Assembly (NCBI GenBank): GCA_947629485.1
Contig: CANRDX010000004.1
Coordinates: forward strand, 1-64,000
Length of the DNA stretch: 64,000 nucleotides
Direction: 5' to 3'
DNA from: an uncultured Clostridia bacterium
GTDB lineage: Bacteria; Bacillota; Clostridia; Christensenellales; Borkfalkiaceae
Below the pieces are notes generated by a model. It was not told the origin of the DNA. It did no database searches and worked only from the letters and a program-made list of their open reading frames with translations. Below are positions 1-64,000 of the stretch, piece after piece. Positions within the stretch are counted from its first letter, which is position 1. Each line of letters starts with the position of its first letter. The translations under genes and the position numbers were made by a program.

Positions 1-359
1 AGATCCCAAGCGTCGCCGTCGTAATATGTTGCCGCGGCGATCGCCTTTGTGCAGTCTATGGTAGAGCCGCCGCCGACAGCGAGCAGAACGTCGATCTTGT
101 TTTGTTTGCAGATCGCCGCGCCGCGGTTGACGGTCGTGTGCCTCGGATTGGGTTCCACTCCCGAAAGCTCAAAACATATCAGCCCCGCGCTCGCTATCTC
201 TTTCAGCACCTTCTCATAAAGTCCTATCTTCTTGATTGAGCCGCCGCCATAGACGAGAAGGACTCTCCTTCCGTACTTTTTGAGTTCCGCACCGAGATGT
301 TGCAGTTGGTCCTTTCCGAAATAGATCTTTGTGGTGTTTTGAAAAACAAAATCGTTCAT
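1..359 (-). CDS. Iron-containing alcohol dehydrogenase, N-terminal part (truncated by window edge)
   Basis: Minus-strand translation [55 protein letters not shown]...[27 protein letters not shown]; GGGS(I/T) nucleotide-binding motifs of the Fe-ADH family. Confidence 0.85.
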   Translation of the reverse strand, partial: [119 protein letters not shown]

Positions 360-389
360 TTTACAGTCTCCTTTTGATTCTTCTGTTTT

Positions 390-419
390 ATTATACAACT
401 TTCATTGAATGAAAGTCAA
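390..419 (-). promoter_or_regulatory. Sigma-A-like promoter (TTGACT-18-TATAAT) whose spacer holds a perfect 19-bp palindrome ACTTTCATTGAATGAAAGT (398-416)
   Basis: -35 AGTCAA (revcomp) at 414-419, -10 ATTATA (revcomp) at 390-395; 9-bp perfect arms around one central base. Confidence 0.7.
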
Positions 420-498
420 TGATTTTCAATCAATAATATAAAATATATTTTGTCTGCCCTTTCCGTTATGGAAGCGCGGCAGACCGAAAATCACAAAA

Positions 499-522
499 GC
501 CCCGCGCCGATCGGCGCGGGGC
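499..522 (-). terminator. Intrinsic terminator downstream of hemW
   Basis: GCCCCGCGCCGATCGGCGCGGGGC perfect hairpin followed on the minus strand by TTTTGTG. Confidence 0.7.
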
Positions 523-528
523 GGTTCT

Positions 529-1638
529 TTATTCCATGTATTCCGTCAGGATCTGGTTCTGCACATAGAGGTATTCGTCCTTGATCTTCGTAACGTCGCC
601 CTCTTCCCGAAGATACCCTTTCGTTTTCTCGTAGGCAGATTTGAAGTCCTCCTTCCAATCGCTCTTGAACTGCTTTCGGTAGGCGGCGGCAGAAATGCCG
701 AACACGGTGCGAAGGGCGAGCATCACAAACTCAAATTTTGCGTCTTTTTCGCTCACTTCCCCGCTCTCGATGACGGGGAAGTGCCCCGAGAGAACGCACT
801 TCATATATTCGTCTAAATCAAAGGTGTTGGTAAAACGCTTTCCGAAAAAGAAGGAGCTTGCCGAAACGCCCAGCCCGATATATTCGCCCCGCCTCCAATA
901 ATTCATGTTGTGGCGGCTGCCGAAGCCGGGCTTGCAGAAGTTGCTCACCTCATAGCGAAGGTACCTCTTCTCTTTGAGCAAATTTCGGCCGAAGTCATAG
1001 AGCGCGGCGACCTCGTCGCCGTCGGGAAGTTCCCCGTTGAGATAGTCGGTGTAGATGGGCGTTCCGTCCTCGGGCGTGAGGGCATACATCGAGACATGGG
1101 TAGCCCCGTTTTCATGGACAAGCGAAATCGTACGCGCGACATCTTCCTTTGTCTGCCCTTTTAGACCGAGCATGACGTCGGCGGAAAAATTCTCTCCGCG
1201 CAGAAGGTTTGCGCAGGCGATAAAGTCCTTTGCGGTGTGGATCCGCCCGAGTTCGGAAAGCTGCGCGTCGTTTGCCGTCTGCAACCCCACCGAGAAACGG
1301 TTGATCCCCGCCCGCTTATAGATCTGAATTTTTTCGGCGTCTACGGTGCCGGGGTTCATCTCGATGGTGACCTCGGGGCGGGCGGAGAGACGGAACTTGT
1401 TCACGATCTGCTTCATAAGCCCGTAGATATACTTCGGATCTATGACCGAAGGGGTTCCGCCGCCGATGTAGACGGTATCGAATACGACCTTTTCAAGCTC
1501 CCTCGCGCGCATTTCCGCCTCTTTATAGAGACAAGCCATGTACGCCTCGGCGTAGTTCAGCCGATTGGGGAAAGAGGTAAAGTCGCAATAAGTGCATTTG
1601 TGCTTGCAGAATGGAATATGAACATAGATCCCGGGCAT
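529..1638 (-). CDS. hemW: Radical SAM heme chaperone / coproporphyrinogen III oxidase-like protein HemW
   Basis: MPGIYVHIPFCKHKCTYCDFTSF (CxxxCxxC), IGGGTPS, EMNPGT, SVGLQ motifs. Confidence 0.9.
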   Translation of the reverse strand: MPGIYVHIPFCKHKCTYCDFTSFPNRLNYAEAYMACLYKEAEMRARELEKVVFDTVYIGGGTPSVIDPKYIYGLMKQIVNKFRLSARPEVTIEMNPGTVDAEKIQIYKRAGINRFSVGLQTANDAQLSELGRIHTAKDFIACANLLRGENFSADVMLGLKGQTKEDVARTISLVHENGATHVSMYALTPEDGTPIYTDYLNGELPDGDEVAALYDFGRNLLKEKRYLRYEVSNFCKPGFGSRHNMNYWRRGEYIGLGVSASSFFFGKRFTNTFDLDEYMKCVLSGHFPVIESGEVSEKDAKFEFVMLALRTVFGISAAAYRKQFKSDWKEDFKSAYEKTKGYLREEGDVTKIKDEYLYVQNQILTEYME

Positions 1639-1669
1639 AAAAACTCCTTAGGGTGCGTAAAACGGCATG

Positions 1670-1721
1670 ACCTGCCCCCACTTGTGGGGCGGGTGGCTCG
1701 CGCAGCGAGACAGGTGGGGGC
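1670..1721 (-). repeat. C-rich palindromic repeat copy R1 (inverted relative to R2)
   Basis: Revcomp GCCCCCACCTGTCTCGCTGCGCGAGCCACCCGCCCCACAAGTGGGGGCAGGT matches R2 in layout (CCCCCACCTG - hairpin - GCCACCCGCCCC - hairpin - GGGGGCAGGT). Confidence 0.85.
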
Positions 1722-1725
1722 AAAT

Positions 1726-2079
1726 TTACAACCCCAAGCGGTTCCAAATATCTTCGCAAACACCCTTAAAGTTTGAATTTATTTCTTTATCCGAATAGCG
1801 AAGAACTGTGTAGCCGAGTTCTGCAAGAAAGGCGTCGCGAAGCCTGTCTTGCTTTTCGCCGCCCGCTTCATAATGCTGTGCGCCATCCAACTCGACTATG
1901 AGCTTCTTCTCCGCACAACAGAAATCAACGATATAACGGCTGACAACTTTCTGTCTCGTAAATTTTACCGGCAACGTAACCAAAAAGCGATACCATAGTT
2001 TTTTCTCCTCTTTGGTCGCGTTTTTCCGCAACGATTTTGCGTTTTGAACAAGTCTGCCGTTCCTGATTTTGATCGGCAT
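1726..2079 (-). CDS. DUF559 domain (Vsr-like PD-(D/E)xK) endonuclease-like protein
   Basis: MPIKIRNGRLVQNAKSLRKNATKEEKKLWYRFL...FTRQKVVSRYIVDFCCAEKKLIVELDGAQHYE...VLRYSDKEI; hallmark VDF..CxxxKLIVELDGxQH motif. Confidence 0.88.
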   Translation of the reverse strand: MPIKIRNGRLVQNAKSLRKNATKEEKKLWYRFLVTLPVKFTRQKVVSRYIVDFCCAEKKLIVELDGAQHYEAGGEKQDRLRDAFLAELGYTVLRYSDKEINSNFKGVCEDIWNRLGL

Positions 2080-2083
2080 GATC

Positions 2084-2139
2084 AACCCCCACCTGACATG
2101 GCTTCGCCATGCCACCCGCCCCCTTCAACGGGGGCAGGT
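2084..2139 (+). repeat. C-rich palindromic repeat copy R2
   Basis: AACCCCCACCTGACATGGCTTCGCCATGCCACCCGCCCCCTTCAACGGGGGCAGGT, two adjacent hairpins. Confidence 0.85.
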
Positions 2140-2161
2140 CTTTCTTGTGCGAAAACCTTTC

Positions 2162-2179
2162 GCCCCCTTCAATGGGGGC
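2162..2179 (+). repeat. Partial repeat: second hairpin only (GCCCCCTTCAATGGGGGC)
   Basis: Same hairpin as the distal half of R2, 23 bp further on; overlaps the 3' end of the MGMT-like CDS. Confidence 0.7.
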
Positions 2180-2486
2180 AAACCTTCCCGTCCCAGAGGT
2201 AGATATCCAAATCGACGTAGCCGTCTATCACTTCGACGCCCTCCCCTTCGAGAAGGCGCGCCTGCACGTCGAGGCCGCCGAAGGCGAACGCGGGCGCGAG
2301 CCGTCCCTCACGGTTCACCACGCGATGGCAGGGAACGACGACGGGCGTAGGGTTATGGTGCAGCGCGTTGCCCACTTGCCTTGCCGCCCGCGGATGCCCG
2401 ATCGCCCGCGCGATCATGCCGTAGGTCACAACTTTCCCCCGCGGCACGGTCTTTACATATTCATAGACGGCTTCGAAGAACGTCAT
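2169..2486 (-). CDS. MGMT-family (6-O-methylguanine DNA methyltransferase-like) protein, single domain
   Basis: MTFFEAVYEYVKTVPRGKVVTYGMIARAIGHPRAARQVGNALHHNPTPVVVPCHRVV; PCHRV active-site motif. Confidence 0.88.
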   Translation of the reverse strand: MTFFEAVYEYVKTVPRGKVVTYGMIARAIGHPRAARQVGNALHHNPTPVVVPCHRVVNREGRLAPAFAFGGLDVQARLLEGEGVEVIDGYVDLDIYLWDGKVCPH

Positions 2487-2488
2487 CG

Positions 2489-4297
2489 CTAATCCTTGTT
2501 GGTCTTCAAAATTTGCATGAACACTTCGGAAGGGACTTCGACGGTGCCCACCTTGCGCATGCGCTTTTTGCCTTCCTTCTGCTTTTCGAGCAGTTTCTTC
2601 TTCCGCGTGATGTCGCCGCCGTAGCACTTGGCGAGGACGTCTTTTCTCACCGCCTTCACCGTCTCGCGGGCGATGATCTTCCCCCCGATCGCCGCCTGCA
2701 CGGGCACCTCGAAGAGCTGGCGGGGAATCGCTTCCTTCAAATTCTCGCACAGCGTCCTACCCCTTGCGTACGCCCGATCCTCGTGCACGATGATGGAGAG
2801 CGCGTCGCAGATCTCGCCGTTCAAGAGGATATCGAGCCGCACGAGACGGCTCCTCTCATAGCCGACAAGTTCATAGTCGAAGCTCGCATACCCCTTCGTG
2901 CGCGATTTGAGTTCGTCGAAGAAGTCGTACACGATCTCGTTGAGGGGAAGGCGATATTCGAGTTTCACCCTTCTCGTATCGAGATAGGTCATATCCTTGA
3001 ACGCGCCCCGCTTGTCGCGGCACAGCTCCATGATCTGCCCGACGTAATCGGGCGGGGTGTAGATCTCCGCCTTCACGATCGGCTCTTCCATGTAGTCGAT
3101 TTCGGAAACGGGCGGCAAATGCGATGGGTTATCCACGGACATGGTATCCCCGTTCGTCTTATGCACCATGTAGGAGACGGAGGGCGCGGTGGTGATGATA
3201 TCGAGGTTGAATTCCCGCTCGATGCGCTCCTGCACGATCTCCATGTGCAAAAGCCCCAAGAATCCGCAGCGGAATCCGAACCCGAGCGCCACGGAATTAT
3301 CCGGCTCGAAGGTGAGCGAGGCGTCGTTGAGTTTGAGCTTTAAGATCGCCTCTTTGAGATCGAGGAATTTACTTCCGTCAAGGGGGTAGATCCCGCAGAA
3401 CACGACGGGTTGCACGTGCTTATATCCCGGAAGGGGCGCGGGCGCGGGGCGAAGGGCGTTCGTCACGGTGTCGCCCACGGCGACGTCCTCGATGGATTTG
3501 ATGCTCGCGGCAATGTAGCCCACTTCCCCCGCCTTCAAAATGCCTTTGGGTTGCAGGGCGGGCGCGAACGCGCCCACTTCGGTCACTTCGTAGGTTCGTT
3601 CGGAGAGGAACGTCTTGACGGTATCCCCCACCTTCACGCTGCCGTCCTTGACGCGCACGAAGAGAATGACGCCCTTGTAGTTGTCGTAATAGCTATCGAA
3701 GATGAGCGCGGAGAGGGGCGCCTCGGTATCGCCGTCGGGCGGCGGAACGAATTTTACGACGGCCTCCAAGATATCGCGGATATTCGTGCCCTCTTTGGCG
3801 GAAACGCAGGGCGCTTCGGAGGCGTCCAGCCCGATGACATCCTCGATCTCCGCTTTCGTCTCGTCGATGCGCGCCGAAGAGAGGTCGATCTTGTTGATGA
3901 CGGGCACGATTTCAAGGTTGTTTTCGAGGGCGAGATAGACGTTGGCGAGCGTCTGCGCCTCCACGCCTTGCGTCGCGTCCACGACGAGGATCGCCCCCTC
4001 GCACGCCGCGAGAGAGCGGGAGACTTCGTAGGTGAAGTCCACATGCCCCGGGGTGTCGATGAGGTTGAATTCGTATTCGTTCCCGTCGAGGGCGGTATAG
4101 TACATGCGCACGGGCGCGAGCTTGATGGTGATGCCGCGCTCGCGCTCGATATCCATGCTGTCGAGCAGCTGTTCCTCCATATCCCGCTTGGAGACCTGCC
4201 CTGTAAGCTCCATGATACGGTCTGCAATGGTGCTCTTGCCGTGGTCGATGTGCGCGATGATGCAAAAATTGCGTAAGTACTTGCTGGGTTTTGCCAT
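2489..4297 (-). CDS. lepA: Elongation factor 4 (LepA)
   Basis: [32 protein letters not shown], full-length 602 aa with typical LepA C-terminus. Confidence 0.97.
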
Positions 4298-4445
4298 GCT
4301 TTTATTATAACGGTTTTGAAAAAAGATTGCAAGTATTTCGTATGCTTCCGCACGTCATTCCGAAAAGGAACAAGGTTCGTTTGACGAAAGGGGCATTTCG
4401 CAATCGCCATGCTGAGCCACACTTTGCCCACCCCTCTCCAATCAT

Positions 4446-4519
4446 GTCATGTCGAGCGTAGTCGAGACATCTCTACCTTATTTGAGATTTCTCCACGCGC
4501 TTCGCTTGGTCGAAATGAC
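4446..4519. repeat. 74-bp MITE-like inverted-repeat element (GTCATGTCGAGCG...GTCGAGACATCTC / GAGATTTCTCCAC...GGTCGAAATGAC)
   Basis: Imperfect terminal inverted repeats GTCATxTCGA...GAGAxATCTC. Confidence 0.65.
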
Positions 4520-4627
4520 ACCCCCACCCGTCACGGCTTCGCCGTGCCACCCTCCCCCTCGCAAGCGAAGGGTAGGGCTTCCCCCTTCGTAAGGGAGAAG
4601 CTGTCACCGCAGGTGACTGATGGGGGT
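4520..4627 (+). repeat. C-rich palindromic repeat, compound copy R3
   Basis: ACCCCCACCCGTCACGGCTTCGCCGTGCCACCCTCCCC...GGTAGGGCTTCCCCC...GTGACTGATGGGGGTT. Confidence 0.75.
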
Positions 4628-4720
4628 TCTTGCTGTCCCTTTTAGGGAAAGTACCCGCGTAGCGGGGGAAAGGGTTCTAACCCCTCTGTCACTTCGTGAC
4701 ATCTCCCCTCTCAGGGGCGC

Positions 4721-4800
4721 CCCCCCCCACCTGTCACGGCAAAGCCGCGCCACCCTCCCCCTCATCGAGGGGTAGGGCTTCCCCCCCCCGAGGGAGAAGG
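4721..4800 (+). repeat. C-rich palindromic repeat copy R4
   Basis: CCCCCCCCCACCTGTCACGGCAAAGCCGCGCCACCCTCCCCCTCATCGAGGGGTAGGGCTTCCCCC. Confidence 0.75.
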
Positions 4801-4887
4801 CTTATAAAATGCGGCGGACATTTTTACCTCGAACAGAAACGCAACGAAGGGTTGCAATTTCGGGCGACGGGGTGTATAATACTGTCT

Positions 4888-5625
4888 ATGGATAATTTCT
4901 TGATAAAAACGCCCATTGCACACCGCGGTTTGCACGATGAAAGGCTGCCCGAGAACTCTTTGGCGGCCTTCGAGGAAGCGATAAAGTGCGGCTTCCCCAT
5001 CGAAACGGACGTGCGCTTCACCAAAGACAGAGAGCTTGTCGTCTTTCACGACGATTCCCTCGCCCGCATGACGGGGGACGGACGCAACGTTGCCGACTGC
5101 ACCTTGCAGGAGCTTTCGGCGCTCCGCCTCGCGGGAACAGAGGAGCGCATTCTCACCTTTCGGGAATTTCTTAAAGCGGTGGACGGAAGAACGCCCCTTC
5201 TCATCGAGATCAAGAGCATGCCCTCCGTTTCGGGCGAAGAGGTCGCGCGCGCCGTTGCCCGCGAACTCGAAGGCTATGCGGGAGAGTATGCCATCCAATC
5301 CTTCCAACCCTTCTATGTGAGGGCATACAAGCGGCTGCGGCCCGCGGTCTGCTGCGGTCTGCTCGCCTCCGCAAGCACGAGAAAGGCGGACTTCGGAAAT
5401 TCCCCCTTCTGGCGTTTCGAGGCGTTCATCGTGCGCAATCTCCTGTTGAATTTTACGGTGAAGCCCGACTTCGTGAGCTACCGCGCCGCCGATCTCCCCC
5501 GCCGCGCCGTGAGAAAATTCAAAGGCCCCAAGCTGGGCTGGACCATTCATTCCGAGGCGGAAGCGGCGCATGCGCGCGCCTATGTAGACAACATCATCTT
5601 TGAAGGATATCTTCCCCGACCGTGA
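4888..5625 (+). CDS. Glycerophosphodiester phosphodiesterase
   Basis: IAHRGLHDERLPENSLAAFEEAIKCGFPIETDVRFTKDRELVVFHDDSLARMTG (GDPD HRG/ENT/E.D motifs). Confidence 0.92.
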   Translation: MDNFLIKTPIAHRGLHDERLPENSLAAFEEAIKCGFPIETDVRFTKDRELVVFHDDSLARMTGDGRNVADCTLQELSALRLAGTEERILTFREFLKAVDGRTPLLIEIKSMPSVSGEEVARAVARELEGYAGEYAIQSFQPFYVRAYKRLRPAVCCGLLASASTRKADFGNSPFWRFEAFIVRNLLLNFTVKPDFVSYRAADLPRRAVRKFKGPKLGWTIHSEAEAAHARAYVDNIIFEGYLPRP

Positions 5626-5642
5626 GGACGGTTTCTATGAAA

Positions 5643-5669
5643 ACCGCGGCGTTGCCGCGGGTTTTTTTG
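5643..5669 (+). terminator. Intrinsic terminator
   Basis: ACCGCGGCGTTGCCGCGGGTTTTTTT. Confidence 0.75.
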
Positions 5670-5857
5670 TCTGCGCCGAGGCATGGGTGAAGCCTGCGAA
5701 GCGGGGCAAGCCGCACCTGCACGCCTCCGCAAACGGTCTCGCCCGAAAATTCAACGAAATTTCTAAAAAAACAACTATCGGTTGAATCCCAATCCGTGCA
5801 CTTTGCGGAAAAACATATTATAATAAAATCATAAAAATCAAGATGAGAGGAGAAAGT

Positions 5858-6712
5858 ATGCAAAAATACGGCGAAACCATCGCTTTCCACCGCAAACGCC
5901 TGAATATGACGCAGACGGAGCTTGGAGAGCAGCTCAATGTGACCGCGCAGGCGGTCTCCAAGTGGGAAAACAACATTTCCGAACCAGACCTCGTGACGGT
6001 GCAGCGGCTGTGCAAGATCTTCGGCATCACCGTAGACGAGCTTTTGAACCGCGCGGACGGCGCGGAAGAAACGGCAGCGGCGGTCGCGCCTGCGGCGTTC
6101 GCGGCTCCCGCGGGCGCGGACACGGGCGCCCAAAAGATCCTTGTGGGCTATTGCGACAGCTGCAAGAGACCGCTGTATCAGGGCGAAGATTATTCCGTAT
6201 TCCAACACCGCGGGGGAAGGCAGACCATCACTTGCCGCGCGTGCAAGACGAAACAGGATAAACGCCAGCGCGAACAAGAATACACGCATGAGAAGTCCAT
6301 GTTCACGCGCGGGCTGATTTGCGGCGGCTGTATCGGCGGCGCGATCGCCATCGGCTCCATCATCGCGGCGATCGCAACGGGCGAATACCTGTTGCTTCTT
6401 CTGCTCGTATTCGCCGTTGCGGGATTTACGTTCTCCTCGTCGCTCTTTTGGAGCGAGATGATGCGGGATATGTTCTTCTTCTTTTTTAAGTCCTTCCGCA
6501 TGCCCGGCGTCATCTTCGCGTTGAATTTAGACGGCATCATATGGCTCATCACGGTGAAGCTGTTCCTTGCCATCCTCTCTGTGTTCCTCTCCGTGATCTT
6601 CTTCCTCTTCGGTTGTATCTTCACCCCGCTCGCCTCGCTCTTCATCTTCCCGTTCTCGATCGCGGCGGAGAGCGTCAAACTGAAAAAATTGGCAACGAGC
6701 GCGCAGAAATAA
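5858..6712 (+). CDS. XRE-family HTH regulator with central zinc-ribbon-like segment and C-terminal TM helices
   Basis: MQKYGETIAFHRKRLNMTQTELGEQLNVTAQAVSKWENNISEPD; CDSC...CRAC; three hydrophobic segments after residue ~155; AGGAG RBS. Confidence 0.85.
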   Translation: MQKYGETIAFHRKRLNMTQTELGEQLNVTAQAVSKWENNISEPDLVTVQRLCKIFGITVDELLNRADGAEETAAAVAPAAFAAPAGADTGAQKILVGYCDSCKRPLYQGEDYSVFQHRGGRQTITCRACKTKQDKRQREQEYTHEKSMFTRGLICGGCIGGAIAIGSIIAAIATGEYLLLLLLVFAVAGFTFSSSLFWSEMMRDMFFFFFKSFRMPGVIFALNLDGIIWLITVKLFLAILSVFLSVIFFLFGCIFTPLASLFIFPFSIAAESVKLKKLATSAQK

Positions 6713-6726
6713 AAACTTTTCCACAA

Positions 6727-6755
6727 AAAACCGCCCGCCGCAAGTTTGCGGCGGG
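6727..6755. terminator. Bidirectional terminator between convergent genes
   Basis: GCCCGCCGCAAGTTTGCGGCGGGC hairpin between convergent CDSs. Confidence 0.65.
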
Positions 6756-6762
6756 CATTCGT

Positions 6763-7683
6763 TTAGTCGCCATCGAGCGAGGGAAGCCAGTCGGGAAGGG
6801 AGACGTCCGTCTCCCCGTATCCGTAGTAGATCTGCGCGACGGAGATCTTCGGGGCGGACGCCGTCCTCGGCATGGGCGCGGCGCCCGAAAAAGCGGGAAA
6901 TTCCAGGATCAGGCGGGGAAACTTGATATAGGGGCGCAGGGGAATGCGGATATGCAGGTGCGGCTCGATCAGGTCGGGGAAGCGCCGCGGCGTCTGCATC
7001 GAGTCGGAGGAGAGATCCCCCGAAAGCTCCAAAAGACATGCGCTCGGCTTGCGGTCGTTGATCTTCAAAACAAAACTCTCCACCGTCACCGCCTCGGGGC
7101 TTGAAGGCGCCTGCGCGAGAATGCCCTCCGCGAACGCGCAAAGGTCGCTCTGCATGGTTTCCAATCCCGAGGGCTTTGCGGCGTATCCCAGCTCCTCTTC
7201 GCCGTATTCAAACTCGGAGAATGCCGTCTTGACGAAGGCAAGCCCCTTGCCGCCGAGGATCCCCTCCGCTTCCGCCGAAGAGATGTTTCTGCCCTCCCAC
7301 TCGCTCCAACTTCCGTTTTCCTTCGTGCGCTGCCAGAGGGAACACTCCGCCTCCCGCCGCACATATGCCTCTGCCTCGAACGAGACCTTCCCGCTCGTCT
7401 CGGCGGTCATGGTCACATGGGCGTTTTCGTCGTCGAAGCACGTTACGATCGTCGTCTTTGCGGGCATGGTGTCCTCTTTTTCCGTCGGCGTCGTTTCGAT
7501 CACCGTCTTTACGCAGTAATTTTCACGATCCGAAAAGACCTCGCTCCACGTCTCTTCGCTCACCTTTTCCCCTTCGATGGCATAGGGGTCGCTGTTTTCC
7601 GTTATGGAACCTCCGTTGGCGGCGCCGCATGCCGCGAGCACGGCGCACGCCAAAACGGGGATCGCACAAAGTAATTTCTTCAT
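6763..7683 (-). CDS. Putative lipoprotein of unknown function
   Basis: MKKLLCAIPVLACAVLAACGAANGG: signal peptide with lipobox LAAC. Confidence 0.7.
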   Translation of the reverse strand: MKKLLCAIPVLACAVLAACGAANGGSITENSDPYAIEGEKVSEETWSEVFSDRENYCVKTVIETTPTEKEDTMPAKTTIVTCFDDENAHVTMTAETSGKVSFEAEAYVRREAECSLWQRTKENGSWSEWEGRNISSAEAEGILGGKGLAFVKTAFSEFEYGEEELGYAAKPSGLETMQSDLCAFAEGILAQAPSSPEAVTVESFVLKINDRKPSACLLELSGDLSSDSMQTPRRFPDLIEPHLHIRIPLRPYIKFPRLILEFPAFSGAAPMPRTASAPKISVAQIYYGYGETDVSLPDWLPSLDGD

Positions 7684-7739
7684 TCCGATACCTCTCGTTT
7701 TTCTCAGTATGCGCCCGAAGATGTTCGTTATACGCAAAA

Positions 7740-7771
7740 ACCGCCCGCTTTGGCAAGCGGGCGGCGTTCTG
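7740..7771 (-). terminator. Intrinsic terminator downstream of glgP
   Basis: CGCCCGCTTGCCAAAGCGGGCGGTTTTT on minus strand. Confidence 0.65.
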
Positions 7772-7777
7772 TTTTTT

Positions 7778-10084
7778 TCAGTTGATGTGCCAGATGAGGT
7801 TCGCGTAATCGGTGACGGAGCGGTCGGCGGAGAATTTCCCCGCCGCGCAGAGGTTCAAAAGGCACTTCGTGTAGAATTCGTCCGTTCCGAACTCATAGAG
7901 GAGCCGCTTCTTGACGCGGATATAATCGGCGAAGTCGTAGGCGACGAGGTATCTATCCGGTTCATGCCCCGAAATGAGGCTCGCATGCAGGCGGACGAGC
8001 ATGCCGCGATCGTCGGAGAACGTGCCGTTGACAAGGGCGTCGCAGACGCGTTTGAGGGCGGGATCGGCGTTGATGACGGCGAGCGGATCGTAGCCGCGCT
8101 TGACGTTGGCGACCTCCTCCACCGTCGCGCCGAAGATATAGTTGTTCTCCCTGCCCGCTTCCTCGCAGATCTCGACGTTCGCGCCGTCCATCGTCCCGAG
8201 CGTGACGGTGCCGTTGAGCATGAACTTCATATTTCCCGTGCCGCTCGCCTCCATGCCCGCCGTGGAGATCTGTTCGGAGATATCCGCCGCGCAGACGAGT
8301 TTTTCCGCATAGGAGACGTCATAGTCCTGCACGAACACGACGCGCATGCGGCGGGAGACGTCGGGATCGCCGTTCACGAGTTTGGCGATCTCGTTGATGA
8401 GCTTGATGACCGCCTTCGCCATGTAGTAGCCGGGCGCGGCTTTCGCGCCGAAGATGAACGCCGTGGGCGGGAAATCGTTCATTTTCCCGTCTTTGATCTC
8501 AAAGTAGAAGTGCAGAATGGAGAAGGCGTTGAGGAGCTGGCGCTTGTACTCGTGCAGACGCTTGATCTGGATATCGAAGATGAAGCCGGCGGGGATCTCG
8601 ACGCCCTCGCGCGCCTTGATGTAGGCGGCGAGCTTCTCCTTGTTCTCCCCCTTGACGCGCTTGAAATCGGGCAAAATCTCGCCGATATAGGGTTTGAGGC
8701 GGGCGAGCTGCTTCAAGTCGGTGTGCCATGCGCCGCCGATCTTTGCGTCGATGATCGCCGCGAGCTTGGGGTTGTTGAGAAGCAGCCAGCGGCGGGGCGT
8801 GATGCCGTTCGTGATGTTGACGAACTTCTCGGGATATTGTTCATACCAATGGCGGAAGGTCTCGCGCTTCAAGATATCGGTGTGGATCTCGGCGACGCCG
8901 TTCACCTTCGAGGAGACGAAGATCGCGAGATTCGCCATGTGGACGGTGCCGTCGCGGATGATGAAGAACTTGTTGGGATCCAGCCCTTCGAGTTCCAGCC
9001 TCTCCTGACATGCGACGATCTGTTCGTAGACGTCGGGCAGAAGATCGGAGAGGGCGAGCGCGTCCCACTTTTCCAGCGCCTCCGCCATAATGGTGTGGTT
9101 CGTGAAGTTGAAGCACCGCTTCGCGACAAGGAAGGCTTCCTCGAAGGAAAGCCCTTCCTTTCGGAGGATGCGGAGGAGTTCGGGAATGGCAAGCACGGGG
9201 TGCGTATCGTTGAGCTGGAAGCAGAACTTTTCGGGAAGCGCCTTAAAGTCTCCGCCCGCCGCCTTGTACTTTCTCACGATGTCTTGCAGGGAGGCGCTCA
9301 CCATGAAATATTGCTGCCGCAGCCTCAACAGCTTGCCGACCATCGTGTTGTCGTTGGGATACAGAACGTCGCAGATCTTGGTCGCGTTGAAGTTCTCGAC
9401 CGCCTTGTTCTCCCCCTTCATCGTGTCGAACGTCTCGAAATCGAACGCCGTGACGGGTTCGCTCGACCACAGGCGCAGCGTGTTGACGACGGTGTTATGA
9501 TACCCGAAGATGGGCATGTCGTAGGGCACGGCAAGGATATCCATGTCCGAGAAGTGCACGATCGCGGCGTCGCGTTCGACGCGCACGCTCCACGGGTCGC
9601 CCCATTTGAGCCAATCGTCCCCTTCCTCCTTCTGATACCCGTCGGCGAACACCTGACGGAAGAGACCGTAGCGGTAGCGGATCCCGTAGCCGTCGAGCGG
9701 AAGCCCCATGCTCGCGGCGGATTCGAGATAGCAGGCGGCGAGCCTTCCCAGCCCGCCGTTGCCGAGCGCGGCGTCCTCCACTTCTTCAAACTGCCCGAGA
9801 TCCTCGCCCACCGAGGCGAGCGCGTCGCGCACGCCGTCGAGAATGCCGAGATTCATCAGGTTGTTGAAGATCGCCCGCCCCATGAGGAATTCCGCAGAAA
9901 AATAGCCGCAACGCTTTTTCTGCTGACGCTTTGCGGCGATCCAATCGGGATATGCTTCCTGCATGACCGCCTTCGAGACGGCGTTATAGAGTTCTTTCTT
10001 GTTCGCCGTCGCAAGGTCGCACGCAAAATCCGCGCGGAGAATGTTCTCGACGTCCTTCAAAAATACTTTCTTGTCAAATTTCAT
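7778..10084 (-). CDS. glgP: Glycogen/starch/alpha-glucan phosphorylase
   Basis: GNGGLGRLAACYLESAASMGLP..., EASGTGNMKFMLNGTVTLGTMDGANVEI (PLP lysine region). Confidence 0.96.
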   Translation of the reverse strand: MKFDKKVFLKDVENILRADFACDLATANKKELYNAVSKAVMQEAYPDWIAAKRQQKKRCGYFSAEFLMGRAIFNNLMNLGILDGVRDALASVGEDLGQFEEVEDAALGNGGLGRLAACYLESAASMGLPLDGYGIRYRYGLFRQVFADGYQKEEGDDWLKWGDPWSVRVERDAAIVHFSDMDILAVPYDMPIFGYHNTVVNTLRLWSSEPVTAFDFETFDTMKGENKAVENFNATKICDVLYPNDNTMVGKLLRLRQQYFMVSASLQDIVRKYKAAGGDFKALPEKFCFQLNDTHPVLAIPELLRILRKEGLSFEEAFLVAKRCFNFTNHTIMAEALEKWDALALSDLLPDVYEQIVACQERLELEGLDPNKFFIIRDGTVHMANLAIFVSSKVNGVAEIHTDILKRETFRHWYEQYPEKFVNITNGITPRRWLLLNNPKLAAIIDAKIGGAWHTDLKQLARLKPYIGEILPDFKRVKGENKEKLAAYIKAREGVEIPAGFIFDIQIKRLHEYKRQLLNAFSILHFYFEIKDGKMNDFPPTAFIFGAKAAPGYYMAKAVIKLINEIAKLVNGDPDVSRRMRVVFVQDYDVSYAEKLVCAADISEQISTAGMEASGTGNMKFMLNGTVTLGTMDGANVEICEEAGRENNYIFGATVEEVANVKRGYDPLAVINADPALKRVCDALVNGTFSDDRGMLVRLHASLISGHEPDRYLVAYDFADYIRVKKRLLYEFGTDEFYTKCLLNLCAAGKFSADRSVTDYANLIWHIN

Positions 10085-10254
10085 GTATGTCTCCTTCCCC
10101 TTTCACGGAGAATTATTCCCCAAAGTGAAAACTGTATTCCATTGTAACATACCCATATTTGCTTGTCAAACGCTTTTTCCGAATTTTGTCGGAAAAGGGC
10201 GAAAGCGGAAAATAAAAAAATTTTCGCCAATTTCCGCCACGAGGCGAAATCCTG

Positions 10255-10283
10255 TTGAAAAATATTTTTATTTATGATATAAT
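10255..10283 (+). promoter_or_regulatory. Sigma-A promoter of hydrogenase operon (TTGAAA-17-TATAAT)
   Basis: TTGAAA 10255-10260, TATAAT 10278-10283; AAGGAGG RBS follows before hydC. Confidence 0.75.
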
Positions 10284-10362
10284 ACGCTAAGTGTTGGAAA
10301 TCGACCAGAAAGATCCGTGCGTTCGGAAGGCGCCCGGACGCGAAAGATATAAGGAGGTTACT

Positions 10363-10878
10363 ATGAAACAATGTGAAGCGAACTGCGCGGCGTGCGAGAC
10401 CCTCGGCACTCCCGAACAGGAAGCTGCGCTCCGGGAGGTCATCGCCTCGTCCAAAGCGACGCCCGGATGCCTCATGCACATCTTGCAGGAGGCGCAGGCG
10501 ATCTACGGGTATCTTCCCATGCAGGTGCAGAAAACCGTTGCAACGGAGCTTGGGATCCCTCTTTCGGAAGTGTACGGCGTCGTGACGTTCTACTCGCAAT
10601 TCTCCCTCACTCCCAAAGGCAAGAACCGCATCAGCGTGTGCCTCGGCACCGCCTGCTACGTGAAGGGAGCGGATAAGATCCTCAAAGAAGTGGAAAAACA
10701 GCTCGGCATCAAGTGCGGCGAATGCACGGCAGACGGCCTCTTCTCCATCGACAGCTGCCGCTGCGTCGGCGCATGCGGGCTTGCGCCCGTCATGATGATC
10801 GGCGAAGAAGTTTACGGCAAGCTTACCCCCGACAAGGTGAAGGGGATCCTCGACGAACACAGGGAGGCAAGCAAATGA
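10363..10878 (+). CDS. hydC: NuoE-like 2Fe-2S subunit of electron-bifurcating [FeFe] hydrogenase
   Basis: MKQCEANCAACETLG...ISVCLGTACYVKGAD...DSCRCVGACGLAPVMMI (NuoE 2Fe-2S ligands). Confidence 0.85.
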   Translation: MKQCEANCAACETLGTPEQEAALREVIASSKATPGCLMHILQEAQAIYGYLPMQVQKTVATELGIPLSEVYGVVTFYSQFSLTPKGKNRISVCLGTACYVKGADKILKEVEKQLGIKCGECTADGLFSIDSCRCVGACGLAPVMMIGEEVYGKLTPDKVKGILDEHREASK

Positions 10879-12788
10879 CGATACAAGAACTCGACGCGAT
10901 CCGCGCAAAACACAAGGAACTCATCGACGTAAGGCGCGTCGTAAAAGAACAGGCCGAAGTCCTCGCAAAACACACGGGCTACCGCCATCAGGTGCTCGTA
11001 TGCGGCGGCACGGGCTGCACCTCCTCGCACTCCATGAAGGTCATCGCCCAGCTCGAAACTTCCCTCAAAGAACTCGGGCTTGACGACGTTCTCGTCGTAA
11101 AGACGGGCTGCTTCGGGCTGTGCGCGCTCGGTCCCATCATGATCGTCTATCCCGAGGGCGCCTTCTATTCGCAGATGACCCCCGAGCACGCCAAAACGGT
11201 CGCCGAGAAACATCTCGTCAAGGGCGGCTCCGTCGTGAAAGAACTGCTCTACAAGGGCACCGTCCATGAGGACGGCTCCATCATCCCCTTTGCGGAGACG
11301 CCTTTCTATAAGAAGCAAATGCGCATCGCGCTCCGCAACTGCGGCGTGATCGCGGCGGAGGATATCGACGAAGCCATCGCCGCGGGCGACTATCAGGCGC
11401 TCGAAAAAGTACTCACCTCCATGACGCCCGACGACGTCGTGAAGGAAGTGCTCGATTCGGGGCTTCGCGGCAGGGGCGGCGCAGGCTTCCCCACCGGCAG
11501 GAAGTGGAGCTTCGCGAAGGCCTCCGCGGGCGATATCAAATACGTCTGCTGTAACGCCGACGAGGGCGACCCCGGCGCGTTCATGGATCGCTCCGTTCTC
11601 GAAGGCGATCCCCACTGCGTGCTCGAAGCCATGACCATCGCGGGCTATGCGATCGGCGCGCATCAGGGCTATATCTACGTCCGCGCGGAGTACCCCGTCG
11701 CCGTCCATCGCCTTCAAATCGCTCTGAAACAGGCGCGCGAATACGGCTTGCTCGGCAAAAATATCCTCGGCAGCGGCTTCGACTTCGATATCGACCTCCG
11801 CCTCGGCGCGGGCGCCTTTGTCTGCGGCGAAGAGACCGCGCTCATGACGTCGATCGAAGGACACCGCGGCGAACCCCGTCCGCGCCCGCCCTTCCCCGCC
11901 GTCAAAGGTCTGTTCGGCAAGCCCACCATTCTCAATAATGTTGAGACGTGGGCGAACATCAACCCCATCATCGTCAGGGGCGCGAAGTGGTATTCCTCGA
12001 TCGGAACGGAGAAGTCGAAGGGCACCAAAGTGTTTGCGCTCGGCGGCAAGATCACCAACGTCGGCCTCGTGGAAGTCCCTATGGGGACCACCCTTCGCGA
12101 GATCATCGAAGAGATCGGCGGCGGCATTCCGAACGGAAAGAAATTCAAAGCCGCGCAGACGGGCGGTCCCTCGGGCGGCTGCATTCCCGCGAGCCTCATC
12201 GATACCCCCATCGACTTCGACAACCTCGTCGCCATCGGCTCCATGATGGGCTCGGGCGGGCTTATCGTGCTCGACGAGGACACCTGCATGGTGGATATCT
12301 CTAAATTCTACCTCGAATTCACGGCGGACGAGAGCTGCGGAAAGTGCACGCCCTGCCGTATCGGAACGAGACGGCTCCTCGACCTTCTCACGAAGATCAC
12401 CGAGGGGAAGGGCACCGAAGAGGATCTCGAAAAGATCCAAACGCTCTGCGAGCACATGAAGGCTTCCTCCCTCTGCGCTCTCGGGCAGAGCGCGCCCAAC
12501 CCCGTCCTCTCCACCCTGCACCATTTCAGGAACGAATACGAGGATCACATCTACAATCATCGCTGCACGGCGGGCGTTTGCAAGGCGCTCCTCTCCTATG
12601 CGATCGACAAGGAGAAGTGCATCGGCTGCGGTCTGTGCGCAAGGAACTGCCCCGTCTCGGCGATTGCGCGGACGGACTACGTCGCACCCGGGCATAAGCT
12701 GGCGTCGTTTGCGATCGACCCCGCGAAGTGCATCAAGTGCGGCGTCTGCCTCGGTAACTGCAAATTCAAAGCAGTCGAGAGAAAGTGA
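10875..12788 (+). CDS. hydB: NuoF-like FMN/Fe-S subunit of electron-bifurcating [FeFe] hydrogenase, with C-terminal 2x[4Fe-4S]
   Basis: GLRGRGGAGFPTGRKW (NADH site), ESCGKCTPCRIGT, CIGCGLCARNCPVSAI...CIKCGVCLGNC; ATGA overlap with hydC. Confidence 0.88.
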   Translation: MTIQELDAIRAKHKELIDVRRVVKEQAEVLAKHTGYRHQVLVCGGTGCTSSHSMKVIAQLETSLKELGLDDVLVVKTGCFGLCALGPIMIVYPEGAFYSQMTPEHAKTVAEKHLVKGGSVVKELLYKGTVHEDGSIIPFAETPFYKKQMRIALRNCGVIAAEDIDEAIAAGDYQALEKVLTSMTPDDVVKEVLDSGLRGRGGAGFPTGRKWSFAKASAGDIKYVCCNADEGDPGAFMDRSVLEGDPHCVLEAMTIAGYAIGAHQGYIYVRAEYPVAVHRLQIALKQAREYGLLGKNILGSGFDFDIDLRLGAGAFVCGEETALMTSIEGHRGEPRPRPPFPAVKGLFGKPTILNNVETWANINPIIVRGAKWYSSIGTEKSKGTKVFALGGKITNVGLVEVPMGTTLREIIEEIGGGIPNGKKFKAAQTGGPSGGCIPASLIDTPIDFDNLVAIGSMMGSGGLIVLDEDTCMVDISKFYLEFTADESCGKCTPCRIGTRRLLDLLTKITEGKGTEEDLEKIQTLCEHMKASSLCALGQSAPNPVLSTLHHFRNEYEDHIYNHRCTAGVCKALLSYAIDKEKCIGCGLCARNCPVSAIARTDYVAPGHKLASFAIDPAKCIKCGVCLGNCKFKAVERK

Positions 12789-12799
12789 GGTGACAAACG

Positions 12800-14515
12800 A
12801 TGGTCAATCTGAAAATCAATCAAATTCCTGTCTCCGTTCCCGAGGGAACGACCATTCTCGAAGCGGCGCGCCTCGCCCATGTCGAGATCCCCACGCTCTG
12901 CTATTTGAAGGACGTCAACTGCGTTGGCTCCTGCCGTATGTGCCTCGTCGAAGCGACGGGCGCCCGCGGGCTTGTCGCCGCATGCGTCTATCCCGTTGCG
13001 GAAGGCATGGAAGTGCAGACGAACACCGCCAAGTGCAGGAACAGCAGAAAGGTCTCTCTGGAACTTCTGCTCTCCAAGCATAAGAAGAAGTGCCTCTCCT
13101 GCGAGCGGAACAACAACTGCGAATTACAGCGTCTCTCCGCCGAATACGGCGCCGACGAGGATCGTTTCGCGGGCGAACCGCTCAATACCCCTCTCGACGA
13201 TTCCAACCCCTGCGTGATCCGCGACAACGATAAGTGCATCAACTGCATGCGCTGCGTGGCGGCGTGCAAGAAACAGCATGTCGGCGCGATCGGTCCCATC
13301 GGCAGAGGATTTGCCGCCCATGTCGGCAGTGCGGGCGGCACAGAGCTGAAATACTCCTCCTGCGTCGGCTGCGGCCAGTGCGTCGTGGCGTGCCCCGTGG
13401 GTGCGCTCACCGTACATCCCAACATCGCCGAAGTGCAGTCCGCGCTCGAAGATCCCGCAAAGAAGGTCGTGTTCTTCACCGCGCCCTCCGTCCGCGCGAC
13501 GCTCGGCGAGGCGTTCGGCCTTCCCATCGGCACCAACGTCGAGGGCAAGATGGTCGCCGCGATCCGCCGCCTCGGAAACTGCGAGGTGTTCAACATGGAT
13601 ATCACCGCCGACCTCACGATCATGGAGGAAGCGACGGAGCTTTTGAACAGGATCCAGACCGGCGGGACCCTTCCGATGTTCACATCGTGCTGCCCCGGCT
13701 GGGTGAAATTTGTCGAGCAGACGCACCCCGAGCTGATCCCCCACCTCTCCACCTGCAAGTCCCCGCAGGAGATGTTCGGCGGACTTCTCAAAACGTATTA
13801 CTGCGAGAAGCACAACATCGACCCGAAGGATCTCTTCGTCGTCTCCGTGATCCCCTGCACCGCCAAAAAGTACGAGTGCAAGCGCCCCGAGATGAACGGG
13901 GAAGTGAACGCCGCCATCACCACGCGCGAACTTGCCCATATGATCAAGACGGCGGGCATTCGTTTCTGCGATCTGCCCGACGAGGCGTTCGACGACCCGT
14001 TTGCGACCTGCTCGGGCGGCGGCACGATCTTCGGCGCGACGGGCGGCGTCATGGAAGCGGCGCTCCGCGTTGCGGCAAAGGCGCTCGACGGCGAGTTTGA
14101 AATTGTGGACTTCCCCGAAGTCCGCGGGACGCTTCCCATCAAAGAAGCTACCTACCATGTCGCGAACATGACGGTTCGCGTCGCCGTCGCCAGCGGATTG
14201 GAGAACGCCGAAGCCGTGATCAAGAGCATTCAATCGGGCGAAAAGCAGTACGATTTCGTAGAGATCATGGCTTGCCCGGGCGGGTGCGTCAACGGCGGCG
14301 GCCAGCCTTCCCTTCCCGACAGCGTGCGCAACAACGTCAATTTGAAAGACGCGCGCGCAAAGGCGCTGTACACGAGCGACAAGGGGAACGAACTTCGCCT
14401 CTCCTCCGATTCCCCCGTCATTCACACGCTGTACAAGGAGTATTTCGGAAGCCCCAACAGCCACAAGGCGCACGAAGTGCTGCATACCCACTATAAAGCG
14501 GATCCGAGAATTTGA
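12800..14515 (+). CDS. hydA: [FeFe] hydrogenase catalytic subunit
   Basis: N-terminal 2Fe-2S, 2x4Fe-4S ferredoxin, H-cluster motifs TSCCPGW, IPCTAKKYE, EIMACPGGCVNGGGQP. Confidence 0.93.
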   Translation: MVNLKINQIPVSVPEGTTILEAARLAHVEIPTLCYLKDVNCVGSCRMCLVEATGARGLVAACVYPVAEGMEVQTNTAKCRNSRKVSLELLLSKHKKKCLSCERNNNCELQRLSAEYGADEDRFAGEPLNTPLDDSNPCVIRDNDKCINCMRCVAACKKQHVGAIGPIGRGFAAHVGSAGGTELKYSSCVGCGQCVVACPVGALTVHPNIAEVQSALEDPAKKVVFFTAPSVRATLGEAFGLPIGTNVEGKMVAAIRRLGNCEVFNMDITADLTIMEEATELLNRIQTGGTLPMFTSCCPGWVKFVEQTHPELIPHLSTCKSPQEMFGGLLKTYYCEKHNIDPKDLFVVSVIPCTAKKYECKRPEMNGEVNAAITTRELAHMIKTAGIRFCDLPDEAFDDPFATCSGGGTIFGATGGVMEAALRVAAKALDGEFEIVDFPEVRGTLPIKEATYHVANMTVRVAVASGLENAEAVIKSIQSGEKQYDFVEIMACPGGCVNGGGQPSLPDSVRNNVNLKDARAKALYTSDKGNELRLSSDSPVIHTLYKEYFGSPNSHKAHEVLHTHYKADPRI

Positions 14516-14574
14516 CCTCGCGCTTTTCACAAATCGCATTCCTTTTATAGAAAGGATCTCCTTTGGAAGAAAAG

Positions 14575-14608
14575 GACCGCCTCATACGAGACGGCTCTTT
14601 TCTTTTTC
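14575..14608 (+). terminator. Terminator of hydrogenase operon
   Basis: GACCGCCTCATACGAGACGGCTCTTTTCTTTTTC. Confidence 0.6.
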
Positions 14609-14634
14609 TCAACATAAAGTTGAATTTCTTAAAT

Positions 14635-14903
14635 CGTCATACTGCCCCGCCCAGAGCTGCCCCCTTTGAAGGGGGCGGCTCCCGCGCAGCGGGTGGTGGG
14701 GGTTGGATTACGAAAATCGTCATACTGCCCCGCCCGCACGTTCTAATCCGTCATACTGCCCCGCGCGCACTATTCTCTACTAAGCGCGGCACGAGCCGAA
14801 GGCGAAGTAGCGAAGTATCACCTTATTATAATGCGGTGATGTTTCGACTTCGGCTTCGCCTCCGCTCAACATGACCTAGTTAGAATGGGCGGGCAACATG
14901 ACG
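14635..14903. repeat. Compound repeat island: three direct CGTCATACTGCCCCGC copies (14635, 14718, 14749) closed by an inverted GGGCGGGCAACATGACG (14887-14903)
   Basis: Direct inspection of the intergenic sequence. Confidence 0.7.
14654..14705 (-). repeat. C-rich palindromic repeat copy R5
   Basis: Revcomp CCAACCCCCACCACCCGCTGCGCGGGAGCCGCCCCCTTCAAAGGGGGC matches R2 layout. Confidence 0.75.
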
Positions 14904-14914
14904 TAATTAAAGAG

Positions 14915-14975
14915 AACCCCCACCTGTCTCGCTACGCTCGCCACCCTCCCCCTTACAAAGGGGTAGGGCTTCCCC
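14915..14975 (+). repeat. C-rich palindromic repeat copy R6
   Basis: AACCCCCACCTGTCTCGCTACGCTCGCCACCCTCCCCCTTACAAAGGGGTAGGGCTTCCCCC. Confidence 0.78.
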
Positions 14976-15080
14976 CGTCCGCGAGAGCTTGAACGGGCGG
15001 GGGAGGATTTGCGGAATTCTATGCGGGATTTGTTGCATTTCCGCTCCGATTGTGGTAATATAGTAGGCGGAGAATACTGT

Positions 15081-16430
15081 ATGGCAAGTGAAAATCACGA
15101 AAATCAAATTCCCGAAGAGGAAGTCTTGGAGCGAGAAGAAAAAAACTCTGAACTTCCCGAAGAGGAAGTTTTGAAACAGGAAGAGGAACGCTCTGAACTT
15201 CCCGAAGAGGAGCAAAAACCCGCAACGGAAGAGGTCTCTTCCACGGCGCAGGCTTTGGAAACGGGCAGGAAGAGAAAGCCGCACGATATGGATCAATTCG
15301 CGAAGGATTACGAGGAAAAGAACCGTATCGATACGAAGGCTTCCCGCCGCAAGTGGTGGATCAAGACGGGGCTGATGCTCGCTTTGATCGCCGTCTCCAT
15401 CGTGCTCATGTTCACGATCACGAAGTACGTCGGCGGCGGAACGCAGGGCTTCGGCAAGACGTTTTCCAACGCAAACTGGTCTTGGTTTGCCGTCGTGCTC
15501 GCCGTCCTTCTTTTGATGATGCTCGCGGAGATCTTGAAGTATTCCTATCTTCTGCGCATCTCCACGGGGAAATGGCGGCTCAAAAATTCCGCAAAGGTGA
15601 TGTTCCTCGGGAAGTATTACGACGGGATCACCCCTCTCGGCACGGGCGGGCAGCCCTTCCAGATCTACTATCTGCACAAGCGCAACGTCCCTGCGGGCGC
15701 GGCGACCGCCGTCCCCCTCATCCGCTACTTTATCAGCACCTTCGTCTTTTGCCTTATGGCGGTCGTGCTGTTCATCGCCGCGGGCTTTGTCGTCGATCTG
15801 AATTCCACCGTGGGAACGACGGCGATGGTGATCGCGTGGATCTCCATGATCTTCAACTTCGCGATGCCCCTCGTCATTCTCTTCGCCTCGCTCTTTCCGC
15901 GGGCGGGGAAGAAGTTCATTCTCCGCATCATCAACCTGCTTGCCAAGATGCACATCGTCAAGCGCAAGTATGCCGTCTCGCGCAAGTACGTCTATGAGAT
16001 GGACGAGTACCGCCACGCGCTCCAAACCCTCTTCAAGGAGTTCTGGAAGCTCATTCCCATCGTGCTCCTCTCCTTCGTCGAGGTGATCTGTTATGTCGCC
16101 CTGCCCTTCACCGTGGTGGTGTTCGTTGCAAATATCGCGCCGACATGGAAGATCCTTCTCGAAATCGCCTGCCTTACGATGATCTCGTTCTACTCCTCCT
16201 CCCTCGTGCCCACGCCCGGCAACAGCGGCGCGAGCGAGGCGATGACGACCCTCGTCTTTGTGACGATCATCTCCGTCTCGGGGGTGGAACCCGTGATCGG
16301 CTGGATCGTGCTCCTCTGGAGATTCCTCACCTACTACGTCTACATCCTCTCGGGGATCGGGATCAGCATCTTCGAGATCATCCGCAGCGCCGTGCGCGTC
16401 CGCCGCGCGAAAAAACAACAACAAGCCTGA
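15081..16430 (+). CDS. UPF0104/lysylphosphatidylglycerol synthase TM-region-like flippase family protein with acidic N-terminal repeats
   Basis: N-terminal PEEEVLxxEEExSEL repeats; multi-TM region with TPLGTGGQPFQIYYLHKR and PTPGNSGASEA motifs of the UPF0104 family. Confidence 0.85.
   Translation: MASENHENQIPEEEVLEREEKNSELPEEEVLKQEEERSELPEEEQKPATEEVSSTAQALETGRKRKPHDMDQFAKDYEEKNRIDTKASRRKWWIKTGLMLALIAVSIVLMFTITKYVGGGTQGFGKTFSNANWSWFAVVLAVLLLMMLAEILKYSYLLRISTGKWRLKNSAKVMFLGKYYDGITPLGTGGQPFQIYYLHKRNVPAGAATAVPLIRYFISTFVFCLMAVVLFIAAGFVVDLNSTVGTTAMVIAWISMIFNFAMPLVILFASLFPRAGKKFILRIINLLAKMHIVKRKYAVSRKYVYEMDEYRHALQTLFKEFWKLIPIVLLSFVEVICYVALPFTVVVFVANIAPTWKILLEIACLTMISFYSSSLVPTPGNSGASEAMTTLVFVTIISVSGVEPVIGWIVLLWRFLTYYVYILSGIGISIFEIIRSAVRVRRAKKQQQA
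15106..15213 (+). repeat. 45-bp tandem repeat (~2.4 copies) encoding 15-aa acidic unit
   Basis: IPEEEVLEREEKNSE / LPEEEVLKQEEERSE / LPEEE. Confidence 0.75.
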
Positions 16431-16446
16431 AACATACGATAGGCAA

Positions 16447-16480
16447 AGGGGAGGCAAACGCCTCCCCTCTTTTCATACTT
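16447..16480. terminator. Bidirectional terminator
   Basis: AGGGGAGGCAAACGCCTCCCCTCTTTT between convergent CDSs. Confidence 0.7.
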
Positions 16481-16486
16481 TTTGAT

Positions 16487-16954
16487 TCAGTTGAGCGGGA
16501 CGATGACGGGCGTCGCCCTTCCCCCGTGCACGGTAAGATAGCAATAACTCGCGCCCGCATAGGCGCCCAGCGCGCCCGGATTCACGCACAGAACGCCCTC
16601 GATCTCGCGGATATCCGCGGCATGGGTATGCCCGTAGAGCGCAACGGTGCAGTCAAGCTCTTTCGCGCGGGCGGCGAGGCGGGAAAACCCGCTCTTCACG
16701 CCGTAGCGGTGCCCGTGGCAGCAGAAGATCCTCACGCCCTCCGCCTCGATCACCGTCTCATCCATTCCCCCGCCGAAGTCGCAGTTCCCCGCGAGAACAA
16801 AGCACTTTTGCGGGAATTCCCGCGCGGTGAAGCGCATGTCGCCCGCGCCGTCGCCGAGGTGCACGATAAAGTCGTTCTCGGCAAAGAGGTGCCGCACGCG
16901 GTCTATCGCGCCCCAACGCCCGTGGGAATCGGAGATGACGACGAACGTTTTCAT
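16487..16954 (-). CDS. YfcE/MJ0936-family metallophosphoesterase
   Basis: MKTFVVISDSHGRWGAIDRV...VHLGDGAGD...LAGNCDFG...CHGHRYGV...YGHTHAAD. Confidence 0.9.
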   Translation of the reverse strand: MKTFVVISDSHGRWGAIDRVRHLFAENDFIVHLGDGAGDMRFTAREFPQKCFVLAGNCDFGGGMDETVIEAEGVRIFCCHGHRYGVKSGFSRLAARAKELDCTVALYGHTHAADIREIEGVLCVNPGALGAYAGASYCYLTVHGGRATPVIVPLN

Positions 16955-17508
16955 AATTTTTCCGCGAGCGCGCGGAGCGCTCTCCCCCTGTGAGAGACGG
17001 AATTCTTCGCCGCTTCGTCCGCCTCGGCGAAGGTGACGCCCAAATCGTCGGAAAGGAAGAGGCTGTCGTAGCCGAACCCGCCCTCGCCGCGGCTTTCGTG
17101 CACGATCGTGCCGTAGGTGCGCCCCTCCGCAACGATCTCTTTGCCGTTCGGATAGACGAGCGCGGCGGCGCAGCAAAAGTAGGCGCGGCGCTCTTTTTCC
17201 TGCAAATTTTTGAGGAGAAGGGCGCGGTTTGCCGCGTCTCCCCCGCCCGAATAGCGGGCGCTGTATATCCCGGGCGCCCCGCCGAGCGCCTCCACGCACA
17301 GCCCGCTGTCGTCTGCGAGCGCCGCAAGCCCCGTCGCCTTTGAGACGGCGCGCGCCTTCAAGAGCGCGTTTTCGAGAAAGGTGGAGCCGTTCTCCTCGAC
17401 TTCCCCGAAAAAGCCCGCCTCGGCTTCGGAAACGATCTCGAATCCGCAGAGGATCTCGCGGATCTCCTTCAATTTATGGGGATTACCCGTTGCGGCGACG
17501 ATCTTCAT
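16951..17508 (-). CDS. rdgB: XTP/dITP diphosphatase (RdgB/HAM1)
   Basis: MKIVAATGNPHKLKEIREIL...ADDSGLCVEALGGAPGIYSARYSG. Confidence 0.95.
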   Translation of the reverse strand: MKIVAATGNPHKLKEIREILCGFEIVSEAEAGFFGEVEENGSTFLENALLKARAVSKATGLAALADDSGLCVEALGGAPGIYSARYSGGGDAANRALLLKNLQEKERRAYFCCAAALVYPNGKEIVAEGRTYGTIVHESRGEGGFGYDSLFLSDDLGVTFAEADEAAKNSVSHRGRALRALAEKL

Positions 17509-19229
17509 GCTTCCTCCAAAGGGACAAAACAGTAGCGTTCGAGGTCGAAAAGCCCCTTATCCGTCAGTTTCAGCTTGGGAATGACGGCGAGGGAGAGGAA
17601 CACGAGGGTCATGAATGGCTCGTAGCACGCCTTCACGCCCATGTCGCGGGCGCGCCGCTGGATCCTCCCCGTGCCTTCGATGACTTCTTCCGCCGAAGCG
17701 CTGCTCATAAGCCCCGCGATATCGAGGGGAAATACGTCCTCCCCCTCCTCAAAGACGGCCGCCATTCCGCCGCCCGCCCCTTCGAGAAGATGTACGACGC
17801 GCGCCATCGCCCTGTCGTCGTCGCCGAGAACGAGGAGATTGTGGCTGTCGTGCGCGACGGAGATGCCGATCGCGCCTCCGTGCAAGCCGTAGCCCTTCAC
17901 AAGCCCCAGCCCGATGTTGCCCGTGGCGTGATGCCGTTCGACGACCGCGAGCTTGCAAAGATCTGTCCCCTTTACGCATAGTTCGCCCTTCGGCGCGGGC
18001 ACGAATTCCTCCTCCGTGTAGAGCGCGCGGGGAAGCACCCGCATGGCGCGAAGCCGACCGCCGCCGCATACGATCCTGAAACTCTCCTTTGTGACGGGGC
18101 GGATGTGAACGGTGCTCTTCACCGAGGCGGGAAGGTAGCGCTGCGCCGTCTCGAAGAGCGGCTTGCCCCGCTCGGCGACGAGCGTTCCCCGCTTAAAAAC
18201 GGCGGAAACGGAGAAGTCGATGAGATCATCGACGAGTACCATGTCCGCGAAGTAGTTGGGAGCAACGGCGCCGATATCCTGCAAGCCGTAGCACTGCGCG
18301 ACGTTGATCGTCGCCATCGCAACGGCGTATTCGGCGGGCAGCCCCGCGCGCACGAGGCGGCGGAGCGCGTCGTCTATATGGCCGCGCTTCGCGAGATCCT
18401 CGGCGTTCTTATCGTCGGAGCAGAGCAGGAAACGGCGGAAGTTATAGCCGTCTACGGCGTCCTTCGCGTCGGCGATGTTGTTGACGGAAGAGCCGCAGCG
18501 GATCTGCACATACATGCCCCGCGCGACCTTTTCGCGGCACTCTGCCGCGGTGAGCGATTCATGATCGGTGAGAATGCCCGCACAGCGATAGGCGCAGAAC
18601 GCCTCGCCCAAGACGTCGGGCGCGTGACCGTCCACAGGTTTTTTCAATGCCTGCGCCGCTTCCAACTTTTTGAGCGTATCCTCCTCCCCCGCAAGGACGG
18701 CGGGGAAGTTCATCATCTCCCCCAATCCGAAGAAGAGATCGCGGCGAAGCTCGCTCTGCGTCTCCGCGCCGTTCAGGGAAGCGCCGCCCGTCTCGAAGGG
18801 CGTTGCGGGCACGCAGGAGGGAAGTTGGAGGTAGACGTCGAGAGGATTGCATTCCCCCGCTTTGAGGCGGGAGAACGCCTCTTTGATATACTCCGCGCCC
18901 TCCACGCCGCACACGTTGACGATCTCGTGCGGATCGGCGACGATCGCGCTCGTCCCGTGCGGCACGGCGAGGGACGCCCATGCCTCGGGCGAGAGCATGG
19001 AGCTTTCGATGTGGATGTGCGAATCGATCAGCCCGGGAAGAACGATCTTCCCCGCCCCGTCGTATTCGCGCGTTCCGCGGTATCCCCTTCCGATCGCGAC
19101 GATCCTTCCCTCGGCGACGGCGACGTCGCCCTCTTCGATCTCCCCCGTAAACACGTTGAAAATGCGGGCGTTTTTGATCACAAGGTCGCAGGGTTCGCGC
19201 TTCATGGCGCAGTCGATACGTTTTTTCAT
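17505..19229 (-). CDS. ade: Adenine deaminase
   Basis: LVIKNARIFNVFTGEIEEGDVAVAEGRI...GLIDSHIHIESSMLSPEAWA...VADPHEIVNV. Confidence 0.94.
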   Translation of the reverse strand: MKKRIDCAMKREPCDLVIKNARIFNVFTGEIEEGDVAVAEGRIVAIGRGYRGTREYDGAGKIVLPGLIDSHIHIESSMLSPEAWASLAVPHGTSAIVADPHEIVNVCGVEGAEYIKEAFSRLKAGECNPLDVYLQLPSCVPATPFETGGASLNGAETQSELRRDLFFGLGEMMNFPAVLAGEEDTLKKLEAAQALKKPVDGHAPDVLGEAFCAYRCAGILTDHESLTAAECREKVARGMYVQIRCGSSVNNIADAKDAVDGYNFRRFLLCSDDKNAEDLAKRGHIDDALRRLVRAGLPAEYAVAMATINVAQCYGLQDIGAVAPNYFADMVLVDDLIDFSVSAVFKRGTLVAERGKPLFETAQRYLPASVKSTVHIRPVTKESFRIVCGGGRLRAMRVLPRALYTEEEFVPAPKGELCVKGTDLCKLAVVERHHATGNIGLGLVKGYGLHGGAIGISVAHDSHNLLVLGDDDRAMARVVHLLEGAGGGMAAVFEEGEDVFPLDIAGLMSSASAEEVIEGTGRIQRRARDMGVKACYEPFMTLVFLSLAVIPKLKLTDKGLFDLERYCFVPLEEA

Positions 19230-19230
19230 A

Positions 19231-21828
19231 TCACTCCTTTGCGCGGATGATCTCGCGCGGCTTTACCCTCCGAAGGATGAGGAGGGGGACGATGATGGTC
19301 ACTACCGAGAAGAAGAGCAGAAGCCCGACGTCGAGAAGGGCGACGTTCGGCATGAAGCGGATGAACTGCACCTCCCGCATGAAGGCGTTCTTGGAGAAGG
19401 CGGCGAATCCCGCCCCGAGAATGACGTTGCACGCGCCCGAACCGAAGAACAGCCCCAGCGTGGACAGCCCCGCCGCGACCATTCCGACGAGGAGCTGTTG
19501 AAGGGCGAACGCCGCGACGAGATGCCTCGTCCGCGCGCCCTGCGCCCTCAATACGCCGATCTCATACATGCACTTTTTGATGCTCCCGACGGAGAAACTC
19601 AAAAGCGTAACAATGGTGAGCGCGAGCATCATATAGATGATGAGCTTGAACAGCTTGATGAATACGCCCGTGGCGCGGGCGACGGTGTAGAGCGCGTTCC
19701 CCGTGGGCGAGAGCAGTTTGAATCCCATCTCCTCCCCCATCGTGAAGGAACTCATGACGTCGCCGCCGTCGATCGTAACGGCATAGGCATACACGGAATA
19801 TTGCAAGAACAGCTTATAGTCCTCGGGGGATACGGTGAGCGCGTTGTTATTGCCTCCCGTCACTTTTCCGACGACCGTAAACGTCTTTTCAAAATTGGGC
19901 TGCTCCGCGGTGTAATCGCTCACGCGGAGCGTGATCTTCGTCCCTTTTGCCTCTTCCCAGTCGACGGTCGTTGTGATCCCCATGATCGTCCGATAGAGAT
20001 CTTCACGCACGAGGATCTCCCCCGTTTTCAGGTTCTTTTTATCTTGATAGACATATTGCGCCGAAGAGGTGTACTCCCTGTCCCCCGCCGTATACCGACA
20101 TTTGCCGAAGTAGGCAAACCCGAGTGAGGTATCCTTTACGAATTCCTCGCCGAAATCGGGGTTGAACGAATAGCCGAGGTTGAGGCTCCCGTCGAGTTCC
20201 TCGTAGAGATCGACGAGCGCCTTGTCCTTCGTATCGATGCTCTCGCCGCGTTGGAACCTTTCGATGAGGTCGGCATAGCGCTCGGTATAGCCCGTTTCGA
20301 TGACCGCGCGGACGCGATAGCGGCTGAAAAGCATTTGCCCCGTCGTAACATTTTTATACTTATCGACGCCGCTTTCGATCTCCTCGTCGGAAACGCGCAT
20401 TTTCGGATTGGCTTCGAGGATACTGTCGGCGAAATAGTCGGTGACGATGACGCCGACGCCGTCCTCTCCGAGCTGCCCCGAGAGGACGGTGAGCTTTCCG
20501 TCCTTCCCATAGAGAGAGGCGAGATATTCTTCCGTCGTCTGCATGACGCCAAGCCCCGACTTCGCATAGAAAAATTTATAGTTGTCCCTGTCGTCGGGAC
20601 GAAGATAGCTCTGCATCGTACTCGACGCTCCCGCCGAGGTCGCCGTCTGCATCGAGACGCCGTAGATCGGGTAGACGTTTGCGCCGTTTTCGCGGAATTT
20701 TTGCATGTCGTCTTCCGTCACGCGGACGAAACGGGAATTCGTGATGACGGAAGCGTCCTCCCCGTCCGTCTTTTGCAGGGAGATGACCGAGGAATTTTCC
20801 GCCATGATATCGCGGATCTCGCGGCTCGCGTCGAACCGCGTGAAGAATTGGCTCACGCCGAGGACGACGACCATAAAGAAGATGGAGACGATCGCGATCA
20901 AAGCGCTCACCCACCGCTTTTTGAAGAAGAGAGAGAAGATGGCGCGGAATCCTCTGAAACTCAACTTCTTCCTGACGAGAACGGCACGCTCCGTATCCGC
21001 TTCGGGCTGGACGGTCGGGCGGAAACGGGTATCCGCCTGGACGAGCTTTCCCCCGCGGTTGAGCGCACGGGAGACGGTGACAAGTTCCCCCTCCGTGAAA
21101 TCGTGCCCGCGCTGAAAGACGACTTTATCGGGCAGAACGGTAAGTTCTCTCGCATGCGGGTCGCGGGAAACATCGGAGACGATCTGCCCGTCGGAAAGTT
21201 CGAGAATGCGGTCGGCGAATTCGTCCGCGTCCGCACGGTTGTGCGAAACGATGAGGACGAGCCGCGTCTTGGAGAGTTCTTTCAGAAGATGAAGAACGGT
21301 GCGGCTGGAATTGAAGTCGAGATTGCCCGTCGGTTCGTCGGCGAGAACGTACTTCGCGTCCTTTGCGAGAACGCGGGCGATCGCAACGCGCTGGCGTTCC
21401 CCGCCCGAAAGCTCGGTAGAGGCGTTGTCGATCTTCTCCCCAAGCCCGACGAGCGTTAAGGAATCCTTCACGCGCGCATCGTCCTCCCTTCCCTGCAATT
21501 CGAGGGAAAGGGCGACGTTTTTTCGCACGGAAAGCCCGTCTAAAAGGCAGAAATCCTGATAGATAAATCCGATCGTCGTATTGCGATATTTATCGAAATC
21601 CGCAGGGCTGAACTTGGACATGGGGTTGCCGTCGACGGTGATATCCCCGCTCGTCAGGCGGTCTCCCCCGCCGATCAGGTTGAGGAGGGTAGACTTGCCG
21701 CAGCCGCTTTTCCCCACGACGAACACCATGCCCTTTTCGGGCAGATTGAATGTGACGCCGCGAAGCGCCACCGTTTTTTTACGGCGCTTCCCCTTGTAAA
21801 TTTTGGTCACGTTTTGAAGCTGTATCAT
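19231..21828 (-). CDS. ABC transporter, fused ATP-binding and FtsX-like permease domains
   Basis: GKSGCGKSTLLNLIGG, LSGGERQRVAIARVLA, VLADEPTGNLD; C-terminal FtsX-type TM segments. Confidence 0.92.
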   Translation of the reverse strand: MIQLQNVTKIYKGKRRKKTVALRGVTFNLPEKGMVFVVGKSGCGKSTLLNLIGGGDRLTSGDITVDGNPMSKFSPADFDKYRNTTIGFIYQDFCLLDGLSVRKNVALSLELQGREDDARVKDSLTLVGLGEKIDNASTELSGGERQRVAIARVLAKDAKYVLADEPTGNLDFNSSRTVLHLLKELSKTRLVLIVSHNRADADEFADRILELSDGQIVSDVSRDPHARELTVLPDKVVFQRGHDFTEGELVTVSRALNRGGKLVQADTRFRPTVQPEADTERAVLVRKKLSFRGFRAIFSLFFKKRWVSALIAIVSIFFMVVVLGVSQFFTRFDASREIRDIMAENSSVISLQKTDGEDASVITNSRFVRVTEDDMQKFRENGANVYPIYGVSMQTATSAGASSTMQSYLRPDDRDNYKFFYAKSGLGVMQTTEEYLASLYGKDGKLTVLSGQLGEDGVGVIVTDYFADSILEANPKMRVSDEEIESGVDKYKNVTTGQMLFSRYRVRAVIETGYTERYADLIERFQRGESIDTKDKALVDLYEELDGSLNLGYSFNPDFGEEFVKDTSLGFAYFGKCRYTAGDREYTSSAQYVYQDKKNLKTGEILVREDLYRTIMGITTTVDWEEAKGTKITLRVSDYTAEQPNFEKTFTVVGKVTGGNNNALTVSPEDYKLFLQYSVYAYAVTIDGGDVMSSFTMGEEMGFKLLSPTGNALYTVARATGVFIKLFKLIIYMMLALTIVTLLSFSVGSIKKCMYEIGVLRAQGARTRHLVAAFALQQLLVGMVAAGLSTLGLFFGSGACNVILGAGFAAFSKNAFMREVQFIRFMPNVALLDVGLLLFFSVVTIIVPLLILRRVKPREIIRAKE

Positions 21829-21837
21829 AACGTTTCA

Positions 21838-21866
21838 ATTTTATCACAACCGCGCTATGCTTTCAA
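21838..21866 (-). promoter_or_regulatory. Promoter (TTGAAA-17-TAAAAT) for ABC-ade-rdgB-phosphoesterase gene cluster
   Basis: TTTCAA 21861-21866 and ATTTTA 21838-21843 on plus strand. Confidence 0.6.
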
Positions 21867-21956
21867 GTCCCGAGGAAAAATTTTACAAAAAAATTCCCGC
21901 CTCCGCACCGCGAAAACGGGAAAAATTCTCTGATGATTTTTATGACGGATTTTTCC

Positions 21957-24014
21957 TTACAGCTTCCTTCGCATGCGCATGGAGTTGAGGACGGCGAGGA
22001 GCATGACGCCGACGTCGCCGAATACCGCCGCCCAGAGCGGAATCAGCCCGAAGAGGGATAGCCCCATGAGCGCGAGCTTGATCGCAATGGAGCCGACGAT
22101 GTTCTCGAACACGATCCGCCGCGTCTTTTTCGCCCCCTTGACGGCTTTCGGAAGGGCGGAAAGGCTATCGTCCACCAAGACGAAATCGCTCGCTTCGATC
22201 GCAGCGTCGCTCCCCAGACCGCCCATCGCGGCGGAGACGTCCGCGACCGCCATCACGGGGGTATCGTTGATGCCGTCGCCGACATACAGGAGCACGCCCT
22301 CCGCTTTGAGCGCTTCCGCGCGCGCCGACTTCTCTTCGGGAAGAAGCTGCGAACAGATCTCGTCGATGGGAAGCCCCGAGAGCGCCTTCTCCGCCCGCTC
22401 CCTCGTATCGCCCGTGAGAACGGCGAGCTTTTCGACGCCCGCCTCTTTTAAGTCGGAGAGCACTTTCCCCGTGTTCTCGCGCAAGCCGTCCTCGATCTCG
22501 ATCGTGCCGACGGGCAAGCCCTCCTCCGCGACATACACGACGAGATTGCTTGTTTCCACCGCCTCGAAGGGCACCGAAAATTTTTCCATGAGGCGCATGT
22601 TTCCGACGAAGACATGCTTCCCTTCGACGACGGCGGAGATACCCATGCCCGCGATCTCCTCGCACGATTTCGCCTCGGGCGCCTCGATACCGACGAAGGC
22701 TTCGGCGAGCGGGTGCGAAGAATTCTTCTCCGCGGCGGCGGCGAGCGCGAGCGTCCGTGCCCCGCCTTCCGTCTTCGCAACGCGGAACCTGCCCTCGGTG
22801 AGCGTTCCCGTCTTGTCGAAGGCGGCGATCTTCACCTTTGCGAGAACGTCCAGCCCCACGGCGCCTTTGGCGAGCACGCCGCAGCGGGCGAGCGTTCCCA
22901 CGCCAGAAAAGTAAGTGAGCGGCACGGAAATAATGAGCGCGCACGGACAGGAGATGACGAGGAAGTTGAGCGCGCGCAAAATCCACGTCGTGAAGTTGTA
23001 GTTTTGCCACAGGGGAGGAAGGACGGCGATGAGGAGCGCGCACAGGACGACGACGGGCGTATAGACGCGCGCAAACCTTGTGATGAACTTCTCGGGCTTC
23101 GCCTTCTTCGCCGAAGAATTTTCCACGAGTTCCAAAATTTTCGCAACGGCGCTCTCCGAGACGGGGCGCACAACTTTTGCCTTCACCGCGCCGCCCTCGT
23201 TCACACAGCCCGAGAGGATCTCGTCGCCCTCCCGCGCCGCGCGCAGGTACGCCTCGCCCGTCAGCGACTTGGTATCGAACTCCGTCTCCCCCTCTACGAT
23301 CTTGCAGTCGGCGGGCACGCGGTCGCCGCGGCGAAGCAGAATGAGATCGCCGATGAGAAGTTCTTCGGGCGGGATCTCGATCTGTCCCTCCTCCGTGAGT
23401 TTGATCGCGACGTCGCTTTTGAGGCGCATGAGGCTTGCGATCGCCCCGCGCGACGAGCCGACCGCGATGCTCTGCAACAGTTCGCCGATCTGATAGAGGA
23501 TCATGACGGCGGCGCCCTCCATGCTCTCGCCGATGGCGAAGGCGCCGATCGCGGCGACGGTCATGAGGAGATTTTCATCGAAGAGCATAGAGAGGCGGAA
23601 CCCGCCCTTGAACATCTTCACAAAATTCGCCCCCACCGTGAAGAGCACATCCCAGCCCGCCGCAAGCGCGGCGGCAAGGAAGAGGGCGAAGCGCACCCAC
23701 TTTCCCATGCCGAGCAGAAGAAGGACGAGCGCGGGAACGAAGAAGAGAACGGCGGCGGCGATCGAGATCGTCTCCTTCCAATGAAGATCGCGCTTTGCGG
23801 GCGCGTCGCCCTCGACGATCTCCACCTTTTCAAAATGGGTAATGACGTAGACCGCCTTTTTCAGCGCGTGCTCGCCGTCGAAGTCCAGCGTGACGCGCTG
23901 GTTGATGACGTCGGCGGCGGCGTTTTCCACCCCGTCGATCGCGTTCAGCTCGTCGGATAGCTCGGCGGCGCAGTTTGCGCAGTCGAGATTTTTGATACGA
24001 ATGACCTTGCGCAT
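21957..24014 (-). CDS. Heavy-metal-translocating P-type ATPase (Zn/Cd/Pb type)
   Basis: HMA motif NLDCANCAAEL, SCPCALIISVP, DKTGTLTEG, GDGINDTPVMAVADV. Confidence 0.94.
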   Translation of the reverse strand: MRKVIRIKNLDCANCAAELSDELNAIDGVENAAADVINQRVTLDFDGEHALKKAVYVITHFEKVEIVEGDAPAKRDLHWKETISIAAAVLFFVPALVLLLLGMGKWVRFALFLAAALAAGWDVLFTVGANFVKMFKGGFRLSMLFDENLLMTVAAIGAFAIGESMEGAAVMILYQIGELLQSIAVGSSRGAIASLMRLKSDVAIKLTEEGQIEIPPEELLIGDLILLRRGDRVPADCKIVEGETEFDTKSLTGEAYLRAAREGDEILSGCVNEGGAVKAKVVRPVSESAVAKILELVENSSAKKAKPEKFITRFARVYTPVVVLCALLIAVLPPLWQNYNFTTWILRALNFLVISCPCALIISVPLTYFSGVGTLARCGVLAKGAVGLDVLAKVKIAAFDKTGTLTEGRFRVAKTEGGARTLALAAAAEKNSSHPLAEAFVGIEAPEAKSCEEIAGMGISAVVEGKHVFVGNMRLMEKFSVPFEAVETSNLVVYVAEEGLPVGTIEIEDGLRENTGKVLSDLKEAGVEKLAVLTGDTRERAEKALSGLPIDEICSQLLPEEKSARAEALKAEGVLLYVGDGINDTPVMAVADVSAAMGGLGSDAAIEASDFVLVDDSLSALPKAVKGAKKTRRIVFENIVGSIAIKLALMGLSLFGLIPLWAAVFGDVGVMLLAVLNSMRMRRKL

Positions 24015-24026
24015 ACCCCTTCCCCC

Positions 24027-24374
24027 TCAGATCTTGCACTTTAAGTGCGTGCAGGCGAGTTCGAGCACGGCGACGACGTGCTCATCTGCGAGCGAATAGA
24101 GGATATTCTGCCCCTCGCGGCGCGATTTGACGACGCCCGCCGCCCTCAAAAGGCGAAGCTGATGGGAGACGGCGCTCTGCGTGCCCCCCACCGCCTCGAC
24201 GATGTGATAGACGCAAAGCTCCCCGTGCCGAAGCGCGAAGAGGATTTTGAGGCGCGCAGGTTCCGAAATACTTTTGAAGCTCGCCGCAACGCGCTCCACC
24301 TCCTCCGCTTTGGGCATATTCTCCGCCGCCCGCTTCGCCGCGAGCGCATGCTCCGTTTCATGATCGCATTTCAT
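24027..24374 (-). CDS. ArsR/SmtB-family metal-responsive repressor
   Basis: ISEPARLKILFALRHGELCVYHIVEAVGGTQSAVSHQLRLLRAAGVVKSRREGQNILYSL; upstream of and co-oriented with P-type ATPase. Confidence 0.9.
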   Translation of the reverse strand: MKCDHETEHALAAKRAAENMPKAEEVERVAASFKSISEPARLKILFALRHGELCVYHIVEAVGGTQSAVSHQLRLLRAAGVVKSRREGQNILYSLADEHVVAVLELACTHLKCKI

Positions 24375-24392
24375 CGCTTCCCTCCATATATC

Positions 24393-24442
24393 AATATATG
24401 AATAACTGTTCATATATTAACACAACAGAAAAACGCTGTCAA
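24393..24442 (-). promoter_or_regulatory. Promoter (TTGACA-17-TAATAT) with ArsR-type operator AATATATGAA-N6-TTCATATATT overlapping the -10
   Basis: Perfect 10-bp inverted repeat 24393-24402 / 24409-24418; -35 at 24437-24442, -10 at 24414-24419. Confidence 0.8.
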
Positions 24443-24459
24443 GCGTTTTGGACATTTTT

Positions 24460-25266
24460 TTATAAATTTTTTTCCGAACGGAAAACTTTTCCGTCGATCG
24501 CGGGAAGCGCGCCGCGGGTATCCACGGAGAGTTCGGCGGAGAGAAGGCGCTGGCGGGCGGCGTGTTCGGCGCGGTTCAAAGCGCTGTTTCCGTATTTTTC
24601 GTCGCCCACGACGGGATGCCCGAGAAAGGCGAGATGGGCGCGGATCTGGTGCGTCTTGCCCGTGTGCAGGGTCACTTTGAGAAGCGACTTATTCCCCCGC
24701 TCTTCGAGAACTTCGTATTCCGTGACGATCTGCTCCCCCTTCCCCGCCGCGCTCACATAGACGCGCGCGTGCGCCTCATCCTTTCTGAGATATGCCTTGC
24801 ACACGGCATGGTGCGAAGGCATTTTCCCGAACACGAGCGCATGGTAGATCTTCACCGCCCGCCGCTCACGGAAGCACGCGAGAAGCGCCTCGTTCGCGGA
24901 CATGGTACGGGCAAATATCATGAGGCCCTCGGTGTTGCGGTCGAGACGGTGGATAAAGAACACGGGGGACTTTCTCGCAAGCTCCGCAAAGACCGCCTCG
25001 GAACTTGCCCCGCTCTCCTTATCGACGACGAGCACGTTTTCATCCTCATAGACGACGGAAAAGGCGCGCTTGCCCGCCTCCGCCTCCGTGAGAAAGTACG
25101 AGACCTCGTCGCCCGCTTCAAGCAAGACGTTTTCCCCCGTCCTCTTCCCGTTTACGCGGATATCTCTGCGCTTCAAGAGCGTGCGCAGACACATCGACGC
25201 CTGCGCGCAGTTCGCGTCGGTGAATTCTTTGAGCGTGGCGCTTTGTTTTACGAGAAGTTTTATCAT
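24460..25266 (-). CDS. RluA-family 23S rRNA/tRNA pseudouridine synthase
   Basis: S4-like start MIKLLVKQSATLKEF...IHRLDRNTEGLMIFART...TGKTHQIRAHLAFLGHPVVGDEKYG. Confidence 0.9.
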   Translation of the reverse strand: MIKLLVKQSATLKEFTDANCAQASMCLRTLLKRRDIRVNGKRTGENVLLEAGDEVSYFLTEAEAGKRAFSVVYEDENVLVVDKESGASSEAVFAELARKSPVFFIHRLDRNTEGLMIFARTMSANEALLACFRERRAVKIYHALVFGKMPSHHAVCKAYLRKDEAHARVYVSAAGKGEQIVTEYEVLEERGNKSLLKVTLHTGKTHQIRAHLAFLGHPVVGDEKYGNSALNRAEHAARQRLLSAELSVDTRGALPAIDGKVFRSEKNL

Positions 25267-26974
25267 ATCGTCTCCCGACAAGGAACACGGCAAACACGGG
25301 CGCCGCGGCAAGCGCGACATAGACCCCTCCGCCCGTCAGACAGAAATATGCGGCATACGAGAAGAGGAGCGCGGAGACCGTCTGCCCCGCCGCGTACAGC
25401 ATGGCGCGCCTTGCGCCCAATTCCCGCGCGGTTGCCGCGATCGCCGAGACGCAGGGAGAGCACGTGAGAATAAAGACGGCGAAGGAAAACGCGCTCGCCC
25501 CCGAATAGGGAAAGGCGCCGTAGAACATTGCGATCGCCCCCGCGACGTTCTCCTTTGCCACAAGCCCCGAGAGCGCGGCATAGGCGATCCTCCAATCGTT
25601 CATGCCGATGGGCGCGAAGAGAAATTTCAGCCCCCCGCACAGCGTGGCGAGCATGCTTCTCTCCACCGTACAGAACGTAAACGAGAAATCGAAGGAAGAG
25701 AGCAGCCACGAGGCGAGAAAGAAAGCGAGGATCACGGTCGCCACCTTCATTATAAACTGTTTTATCTGAAAGAGCAAGGATTTTGCGACGAAAAGCGGGC
25801 GCGGGAGTTGCAGGGGGGCAAGCTCGGCGAGGAAGGGCGACGTCTTTTCCTTGAAAAACAGGGCGACGCACAGCGAGACGCCCGCCCCGAGCACATAGAG
25901 GAGGGAGACGGCGAGGAAGGGATTGCGGAAGAAGGACGCGGAGAGCGCGAGATAGACGGGCAGTTTCGCGCTGCAAGAGAGATAGGGAAGGCAGAGGATC
26001 ACGCGGCGCTGCATGCGCCTGTCGTCGAGACCCCGCGTCGTGGTGACCGCCGCCGCGGTACAGCCGAACCCCATGAGCAGTGAGAAAACCGCCCTGCCCG
26101 AAAGCCCGACGGCGGAGAAAAACCCGTCCGTCAGCACGGCGAGGCGGGAGAGCAGCCCGCTCTCTTCGAGAAGAATGAGGAAGAGGTGCAAGAGCGCGAT
26201 CTGCGGCAAAAAGCACAGAACGCTCCCCGTGCTCCGCAGGATCCCGTCCCGCAGGAGACTACGCACGGCGGCGGAAGGGATCGCTTCGCAATATCCCGCG
26301 AGAAGATCGGAGAAGATCCACTCCACCCCCCTCTTCATGAGATCGCCCAGAGAGCCTTTGGCGAACGTGAAAAAGAAGGCGGAAAAGAGCAGCATGAAGA
26401 AGAGCGGGATCCCGAACCAGCCGTTCATCAGCAGGCGATCCGCGCGGGAAAGCCCTTCGCGCACGGGGCGGCAGAGATCGGAGAGATCGGCGGCGGGAAC
26501 GCGCACAGCCTCCCCTTTTACGATCGCGGCGACCTTCTCCTCATACTTCCCCTCGGCGGGAAAGACGGCGATCCCCAACCGCGCGGAGATCGCCGCAATA
26601 TCCGCAAAACCGCCCTCCCGCTCGAACGTCTTGCGCTTGGTGAGCGCGAGGGCGCACCGCCTCCCCCCTTTCGTCAGCTCTGCGATGAGCGGGACGGTGC
26701 GCTCGATATTGGCGTACTCCGCCACAAAAAGGAGCGCCGCGTCGGGGCGCTCTGAAAGATAGCGGCAGGCGAACTTCTCTTCGAGGCTCCTGCCCTCAGC
26801 CGAATAGACGCCGGGGATATCCGCGACGACGATATCCCTTTTTTGCATTTTGCCTTCGAGAACATCTACCGTCACGCCGTGCCAATTCCCCACGCGCGCA
26901 TTCCCGCGCGTGAGACGGTTGAAGATGGTGCTCTTGCCCGCGTTGGGATTTCCGACGAGGATCAGGTCCGCCAC
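25118..26974 (-). CDS. feoB: Ferrous iron transport protein B (short form; 3' end uncertain)
   Basis: GNPNAGKSTIFNRLT, NWHGVTVDVLEGK, DIPGVYS, GFGCTAAAVTTTRGLDDRR...SCSAKLPVYLAL. Confidence 0.88.
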   Translation of the reverse strand: MADLILVGNPNAGKSTIFNRLTRGNARVGNWHGVTVDVLEGKMQKRDIVVADIPGVYSAEGRSLEEKFACRYLSERPDAALLFVAEYANIERTVPLIAELTKGGRRCALALTKRKTFEREGGFADIAAISARLGIAVFPAEGKYEEKVAAIVKGEAVRVPAADLSDLCRPVREGLSRADRLLMNGWFGIPLFFMLLFSAFFFTFAKGSLGDLMKRGVEWIFSDLLAGYCEAIPSAAVRSLLRDGILRSTGSVLCFLPQIALLHLFLILLEESGLLSRLAVLTDGFFSAVGLSGRAVFSLLMGFGCTAAAVTTTRGLDDRRMQRRVILCLPYLSCSAKLPVYLALSASFFRNPFLAVSLLYVLGAGVSLCVALFFKEKTSPFLAELAPLQLPRPLFVAKSLLFQIKQFIMKVATVILAFFLASWLLSSFDFSFTFCTVERSMLATLCGGLKFLFAPIGMNDWRIAYAALSGLVAKENVAGAIAMFYGAFPYSGASAFSFAVFILTCSPCVSAIAATARELGARRAMLYAAGQTVSALLFSYAAYFCLTGGGVYVALAAAPVFAVFLVGRRYDKTSRKTKRHAQRIHRRELRAGVDVSAHALEAQRYPRKREEDGGKRLA

Positions 26975-27180
26975 ACGCGCACCCCCTGCGCGACGCCGCG
27001 CTCCATCGCGACCCTGCCGTTTCCCGCCTGCACGAGGCAGGTCTTGCGGGACATTTTCAGCACGACGATCTTTGCGCCCGCATAGATACGGAGCGCCGCG
27101 AGCCTGCTTTTCAGTTCCTCTTCCAGCTCCACTTTGAGCACGATCGCCCGCTCGCCCCGCTTCAAGTCGCAGATATTCAT
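26962..27180 (-). CDS. feoA: Ferrous iron transport protein A
   Basis: 72 aa FeoA/SH3-like: MNICDLKRGERAIVLKVELEEELKSRLAALRIYAGAKIVVLK; overlaps feoB start. Confidence 0.85.
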   Translation of the reverse strand: MNICDLKRGERAIVLKVELEEELKSRLAALRIYAGAKIVVLKMSRKTCLVQAGNGRVAMERGVAQGVRVWRT

Positions 27181-27186
27181 ACCATA

Positions 27187-27226
27187 AAAAATGCGGGTGC
27201 GGCTTTAATTATGCCGACCCGCGCTG
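27187..27226 (-). terminator. Intrinsic terminator upstream of feoA / downstream of DUF378 gene
   Basis: Minus strand GCGGGTCGGCATAATTAAAGCCGCACCCGCATTTTTT. Confidence 0.65.
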
Positions 27227-27242
27227 TTTTTGAGCTGTAAGT

Positions 27243-27485
27243 TCAGCTCTGCGTTTCCTTGACCGTACGGTTGCCGCGCAGTTTGAGCGCGCCGTTCGTG
27301 ATGATAGGCGAGATGATGAGCCAGATCGCGGCGAGCGTGATGAGCGAATAGATGATGATCGAGCCGACCGCACGCGGTCCCATAAAGATCGCCGAAACGA
27401 GGTTGAAATTGAAGATGCCGAAAAGCCCCCAATTCACCGCGCCGAGCAGTACAAGAATGTACGAGATGAGATTTGCAATAACCAT
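27243..27485 (-). CDS. DUF378 family small membrane protein
   Basis: MVIANLISYILVLLGAVNWGLFGIFNFNLVSAIF: NWGLxGxFxFxLV signature. Confidence 0.85.
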   Translation of the reverse strand: MVIANLISYILVLLGAVNWGLFGIFNFNLVSAIFMGPRAVGSIIIYSLITLAAIWLIISPIITNGALKLRGNRTVKETQS

Positions 27486-27549
27486 AGGTTCCTCCTGCAA
27501 GCAGAATGCGCAATCGCGCGGCGGTTATACATGCCCGCGGCAAAAGCAA

Positions 27550-27576
27550 AAGAAGCCCCCGAACGGGAGCTTCTTC
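27550..27576 (-). terminator. Intrinsic terminator
   Basis: GAAGCTCCCGTTCGGGGGCTTCTTTTG on minus strand. Confidence 0.65.
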
Positions 27577-27588
27577 AAAACTTATCGA

Positions 27589-30228
27589 TTATTTCTTCTT
27601 TCTGCCTTTGAGCTTGGAGAGATCGACTTCCTCGACGTTCTTGTTCGAGGGCTTGATCACGAGCAGGAGCACGATCGCGATGAGCAGAGCGGCGGAGATG
27701 GAGAAGAGCACGATCGCCGTCGTATTGCTTTCCAGCCATCTGCTCGACCCGAGAATGGTATCGATGGGGTTCTGCACGTTGATCGCCTTGTATGCCGTGG
27801 CGACGCCGTCGCCCCCGCGCATCTCTGCGTCGGTGACAGTGACTTTGACGACATAGAAGCCCTTCGCCTGCGGGGTGAAGCTGAGGGAGGAATCGGGATC
27901 CCAAGCATAGGCGTTGGTATCCGCCCACTCCTCGTCGTCCTCGGTGATCTCGGAACTGTACACGGGGATCTCGTTATCCTTGATGCAATTCCAAAGCCAA
28001 CCCGTTCCGTCGTCGAGGTTCGTCTTTTCGCTGCCCGTGCCCTCTTTCTTCAACGCCTCCACGAGATCGGCGTACGTCACCGTCTTGTCCGCAGGAAGCG
28101 CCGCGGGATCGAAGTAGTAGAGGTTATAATCCGTTTCGTAGCCGTCGAGCGCGATGATGGAGAAGTTAGAAATGGAATAGTTCTGATCGCGATGCCCTTC
28201 GGTCTGCGTATCGGAATCCTCGATCGAGGGACCTGTGTAGCCGATATACATTCTGAATTCGGGGATCGCGTCGATATCCCACACGTTGCTTCCGCTCACG
28301 GTCACGAGGTTGTTGTCCTCGTCGAAATACTTCATCGTATTGCCCGCCGCGTCCTGTGCGACCACGCGGAAACGGTAGTAGCCGCGCTGATCGACCTCGA
28401 AGCGAAGCCCGTCGTAGCGGAGCGACGTCGCGCTCGAAGCGCTGGAACCCTCGGCAGTGCCGTGCTTATAATAGTAGATGCTGAACCGAAGATTTCTGTA
28501 ATCGACGTAGTTGCTCTGGATGAGGGGGCGCAGCGAGGGAAGATAGAAGTAAGCTCCGTCGCCCGCGCTGACATCCTTCGCCGCGTCTTCGACGGACTGC
28601 TGATAGTCTGCGACGGCGTCGTTCCAAGACGTTTCGTCCCAACCTTCGGCGTAACCGTTCTCCTTCGCGCTCTCATCCGCCGTAATGCCGATGTAGCTCG
28701 GCCCCGCGATCTCGCGGTTGACGATGAGATAATCGAAGTAGTTGCCCGCGGTCTTGTCGATCTCGTAGGCGTCGATCCTGCCGCCGCAGGCGATCTTGGT
28801 TTCGCCTTCGGGATCGGCGGGATCGTCCTTTTCGCCCGTGCAGACGGCGTCGGCATTCGCGTCGAGCGCGTCGTGATATTCCTTGTCCGTCAGCGATTTG
28901 CCGCACTCGGGACACACCCATGACGCGGTCGTTTCGTAGGCTTCGTCGCCGAGCGTCTCGACGGCGCCGGGAGCTGCGTACCAGGTGAGGTAGACATAGT
29001 TTTCGGTGAACGTTCCGTCGCTCACGCGGTAGCGGATGGAGACGTAAGAAGTGTCATCTTCGGATTCGTCCGTGGGCGGGAAGAAGTACGTCGAGGAGCG
29101 GAGCGTCTTGTAGTCGGAGTCGGCGGGAAGGACGTAGTGATCGTCCACCGTCTCCGCATACGTTGCGGGACCGTCGCCCTCTTCGGGCTGATCCTCTGCG
29201 GCGTCGGCGTCTCTGCGCAGCATATAATATTGCGACGTCACGCTGGGCGTACTGCTCGAAAGAACGTCGATCGCCTGATAGGTGATGCTGAACTTCTGCC
29301 CGAGGCGAAGGGGATAGATCTTTTCGTTGATCGCGAGCACGCCGGGGGCGTTGTCGACGACCTTGCCCTCTTCGTTCAGATCGAAGGTCTGCTCGTTGAG
29401 GGAATGGAATTCCACGATCTGGGTGACTTTTTCTTCCTCGGCGGCCTTTGCGCGAAGCTCCGCTTCAAACGTGAGGGGAACGAGGGTATCGCCCGAGCTG
29501 CGGATGAAGTTCCCGCCGATGTTGGTGAAGTTGCCGAGATATTCTCCCTTCCCTTCGCCGAAGGAGACGTAGACGGCAAAATCGCCCGCGTCGCAAGGCT
29601 CGCCGCCCGAAAGCGTTTCGGCAAAGGAGATCGTGATCACCGCCGTCCTGTCCGCTTCTGCGATCAAGCGAGAGGGAGCGGGCGCGCTGCCGCCGTTCGT
29701 TTCCGCGTCGAAAGCGCTGTTGTGCAATTCGAGCTTCAACGTGTTCGCCGCGCTGTCGTATAAGAACACGAGCGCGTTGGAAGATTCGCCCTTCTTTGAG
29801 ATGTTCTCCTCGGAGCTTTCCATCGTGATTGTGAAGGCGGTGAACTCGATCGAGGGAAAGGCGAAGGACGTCGAGAAATAGTGCGCCTTTCCGGGGTTGA
29901 TCCTGGCGTCGCCTTCGGGTTTCTTATAGTCGAATTCCTCGTTTTCCGCGGCAAACCATTTCAGCGCGAGATTGCGGCGGAATTGCACCTTGCCGCCGTC
30001 GGTATCCGAAGAGGAAAACCGAAAACGGGTCCAGTCGCCCTTCTCTTCCGCGTCCGCAGTCGGTTCAATGCTTGCGTTGCCCACCGTCTGGAAGACGGTC
30101 GTGGGCGAGACGGGCGCGGCGGAAGCCTTGCTGACATGGGGCAGGACGTGGAACGCCAACCCGAGCGTGACCGCCAGAAGCGCGACGAGCGCTGCAATGG
30201 AAATCCAACGAAGTTTTACCTTACTCAT
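27589..30228 (-). CDS. Large exported, C-terminally membrane-anchored surface protein (879 aa), unknown function
   Basis: N-terminal signal/TM MSKVKLRWISIAALVALLAVTLGLAFHV; C-terminal TM TTAIVLFSISAALLIAIVLLLVIKPSNK plus basic tail. Confidence 0.75.
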   Translation of the reverse strand: MSKVKLRWISIAALVALLAVTLGLAFHVLPHVSKASAAPVSPTTVFQTVGNASIEPTADAEEKGDWTRFRFSSSDTDGGKVQFRRNLALKWFAAENEEFDYKKPEGDARINPGKAHYFSTSFAFPSIEFTAFTITMESSEENISKKGESSNALVFLYDSAANTLKLELHNSAFDAETNGGSAPAPSRLIAEADRTAVITISFAETLSGGEPCDAGDFAVYVSFGEGKGEYLGNFTNIGGNFIRSSGDTLVPLTFEAELRAKAAEEEKVTQIVEFHSLNEQTFDLNEEGKVVDNAPGVLAINEKIYPLRLGQKFSITYQAIDVLSSSTPSVTSQYYMLRRDADAAEDQPEEGDGPATYAETVDDHYVLPADSDYKTLRSSTYFFPPTDESEDDTSYVSIRYRVSDGTFTENYVYLTWYAAPGAVETLGDEAYETTASWVCPECGKSLTDKEYHDALDANADAVCTGEKDDPADPEGETKIACGGRIDAYEIDKTAGNYFDYLIVNREIAGPSYIGITADESAKENGYAEGWDETSWNDAVADYQQSVEDAAKDVSAGDGAYFYLPSLRPLIQSNYVDYRNLRFSIYYYKHGTAEGSSASSATSLRYDGLRFEVDQRGYYRFRVVAQDAAGNTMKYFDEDNNLVTVSGSNVWDIDAIPEFRMYIGYTGPSIEDSDTQTEGHRDQNYSISNFSIIALDGYETDYNLYYFDPAALPADKTVTYADLVEALKKEGTGSEKTNLDDGTGWLWNCIKDNEIPVYSSEITEDDEEWADTNAYAWDPDSSLSFTPQAKGFYVVKVTVTDAEMRGGDGVATAYKAINVQNPIDTILGSSRWLESNTTAIVLFSISAALLIAIVLLLVIKPSNKNVEEVDLSKLKGRKKK

Positions 30229-30353
30229 GAGCTTACTCCAAAACGGGCAAAGCCCGCGTCATCTTTTCGATTATCCTATATATATTACACAAAAATTTTC
30301 TATCCGTCAAGCGCAATCGCGCCCTTTCGGAAGATTTTTCAAAATCCGAGCCT

Positions 30354-31058
30354 TCAAAAGGGCTTGATATGCGCTTCTACGTCGAACATCTTCCACGGAA
30401 GCTCCGCGGGCGGCGCAGCGAGAAAGCGCATGCGTTCCCCCCTTACGGGGTGCGTGAAGGAGAGCGAATACGCCCACAGCGCCAACTTGCCCTTTTGGGC
30501 GCGCTCCCCGCCGTAGCGCATGTCCCCAAAGACGGGATGCGCGATCCCCGCAAACTGCACGCGGATCTGGTGGCTCCTGCCCGTATGCAGTTCGACCTCG
30601 GCGAGCGCAAGCTCCCCCTTCCTCTCGGCGATCGTATAGTCGAGCACGGCGAGCTTGGCGCCGTCCGTCCCCTGCGGGCAGAGATAGACGGTGTTGTTCA
30701 CGGCGTTCTTTTTCAGCCAATTCGTGAGCCTTCCGCGCTCCTCGTGCGGCGCGCCGTTCAGAACGGCGAGATAGCGCTTGGAGAAATCCCCCGATCGCAT
30801 CTGTTCGGCGAGGCGGGCGGCGGCTTTGCTCGTCTTGGCGAACACCATCACGCCGCCTGTGGGACGATCGAGCCTATGGACAAGCCCCAAAAAAACATTG
30901 CCCTTTTTCTCGTATTTTACACGGAGATACTCTTTCAGCAGATCGAGCATGTTCTCATCGCCGCTCTCATCGGGGCAGGAAGCGACGTTCTGCGGTTTGA
31001 GCGCGACGAGAATGTGATTATCTTCGTAGAGCAACGAAAGATCGTTTTGATCAGACAT
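30354..31058 (-). CDS. RluA-family pseudouridine synthase (second copy)
   Basis: LLYEDNHILVALKPQNV...LVHRLDRPTGGVMVFAKTSKAA...TGRSHQIRVQFAGIAHPVFGDMRYG. Confidence 0.9.
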   Translation of the reverse strand: MSDQNDLSLLYEDNHILVALKPQNVASCPDESGDENMLDLLKEYLRVKYEKKGNVFLGLVHRLDRPTGGVMVFAKTSKAAARLAEQMRSGDFSKRYLAVLNGAPHEERGRLTNWLKKNAVNNTVYLCPQGTDGAKLAVLDYTIAERKGELALAEVELHTGRSHQIRVQFAGIAHPVFGDMRYGGERAQKGKLALWAYSLSFTHPVRGERMRFLAAPPAELPWKMFDVEAHIKPF

Positions 31059-31911
31059 GGGTATAGATCCCTCCCGCGCCGCACGGAAGCGGGATCCCCT
31101 CTTCGGTCGGAAGCCCTACTTCGTACGCCTGAATTTTCCCTTCGCGCCCCGAGAGGCAGAGGGTGAGTATGTTGGAAAGCACCGCGGGCTGTAACCCCGT
31201 CGTATAGCTGTTGATGAGAAAGAACAGCGCGTCGTCGGAAAGAAGCTCGGCGCACAGGCGGACGAAGGGGAAAAGCTCCGTCTCGATCTTCCACATCTCC
31301 CCCCCGGGCCCTCTTCCGTAGGAGGGCGGATCCATCACGATCCCGTCGTAGCGGTTCCCCCGCCGCAACTCGCGCAAGACGAACTTCTTGCAGTCGTCCA
31401 CGATGTATCGGATCCCGCTTTCGATCCCCGAGAGGCGGGCGTTTTCCCCCGCGCGCTCCACCATGCCCTTCGCCGCGTCGACATGCACGACTTCCGCGCC
31501 GGACTTGGCGAGGGCGACCGTCGCTCCCCCCGTATAGGCAAAGAGATTGAGGATCTTCACGGGGCGGCGCGCCCCTTCGACGAGGGAACGCATCCTGTCC
31601 CAATTTACCGCCTGTTCGGGGAAGAGACCCGTGTGCTTGAAGCCCATCGGCTTCACGCGGAAGGCGAGATCCTTATAGGCGATATTCCAGCTCTCGGGGA
31701 GCTGACGCCGATATTCCCATCTTCCGCCCCCCTTCTCGCTGCGGTGATAGACGGCGGCAAGATCGGGATAGGACGAAAGATCGCGTTGCGCGCTCCAAAT
31801 GACCTGGGGATCGGGGCGGAGAAGCACGATATCTCCCCACCGTTCGAGCTTCATTCCGTCGCCCGTTGCGATCACGGAATACTCCTTCCAATCCTCAGCC
31901 AAACGAATCAT
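31051..31911 (-). CDS. Class I SAM-dependent methyltransferase (RlmI/RlmK-like rRNA methyltransferase family)
   Basis: ILNLFAYTGGATVALAKSGAEVVHVDAAKGMVERAGENA...GIVMDPPSYGRGPGGEMWKIE. Confidence 0.88.
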   Translation of the reverse strand: MIRLAEDWKEYSVIATGDGMKLERWGDIVLLRPDPQVIWSAQRDLSSYPDLAAVYHRSEKGGGRWEYRRQLPESWNIAYKDLAFRVKPMGFKHTGLFPEQAVNWDRMRSLVEGARRPVKILNLFAYTGGATVALAKSGAEVVHVDAAKGMVERAGENARLSGIESGIRYIVDDCKKFVLRELRRGNRYDGIVMDPPSYGRGPGGEMWKIETELFPFVRLCAELLSDDALFFLINSYTTGLQPAVLSNILTLCLSGREGKIQAYEVGLPTEEGIPLPCGAGGIYTHV

Positions 31912-31953
31912 AGTTCCATTATAATTGTTTGCGCGCGTTTTGTAAAGCAAAAT

Positions 31954-31985
31954 CGTCCCCGCGGAAAAATTTTCCGTCGGGGACG
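31954..31985 (-). terminator. Terminator-like hairpin
   Basis: CGTCCCCGACGGAAAATTTTTCCGCGGGGACGATTTTG on minus strand. Confidence 0.5.
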
Positions 31986-32017
31986 AAGGAAATTCGCGGC
32001 GCATGCCGCAAAAACGC

Positions 32018-33739
32018 TTACTTGCGGAATACGAGCACGCAAAAACTGTGGGGCGGAAGGAGCGCGGTGCGGGGCGCGGCGGGCGCGACGTCTCTCGCGG
32101 CGATCTTCGTAGGCTCCGAAGCGGTGTTGCAGGCGGCGGGGTCGCCCTCGATGAGAATGACGCGGTTCAATGCGCCGAAATCGTGCTCCCCTTCCACCTC
32201 CGCCTCGACGGGATCGTCTGAAAGGTTCACCGCCTTGACGTAGGTGACGCCCTCCTGTTCGGTCGCGGAAACGGGGAGGGAAGCGTCGGCTTGGGCGTGC
32301 AGGATATTTGCGCCCGTGTACAGGCTGAATAGTTTTTGGACGTAGTAGCTCGGCGTGCCGAAGGCGCGGCTTCCGTCGAAGCGGATGAGGGCGGGCGTCT
32401 GCGCATAGCCGTCGCGCGCGAACAGCGGCGCGTACGTCCTCGCGCCGCACACCGCGGCATTCTCCAATTCGGTGAGCAGTGCCGCCTCCGCGAGCGCGCT
32501 CGAAAGGCGCCCCTCCGTTGCGCCCGCCGCGGCGTAGACCACATGCGTCTCTTCATCGTCTCCGAGCTGCGCGATCGTCGCGTTCTGCAACTCATCGGGC
32601 GGAAGAACAAGGCGCACTTCGCGGACATGCCCCTCCTCTTTTTCGTCTGACGGGGTGAGAAGTTTGATCTTTTCATCCTTCGCGCGAATGGCGGAAGCGA
32701 CGATCTCGATCCGTTTGCGGGCTTCCTCGCTCCCCGCCTGCTCCGCGCTTCCGAGCGCGATCGCGGAAAGGTGGAATGGCACGGGATGGCCGAGTTCCGC
32801 CCGCAGGCTCCCCCACATCGTATCCGCACTGCCGTTCGCAAATTCAATGAGATCGAGCGCGTCCTGCACATACGTTTCCGTCTCCTCGCCGCACTCCCCC
32901 ACAGGAAGGGCGGGGATGGGCTGCGCGCCGAGGTATTCGGCGAGACGGAAGTATTCGTAAAAGCCTAAATCGAGCGTCTGCCCGTAGTGCGCGAGCGCCG
33001 CGCTCCCCGCCGCATGACAATTCGGGAAGTGCCGCCTCAGATCTCTTCCGCCCACCGATCCCTTCCAGCGATACTCCGCGACAACGCCGCCCCCGGGGAA
33101 GCGCAAAAAGCGCGGTTTCAGCTCTTCGATCAGGGCGATAAGATCGCGGCGGAACAGCTTCAAAATGGCGTTTACGGGGCGCATCGAGAAGCAATCGGCG
33201 TGTACCATGCCCGCCTTCGCAAGCCTGAAAACGAATGCCGCGCCCGTTGCGTCCTCCTTGCATTTTACGCGCACGCAGTAGCGGTGCCACTTGCCGTCCG
33301 GCTTGATCTTCACCTTCTTTTCAAAGAGCGTCTTCTCCCCGATCGCGCCGACGTACGCCGTATTCTTATCTTCGTAGGAGCGGACGAAGAAGGAGATCTC
33401 GTACTCCGTGCCCCGCCGAAGCGTCAGCCCGCCGTACGCCCTGTTGCGCATGCCCGCGCCGTCCGCATTGGCGACCACCCGCATGTAGTGGGGATTTTCA
33501 AGGTGAAGGGGGCGGTCCGTCTTGACTTTCAGCGCCGCGCTCCCCTCGGCGGGATAGGGCGTCCAGCCGTGATCGCCGCACGCCGCAAAGCCCCCCTTTT
33601 GATACACCGTCGCCTCGAAGTTGCGGTTTTCGAGCATCTCCGCGTTGAGTCCGCCGTCGATCGCGTAGTTGATGTCGTCGAGGAAAAGCCCCATTTCCCC
33701 CTTTCCGATTTTTCCCGTCTCCGAAATCGTGATCTTCAT
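32018..33739 (-). CDS. GH51 alpha-L-arabinofuranosidase-like protein (possibly catalytically inactive)
   Basis: LFLDDINYAIDGGLNAEMLENRNFE, FLRFPGGGVVAEYRWKGSVG, ALAEAALLTELEN...TYAPLFARDG...FGTPSYYVQKLFS. Confidence 0.82.
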   Translation of the reverse strand: MKITISETGKIGKGEMGLFLDDINYAIDGGLNAEMLENRNFEATVYQKGGFAACGDHGWTPYPAEGSAALKVKTDRPLHLENPHYMRVVANADGAGMRNRAYGGLTLRRGTEYEISFFVRSYEDKNTAYVGAIGEKTLFEKKVKIKPDGKWHRYCVRVKCKEDATGAAFVFRLAKAGMVHADCFSMRPVNAILKLFRRDLIALIEELKPRFLRFPGGGVVAEYRWKGSVGGRDLRRHFPNCHAAGSAALAHYGQTLDLGFYEYFRLAEYLGAQPIPALPVGECGEETETYVQDALDLIEFANGSADTMWGSLRAELGHPVPFHLSAIALGSAEQAGSEEARKRIEIVASAIRAKDEKIKLLTPSDEKEEGHVREVRLVLPPDELQNATIAQLGDDEETHVVYAAAGATEGRLSSALAEAALLTELENAAVCGARTYAPLFARDGYAQTPALIRFDGSRAFGTPSYYVQKLFSLYTGANILHAQADASLPVSATEQEGVTYVKAVNLSDDPVEAEVEGEHDFGALNRVILIEGDPAACNTASEPTKIAARDVAPAAPRTALLPPHSFCVLVFRK

Positions 33740-33781
33740 TTTCCCTATCTCCTGCCGCCGAGGTGCAGCGCAAAATTTCCG

Positions 33782-35482
33782 TTACGTCAATGTTTCGATG
33801 GCGTGCGCGATATATGTGATGTGGTCCGCCGCCCTTTCGAGATTTCCCACGAGGTTGATGAACACCCCCGAGTTCTGCGGCTGGCATCTTCCCTCGTTGA
33901 GGCGCTTGATGTGCCGATCGACGAGAACGCGCCGATCGCTGTCGATCTCGTCTTCCAGCTCGTCCACTTTGGCGAGGCTCGGGATATCCTTGTAGAGGAA
34001 CGCCGCGAGGCTCAGAGCATACAGCTCCTTGATCTTGGCGTACATCGCCGAGATCATTTCGAGGAACTCGTCCGAGAAGATCAGCTCGTCCTCGACATAG
34101 TGGCGGGTATATTTGGTGATGTTATCGGCAAGTTCGCCGATACGCATGATGTCGTTAAAGACGTAGTGCAGCGAGGAGACCGTCTTTTCCTCCTCCATGA
34201 CGAGGGAGGTCGCGGACAGCTTGACGAGATAGGAGATGCCCTTTCTGTTCGCGTCCGAAAGGTTGCGGTTGTGCTCGCTCACCGTTTCGGCGCTCCCCTC
34301 GTCCTTCGCGAGGAAGGCGTTGAAGGAGACGTCGAGGGTGTCCATCGCATACGAGAACATCTTGCCCGTCTGCTGGTAGACATAGCCGAGCGCGACGGAG
34401 GGGCCGCGGAGAAGGCGGTCGTCGAGGTCGCCGAAAATCTCCTCCGCCCTTTGCCCTTGCGCCTTCTTCTCCTTTTTTTCGGGAATGATGTGCTCCGCGA
34501 GCCAGACGAACACGTTGATGAGGGGCAGAAAGAGCAGGGCGTTCACCACGTTGAAAAGGGTGTGGAAGGTAGCGATCTGGAAGGTCGGCCCCAGCCCCGT
34601 CTTTCCGAACGCGGTGATGTCGTCGGGGAAGATGCCCGCGAGCACGGTATGCGAAAAGCCGCTCCAACAGACGAGAACGACGGTGAAGATGATCGCGCCG
34701 AAGAAGTTGAACAGGAAGTGGATGAGCGCGGCGCGCTTGGCGTTGGTGCTCGCCCCGAGCGAGGAGATGAGCGCGGTGACGCAGGTGCCGATGTTGGAGC
34801 CGATGATGATATAGAGAGGCGCGTTCCCTCCCCCGCCGATGACAAGCCCGAGGGAAGCCATCGTGATGATGATGGCGTTCACCGCCGTGGAACTCTGCAC
34901 GAGCGCGGTGATGGCGATGCCGATGAGAAGGAGAAGAAGCGGATGAAGCTGCGTGCCGAGGATCTTCGAGACCATTTCAAAGGCGTCCGTCCCCTCCTCG
35001 AAGGTGAGCGCGGACGACATGAGTTTCAGCCCCACGAAGATGAGGCCGAACGCCGCGACGACGTTGCCGACCGACTTCAATCTCTCGCTCTTGGAGAACA
35101 TCGTGATGAACACGCCGACCGCGGCGAGGACGAGGAACACCGCCGTGATATCCGACCCCGCAAGGGCGATGACCCACGCGTTGAGGGTGGTGCCGATGTT
35201 CGCGCCCATGATGATGGCGGTCGCCTGAAAGAGCGTCATGATGCCCGCGTTGACGAGACCGACGACCATGACCGTCGTAAAGGCGGAGCTTTGCCCGACG
35301 ATCGTCATCGCCGTGCCGATGCCGACGCCCGCGAACCTGTTCTTCGCCGTCTTATCGAGCATGGATCTGAGCCTTCCGTGCGCGAGCTTGGTCATATTCT
35401 CCGACAAGATCTTCATGCCGACGAGGAACGTCCCCAAGCCGCCGAAGATCTGCAAGATGATTTTTACGATTTCCCATGCCAT
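33782..35482 (-). CDS. Na/Pi cotransporter family protein with C-terminal PhoU-like domain
   Basis: GLGTFLVGMKILSENMTKLAHGRLRSMLDKTAKNRFAGVGIGTAMTIVGQSSAFTTVMVVGLVNAGIM; QSSTAVNAIIITMASLG repeat. Confidence 0.93.
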   Translation of the reverse strand: MAWEIVKIILQIFGGLGTFLVGMKILSENMTKLAHGRLRSMLDKTAKNRFAGVGIGTAMTIVGQSSAFTTVMVVGLVNAGIMTLFQATAIIMGANIGTTLNAWVIALAGSDITAVFLVLAAVGVFITMFSKSERLKSVGNVVAAFGLIFVGLKLMSSALTFEEGTDAFEMVSKILGTQLHPLLLLLIGIAITALVQSSTAVNAIIITMASLGLVIGGGGNAPLYIIIGSNIGTCVTALISSLGASTNAKRAALIHFLFNFFGAIIFTVVLVCWSGFSHTVLAGIFPDDITAFGKTGLGPTFQIATFHTLFNVVNALLFLPLINVFVWLAEHIIPEKKEKKAQGQRAEEIFGDLDDRLLRGPSVALGYVYQQTGKMFSYAMDTLDVSFNAFLAKDEGSAETVSEHNRNLSDANRKGISYLVKLSATSLVMEEEKTVSSLHYVFNDIMRIGELADNITKYTRHYVEDELIFSDEFLEMISAMYAKIKELYALSLAAFLYKDIPSLAKVDELEDEIDSDRRVLVDRHIKRLNEGRCQPQNSGVFINLVGNLERAADHITYIAHAIETLT

Positions 35483-35582
35483 ACGATTTCCCTCTGCCGC
35501 ACCGATCGAATACCATTATAACAGGAAACGGGCGGGTTTGTCACGCAATTTGCGGAAGATGGCTGAAATTGCTTTTCATAGA

Positions 35583-35610
35583 AAAAACACGCCGCGGGGC
35601 GTGTTCTTTC
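35583..35610 (-). terminator. Intrinsic terminator of topoisomerase operon
   Basis: GAACACGCCCCGCGGCGTGTTTTTTC on minus strand. Confidence 0.7.
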
Positions 35611-35612
35611 GG

Positions 35613-38039
35613 TCAGTCGTCGCATTCGCGGTATTTCATGGCGATTACTTCCTTTGCGGTCCACTTTACGTTTTTGAGCGCCCTGCCGCGCGTATTCGTC
35701 GCGTCGATGGGAATTTCTTCGGTGGAGATCTCGGTCATGGTACCCTCGTCCGTCGTCACGGCGAGCATATAGGGGACGGTCACATACTCCGCGAAGAGGA
35801 CTTCTTCGCCTTTGAGCGAGGCGATCTGCACCCCCTTGCGGTAGCGGGGAAGCGTATCCACCTGCGCGGCGATGACGCGTTTCCACCTTCCGCCCGTGAT
35901 CGCGACGACGATCTCGCCCTCGCCGTCGATCTGCGAGGCAAAGAGCACTTCGTCGCCCTCGTTGAGGTTCATGCCCTTCACGCCGCCCGAAATGCGGCCC
36001 TGCAAGGGGATATCGTCCTTTCTTGCGTTGAGGCACATGCCCTTTTTCGAAACGAAGAACACGGTGACGCCCTCTTCGGCGGAATCGATCTGCACGGAGA
36101 CGACGCGGTCGCCCTCCGCAAGACGGATCGCCTGAAAAGACTTTTTGGAGAGATTGTATTCGCTCCACGCCGTCTTTTTGAGCATTCCCTGCGCCGTGAT
36201 GAAGAGCAGATTCCCCTCGGGGAACGCCTTCAAGACCGCGACGGGCCGCTCGCCCTTTTCGGCGTCCTCGAAGAGATCCGCAAGGGCGTAGCCGCTTTCC
36301 GTGAACTTCTTCATGCAGTCCATGCCGTAGATACGGTAGCAATTCCCGAGGTCGGAGAAGATGAGAATCAGCTCGTCGGACATCACGCGCACACTCCCCG
36401 TGACGACGGCGCCCTTGCGCGAGACGGGATTTTGCGAGAATTGGGTGAAGCTCTTCTCCGTCACGCACTTGATCTTGCCGTCGGCGGTGATGAGCATCAC
36501 GCTGGGAACGCCCGGCTCGCGGATATCGTTGCGCTCCGCGTCGGCGTCCGCCTCGTTGTAGACGAGCACGGATCTGCGCGGCGTCTTGTATTTCTTCTTG
36601 ATTTCGAGAAGTTCCTCCTTCACGACCTGCAACTGCAACCGTGTGCTGCCCACGATCGCCGTGAGCTTTTCGATGAGGATCTTCAACGCTTTCAGCTCCT
36701 CTTCGAGCTTGAACACTTCGAGTTTCGTGAGGCGGGCGAGGCGAAGGTCGAGAATGGCTTGCGCCTGCTTTTCGGAGAGATCGAAGCGTGCGCGGAGCTT
36801 GTCGCGCGCGTCTGCGGTGGAATCCGCGCCCTTGATGATCTTGATCACCTCGTCGATATTCCGCACGGCGATGATGAGACCTTCGAGGATATGGCAGCGC
36901 TCCTTTGCTTGGTTTAAGTCGAAGCGGGTGCGGCGCAAAACGACGTCGCGCTGGTAATCGACGTAGTGGCGGACGATCTCCATCAGCCCCAGAAGCACGG
37001 GCTTGCCGCCCGCGATCGCCACCATGTTCATGCCGAACGTGGTTTCGAGATCGGTGTATTTATAGAGGAGCTTCAATAGTTTGGGGATATCCGTGCCGCC
37101 CTTGACTTCGACGACGGCGCGCATTCCCACGCGGTCGCTCTCGTCGGTGACGCGCACCACGCCCGCAAGTTCCTCCTTCTTCTCTTCGCGAAGCTCCGCG
37201 ATCTTCCTGAGGAGCGCCGCCTTGTTCACCTGATAGGGAAGTTCGGTGATGACGATCTGCTTTTTATCCGCCTCCCCGGGTTCCACCTTGATCTTGGCGC
37301 GAAGCGTTATGCGCCCCTTCCCCGTTCTGTACGCTTCGTGCAGTTCGTTGGCGATGATATATCCCCCCGTCGGAAAATCGGGCGCGGGGATATATTTCAT
37401 CATGGATTCGAGATTCATGCGCGGGTTGTCGATAAAGGCGACGACGCCGTCGATCGTCTCGGCGAGGTTGTGGGGCGGGATATTCGTCGCAAGCCCGACC
37501 GCGATCCCCGAAGCGCCGTTGACAAGGAGATTGGGGAAGCGCCCGGGAAGCATATCCGGCTCTTTCAGCGAATCGTCGAAATTGAGGGAGAAGGGCACGG
37601 TGTTCTTTTCGAGGTCTTTCAGAAGCTCGAGCGCGATGGGTTCGAGCCTCGCCTCGGTATAGCGCATCGCGGCGGCGGGATCGCCGTCTACGGAGCCGAA
37701 ATTCCCGTGTCCGTTCACGAGCGTTTTGCCCATGTTGAAATCCTGCGCCATGCGCACCATCGCGTCGTAGACGGAGGAATCCCCGTGCGGGTGATACTTG
37801 CCCATGCAGTCGCCGACGATGCGCGCCGATTTCTTGTGCGGCTTGTCCGGCGTAAGCCCCATCTCGTACATGGTATAGAGAATTCGCCTCTGCACGGGCT
37901 TCAACCCGTCCTCGACGCGGGGCAGCGCGCGGTCGAGAATGACGAATTCCGCATAGGGGAGCATGGATTGGGGAAGCACCTCTTCGAGCGGCGTTACGAA
38001 CAGGTTGCCCTGCGGCTCGATCTCGTTAGTTTTCTTCAT
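35613..38039 (-). CDS. parC: Type II topoisomerase subunit A (GyrA/ParC family; probably topo IV ParC)
   Basis: [23 protein letters not shown]...[26 protein letters not shown]; no QRRGGKG-type GyrA box seen. Confidence 0.8.
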
Positions 38040-40089
38040 CGGCGCCCTCCTTCTTCATCTTTACTCTCTCGATAAACGGATCGATCTTGTTGAAATTCGC
38101 GTTCCGCGCCAAAAATTCCTTCCTGCCTTCCACCCGGTCGCCCATGAGCGTCGTGATCATGTCTTCCGCCGCGACCGCGTCTTCGAGCGTGACCTGCGTG
38201 AGATTGCGCCGCGCGGGGTCCATCGTGGTCTTCCAGAGCTGCTCCGCGCTCATCTCGCCCAAGCCCTTGTAGCGTTGGATGAGATACCCGCGTCCGACTT
38301 TTTCGATCTTCTCCTGCAACTCCTTGTCGTCGTAGGCGTATTCCTCTACGCTGCCGCTTTGCTTATAGACCTTGTAGAGCGGAGGCATTCCGATGTAGAC
38401 ATGCCCCGCGGAGACAAGGGGGCGCATATAGCGGAAGAAGAACGTGAGCAGGATACAGCGGATATGAAACCCGTCCTGATCGGCATCCGAAAGAATGATC
38501 ACCTTATGATAGTTCAGCTTGTCGAGGTTGAAATCTCCCCCGATCCCCGCGCCGAGCGCGGAGATGATCGTCCTGATCTCTTCGTTGGCGAGCACCTGAT
38601 CGAGCCGCTTCTTTTCCACGTTCAGGGGCTTGCCGCGGAGGGGAAGAATGGATTGGAACTGCCGCATGCGCGCCTGCTTTGCCGTTCCGCCTGCCGAATC
38701 GCCCTCTACGATGAAGAGTTCGTTCAGCTCGGGCTTCTTCCCCGAGCAGGCGGCGAGCTTTCCGACGAGCATGAGGCTATCGATACTGTTCTTGGCGCGG
38801 GCGGTATTCTTCGCCTGCCGCGCCGCCACTCTCACGCGCGCGGCGCCCTGCGCCTTTTTGATGATCTCCTCGAAGGCGCGCTTATATTTGGGATCGGCGG
38901 CAAGGGCGCGCAGCCCCTCGACGACGCAGCTCTCCACGGGCGATTTCGCCTCGGGATTGCCGAGTTTGGTCTTTGTCTGCCCCTCGAACTGCACGTTCTT
39001 CATCTTGATCGAGAGCACCGCCGTAAGCCCTTCCCTGAAATCGTCTCCGAGGAAGTTGGGATCCTTGTCTTTGAGCATCTTGTTGTCCCGCGCGTAGTCG
39101 TTGAGCATGCGGGTGAGGCCGCCGCGGAAGCCGATCTCGTGGAATCCCCCCTCGGGCGTCGGGATATTGTTGACGAAGGAGAAGAGGCTCTCGGTAAATT
39201 CCGTGGAGTGCTGGATGGAGAACTCGATTAAAATATTGTCCTTTTGCGCCTTGTAGTAGAGGGGCTTGGAGTAGAGCTTGGTCTTGCCCTCGTTGAGATA
39301 GGAGACGAAGTCCGAGATCCCCCCGTCGTAGCAGAACATCGTCGAATAGGGCTGCACCGACCCCATGAGATCGAGCTGAACGTCCTGCGTCGCCTCCCCC
39401 TTCGCCGCGTTGTATTCGTTGAGCGTGATGCGCTCGTCGGTCAGCGTGATGGTAAGCCCGCGGTTGAGAAAGGCAAGCTCGTTGAGCCTGTGCTCGATCG
39501 TAGAGAGGGAGAATTCCGTCGTCTGGAACACGGCGTCGTCGGGCAGAAAGTGCACAAAGGTGCCGTGCCGTTTGGTGCGCTGTTTGGTGTTGACGAGCGG
39601 CCCCGTGGGGATCCCCGATTCGTATTTCTTCTTTTCCTTGTCGTAATAGGAGCGGAAGCTCATCTCCCACGTCGTGCCGTCTCTGTAAACGCGGACTTTG
39701 AGCCACTTGGAGAGGGCGTTGGTCACCGAGGCGCCCACGCCGTGCAAGCCGCCCGAGAAGGAATAGTTGTGTTCGTCGAACTTTCCCCCCGCGTGCAGCT
39801 GGGTGTAGACGACCTGCACCCCCGAGACCTTCGTCTTGGGGTGGATGTCGGTGGGGATACCCCTTCCGTTGTCCTCGACGGAGACGCTACCGTCCTTGTA
39901 GATGCGAACGTCGATCCTGTCCGCATAGCCGTTCGCCGCCTCGTCGACGGCGTTGTCCACGATCTCCCAGAGAATGTGATGGAGACCCTTCGGCCCCGTC
40001 GAACCGATGTACATGCCGGGGCGCAGGCGCACGGCGTCTAACCCTTCCAAAATGGTGATGTCGCGCGCGTCGTAATGATTTTGTGCCAT
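38026..40089 (-). CDS. parE: Type II topoisomerase subunit B (GyrB/ParE family)
   Basis: [38 protein letters not shown]...[26 protein letters not shown]; overlaps subunit A start. Confidence 0.82.
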
Positions 40090-40254
40090 AGCAACCTCAA
40101 CAGTAAATTCTTCCATTTTCGATTATACCACGGATTGTGTAGGAATTGCAAGTATTTTCCCGCATTTTGTGGTTTTATGAGATACCGCCGCCCCCGCCGC
40201 TTTCGCCGCGCCCGAAAAAGAAGATCGCGCGGTTTCGATTTTTTCGCCCACAGG

Positions 40255-40310
40255 TTGACATTTTTCCCGCGGTATGATATTCTGTATTTCGGAACGGGGA
40301 ACGTTCCGAA
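40255..40310 (+). promoter_or_regulatory. Rubrerythrin promoter (TTGACA-17-TATTCT) followed by perfect inverted repeat TTCGGAACG-GGGAA-CGTTCCGAA
   Basis: -35 40255-40260, -10 40278-40283, inverted repeat 40288-40296/40302-40310. Confidence 0.7.
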
Positions 40311-40323
40311 AAGGAGAAATTGT

Positions 40324-40866
40324 ATGGAAAAGAATCCCTATGCGGGCACAAAGACCGAAAAGAATCTTTGGGAAGCGTTTGCGGGCGAGAGCCAGGCGCG
40401 CAACAAATACACGTATTTCGCTTCCGTCGCCAAAAAAGCGGGCTACGAGCAGATCGCGGAGCTGTTCTTAAAGACGGCGGACAACGAAAAGGAGCACGCC
40501 AAGCTCTGGTTCAAGGCGCTCGGAGAACTCGGCGATACGCCCGCCAACCTGCTCCATGCCGCCGAGGGCGAAAACGCGGAATGGACGGATATGTACGAGC
40601 GCATGGCGCGCGAGGCGGAAGAGGAAGGATTCACGGCGCTCGCGGCGCAGTTCCGCGGCGTTGCGGCGATCGAAAAGGCGCACGAGGAGCGCTACCGCGC
40701 CCTTCTTCACAACATCGAAGCGAAGGAAGTGTTTGAAAAGAGCGGCGTGCAGGTCTGGGAATGCAGAAACTGCGGGCACATCGTCGTCGGCACAAAGGCG
40801 CCCGAAGTCTGCCCCGTCTGCAACCATCCGCAGGCATATTTTGAAGTCAAGAAAGATAACTATTGA
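40324..40866 (+). CDS. Rubrerythrin
   Basis: [28 protein letters not shown]...[10 protein letters not shown]-terminal rubredoxin CRNCG...CPVC. Confidence 0.95.
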
Positions 40867-40889
40867 TCCGTATATCTCCGATCGAAAAG

Positions 40890-40925
40890 CAATGGGCAGG
40901 GGTCTCCCCTGCCCATTTCGTTTGT
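40890..40925. terminator. Terminator between convergent genes
   Basis: GGGCAGGGGTCTCCCCTGCCCATTTCGTTT. Confidence 0.65.
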
Positions 40926-40942
40926 AAAGTGCTGATCGCGCG

Positions 40943-41620
40943 TCACATCTCGCCGATGAGACGGAGCGCTTCGCCGTAATCTTGCGCGCACTTCCCCGTA
41001 TATCCCTGCGGCACGCCGCGCGCGGCATACAGTATGAAGTCGATCCCCGCGGCTTCGGCGCATGCCATGTCCGAAGTCAGGCTGTCGCCGAGCCACACGG
41101 CGCGCGATTCCGAAAACGCGGGAATGTGCGATTTTACATAGTCGGAAAAGGCCTTCGAGGGCTTGTCCGCCCCCACTTCCTCGGAGATAAAGACGTCGGA
41201 AAGATAGGGCGTAAAGCCCGCGAGCGCGATATGCGCGCGCTGGATGCGAACGCCGCCGTTCGTGACGATATACGCCCTTCCCCGCGCGGCGAGCGTGCGG
41301 AGAAATTCCGCTGCGCCCGCAAAGGGAAAGCAGAATTCGGGAAAGTTCTCCCAATATGTCTGCGCCAAAGCGGGAACGTCCGCCTCAAAGCCGCACTCCT
41401 CGCAGAGAAGCCCGAAGCGGCGCACTTTCAGCTCCTCGCGGCCGATCCCGCCCCGCTCCAAAAGTTTCCAGAGCGCGTCGTTGATGCGGTGAAAGCGGGC
41501 ATAGCATTCTTCGTCCGCGCAAAGCGAGAACGAGGAGAGCGTATGGAAAAAATTCGCCCGCTCCGCCCTGCGAAAATCGAGGAGCGTCTCGTCCATATCC
41601 AAAAGAAAGATATCCTTCAC
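40943..41620 (-). CDS. HAD-family hydrolase, YjjG-type (noncanonical pyrimidine nucleotidase-like)
   Basis: FLLDMDETLLDFRRAERANF...VTNGGVRIQRAHIALAGFTPYLSDVFISEEVGADKPSKAFSDYV...WLGDSLTSDM. Confidence 0.9.
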   Translation of the reverse strand: MKDIFLLDMDETLLDFRRAERANFFHTLSSFSLCADEECYARFHRINDALWKLLERGGIGREELKVRRFGLLCEECGFEADVPALAQTYWENFPEFCFPFAGAAEFLRTLAARGRAYIVTNGGVRIQRAHIALAGFTPYLSDVFISEEVGADKPSKAFSDYVKSHIPAFSESRAVWLGDSLTSDMACAEAAGIDFILYAARGVPQGYTGKCAQDYGEALRLIGEM

Positions 41621-43977
41621 TATTCCTCCAAAATTGCAAGCTCGCGAAGCGCCCGCGTATAGGAAATATACTTCTCGTTTTCAGACATGCCCCTATCGTA
41701 AACCGCCACGACGGAAAATTCCAGCCCCTTGCTCTCATAGACGCTCATCACGTTGATCCCCGTCTTGGAGAGCTTGCCGCCCGAGGACAGCGCGCGGTAT
41801 CCGCGCTTGGCGAAAAGAGGCAGATATTCTTCGCGCGCGATGATGGCTTTCAGCCCCGTCTTGCCACGGAAATATCCCCCCGCCCGCCGCAGTTTGACGC
41901 GCTTTACGGGTTCTCCGTGCAGCCCTATGGGGCGCATTTGCGTATCCGTGACGCCCGAGACGTACTCCACGATCTCATTGGTGTTGCGGTAGTTGCGGTC
42001 GAGAAAATAGACGGGGCAAGAGAATTTCTCCCAGCTCTTCACGCCCCGCCACGGCGTGATGTTCTGCTTCAAATCGCCGAAGATGTTGAACGCCGCGTCG
42101 CCGTGGATGCGGCGGAGAAGGTCGTACTCCCCCTCCGAGATATCCTGCCCCTCGTCGATGAACACAAGCCCGTAGCGCGGCGTGAGCGTCCTTCCCGCTT
42201 CGGCGAGCACGCGGCAAATGGCATAGCCGTCGCTCGGGCAGACGCCGTTTACGCCGTACTTCTTTTTCTGCTTTTTGACCGTCTCGCGGTACAGCCACCG
42301 CGCGATGTCCACGCGGTCGCGGCACTTGCCAAGTTCGGCGCAGTATCCCGTGAGGCGGACGATCCCGAAAAATTCCTGCAAGAGATCGGATCCCCCACCC
42401 ATGTCTGCGATAACGGCGCTTATTTTCTCAATTTCATGCAGAAGTTCCTCCCGCCGCTCGATGCGTTCGGCGTAGGTCAGGATCTCGACGCCGCCCCGCT
42501 TTTGGCGGTAGCGTTTGAGATCTTGTATCTCACGCCCGACGGCTTCTTTGAGCGCGGAAAGATCGTCTTGCGCGGCGGAAAATATCCGCTCCCCGCTCTG
42601 GACGACAGCCTGCATGCTGCGGAAAAATTCCACGAATTGGCGGAAGAAATGATCGGGCGTGCGCGGCGGTTCGCGAAGGACGTAGGTGAGGAAATCCTCG
42701 ATCTGCACAAAGGAACTCATGAGCGCGCGGAAGGGCTTGGTGAAATAAAATCCGCCCTCGCGCTCCTTCATCTCCCCGAGCACCGCCCTGCGGATGCGCG
42801 TGGAGGCGTTCTTCACGCGCGTATAGCCCTCCCGCCGCGCCGCGCACGAAGCGAGGATGCGCTCCGAGACCTCGCGGCACTCCTCGCCCGTGAAAAGCCC
42901 GTATACGCCCGTATAGATCTTGTCCACTTTGCGCTTGACGTCTGTGCAGAACTTCTCCGAATAGAGATAGGCAAGGTATTCCTCGCTCTCCCTCTCCTTC
43001 GAGAGGCGGGCGTTCAGATCGATCCCCTCGCCGAGCAGGACTTTGAAGAAATAATTTTTGAGCGTGATGGTGCGCACCTTTTCGAGTTCGAGAAGCTGTG
43101 AAAGCTCGTCGATGAAGGCGTTGAAGCTATCCGACGGCGTAATGACGAGCGCGTCGGAGGAATTGAGCGCTTCGTTGTTGTATAGAAGATAGCTCAAACG
43201 GTGCAGAAGGATCATCGTCTTTCCGCTGCCCGCGCACCCTTGCAGAACAAAGCTCTCGCGCTCGGGCCGCGTGATGATCTCGAACTGTTTCTCCTGAATG
43301 GTCTGAATGATATCGCGGATATGCACGTCGTCTTTGCGGCTTTGGACGATGCTCCGCAGGTAGGGGTCGAAGAGGATTTCCTCGTCCCTTCCCGCGATCT
43401 CCTCGGGGGTCAGAACGTCTTTCACGGAGAGATATTCGTTCTTGAAGTCGAGCACCTTGCCGTTCTTCACCGAAAGGGAGCGGCGCAGAACCGTTCTGTA
43501 TTCGTATTCATGAATGCGGAACACGACGCGGCTCTTCTGGTAGTACCGCACCGCGAGCGGCGCGCGCCAATCCACGATTTCGAGATTGACGTCCCCCTTC
43601 TTGCCGATGTAATAGCTGTTGTACCCCTCTTCGTCGTCCACGACGTCCATGCGGGCGAAATACGGCTCCGAGAAGAAGGGCTTGTAGCCGTTCAGCTTCT
43701 TCGTTTCCGCGGCGATCTCCGCATTCTTTTCGAGAAGGAGCCGATAATCCTCCGCGGTATAGGCGTCCTGCGCGCGGATCGCGGCGATCTCCTCTTTCAG
43801 CGCGGCGATCTTGCGCTTGTAGCGCATGAGATAGAACGATTTCAGCGCGAGGAGCACCGCTTTGAGGTGCTCTTCTTCGTATGAAAACTGCTCCCCCTCG
43901 TCGAGCAGGGAGAGATACCACGCCTTATCCGCCTCTTTGTGCGGGTCCATGAGTTCTTTGGCGGGAATATGCTTCAT
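41620..43977 (-). CDS. UvrD/HelD-like superfamily 1 helicase
   Basis: LQGCAGSGKTMILLHRLSYLLYNN, LVFIDEGQDISEGEYDLLR, GDLKQNI; N-terminal coiled segment typical of HelD. Confidence 0.88.
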   Translation of the reverse strand: MKHIPAKELMDPHKEADKAWYLSLLDEGEQFSYEEEHLKAVLLALKSFYLMRYKRKIAALKEEIAAIRAQDAYTAEDYRLLLEKNAEIAAETKKLNGYKPFFSEPYFARMDVVDDEEGYNSYYIGKKGDVNLEIVDWRAPLAVRYYQKSRVVFRIHEYEYRTVLRRSLSVKNGKVLDFKNEYLSVKDVLTPEEIAGRDEEILFDPYLRSIVQSRKDDVHIRDIIQTIQEKQFEIITRPERESFVLQGCAGSGKTMILLHRLSYLLYNNEALNSSDALVITPSDSFNAFIDELSQLLELEKVRTITLKNYFFKVLLGEGIDLNARLSKERESEEYLAYLYSEKFCTDVKRKVDKIYTGVYGLFTGEECREVSERILASCAARREGYTRVKNASTRIRRAVLGEMKEREGGFYFTKPFRALMSSFVQIEDFLTYVLREPPRTPDHFFRQFVEFFRSMQAVVQSGERIFSAAQDDLSALKEAVGREIQDLKRYRQKRGGVEILTYAERIERREELLHEIEKISAVIADMGGGSDLLQEFFGIVRLTGYCAELGKCRDRVDIARWLYRETVKKQKKKYGVNGVCPSDGYAICRVLAEAGRTLTPRYGLVFIDEGQDISEGEYDLLRRIHGDAAFNIFGDLKQNITPWRGVKSWEKFSCPVYFLDRNYRNTNEIVEYVSGVTDTQMRPIGLHGEPVKRVKLRRAGGYFRGKTGLKAIIAREEYLPLFAKRGYRALSSGGKLSKTGINVMSVYESKGLEFSVVAVYDRGMSENEKYISYTRALRELAILEE

Positions 43978-44071
43978 GCGAACTCCTCCGTTGATACCTT
44001 TAATCATACCATACTTTATGGAAATTTGCGCACCTTTTTTCAAATTTTTTTCGCGCGCCCGCAGCGGCACG

Positions 44072-44094
44072 AAAAAAGCGCGGCATGCCGCGCT
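44072..44094 (-). terminator. Intrinsic terminator of sdpRI-like operon
   Basis: AAGCGCGGCATGCCGCGCTTTTTTC on minus strand. Confidence 0.7.
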
Positions 44095-44113
44095 TCCCGT
44101 TCGTATCTCTTCT

Positions 44114-44800
44114 TCACGCCTCTTCGTCGGTTGGCTCCGCCTCTCCCTCGCGGCGGGAGACGATGTGCGCATAGACGCAGCAGAATACCGCCACGGCAAG
44201 GAGAAGCCCGACGAACACGATCACGGAGACGTAATCGAGGCGCGGCTCCGTATCGAGGCAGGAAAAGACGATGGCTGCCGCGGCGGAGAGAAGCCCTGCC
44301 GCGACCATTGCATATCTGCCCGCGCGGTGCGTCTTCTCCCACACGCGCTCGCTCTTTAAGGTGGCGGGGGTGCGGATCCCGATCACGCTGTTGGGCTTAA
44401 TGCGGGGCAGGTAGCTCCCGAGGACGACGATCCCCAGAGAGAACGGTAGGATGACGACCGCCGCATAGGGAACGCTCGCCGCTTCCCCGAGCGCGTCTGC
44501 GCGCGCCGCCAGCCCGAAAAACACCCAGCCGAGGGTGGCAAAGAGGACGCCGAGCGTGACGAACAGAATGAAAAAGTACTCCCTGTTCTTCTTACTGCGC
44601 AGCGCGATCGCCCACACTCCCACCGCGAGCAGCGCCGTGATCGCGGGGAACGCGATATACTCCCACGGGGAACCCAGCCGATCGGCAAGCCCCGACGCAT
44701 TGAAGTGCGTGGCGACCCTTTCGGGCAAAAGGGAGATCCCCACCGCCGCGCCGATGAGGTTGACGACGGCAAGGACGGTATATACGGTTGCAAGATACAT
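44114..44800 (-). CDS. SdpI/YhfL-like immunity family membrane protein
   Basis: LPERVATHFNASGLADRLGSPWEYIAFPAI; VLGSYLPRIKPNSVIGIRTPATLKSERVWEKTHRAGRY SdpI signature. Confidence 0.88.
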   Translation of the reverse strand: MYLATVYTVLAVVNLIGAAVGISLLPERVATHFNASGLADRLGSPWEYIAFPAITALLAVGVWAIALRSKKNREYFFILFVTLGVLFATLGWVFFGLAARADALGEAASVPYAAVVILPFSLGIVVLGSYLPRIKPNSVIGIRTPATLKSERVWEKTHRAGRYAMVAAGLLSAAAAIVFSCLDTEPRLDYVSVIVFVGLLLAVAVFCCVYAHIVSRREGEAEPTDEEA

Positions 44801-45073
44801 CTATTTTTTCCTCCTCTCCGATGCGGTGAGCGCAAGAATGACGGAGAGCACATCTTGAAGCACGGCGGTATTCAGCGAATAGATGAGCGTCTGCCTGCGG
44901 CGGTCTACGTTCACGAGTTTCGCCCCTTTGAGCACGGAGAGATGGTGGGAGACCGTCGCCGCAGAAAGAGAAAACTGGTCGGCGATCTCCCCCGCCGTGT
45001 GCGGACGCCCCTTCAAGAGCTGTAAAATTTCTCTCCGCGTCGGATCCGAAAGCCCCTTCCATGCGCTTATCAT
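44801..45073 (-). CDS. ArsR-family autorepressor, SdpR-like
   Basis: MISAWKGLSDPTRREILQLLKGRPHTAGEIADQFSLSAATVSHHLSVLKGAKLVNVDRRRQTLIYSLN; directly upstream of SdpI-like gene. Confidence 0.88.
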   Translation of the reverse strand: MISAWKGLSDPTRREILQLLKGRPHTAGEIADQFSLSAATVSHHLSVLKGAKLVNVDRRRQTLIYSLNTAVLQDVLSVILALTASERRKK

Positions 45074-45105
45074 TCCTTCCCCTCCGTATTTCGAATAGTA
45101 TCTAA

Positions 45106-45134
45106 ATATTACCATATCGGGCATTTTCTGTCAA
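45106..45134 (-). promoter_or_regulatory. Promoter (TTGACA-17-TAATAT) of sdpRI-like pair
   Basis: TGTCAA 45129-45134, ATATTA 45106-45111 on plus strand. Confidence 0.65.
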
Positions 45135-45171
45135 GCGTTTGCGAAAAATTCCCCGAAAATATACAAGAAAG

Positions 45172-45196
45172 CTCTCACCGCCGCGGCGGTGAGAGC
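45172..45196 (-). terminator. Intrinsic terminator of ABC/surface-protein operon
   Basis: GCTCTCACCGCCGCGGCGGTGAGAGCTTTC on minus strand. Confidence 0.65.
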
Positions 45197-45209
45197 GTTC
45201 GTCTTCCGA

Positions 45210-48200
45210 TCAGAAGGGAGAGACGGGTTTGATCTCTTTGTAGCGGAGATCGTCTTTGAGATCCTGCTCCTGCTTCGTGCGGGAATTGGGGCTTCCCGCG
45301 CCGTAGAGGTAGAAGCGGAAGGGCTGGTTGCCCGCGGCCTCGGCGAGGAAGGCGTAGCTGTCCATCTCCGTCCCCTCGAAGTCTTTGAGACCCACGGTAT
45401 ACTCATTCAATCCCTCTTTGAGCGCGTCGTTCAGCTCCGAGATGTCGAGCTGGGAATAGTTCCTTCCGCCGCCGTAGAAGGCGATCCCTCCGTGCACATA
45501 CTGCGTATCGCCCTCCTCCGCCTTCACGTCCTCGATGACGTCGCCGAACTCGTCGGGTTTGAGCGTTCGGATCGCATTGAGCATGCCCCCGATGTTGAGG
45601 GAGAGAAGATCGGCATACTCTCCGAGCGCCTCGGGAGAGGACTGAATGAGGGTGCTGCTGTCGATGAGCGAGAGCTGTTTCCAATCGCACATCTTCACGT
45701 CGCCCTTCAAATGGAGCACGGAGGCGAACGACGTCCCGCCCGTGCCTGCCCACGTCTCGAATATCTCGCGCAGGTTGGAGTACGCGCTCGTCCCGTTGAG
45801 CAGTCCGCCCGAGAAATTCGCTTCGACGCCCACGCAGAACAATCCGCTCGTTTCGAGCACGCTGTCTTTGAGGACGACGTCCGTCATCACATACATGGAA
45901 TCGAAGTACGGATCGAGATAGAGCGAGCCGCTCATGTGATCGTAATCCCTGCCGTTGCGGTCTTTCAACGCGGGTTCGGCGGAAAGCGCATTGCCGACAG
46001 CCGCCCGAAGCGCCTTGTTCGCGCCGAGTTTAAGAAGAAATTCCCGCCCGTTGACAAGAATGCACCCCTCGATGCGCACGTTGATGCGATCTTCGTCGGA
46101 GACCGCCTCGCTGCTCTCGGAGAGCCTTTCGATGAAGTACTTCGACGCGCTGCGGTTGCCGCCATAGGCGCGCACGACGTTCCTTCCGTTTCTGATACGG
46201 CAATTCAGGATATCCGCGTCCGCATTGATTTCGAGCACGGTGCCTACGTTGTTGAGCAGGCTGAGGTTGTTCATGCCCGTCGTCTCGTCTACAAGAGCCT
46301 CGTCGTTACAGCCCAAAAGTTCGACGTCGTGCAGCGTCACGCCGTCCGTGCGGACGAGGTAGGCGATGTTATCCTGCGCCGCGACGGACGCCATCGAAGC
46401 GTATCGCACGAAGAAGAGCGGCCCCTTGAAGAAGCGCGGCGCATCGCCGTCCTTCGCGTTGGTGAAGTACTCGGCGTTGAGGCGGTAGCCGTTGCCGTAG
46501 ACGTCGTTCTTGAATTCGATCGCGTAGTAGATCTCAGGCTCGCCAAGCTCCGCGACGCTCACGTTATGGTTGCGCGAATTCGTGTAGAATTCGGTGTTGT
46601 ATGTGGAGCGGATCTTCCGCGCCGCAAGCATCTCGGCGCGCTGTGCGACGGGAAGCGCTTTGCCCTCGTCGTCGGCGCCCAACATAATGCTTGCGCCGAG
46701 CACGACCGCATTCCCCGCCTCCGTATTCTCATAGAGTTGGGCGGAGGTGGTCACTTCCACGGCGCTCTTGGCGACGTAGAGCGTGATCCGCGCGGCGACA
46801 GCTTCCCCGAACGCCTCGTTTGCGCTCCAACTCGCGGTGATCGTGAGCGCGCCCTCCGTCGAGGAGCGGCGGTTGATTTCGAGGACGGGAACACCGCTCT
46901 CCGTATTGACGGCGGCGATCGTGGGATCGCTGACGTCAAAATCCAGATCGCCCACCCCTTCGATGGGACGATCCACGCTTGTCGCCGTGACGGAAAGCAC
47001 AAAATCGTTTTCGGCCTTCGTCCCGTTCTCGTATTTCCACCCCGCGACCGTGAAGGGCGTTTGGGCGCACGCGCCCCCCTGCCCCTTGACGGGCGAAGCG
47101 ATGTCGATATCCGTCACATAATTGCAGACATGCACGGAGACGGTCTTGCTGTCGATCTCCTCCCCGTTTCGGCTTGCGATGACGACCAGATCGAAGTCGT
47201 ACAGCTTCGTGGGCATAATGGTGCAGATATTGCCGCCCTCGCCCTTGCTCTTATCGTCGAGATGGATATCCGCTTCCTCGCCGTATCCGCTTCCGTCGCT
47301 GTACACGCAGTCCCAGATCTCCCACTCGTAGCTGACTCCGCGGGAGGACATGGAGGGATCCTGCGGCGCGGCATAGAAATCCACCTGCGAATTCAGCAGA
47401 ACGGAGCTGACGCCTTCTATGATGGGCGTATCCGAGGACACATTGATCTGAAATTCGCTGAAATTGAGGTCAAACGTCTTGCTTTCTCCGCCCACGTCGA
47501 CCGAAATGGATTGTGTATCCGGCCGCGCGGAAGGCTCTTCGTAAGTTATCGTCACCTCGTATCCGTTGTCGCCGTGCACGCGTCTCACCTCGGGGATCCG
47601 CGGACTGCCCTCGCCTCCCAGCACGCGCACCGCCGGCTCCTCGTCCGCTTCCACGTAGAACGTGATCGCGTCGTCGTTCCGATCGAAGATAAGGCTGGGA
47701 TTTTCCGTGCTGCCGTTGACCGTGAAGCTATCCGCTTTGGGCGTTTCGAGCACGACGTGCTTCACAAGCTCCCCGCCGACGTAATACCCCTCCTCGCCGG
47801 GAAGAAGTCCGTCGGAAATGACGACATCGAACTCCGTCGTCCCGCTGAACGGAACGATCAGGCTCTTGGAACCGGCGTCCGTCTCCAAGAAACTGCCCGC
47901 GCTCTTGCGGATCTCGGGGCTTAAAAAGCCGTTGGGGAGAAGTTTCGTAGAATAGAAGTACCGCCCCGTCGCGACCTGCGCCGTATAGCCCTCTCCGCTC
48001 TCCGCCGCCCCGAGAAGATCTTCTTCGCGATCCGCGGAATCATAGAGGGAGAACGAAAAATCGTAGGGCTTGGAAGAGCCGACGATGACGGTGAAGCTAT
48101 CCTCGAAGTTGCCGTCTTTGCTGATCGCGACCACCCGCACGGAACCCGCACGGTGGGCTAGGATTTTTCCGTCCTCGTCCACTTCCACGATCTTGCCGCC

Positions 48201-48476
48201 CGCCACGTCTTCGTCGGGTTCGGAGCCGTCCGTCGTTCTGTATTCGTAGCGGAAAGACTTATCCGCCTTTTCGGGCTGGACTTCGGGGTCGATCTCGAAG
48301 TCGTTCTTATAGTCGGCGAGATCCACGCGCAGCACGTTCTGCTCGGGCTTACCGAAAATTTGTATCCCCGTCGCCTTGATCGGGACGTCGAGGCTCGCCG
48401 TATTCGCCGCGCTGAACACGACGAACACGAAGAGTAAGGGCAACGCAAGAATGAGCGCAATGATATTTTTTCTCAT
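45210..48476 (-). CDS. Large exported protein (1,088 aa), Ig-like/beta-helix-like, unknown function
   Basis: N-terminal signal MRKNIIALILALPLLFVFVVFSAANTA; Big2-like segment GKILAHRAGSVRVVAISKDGNFEDSFTVIV; beta-helix-like VTLHDVELLGC...DILNCRIRNGRNVVR; ATGA overlap with upstream permease. Confidence 0.75.
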   Translation of the reverse strand: MRKNIIALILALPLLFVFVVFSAANTASLDVPIKATGIQIFGKPEQNVLRVDLADYKNDFEIDPEVQPEKADKSFRYEYRTTDGSEPDEDVAGGKIVEVDEDGKILAHRAGSVRVVAISKDGNFEDSFTVIVGSSKPYDFSFSLYDSADREEDLLGAAESGEGYTAQVATGRYFYSTKLLPNGFLSPEIRKSAGSFLETDAGSKSLIVPFSGTTEFDVVISDGLLPGEEGYYVGGELVKHVVLETPKADSFTVNGSTENPSLIFDRNDDAITFYVEADEEPAVRVLGGEGSPRIPEVRRVHGDNGYEVTITYEEPSARPDTQSISVDVGGESKTFDLNFSEFQINVSSDTPIIEGVSSVLLNSQVDFYAAPQDPSMSSRGVSYEWEIWDCVYSDGSGYGEEADIHLDDKSKGEGGNICTIMPTKLYDFDLVVIASRNGEEIDSKTVSVHVCNYVTDIDIASPVKGQGGACAQTPFTVAGWKYENGTKAENDFVLSVTATSVDRPIEGVGDLDFDVSDPTIAAVNTESGVPVLEINRRSSTEGALTITASWSANEAFGEAVAARITLYVAKSAVEVTTSAQLYENTEAGNAVVLGASIMLGADDEGKALPVAQRAEMLAARKIRSTYNTEFYTNSRNHNVSVAELGEPEIYYAIEFKNDVYGNGYRLNAEYFTNAKDGDAPRFFKGPLFFVRYASMASVAAQDNIAYLVRTDGVTLHDVELLGCNDEALVDETTGMNNLSLLNNVGTVLEINADADILNCRIRNGRNVVRAYGGNRSASKYFIERLSESSEAVSDEDRINVRIEGCILVNGREFLLKLGANKALRAAVGNALSAEPALKDRNGRDYDHMSGSLYLDPYFDSMYVMTDVVLKDSVLETSGLFCVGVEANFSGGLLNGTSAYSNLREIFETWAGTGGTSFASVLHLKGDVKMCDWKQLSLIDSSTLIQSSPEALGEYADLLSLNIGGMLNAIRTLKPDEFGDVIEDVKAEEGDTQYVHGGIAFYGGGRNYSQLDISELNDALKEGLNEYTVGLKDFEGTEMDSYAFLAEAAGNQPFRFYLYGAGSPNSRTKQEQDLKDDLRYKEIKPVSPF

Positions 48477-50161
48477 AACTGCCCGCCTCCGCTGAATTCA
48501 TAATATTTGACCCCGAGCTTGCGCACCAGATAGAAATAGGAGAAAAGCGCGGCGCACAGGGAGATAACGCCCACGACGAGGTAGGTCAGAAAGCCCATTC
48601 CCTCCACGCCGCGAAGGGTGAAGAGAAGGCGCATGAGAAGGACGCTCCCGCCGATGAGGAAGGCGATGACCATGCCGAGCACGATGATCGTGCTCACCGT
48701 GTTGCCCGATTCCTTGATCTCGCCGTCCTCTTCGGTGGAGAATTTGGCGTGATTGAAATCGTAGCGCGTCGCAAAACAGATCTGCGCAAAGCTGCAAAGA
48801 AGCCCCGAGACGAAGATGAAGATCGCCGCCCACCATTCGACGTACCCCGTGGCGCCCAGCATGATCGCGGAGACCAGCTGCGAGACCGATGTGACGATCA
48901 TGCAGAGAACGATCTTGGAGAAGAACACCGCCTTATAATCGACGGGATACGCCTTCACGGAATAGAACATCTCCCCTTCGCGGCTGATGTTGGTGGAACA
49001 GAACACGTTCGTGAGCGCGCCGAAGAGCACCGTGAGGAAGATCGCAAGTTCGAGATCGCAATCGAGGCCGATGAGCTTGATGATGATCGAGGAGCCGACC
49101 GACATACAGAAATAGACCATGAGCGGCATGAGGACGGCAATGGAGAAATACGAGAACATGTAGGACGACGTGCGGAAGATCTGCAAGAAGTCCTTCTTGA
49201 TGAGCGCGATAAAGGGCTTGCGGGCGGATTTGACGGACTGCTTGCGCCGCACAAAGTTCCACGCGCCCGCGATCCTCGACTGCATCACCCAGCGCATGAG
49301 GCTACGGATGATGAGCATCGAGAGCGCAAGGCACACGACGGTGAGCGCGAGGATCCCGATCCCGCTCACGAGAAGCTCCTTCTGCAACATAAAGTTGGCG
49401 AACCATGCGCCGGGATAGAGACAGGAGACGAGCCTCCCCAAGAAGTTCATCACCGCCTCGTTGAAGAAATATTTCAGGTTGTCGCCGAGCATCATCTCCT
49501 TCACCGCGTCGAGCAGAATGGAGTAGACGTAGAACAGCGCGGCGGCGATCGCCGTGATGAGAATGAAGCTGATCACAAAGCGATTTTTAAGGAGCTGTTT
49601 GAGCGCGTGATAGGGAAGCGACAAGATCGAAGCGATCGCAAGGGAAATGAGGGGCAGTACAAGGCAGACAAGAACCGTCATTCCGTAGAACCACCCGCCG
49701 AGCGAGACTTTGATCGCGACCGAGAGATTGACCGCGAGCACCGTGACGGCGGACATCGCAAGCTGACCCAAATAAATGGAGATGAGCTTCGCGGCGTAGA
49801 GCGTGTGCGAGCCGACGGGCATGCCCGTGAGCAGTTTGATATCGTCGGCGTCGAAGAGCTGGCGGTTGATCTGCGAGATACCCCCGATGACGAGGGCCGC
49901 GAGGATGAGCGAATACGCGATGGTGAGCAGTTCGTATAAGCGGGCTTCGCGGTCAAGCATGCCGTCCGTCTTGACGGAGAGATAAATTTCGGTGAACCTT
50001 CCGAAGAAGATGATGAACACCGCCGCAAACACCGCCACGAGCGCCCAGCGGAGAATAAACCCCACGGCGTCGAAATTGCCCTTTCTGTAACTCGACGAAC
50101 GCTCCTTTAATTGCTTTTTCAGCAGCGTTCCGACAACGGAAAAATCAATCTTGTCCTTCAT
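48473..50161 (-). CDS. ABC transporter permease (ABC-2-like exporter, 562 aa)
   Basis: Numerous TM segments, follows ATPase with 17-bp overlap. Confidence 0.82.
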   Translation of the reverse strand: MKDKIDFSVVGTLLKKQLKERSSSYRKGNFDAVGFILRWALVAVFAAVFIIFFGRFTEIYLSVKTDGMLDREARLYELLTIAYSLILAALVIGGISQINRQLFDADDIKLLTGMPVGSHTLYAAKLISIYLGQLAMSAVTVLAVNLSVAIKVSLGGWFYGMTVLVCLVLPLISLAIASILSLPYHALKQLLKNRFVISFILITAIAAALFYVYSILLDAVKEMMLGDNLKYFFNEAVMNFLGRLVSCLYPGAWFANFMLQKELLVSGIGILALTVVCLALSMLIIRSLMRWVMQSRIAGAWNFVRRKQSVKSARKPFIALIKKDFLQIFRTSSYMFSYFSIAVLMPLMVYFCMSVGSSIIIKLIGLDCDLELAIFLTVLFGALTNVFCSTNISREGEMFYSVKAYPVDYKAVFFSKIVLCMIVTSVSQLVSAIMLGATGYVEWWAAIFIFVSGLLCSFAQICFATRYDFNHAKFSTEEDGEIKESGNTVSTIIVLGMVIAFLIGGSVLLMRLLFTLRGVEGMGFLTYLVVGVISLCAALFSYFYLVRKLGVKYYEFSGGGQL

Positions 50162-51605
50162 GACGTAAAAAGTACTCCTCGAAATCGAAATTGGGATCGA
50201 CGGTCATGATGCGCTTGATGTTGAGATCGTCGAGCTGCTGCCCCTTCTTCATGAGCACAACGCGGTCGCACATCTTCGCGACCGTGATGAGCGCGTGCGA
50301 CGAGAAAATGATGCAGTTGCCCGCATGCGCATATTCGCGCATGAACACCTGCACCGCGTGCATGGTACGGGGATCAAGCCCCGTCATCGGCTCGTCGAGC
50401 ACCCACAGCTTGGGCATGTGCATGAGGGAACCCATCATGCAGATCTTCTGCCGCATGCCGTGCGAATAGGAGGAAATGAGATTGTTGATCGCGTCTCCGA
50501 GCTGGAACACGCTTTCGAGCTTCTCCACGCGCTCCTTGCGCACCTCGGAGGGAACTTTGTAGATGTCCGCGATAAAGCTCAAATATTGAATGCCCGTCAT
50601 CTTCACGAACGTGGCGTGGTTATCCGTCACGAAGCCCATAGAGAACTTCGCCGCGAGCGGATCCTTCTTGATATCGTGCCCGCAGATCGAGATCTTTCCC
50701 TTCTCGAAGGGGAGCATGCCTTCGAGACATTTCAGCGTGGTGGATTTCCCCGCGCCGTTGTGCCCGAGAAGCCCCACGATCTCGCCCTCGTAACAGGTAA
50801 AGTTGACGTCCGCCACCGCGTAGTCCGCCTTCTTCGAGTATCTTTTATAAAGACCCTCGACGCGCAGAACTTCCGCCTCCGCTTCCGTGTGAAGGGTGTG
50901 CACGCTCATGATCTCTTCCGCGATCTCGGTGCTGATCTCGTCGCCCACTTCCAGACCGTGCTCTTCGAGGATCTCCTCCACCGTCTCTGCGGAAGAAACG
51001 CCGTGCAGCTCGGCGGGCACTTCCTCGGAAACGGCCTCTTCAACAGGTCCCTCGGCGGGTTCCTCTTCGGAAATAGGCTCCTCCGCGACGGACTCTTCAA
51101 TGCGGGTCTGTATATCCGCCGCCGCATAAGTCTCTTCATTCGGCTCTTCTTCGGGAACAGCCTCTTCCGCAACAAGCTCGTCTTCGGGAACGAGTTCTTC
51201 CGCAACAGGCTCTTCGATAGGCTCGTCTTCGGGAACGAGTTCTTCCGCAACAGGCTCTTCGATAGTCTCTTCTGCGGGAACATTTTCTTCCGCGAGAGGC
51301 TCTTCGATAGTCTCTTCTGCGGGAACAGCCTCTTCTGCGAGAGGCTCTTCGATAGGCTCCTCTGCGGAAACGATTTCTTCTGCGAGAGGCTCTTCGATAG
51401 GCTCCTCTGCGGGCTGTTCAGTTGTTCCCTCGGGCGTTTCCTCGGTCGGTTCCTCGGTCGCTTTCGCCAAAGACTTTGCCGCGGGCTTTCTCATGAGCAA
51501 GCGTACCAGAAGAAAATCGACGGCGACCAACCCTGCGGCTACCACCGACAGAACGATCAGCACGGGCAGTTGCCATCCGTTGAGTGCAAGTAATTCAAAG
51601 TTCAC
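50145..51605 (-). CDS. ABC transporter ATP-binding protein with N-terminal TM helix and acidic 15-aa repeat tether; GTG start
   Basis: NGWQLPVLIVLSVVAAGLVAVDFLLV TM; EEPIEEPLAEEx repeats; GLLGHNGAGKSTTLKCLEGML, SYSHGMRQKICMMGSLMHMPKLWVLDEPMTGLD; GGAGG RBS. Confidence 0.9.
   Translation of the reverse strand: MNFELLALNGWQLPVLIVLSVVAAGLVAVDFLLVRLLMRKPAAKSLAKATEEPTEETPEGTTEQPAEEPIEEPLAEEIVSAEEPIEEPLAEEAVPAEETIEEPLAEENVPAEETIEEPVAEELVPEDEPIEEPVAEELVPEDELVAEEAVPEEEPNEETYAAADIQTRIEESVAEEPISEEEPAEGPVEEAVSEEVPAELHGVSSAETVEEILEEHGLEVGDEISTEIAEEIMSVHTLHTEAEAEVLRVEGLYKRYSKKADYAVADVNFTCYEGEIVGLLGHNGAGKSTTLKCLEGMLPFEKGKISICGHDIKKDPLAAKFSMGFVTDNHATFVKMTGIQYLSFIADIYKVPSEVRKERVEKLESVFQLGDAINNLISSYSHGMRQKICMMGSLMHMPKLWVLDEPMTGLDPRTMHAVQVFMREYAHAGNCIIFSSHALITVAKMCDRVVLMKKGQQLDDLNIKRIMTVDPNFDFEEYFLRHEGQD
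51166..51420 (-). repeat. 45-bp tandem repeat array (5-6 copies) inside ABC ATPase gene
   Basis: TCTTCGATAG recurs at 51211, 51256, 51301, 51346, 51391: exact 45-bp period. Confidence 0.92.
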
Positions 51606-51641
51606 GATCCATATCCTCCGTGGAGTTGTTTTTCAATTTGT

Positions 51642-51671
51642 TTTCCTGCGCGGCTCCCGCCGCGCAGGAAA
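51642..51671. other. 13-bp perfect-stem hairpin TTTCCTGCGCGGC-TCCC-GCCGCGCAGGAAA between giant gene and ABC ATPase gene
   Basis: No U-tract on the minus-strand 3' side, so not a classical terminator in that direction. Confidence 0.75.
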
Positions 51672-51678
51672 TAGTTAA

Positions 51679-54600
51679 TTAGGTGTTTGTGACAGTTACA
51701 GTGATATCCTTATCCGCTTCCGCCGTACCGCTTGTGGCGCCAGACAATGTCCCTTCTCCTTTGGTTATCTCGTAGCTCTGCCCGGGTTTCAAGTAATAAT
51801 TCAATATTTCAGTCTGCAACGACCCGCCTTTTTCACTTTTTACGCTCGGTGTAGCCACCTGCGTACCGTCAATTTTAACCGTACAGCTTGCGGTCTTTGC
51901 GGAGCCGAAAAATCCACTCGATCCTTTGGCTTGAAGAGTTATATTTAACTTAACCTTTTCCGCCCAATTTGCGGTCAGAACCAATTTCCCGTCCACGATG
52001 TCGGCACCCGAGATCGCTGTTCCCCCCTGCACTTTCTTTCCGTTTGCCAGCCAACCGTCAAAGTAATATTGTTTTGTGAAATCGGTGTCGTATTTGGTCA
52101 ACGCGGCATCGGTCGGGAGCATCTCTGCGGTCAAGGTCTGCCCGATCTTGATCTTGAAACCTGTCGGCGCCGCAAACGAGATGTCTTCATACCCCAATTC
52201 TAACGCAAGGTCATAGCTGATTTCATATTCTTGGTTGAGATCGGAGAAGTACGCATATACGTCGATGATATGCTCGCCGAAGCGATTCTCATAGCCGTGT
52301 TCACCGATCGTCTCGGTATTGATCACGGATGCAGGTTGTGTATACCCCGCGTCAAAGAACCATCCGCCGAACGTCAAATCTCCGTTTTTGCCGCGCGAGG
52401 TCGCAGGTTGCAGGGCGACATCCTCCCCGAAACTCCATGCAGAAGTATTGGGATTGACAAGTTCACTGCCTGCGCCGCTGAAATGATAGTTGATGACATA
52501 TTCGATCTTTTCCCAACCTGCATAGACGTCGAGCACGGCATCGGGCTTCGCCGTCCAAGACTCAAACGGCGTTTCGCAAGCGGACTCCATATACCAACCT
52601 GTGAAACGATAGAAGTCACGGATAAGCGCATAATCAAGATTGGTAATTTCCCATGCGGGAGTATTGACATAGAGAATTGTTCCCTTCTTTTCCTCCGTTG
52701 TATCACTATCGTCGTTATAATGATATTTTACGGTGTAAGTGAAGGACTGCTGCGTCTTTTCTGTCTTAGCCCACGTTCCATTTGTGCAAACATAGGTTCC
52801 GACACCGTCAGCGGTTCCCGAAGTAAATCCAAGAGAAAGATTGATTTCATCCCAGGTCAAAGATCCGCCCTCTAACGCATTCCCGGTTGAACTCTTTACC
52901 TCTTTTGATAAAATTGTTGATTTACTATTGACTTGTAAAATCGCATCGTTCGCCCCGGATTGAACTTCGCCGCCAAATTCGTTCACAGTCAGGGTCCCAT
53001 TGACAGTCAATATTCCGTCGCCCTTGTTTGTCTCATATTTATTAGAAGTACCTACGCCCGCGTCTGTCCAACTATTTGCTTTATAGACAGCTACTTTCTG
53101 CGCTTGAAGTGTGACACCCTTTTCGATCGTAAGCTTCGCACCGGGAAGCAATTTGAAATCCTGATCTGTTGCATTAACCGTTGCGGTACCGCCTTTTGTA
53201 AGCGGATTGAGGGTGACTTGCCAATACCAAGAAAGCGGGAAGAGGACACCTTTCGTTGTTACATCGACCGTAATTATTGTAACCGTAACTTTAAGGGACA
53301 GCGCATGCAATGTCATATCTCCATAGACTTCAAGTTTAATCGGCGATTGAGCATACGCTTTCTCAAATGCCTCCGCTTGCAACTTGGCAACTACTTTCGA
53401 ACGGGCTTCAAGCTGAATCAATGCTTTCGTGTCCGTACCAATCAAGTGGATATTCGTTTGATTTTCCTGTGCAGGAATAAATGACTTTTTATCGGTCTTT
53501 AATTTTGCATCTCCATACAGGTTCGAAGCCGATTCAAACGTAAGCTGCGCAGAGACATTATGCAAGAAGAACCGATTAAACGGGGCGCCGGAAAGATCAT
53601 CTTTGAAGTTGCTAAACGCAGATCCGCCCCTATGCTCGACGACGACGAAAGGCATCTTCATTGAGCCACTGTGCATGATGACCTCGGAGCCATTATTCCA
53701 CGTGCTCTCCGTAATGAAGCCATAGACGTCGATATCGCCGTACGATTCGATCCTCGCATTCTCACCGAGATCAATACGGGCATATTTATCGTATGTCTGC
53801 CCCGCAAGATTGCCTGCCCCGCTACCTGTAACATAGCCGCCAACCTCAATTTTGCCGCGGTTGATGACTGTAACATTCGCAGGCACACTGACGAGAAGTT
53901 GCTGCTTGCTTGAATCGCCAAACGAAAGCGCGCTTGTACCCGAAGAATCCGCACCGGGGCTGCCATAGGTGTTCGTCCCATCATACGGAAGTTTAAGCGT
54001 AACGCCGCTCTTAACGGTATAGTAACTCTCATCGCCGTAGACGCCGAATTCCTCGCGGACTTCGGGATAGGCGAATGCCGTGTTGTACTTGACCGTGATC
54101 GTTCCGCCCGTTGCAGTATGCAGGGCGTCCTCAATGGTATACAGCGTTCCCGCATATTCCACGGACTTGATTTTGAGCATGAGGGCGCTGTCAAGCTCGG
54201 TCGGATCCTGATCCGTCGCCCATTCGTAGTAAGGGTTATCCTCTTCGAGGAAGAACCGATACAAAAGCAGATAGGTGCCGCCGTAGATCTTGCCGTCTTG
54301 GAAAGGCGTGTTGAGAGAGAACGGACCGCCCTTCCACAGATAATAGAAGTACTCCATTTCTTCGGCAAGCGTTTTGATGTCCGCATTGCCGCGATTTGTA
54401 CCGACGAGCGTATAACTACCCGCAAACTCTTCGGCGGTCTTCGCCGCCCAGTCGGTGTACTCGACCTCGATCCCGTTCGTCTGCCTTTCTTTGGAGAACT
54501 GCAACTTCAACTGCGTCCGCACGGTCGTGAATTTTATGGTCGTAACATAATCTTCGTAATTTGCACGGTCGCTATTATAGAAGATGTTATAAGTTTCTTC

Positions 54601-57600
54601 GCCCAACGTAAGTTCGCTGTCGGAAGTTTCCCAATACCAATCCTCCCCGAGGCCGATATCATTGAGCGTCTTGCCGTACCAATTCACCTGCTCGCCGATC
54701 GTGGGCTTGGAAACGCCTTCGGGCAATTTTTCCAACGTCGCCTTCGCGATGTGGAAGGTGAACACAAGGTCATCCTGCGTGCCGCCGACCCACTCGTAGT
54801 TCGTCTTATCCGAGAGTATGACTGTGAACTGATAGTCGCCTGCGTTTGTCTGCGTAAGAGATGCGCCCTCGATTTTCATCGACGCATCGTCGAAGCCGCT
54901 GAGCGTGTACGTCTGCGCGTTCTTGTTGTAGGTGAAAGAATCGGTATCCTCCGCGGGCTTTGTGAGCTGCTTGCGCTTGATCGTGATCGTGAATTCCTTC
55001 GTGTCGCCTTCGTAGTTGTCGGTGCCCGCGACCGAAAGCGTGACGACGTAGGTATCGGCGTTCTTGATCTCCGTCGCATCATTCGTAACGCTCCCAAAGT
55101 TGGAGGTCGCCTTGCTCCAATCGACGGTATACGGCGTGCCGCGATAGGTCGCGCTGTATGAGTAGTCATTGTCGCCCTTTACAAAGTCGCCGAAGGTGAT
55201 TTGGGAAGCGTCGATGACCGCCTTCGCCTTGTTGATCGTGATCGTGAACTTCACGTCGTCTGCTGTGTCGTAGTTCGCGTTGCCTGCGAGAGAAAGCGTG
55301 ACAGTGTAGGTATTGGCGTCCGTGAAAGAACTTGCGCCCGTGACTACAATGTTTGTCGTAAGGGTGCCGTTGAAGTCGTCAGCAGGCTTCGCCACCGTCC
55401 AATCGACGGTGTACGCCGCGCCCTTGTAGGTTGCGCTATACGTATAATCGCCGTCCTTTTCAAAGTCGCCAAAGTCGATGTCGGAAGTGTTGATTTCCGC
55501 CTTCGCCTTGTTAATCGTCACCGTGTAAGTGTCCTCGAAGTTTCCATCTTTGCCCTCAAACGTGTAGTTCTCAGTCGGTGTGACCTTAACGGTGACGGAA
55601 TACAGCCCCACATTCTTGAATTTTGGCGCTTCCTCTGTGATACCCGAATCCACGGAGTAGCTGATGCTGTACACCACGTTGCTGAACTCGTCGTGCACGT
55701 CGAATTTCACTCCCTCGCCGCCGTGCTCGTTGCCGTCGTACGTCGTGTCGATATTAACGGGCAGGGTGACCGTCACTGACTTCTTTGCGACCGTGAGGGT
55801 GTACGTCGCCGTCGTCTCCTCGTAGTTCGCGCCCGAGACCTTGACCGTGATCGTGTAGCTGTTCGCATTCTTGATCGTCGGGAAGCTGCCGAACTCCGAC
55901 CCCGTGAGGCTGTATTCGACGGTCGCGTCGGAATAGACGTTGTCCTTGACGACCGCGTTGCGCACCGTCTCCTCGGTGACCTGCGTTTCCGTATCCTTGT
56001 CATAGGTGTAGACCGCGGTGTCCGTAACGTTTTCGAGGGTCGGCTTCGCCTTATTGATGACGATCTTATAGCTGCCGTTCGCCGCGTTGTAGTTTGCGGA
56101 TTCGCTGACCGCATACTGCACGGGGTAGCCGCCGTCTTGATAATTCTTGTACTGCGCAACGGTCTCCTCGCCGTTGTAGGTGACGGTGTAGTCGCCCGCT
56201 TGGAGCGCGCTGTCTTCCGCAAGCCCCGAAACGGCGATCGCATTGCCGTGCTCGGTCGCGTCGTAATCAAAGTTCTGCGCGGGCGCGCTCACGGTGTAGT
56301 TCGCTTTGGCGACCGTGAGAGCGACCGTCGTCTCCGCTCCGATGAAGTTCCTGCCGTCGGAAAGTTTCACCGTGATCGTGACGCCATTGCCCTCGGCAAC
56401 GTTGGTGAACTTGAACTCAGTGATGAGCGCGCCGTCCTTCTCGAACGTGATCGCGCCGTAGCCCGTTGCGCCTTCGATGTTGCTCTTCGCCTGCGCCGCA
56501 TCGAGGTTGACGGTCTGCTCTTTCGCGGTGAAGGTGTACGCCGTCGTGATATCCTTGACGTCGAGCTGCGCCTCCGCCTTGCCGATGTTGACGGTGTAGG
56601 TGCCCGTCTTCTCGTTATAGTTGTCGTTTCCGGAGACCGAATAAGTGACCTCGTGCTCGCCCGCGTCGGTGAATTGATAGCCGCCGCCGTAGGTGATTTC
56701 GCCGATGACATCGCCCTCGTGAACGCCTGCCGCCGTGACTACGCCACCCTGCTCCGTGCCGTTGTAGGTGAATTCCTTCACCTTCGGCTCTGTGACAACG
56801 TACTCCGCCTTGTTGATCGTGAGCGTGTAAGTACCGCTCTTATCGTTATAGTTGTCGTTGCCCGAAACGGTATAGGTGACGGTATAACCCGCTTCGTTGG
56901 CGTTTATGAACTGATAGCCGCCGTCGCCGTAGCGCAATGTGAATTGATCGCTGCCCTTGACTTCGACCTGCACGGGGTCGCCCTGCGCCGTGCCGTTGTA
57001 GGTGAATTCCTTCGCCTCCGGCTCGGTGACGATGTACTCCGCTTTGTCGATAGTAATTTTGTAGGTGAGCGAAGCGCCGTCGTAGTTGTTCGTGCCGTCG
57101 ATGGTGAGCGTGACGGTGTAGCCGCCTTCTTGATAGTTCGTGAAGGAGCTTGCGCCCGTGATGTGAATGAGATCTGCCGTAAGGGTGCCGTTGAAGTCGT
57201 CGGTAGGCTTCGCCTTGCTCCATTCGACGGAGTATGGCGTGCCGCGATAGGTCGCGCTGTACGAGGCGCCCTCGCCTTTGAGGTCGCCGAAGGTGATGTC
57301 GGAAGCGTCGATTCCCGCCTTCGCCTTGCCGATCTTCACCGTGTAGGCGCCGTCTTCGATGTCGTTGTAGTTGTCGTTGCCCGTAACGGTGTATTTGACG
57401 GCGTGCTCGCCCGCGGCGGTGAACTGCCCTGCGCCGACGAAGCTGACTTCAAACTCATCCCCTTCGAGCGCAGTCACGAGGCGCTTCAATTCGTCAAGCG
57501 TGCGGCCCTGCGCCGCGCCGTTGTATGTGTAGCCCGTATCATCCTTCACGCCGCTCACGGTGTAGTCCGCTTTGGCGATGTTCCAGGTGAGCTTCCATTC

Positions 57601-60600
57601 GGTCGTGATCTCGTTGTAATTCGCATTATCGTAGGTGAGGGTCGCGACGGCACGGTACTCGCCCGCGGCAGTCCCCTGCGCGTTCTGATAGGCGACTTCA
57701 ATGTCGCCGTCTGCGGGAAGCCCCGTGAGCGCGACGGTGTGCGCGGTCTTATCGTAGGTGAACGACTTCTCCTCCGCCGTGTAGTCCCACTTGACGCCAC
57801 CCATGTCGAGGGTCGCCTTGTCGATGACAAATTTCAGCGTGAGCGTTGCGCTCTCCTCATCGCCGCTCTTGCCCGCCCACTTGTAGTTGGAGGGATCGTT
57901 GAGTGCGAGCACGACGTCGTATTCGCCCGCGTCGGTGCCGCCTTCGTTCTTTTGAACGGTGTAGAGCGCGCCCGCCGCGTCTACGGTCGCCGTCTGCGCG
58001 CCTTTGTTATATGTCTTGTGCGCGATGACGGGCGCGGTGACCGCCGCTTTGCCGACCGTGAGGGTGTACGTCGCAGTCGCCGTCTCGTAGTTGTCGCCCG
58101 AGACCTTTACCGTGATCGTGTAGCTGTTCGCATTCCTGACATTCGGGAAGTTGCCGAACTCCGATCCCGTGAGGCTGTACTCGACGGTCGCGTCGGAATA
58201 GACGTTGCGCTTGACGACCGCGTCGTGCACCTTCTTCTCTTCGATCAGCGTTTCGACCGCATTATCATAGGTGTAGGAAGCGGCGTCCTTGACATTTTCG
58301 AGAACGGGCGTCGCCTTGTTGCCCTTGACGGCAAAGCTCCCCACCTCGTCCTTGCAGTTGGGCGCCGTCACTTTGTAATAGACGGTGTAATCGCCCGCGG
58401 CGGTGAACTTCGGCACGGTATCCTTGTAATTGCCTTGTTCGTCCGTCTTGTATTGAATGTGGATATCCCCCGCATCGACGCCTTCCGCCGTCGCCTTGAC
58501 TTCAAAGGAATGCTCCTCGCTATCATAGGTGAAGGTGCTGTTGGAGGGCTTTTCGATGCGGAATGCCGAATCGTTCAGCATAAGGGTGAACGCATAGGTG
58601 AACTTGAAGTTCGCCGTCACGTCGGCGCCGCCCTCTTTGAGCGTGATTTTGAAGCCGTCTTTCCAGCCGAACACGCCGTTGACGTCGGTTGCCTTGTACT
58701 CCTGCGCGGAAAGACCGTCTGCGCCCGTGAGGACAATGGTGCCCGTGAGGACGAATCGATCGTCGCCGAGCGTGGGAACATACGACCACTCGCGCCTCTT
58801 CGCCCACGGCTGGCTGCCCGAAGCGGAGACCTTGACGGTCTTCGGTTCGACGGTGAAGGAGACGGAATCGCTTCCGTTCAGCTCCTCGCCGTCCGATGTG
58901 ACGCGGTAGTCGGGATTTACATTGTAGGAGACGGTCACGGTGTACTTCCCGCAAGGGAGATATTTATCGCCGCCCGTATAAGGCGCGCTATCCTTGTTGA
59001 TGGACGTCGTGAATTTCAGCTCGTCGTTGTAGATCGAGCCTGCCGTCTTGAACCAAGCGTCCGCGGTGTCGTCGCCGTAGGTGTTCCAACCTTTTTTGAG
59101 GGTGAGCGTGACTTCGGACGGGGAAACGGTGAAGGAGACTGCCTCCTTGCTCTCCGTTCCATAGACATAGGAGATGATGTAGTCGTCGGAAGCGTAGCCG
59201 CTCGCGGTGAACGTGTAGCTGTCGGCACGGAGCACGCCCTTCACGTTCGCGCTCGGATAGCGGACGCCTTTGAGGGCATAGTTGAGGGTCCCAAGCCCTT
59301 CGCCGGTATCCCCTTCCACAAGCCCGCTCACCGTGCTCGAAAGGGCGAGCGTGCGGCTTCCGTCATAGGTGAAGTCTGCAAAGTCGTGCGTATCGGTTAC
59401 GGAGACGGTGATCTTCTTGGGCGAGACCTTGAACGTCGCGGTCTCGTACGTGATCGCATAGTCGTCCGACAGATAGCCCGAAAGCGTGAGGGTGTGTTCG
59501 CCCGCGCGGAGGAAGCCCTCGCTGTTCTTCGCGTCGGAATATGCGTAGGTAAGCTCGCCCGCAAGGTTGGAATAGCTCTCGGTGCGAATAAAGCCGTTGT
59601 AGGAGACGTGCGGGGCGGGCGTCTCGCCGTAGGTGATGTCCGCGACCGTCGCGGAGACGGTGAGCGCCTTTTTATTCACGGTGAAGGTATCGCTCACATA
59701 GTGGATATCGTAGTTCGTCGCGGTGAAGCCGCCGACCTCGACGGTGTACTTGCCCGCATGGAGCAGCCCCTCCTTCTTCACGCCGCCGAGCAAATAGGTA
59801 TAGGAGGCGGAGCCGCTGAGAACGCGCTCGTTCTCCTCATAGGCGAACGGGCTAAAAGAGATCGTGGGCTTCGGCGCATCTCCGTAGGTGATGTCGCCCG
59901 CCGTAACGGTGACGGTGAGGGGGGCTTTCGTGATGCGGAAAGCCGTCTTTTCGGCGGAAGATACGGCGTAGTTATCCGCCGTGTAGCCCTCCGTCGCACC
60001 GACATAGTACGCTCCGAAGGGGAATTGACGGATACTCGTGATCTGTTGATCGGCATTGTAATAGGTGAACTGCTCCTTCGGGCGCGCGGTGAATACCGAT
60101 TCGCCCTCGCCGCTCACAAATCCGTTGAAAGTCAGTTTGGGTTGGGGCACGGTGCCGTAGACGTAGGAATCCGTCACGCCCTCTATGCCGACGGTAAGCC
60201 CCTTCTTGGCGATCGCGAAATCTGCCGACTGCACGGTGAGGGTGTAGTTGGTATTTTCCCGATAGGTGAGCGTGACCGTATAATTCCCCGCCTGATAGTA
60301 GGTGCGTTCCGAAGGAACGTAGGCGCTCTTGTTGCCGTTTGCGGTGCGGGAGAAGGCGTAGGAATAGGCGAAGCCGAAGCCTGTGAGATCGCGGCTGAGG
60401 ATCTGCGGCATGGTATAGCCGAAGCTCGGCGTATCGCCGTAGGTGCCGCCCGTCGCGCTCACGGTGACGGTCGCCCTGCGCTTTGCGATGTTGAATGTGC
60501 CGTTTTCATAATGAATGTCGTAGTTCGGCGAGGCGTAGCCCTCGACGGACACGGTGTAGCTGCCCGCGTCGAAGTATTCTTCGGCGGAGTACTCTTTCCC

Positions 60601-63600
60601 ATCGCGCAGATAGCTGTACGCGGGAGCGCCGCCGAGCACGTCCTCGTTCTCCCCGGGCACAAAGCCGTCATATTTAAGTGCGGGCGCGGGAAGCGCTTTA
60701 TCGCCATAGGTGAAGCCTTCCGCCGTCACGGTGACGGTGAGCTTCTTTTGCGCCACGGTGAAGGAAGCGTCTTGGACGTCGATCGTATAGTTCGCGTTTT
60801 CCAGCCCTTCGAGCGTAGCGGTGTAGCTGCCCGCTTCAAAGTACTTCTTCACGGCGTAATGCTCCGAAGCGCCGTCCTTGAAGTAGCAGATCGCGCTTGC
60901 CTTCGCGCCGAACAGCGAAGTTTCGTTCTCGTCGTAGGCAAATGCGCCGAATTGAACGCCGACATGGGGCGTATCGCCGTAGGTGTAGGTACTGCCGTCG
61001 GTGAGGGTGACTGTGAGCGCCTTTTTCTCCACGGTGAAGGTCACGCCCTCTTGATAGGTGAGCGTGTAGTCGCCGAGCGCGGGGATCCCCTTGACGGAGA
61101 GCGCATAGCTGCCCGCGATCATCTTGGCGTCGCCGTCCAACTCGCTCTGCGTGTAGGTCTGCGTGCCGCGATATTCGATGTAAGCCTCCCCTGCGAGCCG
61201 CTCTTCGCCCGCAAGGAAGCCGTCGTAGCCCTCGTGCGCGTAGACGGGCGAGGCATGCGGCTTTTCGCCGTAGACGAGGGAAGACGCGTCGAGGGAAATG
61301 CCGACATAGAGCGTGCGGGGACGGACGGTGAAGTCCGCGCGGACGACGGTCACCGCATAGTTGGCGGGATCGGCGGTCGTCGTGGCATAGTAATCGCCCG
61401 TGTGGAAGTCCGCCGCCGCTTCGCCGCTCATCTTATAATAAGAAACGGTGGGAAGCGCGTTGCCGAATACCGTGCGCGCGTTTTCGCTTGCGATAAATCC
61501 GTTGTATTCCACGCCGTTGTAATAGCCCGAAGCGGCGCTCGTTTTAGGCGTCTCGCCGTAGAGCAGATCGTCATCGATGAGGTGCACAGTGAGCGTGAGC
61601 GCCTTCTTTTCGACCTCGAACGAGGTCTTGGGGAAGGAGAATTCGTAGTTGTCCGCAGTATAGCCTGCGACTTCCACGGTGTATCGGTCTGCCGCGAAGG
61701 GCGAGACGTTATATTCCGCGTCAGGCGCGGAAACGGTACGATAAACGAAGCGCCGCACGCCCTTCAAAAGCCCGCTCGTGTGTTCGTTTTCCTCGAATTC
61801 AAACGCGTCCTCGAACACGGCGGAGGGCGAGACGGGATCGCCGTAGATATAGCTCTCGTTCACGGAGACGCTGACTGCGAGCGCTTTTTTCGTGATCTCG
61901 AAGCGCGTTCCCGTCACGGTGAGCGGTTCGTAGTTGTCGCTCCCCTGCTCGGTGAACACGGCGTCTACCGTATAATTGCCGACAACGAAGCGGCTTGCGT
62001 CGGCGTATGCGCCGCTTCCTTCGCGCGTAAACGACCACGTGGGCGTAAACTTCGCCTCATCCTCTTCGAGCACGTTGTCGAAGGTGTAGCTCGGAGCGGG
62101 ATCCACGCCGTACACCCCGCCCGTTGCGGAGAGCGCGGCGCTCGCCTGCCTCTTTGCGACCGTGAAAGCCGCCTCTTCGGGAAGGTGCACGGTGTAATTT
62201 TGGGAAGCGTAACCCTGCAAGCGCACCCTGTGCGCGCCCGCGGAGATGATCGCGCCCTCGGCGATGGGGTTCGCGCGCACATCGTCGAGCCGGAAGTTGT
62301 GCTCGCCGAGCGAAGCGGCGGAATCCTCATACACAAAGCCGTTATGGAAATCAATTTCGGGGGCAAAGCCCGTGCCGTAGACGTAGTCATCCACGGAGAG
62401 CGAAATATGCAGATCGCGCGGCTTGACGGTAAAGCTCTTGCGCTCGATGGAAGGCGCCTTATAATTCTTATTTTCGGCGAGCGCGGGCGCGATGGTATAT
62501 CCGCCCACGACGAAATCTTTCTGCACTGTGACGGCGCTCTCTTCGGCGTCGAGATATTGCGATACCGTGACAACGCCTGCGGTCTCAGACGTCTCGCCGT
62601 TTTTGAAGCCGCTGTACACGACCTCAACGGTGGGAACTTCGTCGCCGTACACCGAATCTGCGGCGGAGATCGCGACCTCCGCGGTCAAAGTCGCCTTATC
62701 GAGGAGGAAATCCCCCGTGACGTCCTCTTCCTGCGTGAGGATATAGCTCCCGTCCGCATTGCTGTATTTTGCGGAAATATGGACGGCGAAGGCGTAATCG
62801 CCCGCATCCCCCAGAGCATATCTGCTCTCGGTATTTTCGACGCTCTCTCCGTTGACCGTCCAATCGTACCGATAGACAAGCCCCGCCGCCGTACGCAGAC
62901 CCGCGAGCCACACGCTGTCGTCGGCGTCGCCGTACACCATGTCGCCCTCTGTCTGCAAGACCGCGGTGCCGAAATCCAGCTCATGGCGGGTGTAGACGTG
63001 CACGTCGTGCGCGGGCATTTCCGTAAGTTCGATCGGCTCGCTGCATGCTTCGTCGGCATACCATGTTCCCTGCCACACAAAGGCGCGCGCGACCTCGGGG
63101 CCTTGCGTAAAGTCGAGTTCCCCTTCAAATTCGATATCCAACACGTCCTCTGTGCCGAGATAGTGGCGGTGCAGCTTATAGATATTCTTCTCGTACTCCG
63201 CGGTGATCGTTCTGTTCCCGCGGATATTGGTGAGATTCTTGTCCCAACCCACGAACGTATGCCCGACGCGCCCGTAGATATCGAAATCCTCGCTGAGGCT
63301 GGGGTCCGCGGCGTCGCAGCCGTATTTGACCTCCTGTTGGCTGCTCCACAGCTCGCCGTCGACATAATACTTGAACACGACTTTATACGTCCGCTCGTTG
63401 CGGTCGTCGGGAGACACGGCTTCCTGCCCGAACACGGCGTAGAACGTCTCGTCGGTATAGACGCTGTATTTCCCGCTCAGCGTTTCCGTATCTCCCTCGG
63501 TGCCGCTCCAACCGAGGAATGTATAAGTATATTCGTCGTCATCCTCCTTCACGGGATCTCCCTGCTCAAATTCGAGCGCGTCGAAATCCAGAGTTCCGCC

Positions 63601-63753
63601 GTATTCCACGGTGAGGGTATCGAACTCTTCGCCTTCGCTCATGAAGGTGACCGCGTGGGCTTCGTTCGCCTCTACGTCGGCACAGCCGAACCCGACGAGG
63701 GCGACCGCTCCTGCGACCAAACATAAAATTGCCGAAAGACACTTACGTTTCAC
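51679..63753 (-). CDS. Giant (~4,020-aa) exported repeat protein: N-terminal InlB-like, MBG_2-like, YDG/MBG-like repeats, solenoid-like region, C-terminal InlB/Flg_new-like repeats
   Basis: GTG start with AGGAGG upstream, MKRKCLSAILCLVAGAVALVGFGCADVEANEA signal; repeated YGD..P motifs, YNGTAQG/YDxTEHG motifs, FxGWY/A repeats. Confidence 0.88.
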   Translation of the reverse strand: MKRKCLSAILCLVAGAVALVGFGCADVEANEAHAVTFMSEGEEFDTLTVEYGGTLDFDALEFEQGDPVKEDDDEYTYTFLGWSGTEGDTETLSGKYSVYTDETFYAVFGQEAVSPDDRNERTYKVVFKYYVDGELWSSQQEVKYGCDAADPSLSEDFDIYGRVGHTFVGWDKNLTNIRGNRTITAEYEKNIYKLHRHYLGTEDVLDIEFEGELDFTQGPEVARAFVWQGTWYADEACSEPIELTEMPAHDVHVYTRHELDFGTAVLQTEGDMVYGDADDSVWLAGLRTAAGLVYRYDWTVNGESVENTESRYALGDAGDYAFAVHISAKYSNADGSYILTQEEDVTGDFLLDKATLTAEVAISAADSVYGDEVPTVEVVYSGFKNGETSETAGVVTVSQYLDAEESAVTVQKDFVVGGYTIAPALAENKNYKAPSIERKSFTVKPRDLHISLSVDDYVYGTGFAPEIDFHNGFVYEDSAASLGEHNFRLDDVRANPIAEGAIISAGAHRVRLQGYASQNYTVHLPEEAAFTVAKRQASAALSATGGVYGVDPAPSYTFDNVLEEDEAKFTPTWSFTREGSGAYADASRFVVGNYTVDAVFTEQGSDNYEPLTVTGTRFEITKKALAVSVSVNESYIYGDPVSPSAVFEDAFEFEENEHTSGLLKGVRRFVYRTVSAPDAEYNVSPFAADRYTVEVAGYTADNYEFSFPKTSFEVEKKALTLTVHLIDDDLLYGETPKTSAASGYYNGVEYNGFIASENARTVFGNALPTVSYYKMSGEAAADFHTGDYYATTTADPANYAVTVVRADFTVRPRTLYVGISLDASSLVYGEKPHASPVYAHEGYDGFLAGEERLAGEAYIEYRGTQTYTQSELDGDAKMIAGSYALSVKGIPALGDYTLTYQEGVTFTVEKKALTVTLTDGSTYTYGDTPHVGVQFGAFAYDENETSLFGAKASAICYFKDGASEHYAVKKYFEAGSYTATLEGLENANYTIDVQDASFTVAQKKLTVTVTAEGFTYGDKALPAPALKYDGFVPGENEDVLGGAPAYSYLRDGKEYSAEEYFDAGSYTVSVEGYASPNYDIHYENGTFNIAKRRATVTVSATGGTYGDTPSFGYTMPQILSRDLTGFGFAYSYAFSRTANGNKSAYVPSERTYYQAGNYTVTLTYRENTNYTLTVQSADFAIAKKGLTVGIEGVTDSYVYGTVPQPKLTFNGFVSGEGESVFTARPKEQFTYYNADQQITSIRQFPFGAYYVGATEGYTADNYAVSSAEKTAFRITKAPLTVTVTAGDITYGDAPKPTISFSPFAYEENERVLSGSASYTYLLGGVKKEGLLHAGKYTVEVGGFTATNYDIHYVSDTFTVNKKALTVSATVADITYGETPAPHVSYNGFIRTESYSNLAGELTYAYSDAKNSEGFLRAGEHTLTLSGYLSDDYAITYETATFKVSPKKITVSVTDTHDFADFTYDGSRTLALSSTVSGLVEGDTGEGLGTLNYALKGVRYPSANVKGVLRADSYTFTASGYASDDYIISYVYGTESKEAVSFTVSPSEVTLTLKKGWNTYGDDTADAWFKTAGSIYNDELKFTTSINKDSAPYTGGDKYLPCGKYTVTVSYNVNPDYRVTSDGEELNGSDSVSFTVEPKTVKVSASGSQPWAKRREWSYVPTLGDDRFVLTGTIVLTGADGLSAQEYKATDVNGVFGWKDGFKITLKEGGADVTANFKFTYAFTLMLNDSAFRIEKPSNSTFTYDSEEHSFEVKATAEGVDAGDIHIQYKTDEQGNYKDTVPKFTAAGDYTVYYKVTAPNCKDEVGSFAVKGNKATPVLENVKDAASYTYDNAVETLIEEKKVHDAVVKRNVYSDATVEYSLTGSEFGNFPNVRNANSYTITVKVSGDNYETATATYTLTVGKAAVTAPVIAHKTYNKGAQTATVDAAGALYTVQKNEGGTDAGEYDVVLALNDPSNYKWAGKSGDEESATLTLKFVIDKATLDMGGVKWDYTAEEKSFTYDKTAHTVALTGLPADGDIEVAYQNAQGTAAGEYRAVATLTYDNANYNEITTEWKLTWNIAKADYTVSGVKDDTGYTYNGAAQGRTLDELKRLVTALEGDEFEVSFVGAGQFTAAGEHAVKYTVTGNDNYNDIEDGAYTVKIGKAKAGIDASDITFGDLKGEGASYSATYRGTPYSVEWSKAKPTDDFNGTLTADLIHITGASSFTNYQEGGYTVTLTIDGTNNYDGASLTYKITIDKAEYIVTEPEAKEFTYNGTAQGDPVQVEVKGSDQFTLRYGDGGYQFINANEAGYTVTYTVSGNDNYNDKSGTYTLTINKAEYVVTEPKVKEFTYNGTEQGGVVTAAGVHEGDVIGEITYGGGYQFTDAGEHEVTYSVSGNDNYNEKTGTYTVNIGKAEAQLDVKDITTAYTFTAKEQTVNLDAAQAKSNIEGATGYGAITFEKDGALITEFKFTNVAEGNGVTITVKLSDGRNFIGAETTVALTVAKANYTVSAPAQNFDYDATEHGNAIAVSGLAEDSALQAGDYTVTYNGEETVAQYKNYQDGGYPVQYAVSESANYNAANGSYKIVINKAKPTLENVTDTAVYTYDKDTETQVTEETVRNAVVKDNVYSDATVEYSLTGSEFGSFPTIKNANSYTITVKVSGANYEETTATYTLTVAKKSVTVTLPVNIDTTYDGNEHGGEGVKFDVHDEFSNVVYSISYSVDSGITEEAPKFKNVGLYSVTVKVTPTENYTFEGKDGNFEDTYTVTINKAKAEINTSDIDFGDFEKDGDYTYSATYKGAAYTVDWTVAKPADDFNGTLTTNIVVTGASSFTDANTYTVTLSLAGNANYDTADDVKFTITINKAKAVIDASQITFGDFVKGDNDYSYSATYRGTPYTVDWSKATSNFGSVTNDATEIKNADTYVVTLSVAGTDNYEGDTKEFTITIKRKQLTKPAEDTDSFTYNKNAQTYTLSGFDDASMKIEGASLTQTNAGDYQFTVILSDKTNYEWVGGTQDDLVFTFHIAKATLEKLPEGVSKPTIGEQVNWYGKTLNDIGLGEDWYWETSDSELTLGEETYNIFYNSDRANYEDYVTTIKFTTVRTQLKLQFSKERQTNGIEVEYTDWAAKTAEEFAGSYTLVGTNRGNADIKTLAEEMEYFYYLWKGGPFSLNTPFQDGKIYGGTYLLLYRFFLEEDNPYYEWATDQDPTELDSALMLKIKSVEYAGTLYTIEDALHTATGGTITVKYNTAFAYPEVREEFGVYGDESYYTVKSGVTLKLPYDGTNTYGSPGADSSGTSALSFGDSSKQQLLVSVPANVTVINRGKIEVGGYVTGSGAGNLAGQTYDKYARIDLGENARIESYGDIDVYGFITESTWNNGSEVIMHSGSMKMPFVVVEHRGGSAFSNFKDDLSGAPFNRFFLHNVSAQLTFESASNLYGDAKLKTDKKSFIPAQENQTNIHLIGTDTKALIQLEARSKVVAKLQAEAFEKAYAQSPIKLEVYGDMTLHALSLKVTVTIITVDVTTKGVLFPLSWYWQVTLNPLTKGGTATVNATDQDFKLLPGAKLTIEKGVTLQAQKVAVYKANSWTDAGVGTSNKYETNKGDGILTVNGTLTVNEFGGEVQSGANDAILQVNSKSTILSKEVKSSTGNALEGGSLTWDEINLSLGFTSGTADGVGTYVCTNGTWAKTEKTQQSFTYTVKYHYNDDSDTTEEKKGTILYVNTPAWEITNLDYALIRDFYRFTGWYMESACETPFESWTAKPDAVLDVYAGWEKIEYVINYHFSGAGSELVNPNTSAWSFGEDVALQPATSRGKNGDLTFGGWFFDAGYTQPASVINTETIGEHGYENRFGEHIIDVYAYFSDLNQEYEISYDLALELGYEDISFAAPTGFKIKIGQTLTAEMLPTDAALTKYDTDFTKQYYFDGWLANGKKVQGGTAISGADIVDGKLVLTANWAEKVKLNITLQAKGSSGFFGSAKTASCTVKIDGTQVATPSVKSEKGGSLQTEILNYYLKPGQSYEITKGEGTLSGATSGTAEADKDITVTVTNT
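55790..56055 (-). repeat. Internal duplicated module A1 of giant gene
   Basis: LENVTDTAVYTYDKDTETQVTEETVRNAVVKDNVYSDATVEYSLTGSEFGSFPTIKNANSYTITVKVSGANYEETTATYTLTV; near-identical to A2. Confidence 0.85.
58048..58310 (-). repeat. Internal duplicated module A2 of giant gene
   Basis: LENVKDAASYTYDNAVETLIEEKKVHDAVVKRNVYSDATVEYSLTGSEFGNFPNVRNANSYTITVKVSGDNYETATATYTLTV. Confidence 0.85.
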
Positions 63754-63912
63754 TGTAAAAATCCTCCTTCGCATTGATGATCTCTGTCTCTTTGTTCCTT
63801 GTTTTTTCGTATACGAACGGTTGCGTTCGCCGAGGGCGGCGCGGGATCGCGTCCCCGCGCGCGGAAATTACATTGCGTGCGCGCCTCTATTATAATTTGT
63901 AGGCGTGGGGCA

Positions 63913-63941
63913 ATTATAATATAAATTCTTTGGAAAGTCAA
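63913..63941 (-). promoter_or_regulatory. Consensus promoter (TTGACT-17-TATAAT) of giant surface-protein gene
   Basis: AGTCAA 63936-63941, ATTATA 63913-63918 on plus strand; ~150-nt GC-rich 5' UTR. Confidence 0.78.
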
Positions 63942-64000
63942 AAGAATTTCCGCGTTTTTTGCCGAATCGTTAGCTCAAACCCAAAAATCTTGGCATTTTT

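Follow-up and report, generated by a model that had tools for sequence, protein, structure and literature searches.

A nuclease gene between inverted palindromic repeats

The window, a stretch of 64,000 nucleotides taken from a contig of an uncultured Clostridia bacterium (CANRDX010000004.1, assembly GCA_947629485.1), carries three genes of interest on its minus strand. These are hemW (radical SAM, 529-1638), a 117-codon gene encoding a DUF559/EDxHD-type nuclease (1726-2079), and an ogt-type O6-alkylguanine DNA methyltransferase gene (2169-2486), hemW and ogt being the right and left neighbours of the insertion site, respectively. In a profile search, the nuclease gene matched PF04480 at E 1.6e-33 (115 bits vs a cut-off of 20.6). 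It is enclosed by two copies of a palindromic repeat. The first, R1 (1670-1721, plus strand), has its hairpin side ACCTGCCCCC outermost and its G-rich tail CAGGTGGGGG (1711-1720) toward the DUF559 gene, and 4 nt separate its end (1721) from the stop codon. The second, R2 (2086-2139, minus strand), is an inverted copy of R1 and reads, in the direction of the gene, ACCTGCCCCC-loop-GGGGGCGGGTGGC-second hairpin-CAGGTGGGGG, followed by TTGATC and the ATG. Past the stop codon, R1 is the inverted counterpart of R2, with both G-rich tails facing the gene and both C/G hairpins outermost. The arm pairs 1686-1697/2111-2122 and 1669-1679/2130-2140 are 100% complementary and form the terminal inverted repeats of an R1-DUF559-R2 cassette of ~470 bp. 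An earlier sequence-only reading of this DNA had placed the gene between inverted repeats, and its coordinates held. It had also put the tail of the repeat where the Shine-Dalgarno sequence of the gene should be, and we found that the GGTGGGGG tail of R2 (CCCCCACC, 2086-2093) indeed occupies the position of the ribosome-binding site, with 6 nt between its end and the DUF559 ATG. The hairpin half is partly repeated at 2161-2180 (CGCCCCCTTCAATGGGGGCA, no strand assigned), and the ogt stop codon falls within this partial copy.

Related repeats without a gene, which the same reading had pointed out elsewhere in the window, were present at 4520-4559, 4724-4776, 14654-14705 and 14915-14963. The first belongs to a group of gene-less copies of the repeat class at 4520-4627 (no strand assigned), of which 4520-4559 aligns with R2 in minus orientation. 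The second, a minus-strand match to the R2 class, spans 4724-4780. The last two, on the plus strand (14654-14705, left arm) and on the minus strand (14915-14963, right arm), form a gene-less inward-facing pair with 209 nt between the arms. At the scale of the window's genome (G000, 1.55 Mb, 98.4% complete), ~50 matches to R2 were detected, the best other copy reaching 93% over 58 nt, and this recurrence is far beyond chance. A single DUF559 gene was found in this genome by profile search.

Other repeats were seen in the window. Between two R2-class copies, positions 4628-4720 hold a repeat of a different type (GCTGTCCCTTTTAGGGAAAGTACCCGCGTAGCGGGGGAAAGGGTTC...), which by eye resembles the repeat upstream of a DUF559 subfamily (L042/L051) that is absent from the window's genome; these repeats are possibly orphans of a lost nuclease. 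Tandem 45-bp units lie at 51132-51458, and the long diverged internal repeats at ~54900-62000 look like a large repetitive protein gene.

Predicted relatives of the nuclease

When 82 relatives of the nuclease were aligned, R18, E25, W29, R42, Q43, D52, F53, E63, G66 and D78 were found to be invariant, and D65 and H69 were present in more than 90% of the sequences. An AlphaFold model of the window nuclease (pLDDT 88) was submitted to Foldseek, which ranked PDB 3hrl (a DUF559 protein) first, followed by the catalytic domain of I-Bth0305I (3r3p) and then Vsr; the profile search gave the same ranking for the top two. I-Bth0305I matched the window nuclease with a profile E of 9.4e-7 and a Foldseek E of 2.5e-4 (TM 0.77). 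By profile and by predicted structure, I-Bth0305I, a homing endonuclease, thus comes out as the best match among characterised relatives, with Vsr behind it. The label "Vsr-like", initially given to the gene, needs correction: the folds are related, but the protein is closer to I-Bth0305I by both profile and structure match. A DUF559 gene has already been filed under the EDxHD homing family in a genome paper (PMC9403480). I-Bth0305I is bound as a dimer to a target of nearly 60 bp (review, PMC3943268), a length close to that of one repeat unit here.

DUF559 genes are associated with palindromes in several phyla

Flanks of DUF559 genes were collected from the same genus, from relatives found by protein similarity, from Alphaproteobacteria, from Chloroflexota and from Pseudomonadota at large. 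A common layout recurred upstream of these genes, with a C/G stem-loop, a G-rich tail and a start codon usually 2-8 nt past the tail. Within the 100 nt upstream, 66 of the 97 unique standalone DUF559 genes had a GC-rich stem of 6 bp or more vs 40 of 436 controls, and the tail motif was present upstream of 27/97 vs 2/436; about a third of the DUF559 genes had no clear upstream stem. Stricter controls were then defined as genes whose start is intergenic. Against these, stem and G-runs together remained in excess in the window's Clostridia genus (23/43 DUF559 genes vs 6/181 controls), in Pseudomonadota (18/51 vs 7/190) and in Chloroflexota (7/13 vs 3/187). The p-values for this excess are too strong because the genes share kinship, but the effect recurs independently in all three groups. 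The enrichment of DUF559 genes beside such repeats, which the sequence-only reading had set as a test, extends to several phyla. Among the 49 DUF559 relatives scored on viral contigs, stem and G-runs were found in the closer relatives only and in none of the distant ones; at least some of the closer ones may be host DNA. YcjD relatives occurred in only 43 plasmid and 3 phage records. In the titles, abstracts and passages of the DUF559 literature that were accessible, we found no link to dispersed palindromes; subscription papers were mostly not covered, and an earlier report is not excluded.

Dispersed copies of the flanks showed no significant excess in samples of 40 kb per genome (29% vs 22%, p 0.41). 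Since such samples were too small and noisy, whole-genome counts were used instead. Permuted pairs of upstream and downstream flanks separated poorly, because repeats within one genus look alike.

The type of repeat was found to follow the nuclease subfamily. In the window's genus, the more alike two nucleases were, the more alike were their upstream repeats (Mantel r 0.57, permutation p 0.0005, after exclusion of pairs more than 85% identical). Where a genome had several DUF559 genes, the flank mostly resembled that of the closest homologue from a different genome more than that of a paralogue beside it (13 of 16 copies). When R2 was used as a query in 61 genomes, 14 contained at least 5 copies, namely 6/6 genomes with a cassette at the hemW site vs 8/55 others (hand-computed Fisher p ~5e-5). 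As these 8 of the 14 repeat-rich relatives have no hemW-site cassette, copies persist or spread without that gene in cis.

Many of the flanking repeats belong to the BoxC/PIT/TM_ECO class

BoxC (triplex motif) repeats have been known since the 1990s. BoxC, PIT and TM_ECO are intrastrand-triplex repeats with thousands of occurrences in hundreds of bacterial genomes, and they have been tied to E. coli genome instability (Holder et al. 2015, PMC4666352). These authors state that they never found a mobility function near them, the E. coli copies included; their paper did not connect the class with a nuclease and reports neither promoter nor terminator activity for it (PMC4666352).

We used CCCTCNCCC N3-6 GGGNGAGGG N3 GGGNGAGGG as the strict TM_ECO motif. 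With up to 5 substitutions, it was found upstream of and oriented toward 25 of 121 DUF559 genes, several matches being exact, vs 0 of 436 controls. The exact motif is present in flanks of both Pseudomonadota and Chloroflexota relatives. Exact pairs with their tails inward surround DUF559 in G310, G238 (two loci) and G345, at 8-48 nt from the HMM match, and terminal inverted repeats are also found in the cassettes of these three genomes. Gene-less inward TM_ECO pairs, with spacers from ~18 nt, occur in the same genomes as bracketed DUF559 genes; in G238, they correspond to the cassette minus its gene, with a spacer of 18-20 nt. Of 20 close TM_ECO pairs whose orientation was read, 13 were inward and 7 outward. 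At one locus (L444, G265:C4:352938-353417), a broken DUF559 remnant with an in-frame TGA has an exact TM_ECO on either side, as expected of a decayed cassette.

The association was also detected at the level of whole genomes. Among 199 Pseudomonadota genomes scored for exact TM_ECO, DUF559 was present in 32 of the 42 TM-positive genomes, as against 30 of the 157 TM-negative ones (odds ratio 13.5, p 9e-12), with significance in small, medium and large genomes, and 847 of the 937 TM_ECO copies sit in DUF559-bearing genomes. R1 and R2 of the window fail the strict motif because a second hairpin stands between the stem and the third G-strand, the second loop being a hairpin of ~19 nt. A compact form of the repeat is found in other DUF559 subfamilies of the window's genus (L038, L046).

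E. coli K-12 contains both a DUF559 gene, ycjD, and 23 TM_ECO copies; of 5,426 complete E. coli genomes, 3,366 carry ycjD. The gene is not bracketed, the one nearby TM_ECO being located on the 3' side only, 168 nt past the stop codon. In the ycjD-minus strains examined, a TetR/RND/MFS efflux operon (L332 1882-9374 in E. coli ATCC 25922) replaces ycjD and its TM_ECO between fabI and sapF, so that fabI-ycjD-sapF offers no clean empty site in these strains.

Presence and absence of the cassette between ogt and hemW

The lepA-ogt-hemW order is conserved in the window's genus. In most relatives without the cassette, ogt ends 0-60 bp from hemW with nothing in between, and nine species of the genus carry the cassette at this site. 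On a tree built from lepA, ogt and hemW, this distribution needs 8 presence/absence changes, and three pairs of sister species are filled and empty, respectively (L062b45/G009, L064b9/G059 and G020/G048). With empty sites common and sister species that differ, the locus is not vertically fixed; fixation would have refuted the mobile cassette suggested by the sequence-only reading. L062 carries its cassette (CTGCCCCC...GGGGCAGGT) after the ogt stop codon and before a hemW ribosome-binding site that is also present in G009. In G031, a gene-less hairpin is found where its relative G052 has a cassette.

We compared DNA identities of the nuclease gene and of its neighbours. Between L064b9 and G007, identity was 87.2% for DUF559 vs 78.0% for ogt, 72.8% for hemW and 82.6% for lepA; between L062b45 and G020, it was 85.8% for DUF559 vs 68.7% for hemW. 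In the close pair G007/G024, used as a yardstick, the three genes were alike (DUF559 90.7% vs 92.9% and 91.0% for the neighbours). Since the nuclease DNA is well above the neighbour genes in two species pairs, descent with losses does not explain every case. Most likely, as far as such identities can tell, the nuclease gene laterally re-entered the same site between ogt and hemW, the act itself being unobserved. For the window's own cassette, the comparison with G007 gave no sign of recent transfer (76% for DUF559 and 71-73% for hemW and ogt), and without a nuclease-specific excess of similarity, its arrival may be old.

A related cassette is present twice in one MAG, whose contigs L084 and L085 have 488 bp in common at 98.8%. 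The homology sets in with the upstream repeat's hairpin and stops within the downstream repeat, in a single metagenome assembly. No cleavage site was found, and no target-site duplication either, in filled/empty pairs of which even the closest (L062b45/G009) is too diverged for a verdict on duplication. The mobility first inferred for the cassette is thus supported by probable lateral re-entry at one site and by a repeat-bounded intragenomic duplicate, but enzymatic action on the repeats is still an inference.

Tandem 51-bp repeat units were observed directly upstream of the DUF559 start in G041 (5 copies; L192 1-256) and in G007 (3 copies; L183 ~765-950), and in both the amplification affects one side of the cassette only. 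In G033, DUF559 occurs twice in the lepA-ogt interval, as part of a direct tandem duplication of ~900 bp (L184 1063-3082) with internal units of ~100 bp.

Discussion

On balance, we lean toward the view that R1-DUF559-R2 is a selfish homing-type cassette with the palindromes as its ends, the gene-less inverted pairs being miniature derivatives or targets. What we observed is the association of gene and repeat across phyla, the tracking of repeats by nuclease subfamily, filled and empty states of one site, a similarity specific to the nuclease gene, a repeat-bounded duplication and gene-less inverted pairs that share the geometry of the cassette. The proposed mechanism is as follows. The nuclease would recognise the palindrome, perhaps in a hairpin or triplex form, and would cut unoccupied repeat sites or the DNA close to them; repair templated by a copy that has the cassette would then write it into the break. 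The repeats may serve as recognition site, as homology for copying and, via their tail, as ribosome-binding site, all of these roles being inferred, and the gene-less inverted pairs would be miniature forms derived from the cassette as well as possible targets. Neither cleavage nor target duplication nor copying has been demonstrated for the cassette, and recognition and cutting of the repeat are inferred. A broader proposal is that triplex-forming palindromes (BoxC/PIT/TM and relatives) make up a cross-phylum superfamily whose dedicated partner, missing so far, is DUF559, a nuclease of homing-endonuclease type that perhaps reads the folded hairpin or triplex and spreads cassette and gene-less pairs in a REP-like manner; we consider it a serious possibility but stop short of calling it probable. 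The partnership of endonuclease and palindrome, put forward by the sequence-only reading, is supported by the cross-phylum enrichment and by the non-fixed locus. Its analogy with RAYT/REP holds as a functional likeness, but there is no HUH transposase and no GTAG or CGTC tag.

The main rival to homing is transposition proper, whether cut-and-paste or replicative, in which DUF559 would be a minimal transposase that moves its terminal inverted repeats to new sites, the gene-less pairs being MITEs. This would account for the gene lying between inverted ends, for the gene-less miniature pairs that accompany such cassettes within a genome, for the variety of loci at which cassettes are found and for the two-site duplicate (L084/L085). 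However, no target-site duplication was seen, the fold is that of homing endonucleases and Vsr, without a transposase domain, and homing typically produces what is inferred here, re-entry of unrelated species at one and the same ogt-hemW site; we regard transposition as unlikely, though not negligible. It could also be that the repeats amplify or recombine alone and that DUF559 was trapped between them as a passenger, possibly using the repeat as a ribosome-binding site or terminator. The tandem 51-bp arrays adjoining the gene in G041 and G007 and the persistence of repeats without the gene point in this direction. Such trapping gives no reason, however, for one nuclease family to be found in several phyla with a gene-facing tail. 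Moreover, the repeat type tracks the nuclease subfamily even among paralogues of the same genome, DUF559 predicts exact TM_ECO at the genome level, and promoter or terminator activity is reported to be absent for the repeat class (PMC4666352). A passenger gene explains the neighbourhood, not the specificity, the polarity or the subfamily matching, and seems improbable to us.

Fold similarity to Vsr raises another option, namely Vsr-type repair of T:G mismatches at methylated sites, with the repeats being incidental. Such repair has been proposed for Caulobacter VsrA, which bears a DUF559 domain (PMC12907096). Contrarily, no match to a C5-cytosine methylase (PF00145) was found in the window's genome (98.4% complete), the repeat association would be left unexplained, and, once DUF559 proteins are set aside, a homing endonuclease gives the best match in structure as well as profile, which leaves very little room for this explanation. 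As for a RAYT/Y1 transposase mobilising the repeats as in REP systems, with DUF559 nearby by chance, the palindromes do have a general resemblance to REPs, but no Y1 (HUH) transposase gene (PF01797; RAYT) was matched in this 98.4% complete genome, the CGTC-REP patterns searched for are missing from DUF559 flanks bar one degenerate match, and the repeat has no GTAG tag; we give this idea hardly any credence. The absence of both a C5 methylase and a Y1 transposase is evidence against Vsr-type repair and RAYT mobilisation in the window's organism, and as candidates, Vsr/VSP repair and RAYT were each rejected on this ground. A CGTC-tagged REP partner (PMC3733652) was also tried and rejected, CGTCAT...ATCCA and CGTCATNCC[CG] being absent from ~150 DUF559 flank pairs except for a degenerate occurrence in L150.

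Returning to the homing-type cassette, a nuclease that sits inside inverted pairs of BoxC-class repeats, and whose presence in a genome predicts those repeats, opens the origin of the class to direct tests, E. coli K-12 included. It also offers a concrete role for a large protein family whose label is still that of a domain of unknown function. The DUF559 nuclease is a good, testable candidate for the spreader of BoxC/TM repeats.

Several known systems resemble the cassette in part. Like MITEs and their autonomous insertion sequence, it has inverted ends, a gene-bearing autonomous copy and short gene-less copies, but it is far smaller (~0.4-0.5 kb), lacks a transposase fold, and target-site duplication has not been shown for it. 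Vsr and Caulobacter VsrA have a related fold, VsrA with a DUF559 domain, whereas the window's genome has no C5 methylase and the structural match to Vsr is weaker than that to I-Bth0305I. In RAYT/REP systems (REPtrons) and REPINs, as here, one nuclease or transposase gene is flanked by a dispersed family of palindromes, inverted dimers are common and some genomes carry the repeat without the cassette (8 here lack it at the hemW site), as with REPs and RAYTs; the differences are an EDxHD/PD-(D/E)XK nuclease instead of an HUH tyrosine transposase and another repeat, without the GTAG tag. The EDxHD homing endonucleases, represented by I-Bth0305I (3r3p), share with the window nuclease the fold, the profile match, the active-site layout and, most likely, lateral re-entry at one site. 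Unlike I-Bth0305I, the window nuclease is encoded by a free-standing gene between inverted palindromes, not in an intron or intein, and is without the long DNA-binding extension described for that enzyme. Finally, the window's R1 and R2 differ from BoxC/PIT/TM_ECO repeats by the second hairpin before the third G-strand, while many of the DUF559-flanking repeats of Pseudomonadota and Chloroflexota match this class, several of them exactly, and the E. coli copies are also arranged in inverted pairs, mostly with their tails inward.
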